Origin: Acholeplasmatales bacterium
GTDB taxonomy: Bacteria; Bacillota_I; Bacilli_A; Acholeplasmatales; Anaeroplasmataceae
Length of the DNA stretch: 5,144 nucleotides
Direction of reading: 5' to 3'
Assembly: GCA_017388605.1 (NCBI GenBank)
Contig: JAFPIE010000248.1
Span: 1-5,144 of the forward strand
Position 1 is the first letter of the stretch. Every line of letters begins with the position of its first letter. Both the position numbers and the translations under genes were made by a program. Below are positions 1 to 5,144 of the stretch, in pieces. The notes under the pieces were generated by a model. The model worked only from the letters and a program-made list of their open reading frames with translations. It made no database searches and was not told the DNA's origin.

Positions 1-353
1 ACTAAATAATTGGGATTATATTTTTTTAAATAATCTAAAATTCTACTTAATACATTCGAATTTATATATTCGTCATCTGCATCCATAAACATTATGAATG
101 GCTCATCCGTAGAATCGATTCCCCTTTGTCTTGTAAGACCTGGTCCTAAATTCTTATCATTCCTTAAATAGATAATATTTAATTTTTCATAATTCATTAA
201 AAATTCATTGGATAAAATACAAGTTGATGCATCATTTATAATCGTAACCTGAATATCGTTAAAATCGATATTCTTTTGATTCATAATAGAATCTAATAAA
301 TTTTTAATTGTATGTTCATCCTCCATATATTGTGGAATGATAATATCTAGCAT
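1..353 (-). CDS. Family 2 glycosyltransferase, C-terminus cut by window edge
   Basis: This is the N-terminal 117 codons of a GT-A fold glycosyltransferase, which moves a sugar from a nucleotide-sugar donor onto an acceptor, usually a surface glycan or lipid. The protein opens with a beta strand typical of GT2 enzymes (LDIIIPQY, residues 2-9). IINDAS (38-43) is the usual nucleotide-binding strand end, NLGPGLTRQRGID (68-80) is the conserved helix start, and FMDADDEY (89-96) carries the metal-binding DxD motif at D91-D93. The ATG at 351-353 is chosen because GGGAG lies six bases upstream (minus strand, 360-364). It starts 14 bases after the stop of the TIM-barrel gene, so the two are probably one operon. 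The acceptor specificity and any C-terminal membrane segments lie outside the window and cannot be judged. The family call is firm; the substrate is unknown. Confidence 0.9.
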   Translation of the reverse strand, partial: MLDIIIPQYMEDEHTIKNLLDSIMNQKNIDFNDIQVTIINDASTCILSNEFLMNYEKLNIIYLRNDKNLGPGLTRQRGIDSTDEPFIMFMDADDEYINSNVLSRILDYLKKYNPNYL

Positions 354-367
354 AAATATCTCCCATT

Positions 368-1138
368 CTAAATCTTAATAAAGCCTTTATCTATACAATA
401 TTCTATAGAGGCTACTGCTTTATTATAATCTGATATTTCAATTAAAACTGTGGTTTTATCATCTAATTGGCTTATATATTCAAATACCTTTTTAAAATCA
501 ATAGAGCCCTTACCAATCTCATCATGAGAATCTATAGTACCATCATTATCATTGATATGAATATGCTTAATATAAGGCTTAAGAATAGAAAACCAAATAT
601 CTAAGCTTGTATTTGAAATATTTGCGTGTGCAAAATCAAGGCAAACACCAATTCTATCATGATTCATTTCTTTTACTAAATCTCTTAGTAAATAAGGGTC
701 TAAATCAAACATATTCTCAATATAGATTTCTAAATTAGGGAATTCCTCTATTAAGGATAAATAAGCCTTCTTATTATATTCAATCCATCTTCTTCTATAT
801 TTTAAATCCTTCATCCAGGTAATATAGTTCGTATGGAAGATTACTCCCTTACAGTTGAGCCGACTCGCAATCTCTAGCGATTTTTTAACTCTATCATAGG
901 AGATTTCTTGAATCCTTTGATCGATAGAATCTAATACAATATCAAAGAATGCGCCATGAAGAGTATCCATAGTACGATTACATTTTTTATATTCATCTAT
1001 GATACTAGATATCTTATTCTCATCATCTAAGGTATCTGGAATAAAAAATTCATTATATTCAAATCCTAAATGGTATTTTTTAGATAATTCTATATATTTT
1101 TCCTTTTCCTTAAGATTTGGAATAACAAAATATCGCAT
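368..1138 (-). CDS. Xylose-isomerase-like TIM-barrel protein (sugar phosphate isomerase/epimerase type)
   Basis: The 256-residue protein matches the AP-endonuclease-2/xylose-isomerase-like TIM-barrel superfamily in length and motif order. Candidate metal ligands sit at the ends of successive strands: LHGAFFD (H61), VIFHTNY (H102), IYIENMF (E141), VCLDFAHA (D168, H171), the HIHINDNDG to DSHDEIGKG stretch (H194, D197, H205) and VLIEISD (E234). Members isomerise or epimerise sugars and inositols, or act as endonuclease IV. The short length and IENMF/GKGSIDF motifs favour a sugar isomerase/epimerase or a related uncharacterised group over DNA repair. It is a cytosolic enzyme with no signal peptide. 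The ATG at 1136-1138 follows a strong GAGGTGAG site (1144-1151). It is the first gene of an operon with a glycosyltransferase, which hints at making or remodelling a sugar for a surface glycan; that role is inference. The exact substrate cannot be named. Confidence 0.85.
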   Translation of the reverse strand: MRYFVIPNLKEKEKYIELSKKYHLGFEYNEFFIPDTLDDENKISSIIDEYKKCNRTMDTLHGAFFDIVLDSIDQRIQEISYDRVKKSLEIASRLNCKGVIFHTNYITWMKDLKYRRRWIEYNKKAYLSLIEEFPNLEIYIENMFDLDPYLLRDLVKEMNHDRIGVCLDFAHANISNTSLDIWFSILKPYIKHIHINDNDGTIDSHDEIGKGSIDFKKVFEYISQLDDKTTVLIEISDYNKAVASIEYCIDKGFIKI

Positions 1139-1161
1139 AGAAACTCACCTCAACTAATATA

Positions 1162-1183
1162 CTAATTATATAATTATAATTAG
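1162..1183. promoter_or_regulatory. Perfect 9-bp dyad over the -10 region, candidate operator
   Basis: CTAATTATA (1162-1170) is followed by a four-base spacer (TAAT) and its exact reverse complement TATAATTAG (1175-1183). It covers the -10 element and most of the spacer of the minus-strand promoter, where a bound repressor would block RNA polymerase. The arms are almost all A/T, so part of the symmetry could be chance. No regulator gene is nearby to pair with it. Confidence 0.4.
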
Positions 1184-1193
1184 ATTTTTTCAA
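1165..1193 (-). promoter_or_regulatory. Sigma-A promoter of the isomerase-glycosyltransferase operon
   Basis: On the minus strand TTGAAA (1188-1193) and TATAAT (1165-1170) are separated by exactly 17 bases, close to the full vegetative consensus. Transcription should begin near 1158, about 20 bases before the ATG, just leaving room for the GAGGTGAG ribosome site. The -10 is part of a perfect dyad (separate entry). Confidence 0.8.
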
Positions 1194-1227
1194 ATACATT
1201 TATGATAATATATGGCTTTTTCTATAA

Positions 1228-1257
1228 TTTACAAAAGGAAATAGATTATGGTAAAAT
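1228..1257 (+). promoter_or_regulatory. Probable promoter of the channel-CNBD operon
   Basis: TTTACA (1228-1233) and TAAAAT (1252-1257) are separated by 18 bases, giving a predicted transcription start near 1264. This lies inside the longest possible reading frame of the channel gene. It is therefore an argument for the downstream ATG at 1289 as the true start, with the AGAAAGG site at 1271-1277 in the leader. Confidence 0.55.
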
Positions 1258-1288
1258 AGTAGATAAACGAAGAAAGGCATTAATTGGT

Positions 1289-2443
1289 ATGGAAAAATTC
1301 AAAATGATTTGGAAAAAATTTCATATTACCGCTTTATTCATCGTAATTTCCGTTTATCTTCTACTGGTTACCCTATTATATTTTGTACTGAAGTGGAATG
1401 ATGTTGTAGGTGCAAATGGAAAGCCCTATACATTCTTAGATGTATTAATATTTAATGTTGTAACCCTAGCAGGAAATGATTATGAATTCGTAGACAATAA
1501 TCAAACAAGGCTATTAGGTATTATCTTCTTAGCCTTTGGTACGATTGCTATATCTATGTTTACTGGTTATATTTCCTCTGCGTTTGTAGAAAAAAGATTA
1601 AATCAAGAAAGGTCGATAAAGAAAATGCAGCAAATGAAAAACCATATTCTTATACTAGGATATAAAAATGATTTAAAGGCATTAATCCTAGATATTATAA
1701 GAAAAAATGATAAATTAAAAATGGAGGATATCATTTTAATTAATAATCTAGAGCAGGAAAAGCTAGATTTAATTAAAGAGGATAAGGACTTCAAGAATCT
1801 AAATATATTAAAGGGTGATTATACGATTGAGCAAACCTTATTAAATGCGAATGTTAAGGAAGCATCCAAGGTTTTAATCATCGGTGAAAATATCGAAAGC
1901 CTAGATGATGAATTAATTGATTCTAGAATCTTTGTTACGGCATTAATGGTAAGAAATTTAAATTCAAAATGCCATATATGCTGTGAGGTAAGAACGAAAA
2001 GATATAGAGATTACCTTTTACAGCAAAATTGTGCTGAGGTTGTTTATTCAGAGGAATATACAAGATATATACTATCTACCTCTACGAACTATAGTGGTAT
2101 GTCCAAGGTTATGTCTTCCTTCTTAGATAATGGAGATGGAACAAGTGTTCAAATCATTAAAATTGAAGATCAATGGGTTGGAAAGAAATATAAGGAATTA
2201 TTTGATTATTATAAAAATGAAAAGAAATATTTATTAATTGGTGTCTTAGAAAACATGGGTGTAGAAAAGGAGCTTAAGCATCAGATTTTATCCGATGCAC
2301 AAAAATCTACAAACTATGGTGAAATCATTCAAAAGATGAAAAACATTAAAAATATTGAGATGAATAATCCAAAATTAAATCCACAGGATGATTTCATATT
2401 AGATAAGAATATGGGAGCAATCATTTTAGGGGAGGAGAAATAA
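1289..2443 (+). CDS. Two-helix potassium-channel-like protein with C-terminal RCK (TrkA-N/TrkA-C) region
   Basis: This 384-residue membrane protein looks like one subunit of a tetrameric RCK-gated cation channel. A short basic N-terminus (EKFKMIWKKF) leads into TM1 (about 12-34). A pore-helix segment (48-58) and filter-like TLAGND (59-64) follow, then TM2 (about 75-99). After a charged linker, HILILGYKND (119-128) opens a Rossmann-type RCK-N domain running to about 260 (LINN, LKGDYT and VLIIGEN are its strand ends). An RCK-C-like domain fills about 285-380. The filter is not the canonical TVGYGD, so ion selectivity is uncertain. The Rossmann glycine motif is also reduced to a single clear glycine (G124). 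The frame is open back to an ATG at 1202, but that start has no ribosome site and lies upstream of the likely promoter, so the ATG at 1289 is preferred (AGAAAGG, 11-base spacing). The stop overlaps the start of the CNBD gene, suggesting coupled translation. Confidence 0.85.
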   Translation: MEKFKMIWKKFHITALFIVISVYLLLVTLLYFVLKWNDVVGANGKPYTFLDVLIFNVVTLAGNDYEFVDNNQTRLLGIIFLAFGTIAISMFTGYISSAFVEKRLNQERSIKKMQQMKNHILILGYKNDLKALILDIIRKNDKLKMEDIILINNLEQEKLDLIKEDKDFKNLNILKGDYTIEQTLLNANVKEASKVLIIGENIESLDDELIDSRIFVTALMVRNLNSKCHICCEVRTKRYRDYLLQQNCAEVVYSEEYTRYILSTSTNYSGMSKVMSSFLDNGDGTSVQIIKIEDQWVGKKYKELFDYYKNEKKYLLIGVLENMGVEKELKHQILSDAQKSTNYGEIIQKMKNIKNIEMNNPKLNPQDDFILDKNMGAIILGEEK

Positions 2444-2934
2444 TGGATATTATAGAAAAGAAAAGTATATTAAAAAAATTTCCTCTTCTATCTACCATAG
2501 ATGATAAGGATTTAGAGGCACTAGCCTCTATGGTTTTAGAAGAGGAATTTAATGAAGGGGATGTCATCATTAAGGAAAATGATATCGATACGACTATGTA
2601 TTTATTGATAGAGGGTACTGTTGATGTCATTAAAACAACCATCTACAATGAAGAATTTGTTTGTGCAACCCTAAAGGATGAAATGCATATCATATTCGGT
2701 GAAATGGCCTTAATTGATAAGGATAAAAGATCCGCAACTGTGATAGCGAAAACAAATTGTAAAACCTTCTCTCTATCGAGTGATGACTTCAATACCTTCT
2801 GCGAGGAATACCCTAAGGGTGCAGTTAAGCTTTTAAAGCTAATGAATAAAAATATCATTCGGAATTTAAGAAGCGAAAATGAAAATTTAAAGCTTATTTA
2901 TCAGGCTTTAATTGAAGAAATTGAATTCAATTAA
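2443..2934 (+). CDS. Stand-alone cyclic-nucleotide-binding-domain protein
   Basis: The 163-residue protein is almost entirely one CNBD. It begins with an N-terminal helix (KKSILKKFPLLSTIDDKDLEAL), then a beta-roll (FNEGDVIIKENDIDTTMYLLIEGTVDVI, 36-63). The phosphate-binding cassette FGEMALIDKDKRSATV (85-100) keeps the glutamate (E87) and arginine (R96) that normally hold the ribose and cyclic phosphate. A C-terminal helix (about 125-160) follows. No winged-helix DNA-binding domain follows, as there would be in CRP/FNR regulators, so it is not a transcription factor of that type. Its ATG overlaps the channel stop by one base (TAATG) and a GGGGAGGAG ribosome site (2429-2437) lies inside the channel gene. 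This arrangement suggests it is a soluble regulatory partner of the channel. Ligand binding is well supported by the cassette; the partner and the actual nucleotide are inference. Confidence 0.9.
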   Translation: MDIIEKKSILKKFPLLSTIDDKDLEALASMVLEEEFNEGDVIIKENDIDTTMYLLIEGTVDVIKTTIYNEEFVCATLKDEMHIIFGEMALIDKDKRSATVIAKTNCKTFSLSSDDFNTFCEEYPKGAVKLLKLMNKNIIRNLRSENENLKLIYQALIEEIEFN

Positions 2935-2960
2935 AAAAATCATCCGCAGATGATTTTTTT
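2933..2960. terminator. Bidirectional intrinsic terminator between CNBD gene and asnA
   Basis: ATCATC (2939-2944) pairs with GATGAT (2949-2954) around a CGCA loop, and flanking A and T runs (2933-2938, 2955-2960) extend the stem to 12 bp. A run of T follows on the plus strand, and the A run gives a U tract on the minus strand. It can therefore stop both the channel operon and the convergent asnA transcript. It begins on the stop codon of the CNBD gene. Confidence 0.85.
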
Positions 2961-2964
2961 ATTT

Positions 2965-3972
2965 TTATAATAATGTAATTCCGTTTTCCTCTAATACCTT
3001 TAGATCATTATCGTCCCATACACTAGATTGAACCTCACCAATATGAGCCTTTCTTAGCATGAACATACATAATCTAGATTGACCGATACCACCACCAATA
3101 GTAAGTGGTAATCTCTTATTTAGGATATCCTGTACATATGGGTTTTCCATCTTGAATTCCTCACCCTTAGCCTTAAGCTGGCTTACAATAGATTTTTCAT
3201 CTACACGAATACCCATAGAAGAAATTTCAAAGGCGATATCAAGTACATCATAATAAAGTAGGATATCTCCATTTAGGCTCCAATCATCATAATCGGCAGC
3301 TCTACCATCGTGAGGCTCTCCATTCGATAATTTTCCACCAATACCAAGTAAGAAGACTGCCTTCTTCTCTTTACAAATTAGATATTCTCTTTCCTGTGGT
3401 GTTTTATCAGGGTATCTTTGTAATAATTCCTCTGAGGTAATGAAATAAATATCCTGTGGTAATTCATTATATAAATGAGGGTGTACCATAGATACCTTAT
3501 GCTCAAGCTCTAAAATAACAGAATAAATATCCTTAACCGTCTTTCTTAGGAAGACCTCATTTCTATCGTCTCTATCAATAATCTTTTCCCAGTCCCACTG
3601 GTCAACATAAGCACTATGTAGGGTATCTAAATCCTCATCTCTTCTTATCGCATTCATATCCGTATATAATCCTGTATGAGGGATAAATTGATAGCGTGCA
3701 AGCGCATGACGCTTCCATTTTGCTAAAGATTGTACAATTTCAACTTCGGATTCAATATTCTTAATATCAAAATTTACTCTTCTTTCGTATCCATTTAAAT
3801 TATCATTTAAGCCTGTTTTAGGAAATACGAATAAAGGAGCTGAAACTCTTGTTAAATTTAATTTATCTGCAAGTAATCTTTCAAATGTATCCTTTACAAA
3901 TTTAATGGCAATTTCTGTATCTAATAATCCTAATTCTGATTTATAATCCTTTGGTATAATTAATCTTTTCAT
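2965..3972 (-). CDS. asnA: Aspartate-ammonia ligase (asparagine synthetase A)
   Basis: This enzyme makes asparagine from aspartate, ammonia and ATP, releasing AMP and pyrophosphate. It is built on a class II aminoacyl-tRNA-synthetase fold and acts in the cytosol, usually as a dimer. At 335 residues it is full length (the E. coli enzyme is about 330). Family signatures are intact: TGLNDNLNGYERRV (53-66), LHSAYVDQWDWEK (118-130), AVFLLGIGGKLSNGEPHDGR (205-224) running on to ADYDDW (226-231), and LPLTIGGGIGQSRLCMF (288-304) as the motif-3-like ATP site. The last stretch HIGEVQSSVWD is also typical. The ATG at 3970-3972 has a strong GGAGGG site six bases upstream (3979-3984). It is transcribed alone: a terminator closes it at 2933-2960 and another separates it from the hydrolase gene upstream. 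A dyad overlaps its promoter. The identification is secure. Confidence 0.98.
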   Translation of the reverse strand: MKRLIIPKDYKSELGLLDTEIAIKFVKDTFERLLADKLNLTRVSAPLFVFPKTGLNDNLNGYERRVNFDIKNIESEVEIVQSLAKWKRHALARYQFIPHTGLYTDMNAIRRDEDLDTLHSAYVDQWDWEKIIDRDDRNEVFLRKTVKDIYSVILELEHKVSMVHPHLYNELPQDIYFITSEELLQRYPDKTPQEREYLICKEKKAVFLLGIGGKLSNGEPHDGRAADYDDWSLNGDILLYYDVLDIAFEISSMGIRVDEKSIVSQLKAKGEEFKMENPYVQDILNKRLPLTIGGGIGQSRLCMFMLRKAHIGEVQSSVWDDNDLKVLEENGITLL

Positions 3973-4002
3973 AAGGATCCCTCCAAAAAATAATTTACGA
4001 CT

Positions 4003-4031
4003 ATTTTATCACAAAATAATTGTGATGAAAA
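4003..4031 (-). promoter_or_regulatory. asnA promoter with extended -10
   Basis: On the minus strand TGATAAAAT (4003-4011) is an extended -10 (TGN plus TAAAAT). A weak -35, TTTTCA (4026-4031), lies 17 bases upstream. Transcription would begin near 3996, giving a leader of about 24 bases, too short for a T-box or other riboswitch. Control is therefore more likely at initiation. Confidence 0.6.
4008..4026. promoter_or_regulatory. Perfect 7-bp dyad over the asnA promoter, candidate operator
   Basis: ATCACAA (4008-4014) and TTGTGAT (4020-4026) form a perfect inverted repeat with a five-base centre, lying between and over the -10 and -35 of asnA. The arms contain G and C in an otherwise nearly pure A/T stretch, making chance less likely. 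The arm order (TCACA first, TGTGA second) is the reverse of a CRP site, and it does not match the GlnR/TnrA pattern. The regulator is unknown. Confidence 0.5.
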
Positions 4032-4116
4032 GAATATTATTAAATTAAATGAAGAAAAATCAATATTTTTTTGAATAAAAAACAAAAAATGGAATATTTT
4101 TTGAACGAATTAAGAA
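4032..4116. other. AT-rich spacer between asnA promoter and hydrolase terminator
   Basis: This stretch is nearly pure A/T with no credible reading frame. It holds an imperfect direct repeat, AATATTTTTTTGAA (4062-4075) and AATATTTTTTGAA (4093-4105), 31 bases apart. It may help promoter opening or act as an upstream element for asnA, but nothing firmer can be supported. Confidence 0.35.
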
Positions 4117-4139
4117 AAGAGGGTATTCCTTACCCTCTT
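4117..4139 (-). terminator. Intrinsic terminator of the hydrolase gene
   Basis: The minus strand forms a 9-bp stem from AAGAGGGTA (4131-4139) and TACCCTCTT (4117-4125) with a five-base loop, followed by a short T run (4115-4118). The stem includes the last sense codons and the stop codon of the hydrolase gene, so the terminator is embedded in the coding end. The short U tract suggests moderate strength. Confidence 0.65.
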
Positions 4140-4744
4140 ATATATGGATTATATAATTTTTCATTCTTTATAGTTGTTTTAGGACCATGTCCTGGGTATA
4201 CAATATAATCCTCCGGATAATAGTTTATAATTCGATTTAAGGATTTTAAAATATCTGTATAGGAGCCTGTTGGAAAATCTGTTCTACCACAAGATCCCAT
4301 AAATAGGGTATCTCCACTAAATACATAATTTAAAAAGCTAATACATATAGAGCCCTTTGTATGCCCCTTTGTATGTAATATTTTAAATTTATAGCCAATA
4401 AGATCTATTTCATCTAAATCATTTAATAAATGAACATTTAAATCTCCTATAGAATATGGGCATACTCTTCCAAACATATCATATAAGGATGCCAGACTAT
4501 CATATAAGGAATCACTATCTAGCTTATGAATATAAATAGGTAAATCTAGGAAATATTCGATTCCATCGATATGATCAATATGGGCATGAGTAATAAATAT
4601 AGCCTTTGGAATATAATTTTCCTTAATATATTTAGCTGCATCCTTATATCCTAAGCCTGGGTCTATAAGTACACATTCCTTTTTCTCATTCGATATAATA
4701 TAGCTATTGGTATCTAGTTGCCCTGTTGTTATACATTCGATCAT
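4130..4744 (-). CDS. Glyoxalase II-like metallo-beta-lactamase-fold hydrolase
   Basis: The 204-residue protein is a compact MBL-fold hydrolase of the small glyoxalase II-like group (YcbL type), a cytosolic enzyme that probably cleaves a thioester. The zinc ligands are all present: THAHIDHIDG (H53, H55, D57, H58), HTKGHTKGS (H128), FSGDTLF (D145) and YPGHGPKT (H186). The start TGQLDTNSYII...VLIDPGLG and the block MGSCGRTDFPTGSYTDILKSL (149-169) are typical of the group. It lacks the C-terminal substrate domain of full glyoxalase II, as usual for this subfamily. The frame is open six codons further to a TTG at 4760-4762, but that start has no ribosome site. The ATG at 4742-4744 gives the family's normal N-terminus, although its own site (GTGAG) is weak. 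No good promoter is seen upstream; the IS110 element begins roughly 80 bases away. The exact substrate is unknown. Confidence 0.93.
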   Translation of the reverse strand: MIECITTGQLDTNSYIISNEKKECVLIDPGLGYKDAAKYIKENYIPKAIFITHAHIDHIDGIEYFLDLPIYIHKLDSDSLYDSLASLYDMFGRVCPYSIGDLNVHLLNDLDEIDLIGYKFKILHTKGHTKGSICISFLNYVFSGDTLFMGSCGRTDFPTGSYTDILKSLNRIINYYPEDYIVYPGHGPKTTIKNEKLYNPYIRG

Positions 4745-4803
4745 AGTCTCACGTATAATCAATTTAGATAGGTTTGATATCTTATTGATTACTTTTCCTT
4801 TCT

Positions 4804-4840
4804 ACCTAACTTAATAGGTTATTTCATCTAATAATAGATG
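4804..4840. repeat. Two small adjacent inverted repeats near the IS110 left boundary
   Basis: ACCTA/TAGGT (4804-4808 with 4815-4819, six-base loop) is followed by CATCTA/TAGATG (4825-4830 with 4835-4840, four-base loop). IS110 elements often insert in or beside small dyads and may carry subterminal ones. These could belong to the target or to the element tip; the boundary is not visible in this window. Confidence 0.4.
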
Positions 4841-4847
4841 TTATAAT
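4839..4847 (+). promoter_or_regulatory. Extended -10 element of the IS110 left end (bridge RNA promoter)
   Basis: TGTTATAAT (4839-4847) is a perfect extended -10: TGN followed by consensus TATAAT. No good -35 lies 16-18 bases upstream (TTATTT at 4819-4824 at best). In IS621 a full promoter is known to form when the right end joins the left end in the excised circle, and the layout here would suit that. Transcription should begin at about 4854, at the foot of the first hairpin. Confidence 0.6.
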
Positions 4848-4853
4848 AAAATT

Positions 4854-5023
4854 GCACTGTGGATCCTTTTCTGTTTTCTTAAGGCAGTTATCCTGACCTT
4901 TTTGAGGTGATTATTACCACAGTCTTTTTTCTAATTTTGATTCGGTTAATTAAGGCTTAAATGACCTTTCATGAAGAACGTGAATAAATGATTAGAGAGC
5001 TTACTGTGGATGACCAAGTGCAC
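4854..5023 (+). ncRNA. Candidate IS110 bridge RNA (two-loop guide RNA)
   Basis: Established for IS621 and relatives: a non-coding RNA of about 177 nt from the left end guides the recombinase through a target-binding loop and a donor-binding loop. Seen here: hairpin 1 has a perfect 7-bp stem (ACTGTGG 4856-4862 with CCACAGT 4917-4923) and a probable inner stem (4863-4869 with 4904-4911). Hairpin 2 has a long stem (4927-4943 with 4982-4999; 16 pairs including three G-U, one mismatch, one bulge) around a 38-base loop. Both loops carry TTAAGGC (4879-4885, 4950-4956) followed by TGACCTTT (4894-4901, 4962-4969). TGCACT (4853-4858) can pair with AGTGCA (5017-5022), closing the whole. By analogy loop 1 would be target-binding and loop 2 donor-binding. 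The 3' end is an estimate, since there is no terminator before the recombinase gene. Confidence is good for a structured RNA and moderate for the exact ends. Confidence 0.65.
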
Positions 5024-5051
5024 AAATATTTATTTTTGGAGGTGTCATACT

Positions 5052-5144
5052 ATGACATATTATGTTGGCATAGATATTGCCAAGTATAAACACGACTGCT
5101 TCATTGCCGATGATTCAGGTTGTGTTATAAGAGATTCATTCTCT
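5052..5144 (+). CDS. IS110-family DEDD recombinase (transposase), N-terminal 31 codons
   Basis: The visible protein begins MTYYVGIDIAKYKHDCFIAD. YYVGIDIAK is the first strand of the RuvC-like DEDD domain of IS110 recombinases, with D8 the first catalytic acidic residue; KHDCFI is a common continuation in Firmicute members. The enzyme cuts and rejoins DNA as a tetramer with the bridge RNA, using a second-domain serine that is outside this window. The ATG at 5052-5054 follows a strong GGAGGTG site (5038-5044) with suitable spacing. The gene runs off the right edge, so whether the copy is intact cannot be told. Family assignment rests on the N-terminal motif and on the structured upstream region. 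Confidence 0.88.
   Translation, partial: MTYYVGIDIAKYKHDCFIADDSGCVIRDSFS

Follow-up and report, generated by a model that had tools for sequence, protein, structure and literature searches.

What does the non-coding region between the tip of an insertion element and its recombinase gene specify, and what does this element aim at? These questions are raised by the right-hand part of the window (by which is meant the whole 5,144-nucleotide stretch of Acholeplasmatales DNA analysed here). A first-pass annotation had proposed a bridge RNA at 4854..5023, and this proposal is supported by covariation, by the match to a model, and by the fit between guides and their partners. On the basis of sequence comparison, we consider it highly probable that positions 4854–5021 are the bridge RNA of an IS110-group element and that this RNA would be aimed at the Shine–Dalgarno sequence and ATG of a host gene, by the mechanism described below. 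Bridge RNAs and seekRNAs are already known; it is the target class, together with a feature of the left end, that appears to be unexpected.

The element, its ends, and its relatives

The recombinase gene starts at 5052 on the forward strand, and its first 31 codons (5052..5144) are present before it is cut by the end of the window; a ribosome-binding site for it, GGAGGTGT, can be read on the same strand at 5038..5045. The attribution of the element to IS110 is supported: a match to the domain PF01548 starts at 5052 (20 bits, short of the curated cut-off of 29; the window contains 31 residues of the protein), and P0005, a relative identical over those 31 residues, is a full-length recombinase with PF01548 and PF02371. 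A search with the recombinase N-terminus as the query listed 120 proteins, which mostly have 390 residues and nearly all of which have both domains. Across 13 aligned relatives, residues D8, E60, D103, D106, and S324 do not vary; going by the description of the IS110 family, we take them to be the DEDD tetrad and the serine. By this comparison, what the window carries is an IS110-type left end.

The comparison set comprised 82 sequences, namely the window, L001, and loci L002–L081, the latter being the best 80 of 147 from a scan of species genomes; among these best 80, the loci nearest to the window's recombinase have 86% and 82% identity. DNA-similarity searches gave one weak, useful record for plasmids and no match for phages; two pattern scans of viral_contigs found nothing, and a protein-alignment scan of the same set gave 6 loci with 33% identity, which were left out of the counts. 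L001 is NZ_OY725734.1 from Monoglobus pectinilyticus, a circle of 1563 bp that encodes a recombinase 35% identical to P0005 and that shares its RNA layout and motif set with the window's element. This record, annotated as plasmid 10 of M. pectinilyticus, resembles an excised circular IS110 element with its ends joined.

In the relatives, the left tip has the form core + NCGTAT[A/T]AT and variants, and the right end has the form TTGA[C/T]..ATAGTTA[G/A] + core. Tips were found in 62 of the 82 sequences (the pattern misses some that are visible by eye, such as those of L017 and L035) and right ends in 76. The core dinucleotide is mostly TC, CC, or TT; it is equal at the two ends in 42 of 55 elements, and its second base is equal in 53 of 55. 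Relatives with both ends, along with the uninterrupted L042 site, place the left tip of the window's element at the TC of 4749..4750 on the forward strand, which gives a long left end (LE) of 303 nt (4749..5051, +) in which the RNA precedes the gene; right ends were observed in relatives only. The RNA had been correctly assigned to the left end of the element, but the actual tip, about 105 nt before the RNA, had been missed.

Scarless insertion at a short core was found in the relative L042 only. The search covered 25 genomes, including that of L042, where the site is interrupted. A 400-nt query consisting of the two L042 flanks had a full-length match in 8 of them, which are sibling genomes, and 6 of these 8 are identical over the joint CATATATTTCACCTCTTTT, with one copy of the core and no duplication. 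The ATA/TAT sub-terminal repeat that flanks the donor site in the IS110 group, according to the part of PMC11208160 consulted, is also present: the window reads TC-ACG-TAT, and the right ends of most relatives read ATA-GTTAR-core, with some variants. Joining the ends in a circle gives TTGACT-17 nt-TATAAT or close to it, with at least 10 of 12 matching in 44 of the 52 relatives with both ends. The window has the TATAAT half of this junction promoter at its tip (4754..4759, +), and the complete promoter, with TTGACT at a 17-nt spacing, is predicted by taking the right half from relatives, the window's right end lying beyond its border. In genome G100, a mini-element (L151) of about 80 nt consists of a left tip and a right end only and is situated 5 nt before an ATG. 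Two slightly different patterns detected mini-elements in none of 200 genomes and in one of 249, and they were rejected as a common class.

The left end and the host gene

The element adjoins the start of a reverse-strand gene (4130..4744) for a metallo-beta-lactamase-fold hydrolase of 204 aa (PF00753). The ATG of this gene is the CAT at 4742–4744, and 4 nt, the left target flank (4745..4748, +), separate it from the core. This start agrees with that of a 71% orthologue (L100), which begins ATGATAGAA; a longer version starting with a TTG at 4762 was rejected, this position being inside the insertion element. Elsewhere in the window, at 1202–2934, a gene for a potassium-channel-like protein with an RCK domain is followed at once by one for a cyclic-nucleotide-binding protein, and the two are probably one operon.

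The left end contains a Shine–Dalgarno-like motif, AGAAAGGA, on the reverse strand at 4796..4803 and, between this motif and the host ATG, a hairpin on that strand at 4755..4792 (−9.2 kcal/mol, z −4.9). The insertion would leave the element between the Shine–Dalgarno sequence and the ATG of the host, and the reverse AGAAAGGA plus hairpin is probably a replacement that would take over as the ribosome-binding site of the host gene. A similar arrangement is known from phage T4, where genes 38 and 25 have split ribosome-binding sites in which, according to the part of PMC3014915 consulted, a hairpin between the Shine–Dalgarno sequence and the AUG shortens their spacing (from 22 to 5 nt and from 27 to 11 nt). 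In T4, however, the split site is part of the gene, whereas here it would arrive by means of a mobile element.

Another explanation, tentative yet deserving consideration, is that the RNA is indeed a bridge RNA but that the left-end motif and hairpin are unrelated to host translation (being, e.g., a signal for transposition or for binding of the recombinase) and that insertions ahead of genes are simply tolerated. This would be consistent with the finding that a reverse-strand, outward promoter in the left end is not supported (7.88 versus 7.68 in shuffled sequences), which means that any host transcript would need to run through the entire element. Moreover, the search for the motif tolerated one mismatch, so that its presence in 58 of 58 elements is partly built in, the exact AGAAAGGA occurring in just 36. 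However, CCTTTCT (with TCCTTTC), which reads AGAAAGG along the coding strand of the host gene, emerged without being sought as the most frequent 7-mer in the stretch from the tip to the RNA, occurring in 29 of 40 dereplicated left ends versus at most 9 in shuffles. The motif, furthermore, reads as a Shine–Dalgarno sequence on one strand alone, namely that of the host gene, and the base of the hairpin is 0–6 nt (median 2) from it in the 58 elements (L001, L036, L059, and L079 having been excluded beforehand). The hairpin itself has a mean energy of −10.4 kcal/mol, with z below −2 in 56 of the 58; in the 50 elements that have an ATG close to the core, it ends 6–19 nt ahead of this codon.

Tips without a recombinase also speak against this alternative. 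Eight tips without a recombinase match in the following ~1.5 kb were read, seven of these places also belonging to the 20 window-like tips discussed below. Seven are at the start of a gene and keep a Shine–Dalgarno-like motif (in a loose definition that includes CCTTCT and CCTTCC); the single tip not at a gene, L180, has no Shine–Dalgarno-like motif. L171–L175, L179, L182, L187, and L188 have no likeness to the left end beyond the tip pattern and were judged to be due to chance and kept off the relic count, although L188 has an ATG 4 nt away that opens 229 codons; L176, L185, L189, L190, L192, and L161 were excluded because there is too little sequence after the tip.

Structure of the conserved RNA

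A usable RNA motif was found upstream of the recombinase gene in 71 of the 82 sequences (in the other 11, it was not found or the sequence is too short), and 51 sequences were left after dereplication. In L002–L040 and the window, the order upstream of the gene is GCACTGTGGAT, an inner ACAG..CTGT hairpin, a Shine–Dalgarno-like stretch, and CCACAG, after which come a second long hairpin and then CAGTGC.

The window's RNA, of about 168 nt, would extend over 4854..5021 on the forward strand, and it contains the two long hairpins that had been claimed, the first with its 7-bp stem of ACTGTGG (4856–4862) and CCACAGT (4917–4923). By comparison with relatives, the target-binding hairpin is at 4857..4922 (+; stem 4857–4862/4917–4922, inner stem 4881–4884/4897–4900) and the donor-binding hairpin at 4927..4999 (+; outer stem 4927–4936/4990–4999, inner stem 4952–4955/4965–4968). 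A covarying closing stem had been overlooked: P1, in which GCACT (4854..4858, +) pairs with AGTGC (5017..5021, +). Four of its six counted pairs are changed on both sides, 89.7% of cells are paired, and there are 23 double-changed cells versus 4.2 in shuffles; P1 and the target stem compete for CTG.

Both hairpins covary, as had been suggested as a check. From 51 sequences, RNAalifold recovered, unprompted, the target stem and the inner stems of both hairpins, 9 of the 16 pairs having both sides changed somewhere. In the named stems, 98.0% of cells are paired versus 89.9% in shuffles (none of 500 reaches this value), and 9 of the 14 pairs are changed on both sides in the 51 relatives. The first hairpin is lost in the single-sequence minimum-energy fold, in which CCACAGT pairs instead with ACTGTGG at 5003–5009, and is restored by the comparison: all 51 aligned relatives pair CTGTGG with CCACAG, and 2 of the 6 pairs are changed on both sides. 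Since indels misalign the donor outer stem, it was tested by swapping partners, which gave 16.5 for a stem's own arms versus 13.6 (sd 0.29) for swapped arms, with a maximum of 14.3 in 200 swaps. The fold of 4854–5023 is equalled or bettered by 2 of 200 dinucleotide shuffles (z −2.75). The copy of ACTGTGG at 5003–5009 is the third and is situated close to the RNA's 3′ terminus; it is often TTGTGG in relatives, and no covarying partner was found for it. Its pairing with CCACAG was rejected, as 89.1% of cells are paired, yet there is no covariation (0.017 versus 0.027 shuffled).

The RNA thus has the two stem-loops with internal loops and the covarying stems of a bridge RNA. A covariance model (R1), made from 33 relatives with the window, L002, and L003 excluded, found the window at 4850–5023 (+) with 88.4 bits (E 1.7e-14), the runner-up match having 13.5 bits; this was another check that had been called for. 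With the 4227 families of Rfam, at E up to 1, the window has no match.

The RNA of the window is presumably transcribed. A promoter had been proposed at the foot of the first hairpin, and an extended −10 element, TGTTATAAT, can indeed be read ahead of the RNA at 4839..4847 (+), with TATAAT at 4842–4847, TG at 4839–4840, and a gap of 6 nt to G4854; it is absent, however, from the list given by a consensus promoter scan in which a −35 box was also required. A short inverted repeat, CATCTA/TAGATG, occupies 4825–4840, immediately before this −10 box, and other inverted repeats occur at the equivalent place in some relatives (e.g., AAGTATATC/GATATACTT in L008).

Several of these features are shared with the IS621/IS110 bridge RNA as described in the part of Durrant 2024 (PMC11208160) consulted. 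There too, the RNA is in a long left end and has a similar length (177 nt versus about 168 nt in the window), the target loop precedes the donor loop, the 5′ side of each loop is for the bottom strand and the 3′ side for the top strand, the core is short, and a promoter spans the circle junction. Unlike IS621, for which the same text describes REP elements as targets, the element studied here would have as its target a ribosome-binding site with its start codon; it has, in addition, the reverse Shine–Dalgarno sequence and hairpin in the left end and an extra −10 box right before the RNA. Moreover, a separate IS621-type 5′ stem-loop before the target loop is absent from the window's RNA, the 5′ and 3′ ends of which pair with one another, the conserved RNA opening at once with its closing stem and target loop; the 5′ stem-loop is taken as a trait of the IS621 consensus and not of the bridge RNA class. 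Siddiquee 2024, in the part consulted (PMC11187229), likewise attributes to the IS110 type a non-coding region upstream of the gene with a target-selecting RNA, the seekRNA of IS1111/IS110; the form reported there has 70–100 nt, versus the about 168 nt predicted here, and no Shine–Dalgarno target is mentioned in that text. More generally, no report of Shine–Dalgarno targeting was found in the mainly open-access literature searched, including the text of PMC11208160 and PMC11187229.

Guides and the probable targeting of translation starts

In the proposed mechanism, the ends of the RNA would close on each other, the first hairpin would be the target-binding loop, and the second would be the donor-binding loop. 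The target guides would pair with the translation start of the reverse-lying host gene, the left one (LTG) with the start codon and spacer and the right one (RTG) with the Shine–Dalgarno sequence, while the donor guides (LDG and RDG) would pair with the element's own ends. The recombinase would bind this RNA and join donor and target at the core TC.

The genomic context of the relatives points to such a target class. Of the 59 loci in which a tip is preceded by 150 nt or more of left flank, 36 have, 3–7 nt to the left of the core, a divergent ATG that opens at least 60 codons (versus 1.7% of random places), and 43 have any start codon at 0–9 nt (versus 6.3% in the control); in 16, L002 included, no start codon at the core opens an ORF of 60 codons. 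The CAT is 4 nt from the core in 14 of 49 loci and 5 nt from it in another 14. At 18 of 20 window-like tips (identity 73–100% over stretches of 23 to 396 nt), a start codon 4–5 nt away, ATG in 17 cases and GTG in 1, opens at least 159 codons, and many of these ORFs continue to the border of the retrieved sequence; L140, which is the same place as L002, and L154 depart from this pattern. A 21st such tip, L139, also fits, making 19 of 21. The right flank shares a run of at least 5 with the Shine–Dalgarno consensus in 54 of 63 cases versus 3.7% in the control. Given that the loci tested are surviving insertions, this preference might be attributed to selection against harmful insertions rather than to guided targeting; we regard this as very improbable because the position is so fixed and because the right guide fits the particular Shine–Dalgarno variant of its own site.

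This last point comes from the RTG, TGAGGTGA in the window (4903..4910, +), which spells a Shine–Dalgarno sequence, GAGGTGA; across the clade, it takes the forms GAGGTGA, AAGGAGA, GGAGAAA, GAAAGG, and others. The target loop was readable in 59 sequences, and the test was made on the 45 distinct ones of the 47 with a right flank. Against the core and right flank, the RTG matches at 7.66 of 9 positions versus 5.07 when permuted (sd 0.20), which corresponds to a z of 13 at one register, with no other among the 8 registers exceeding 2. Strict pairing over the first seven positions is 0.98, 1.00, 1.00, 1.00, 0.93, 0.89, and 0.87; the perfect run from the core is at least 7 in 33 of the 45 sites and shorter in 12, one of which has none. 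Examples of guides and sites are GGAGAAA with TTTCTCC, GGAGTTGA with TCAACTCC, and GAAAGG with CCTTTC. For the window's element, the right end of which lies outside the window, the predicted right target is ACCTC after the core TC. The 71% orthologue of the host gene has AAAGAGGTG before its ATG, which matches what the window's RTG would read; AGGTG is close before the start only in L100, L103, and L108 of 12 orthologues, the rest having another motif or no clear one.

The donor guides also fit their own partners far better than permuted ones, at one register, the doubtful tip of L036 having been retained in these counts and in those of start codons. The RDG, which varies along with the left tip, matches its reverse complement at 5.77 of 7 positions versus 4.69 (sd 0.11; n = 41), which was reached in none of 500 permutations, as in the pairs ACGTGA-TCACGT, ACGAGA-TCTCGT, CGAGG-CCTCG, and GCAAGG-CCTTGT. 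In the window, the RDG ACGTGA (4978..4983, +) pairs over six positions with the right donor site TCACGT at 4749..4754 (+). Similarly, the LDG matches the right end at 7.27 of 8 positions versus 6.80 (sd 0.05; n = 45; 0 of 500 permutations), with pairs such as GTTAGTT-GTTAGTC, GTTAATT-GTTAATC, and GCTAGTT-GCTAGTC. The partner of the window's LDG, GGTTAATT (4944..4951, +), should be a right end ..GTTAATC / ATAGTTAA-TC outside the window.

For the LTG, the signal is weak: 5.61 of 11 versus 4.85, above all 500 permutations (n = 49). Its z of 4.8 is the best of 10 registers tried, a neighbouring register having 2.9, and the best register mirrors the LDG symmetrically. In the window, the LTG (4871..4880, +) has a partial match to the left flank, with 4 Watson–Crick and 3 wobble pairs out of 9, as judged by eye. 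In the relatives, the first loop covaries with the target, weakly for the LTG, and the second with the donor. The guide role in the first-pass annotation is borne out to this extent, although two things had escaped it: the Shine–Dalgarno sequence spelled by the target guide and the one that accompanies a hairpin in the left end.

That the conserved RNA is instead a structured leader controlling the recombinase gene is very improbable, for although it is directly upstream of that gene, the ribosome-binding site of which begins 16 nt past the RNA, its loop bases track the element ends and insertion site of each copy, as those of a leader would not.

The recombinase gene's own ribosome-binding site may be relevant to targeting in another way. 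In 36 elements with a guide ending in GA and with GGAGG in this site, GGAGGTGA is found there in none, and in 23 of the 36, GGAGGTG is followed by a different base. This absence could reflect the avoidance of self-insertion.

Beyond the bridge RNA itself, we think it reasonably probable that the window's element belongs to a clade of bridge-RNA transposons, in Firmicutes and Mollicutes-like bacteria, that is programmed against translation starts, with a guide spelling a Shine–Dalgarno sequence and the context of a start codon and with a left end that installs a portable, split ribosome-binding site (Shine–Dalgarno sequence, hairpin, and host ATG). Very many genes would then be possible targets, the gene on which the element lands would stay translatable, and, after decay of the element, the tip could persist as the new ribosome-binding site of that gene. 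If this is true, an RNA-guided mobile element reads a functional signal of its host, the ribosome-binding site, and brings with it a built-in repair, which would account for the ability of an insertion sequence to occupy many gene-adjacent sites at low cost. The natural variation in guides within this clade of bridge recombinases would also make it a suitable system in which to study the evolution of new targets by bridge RNAs.
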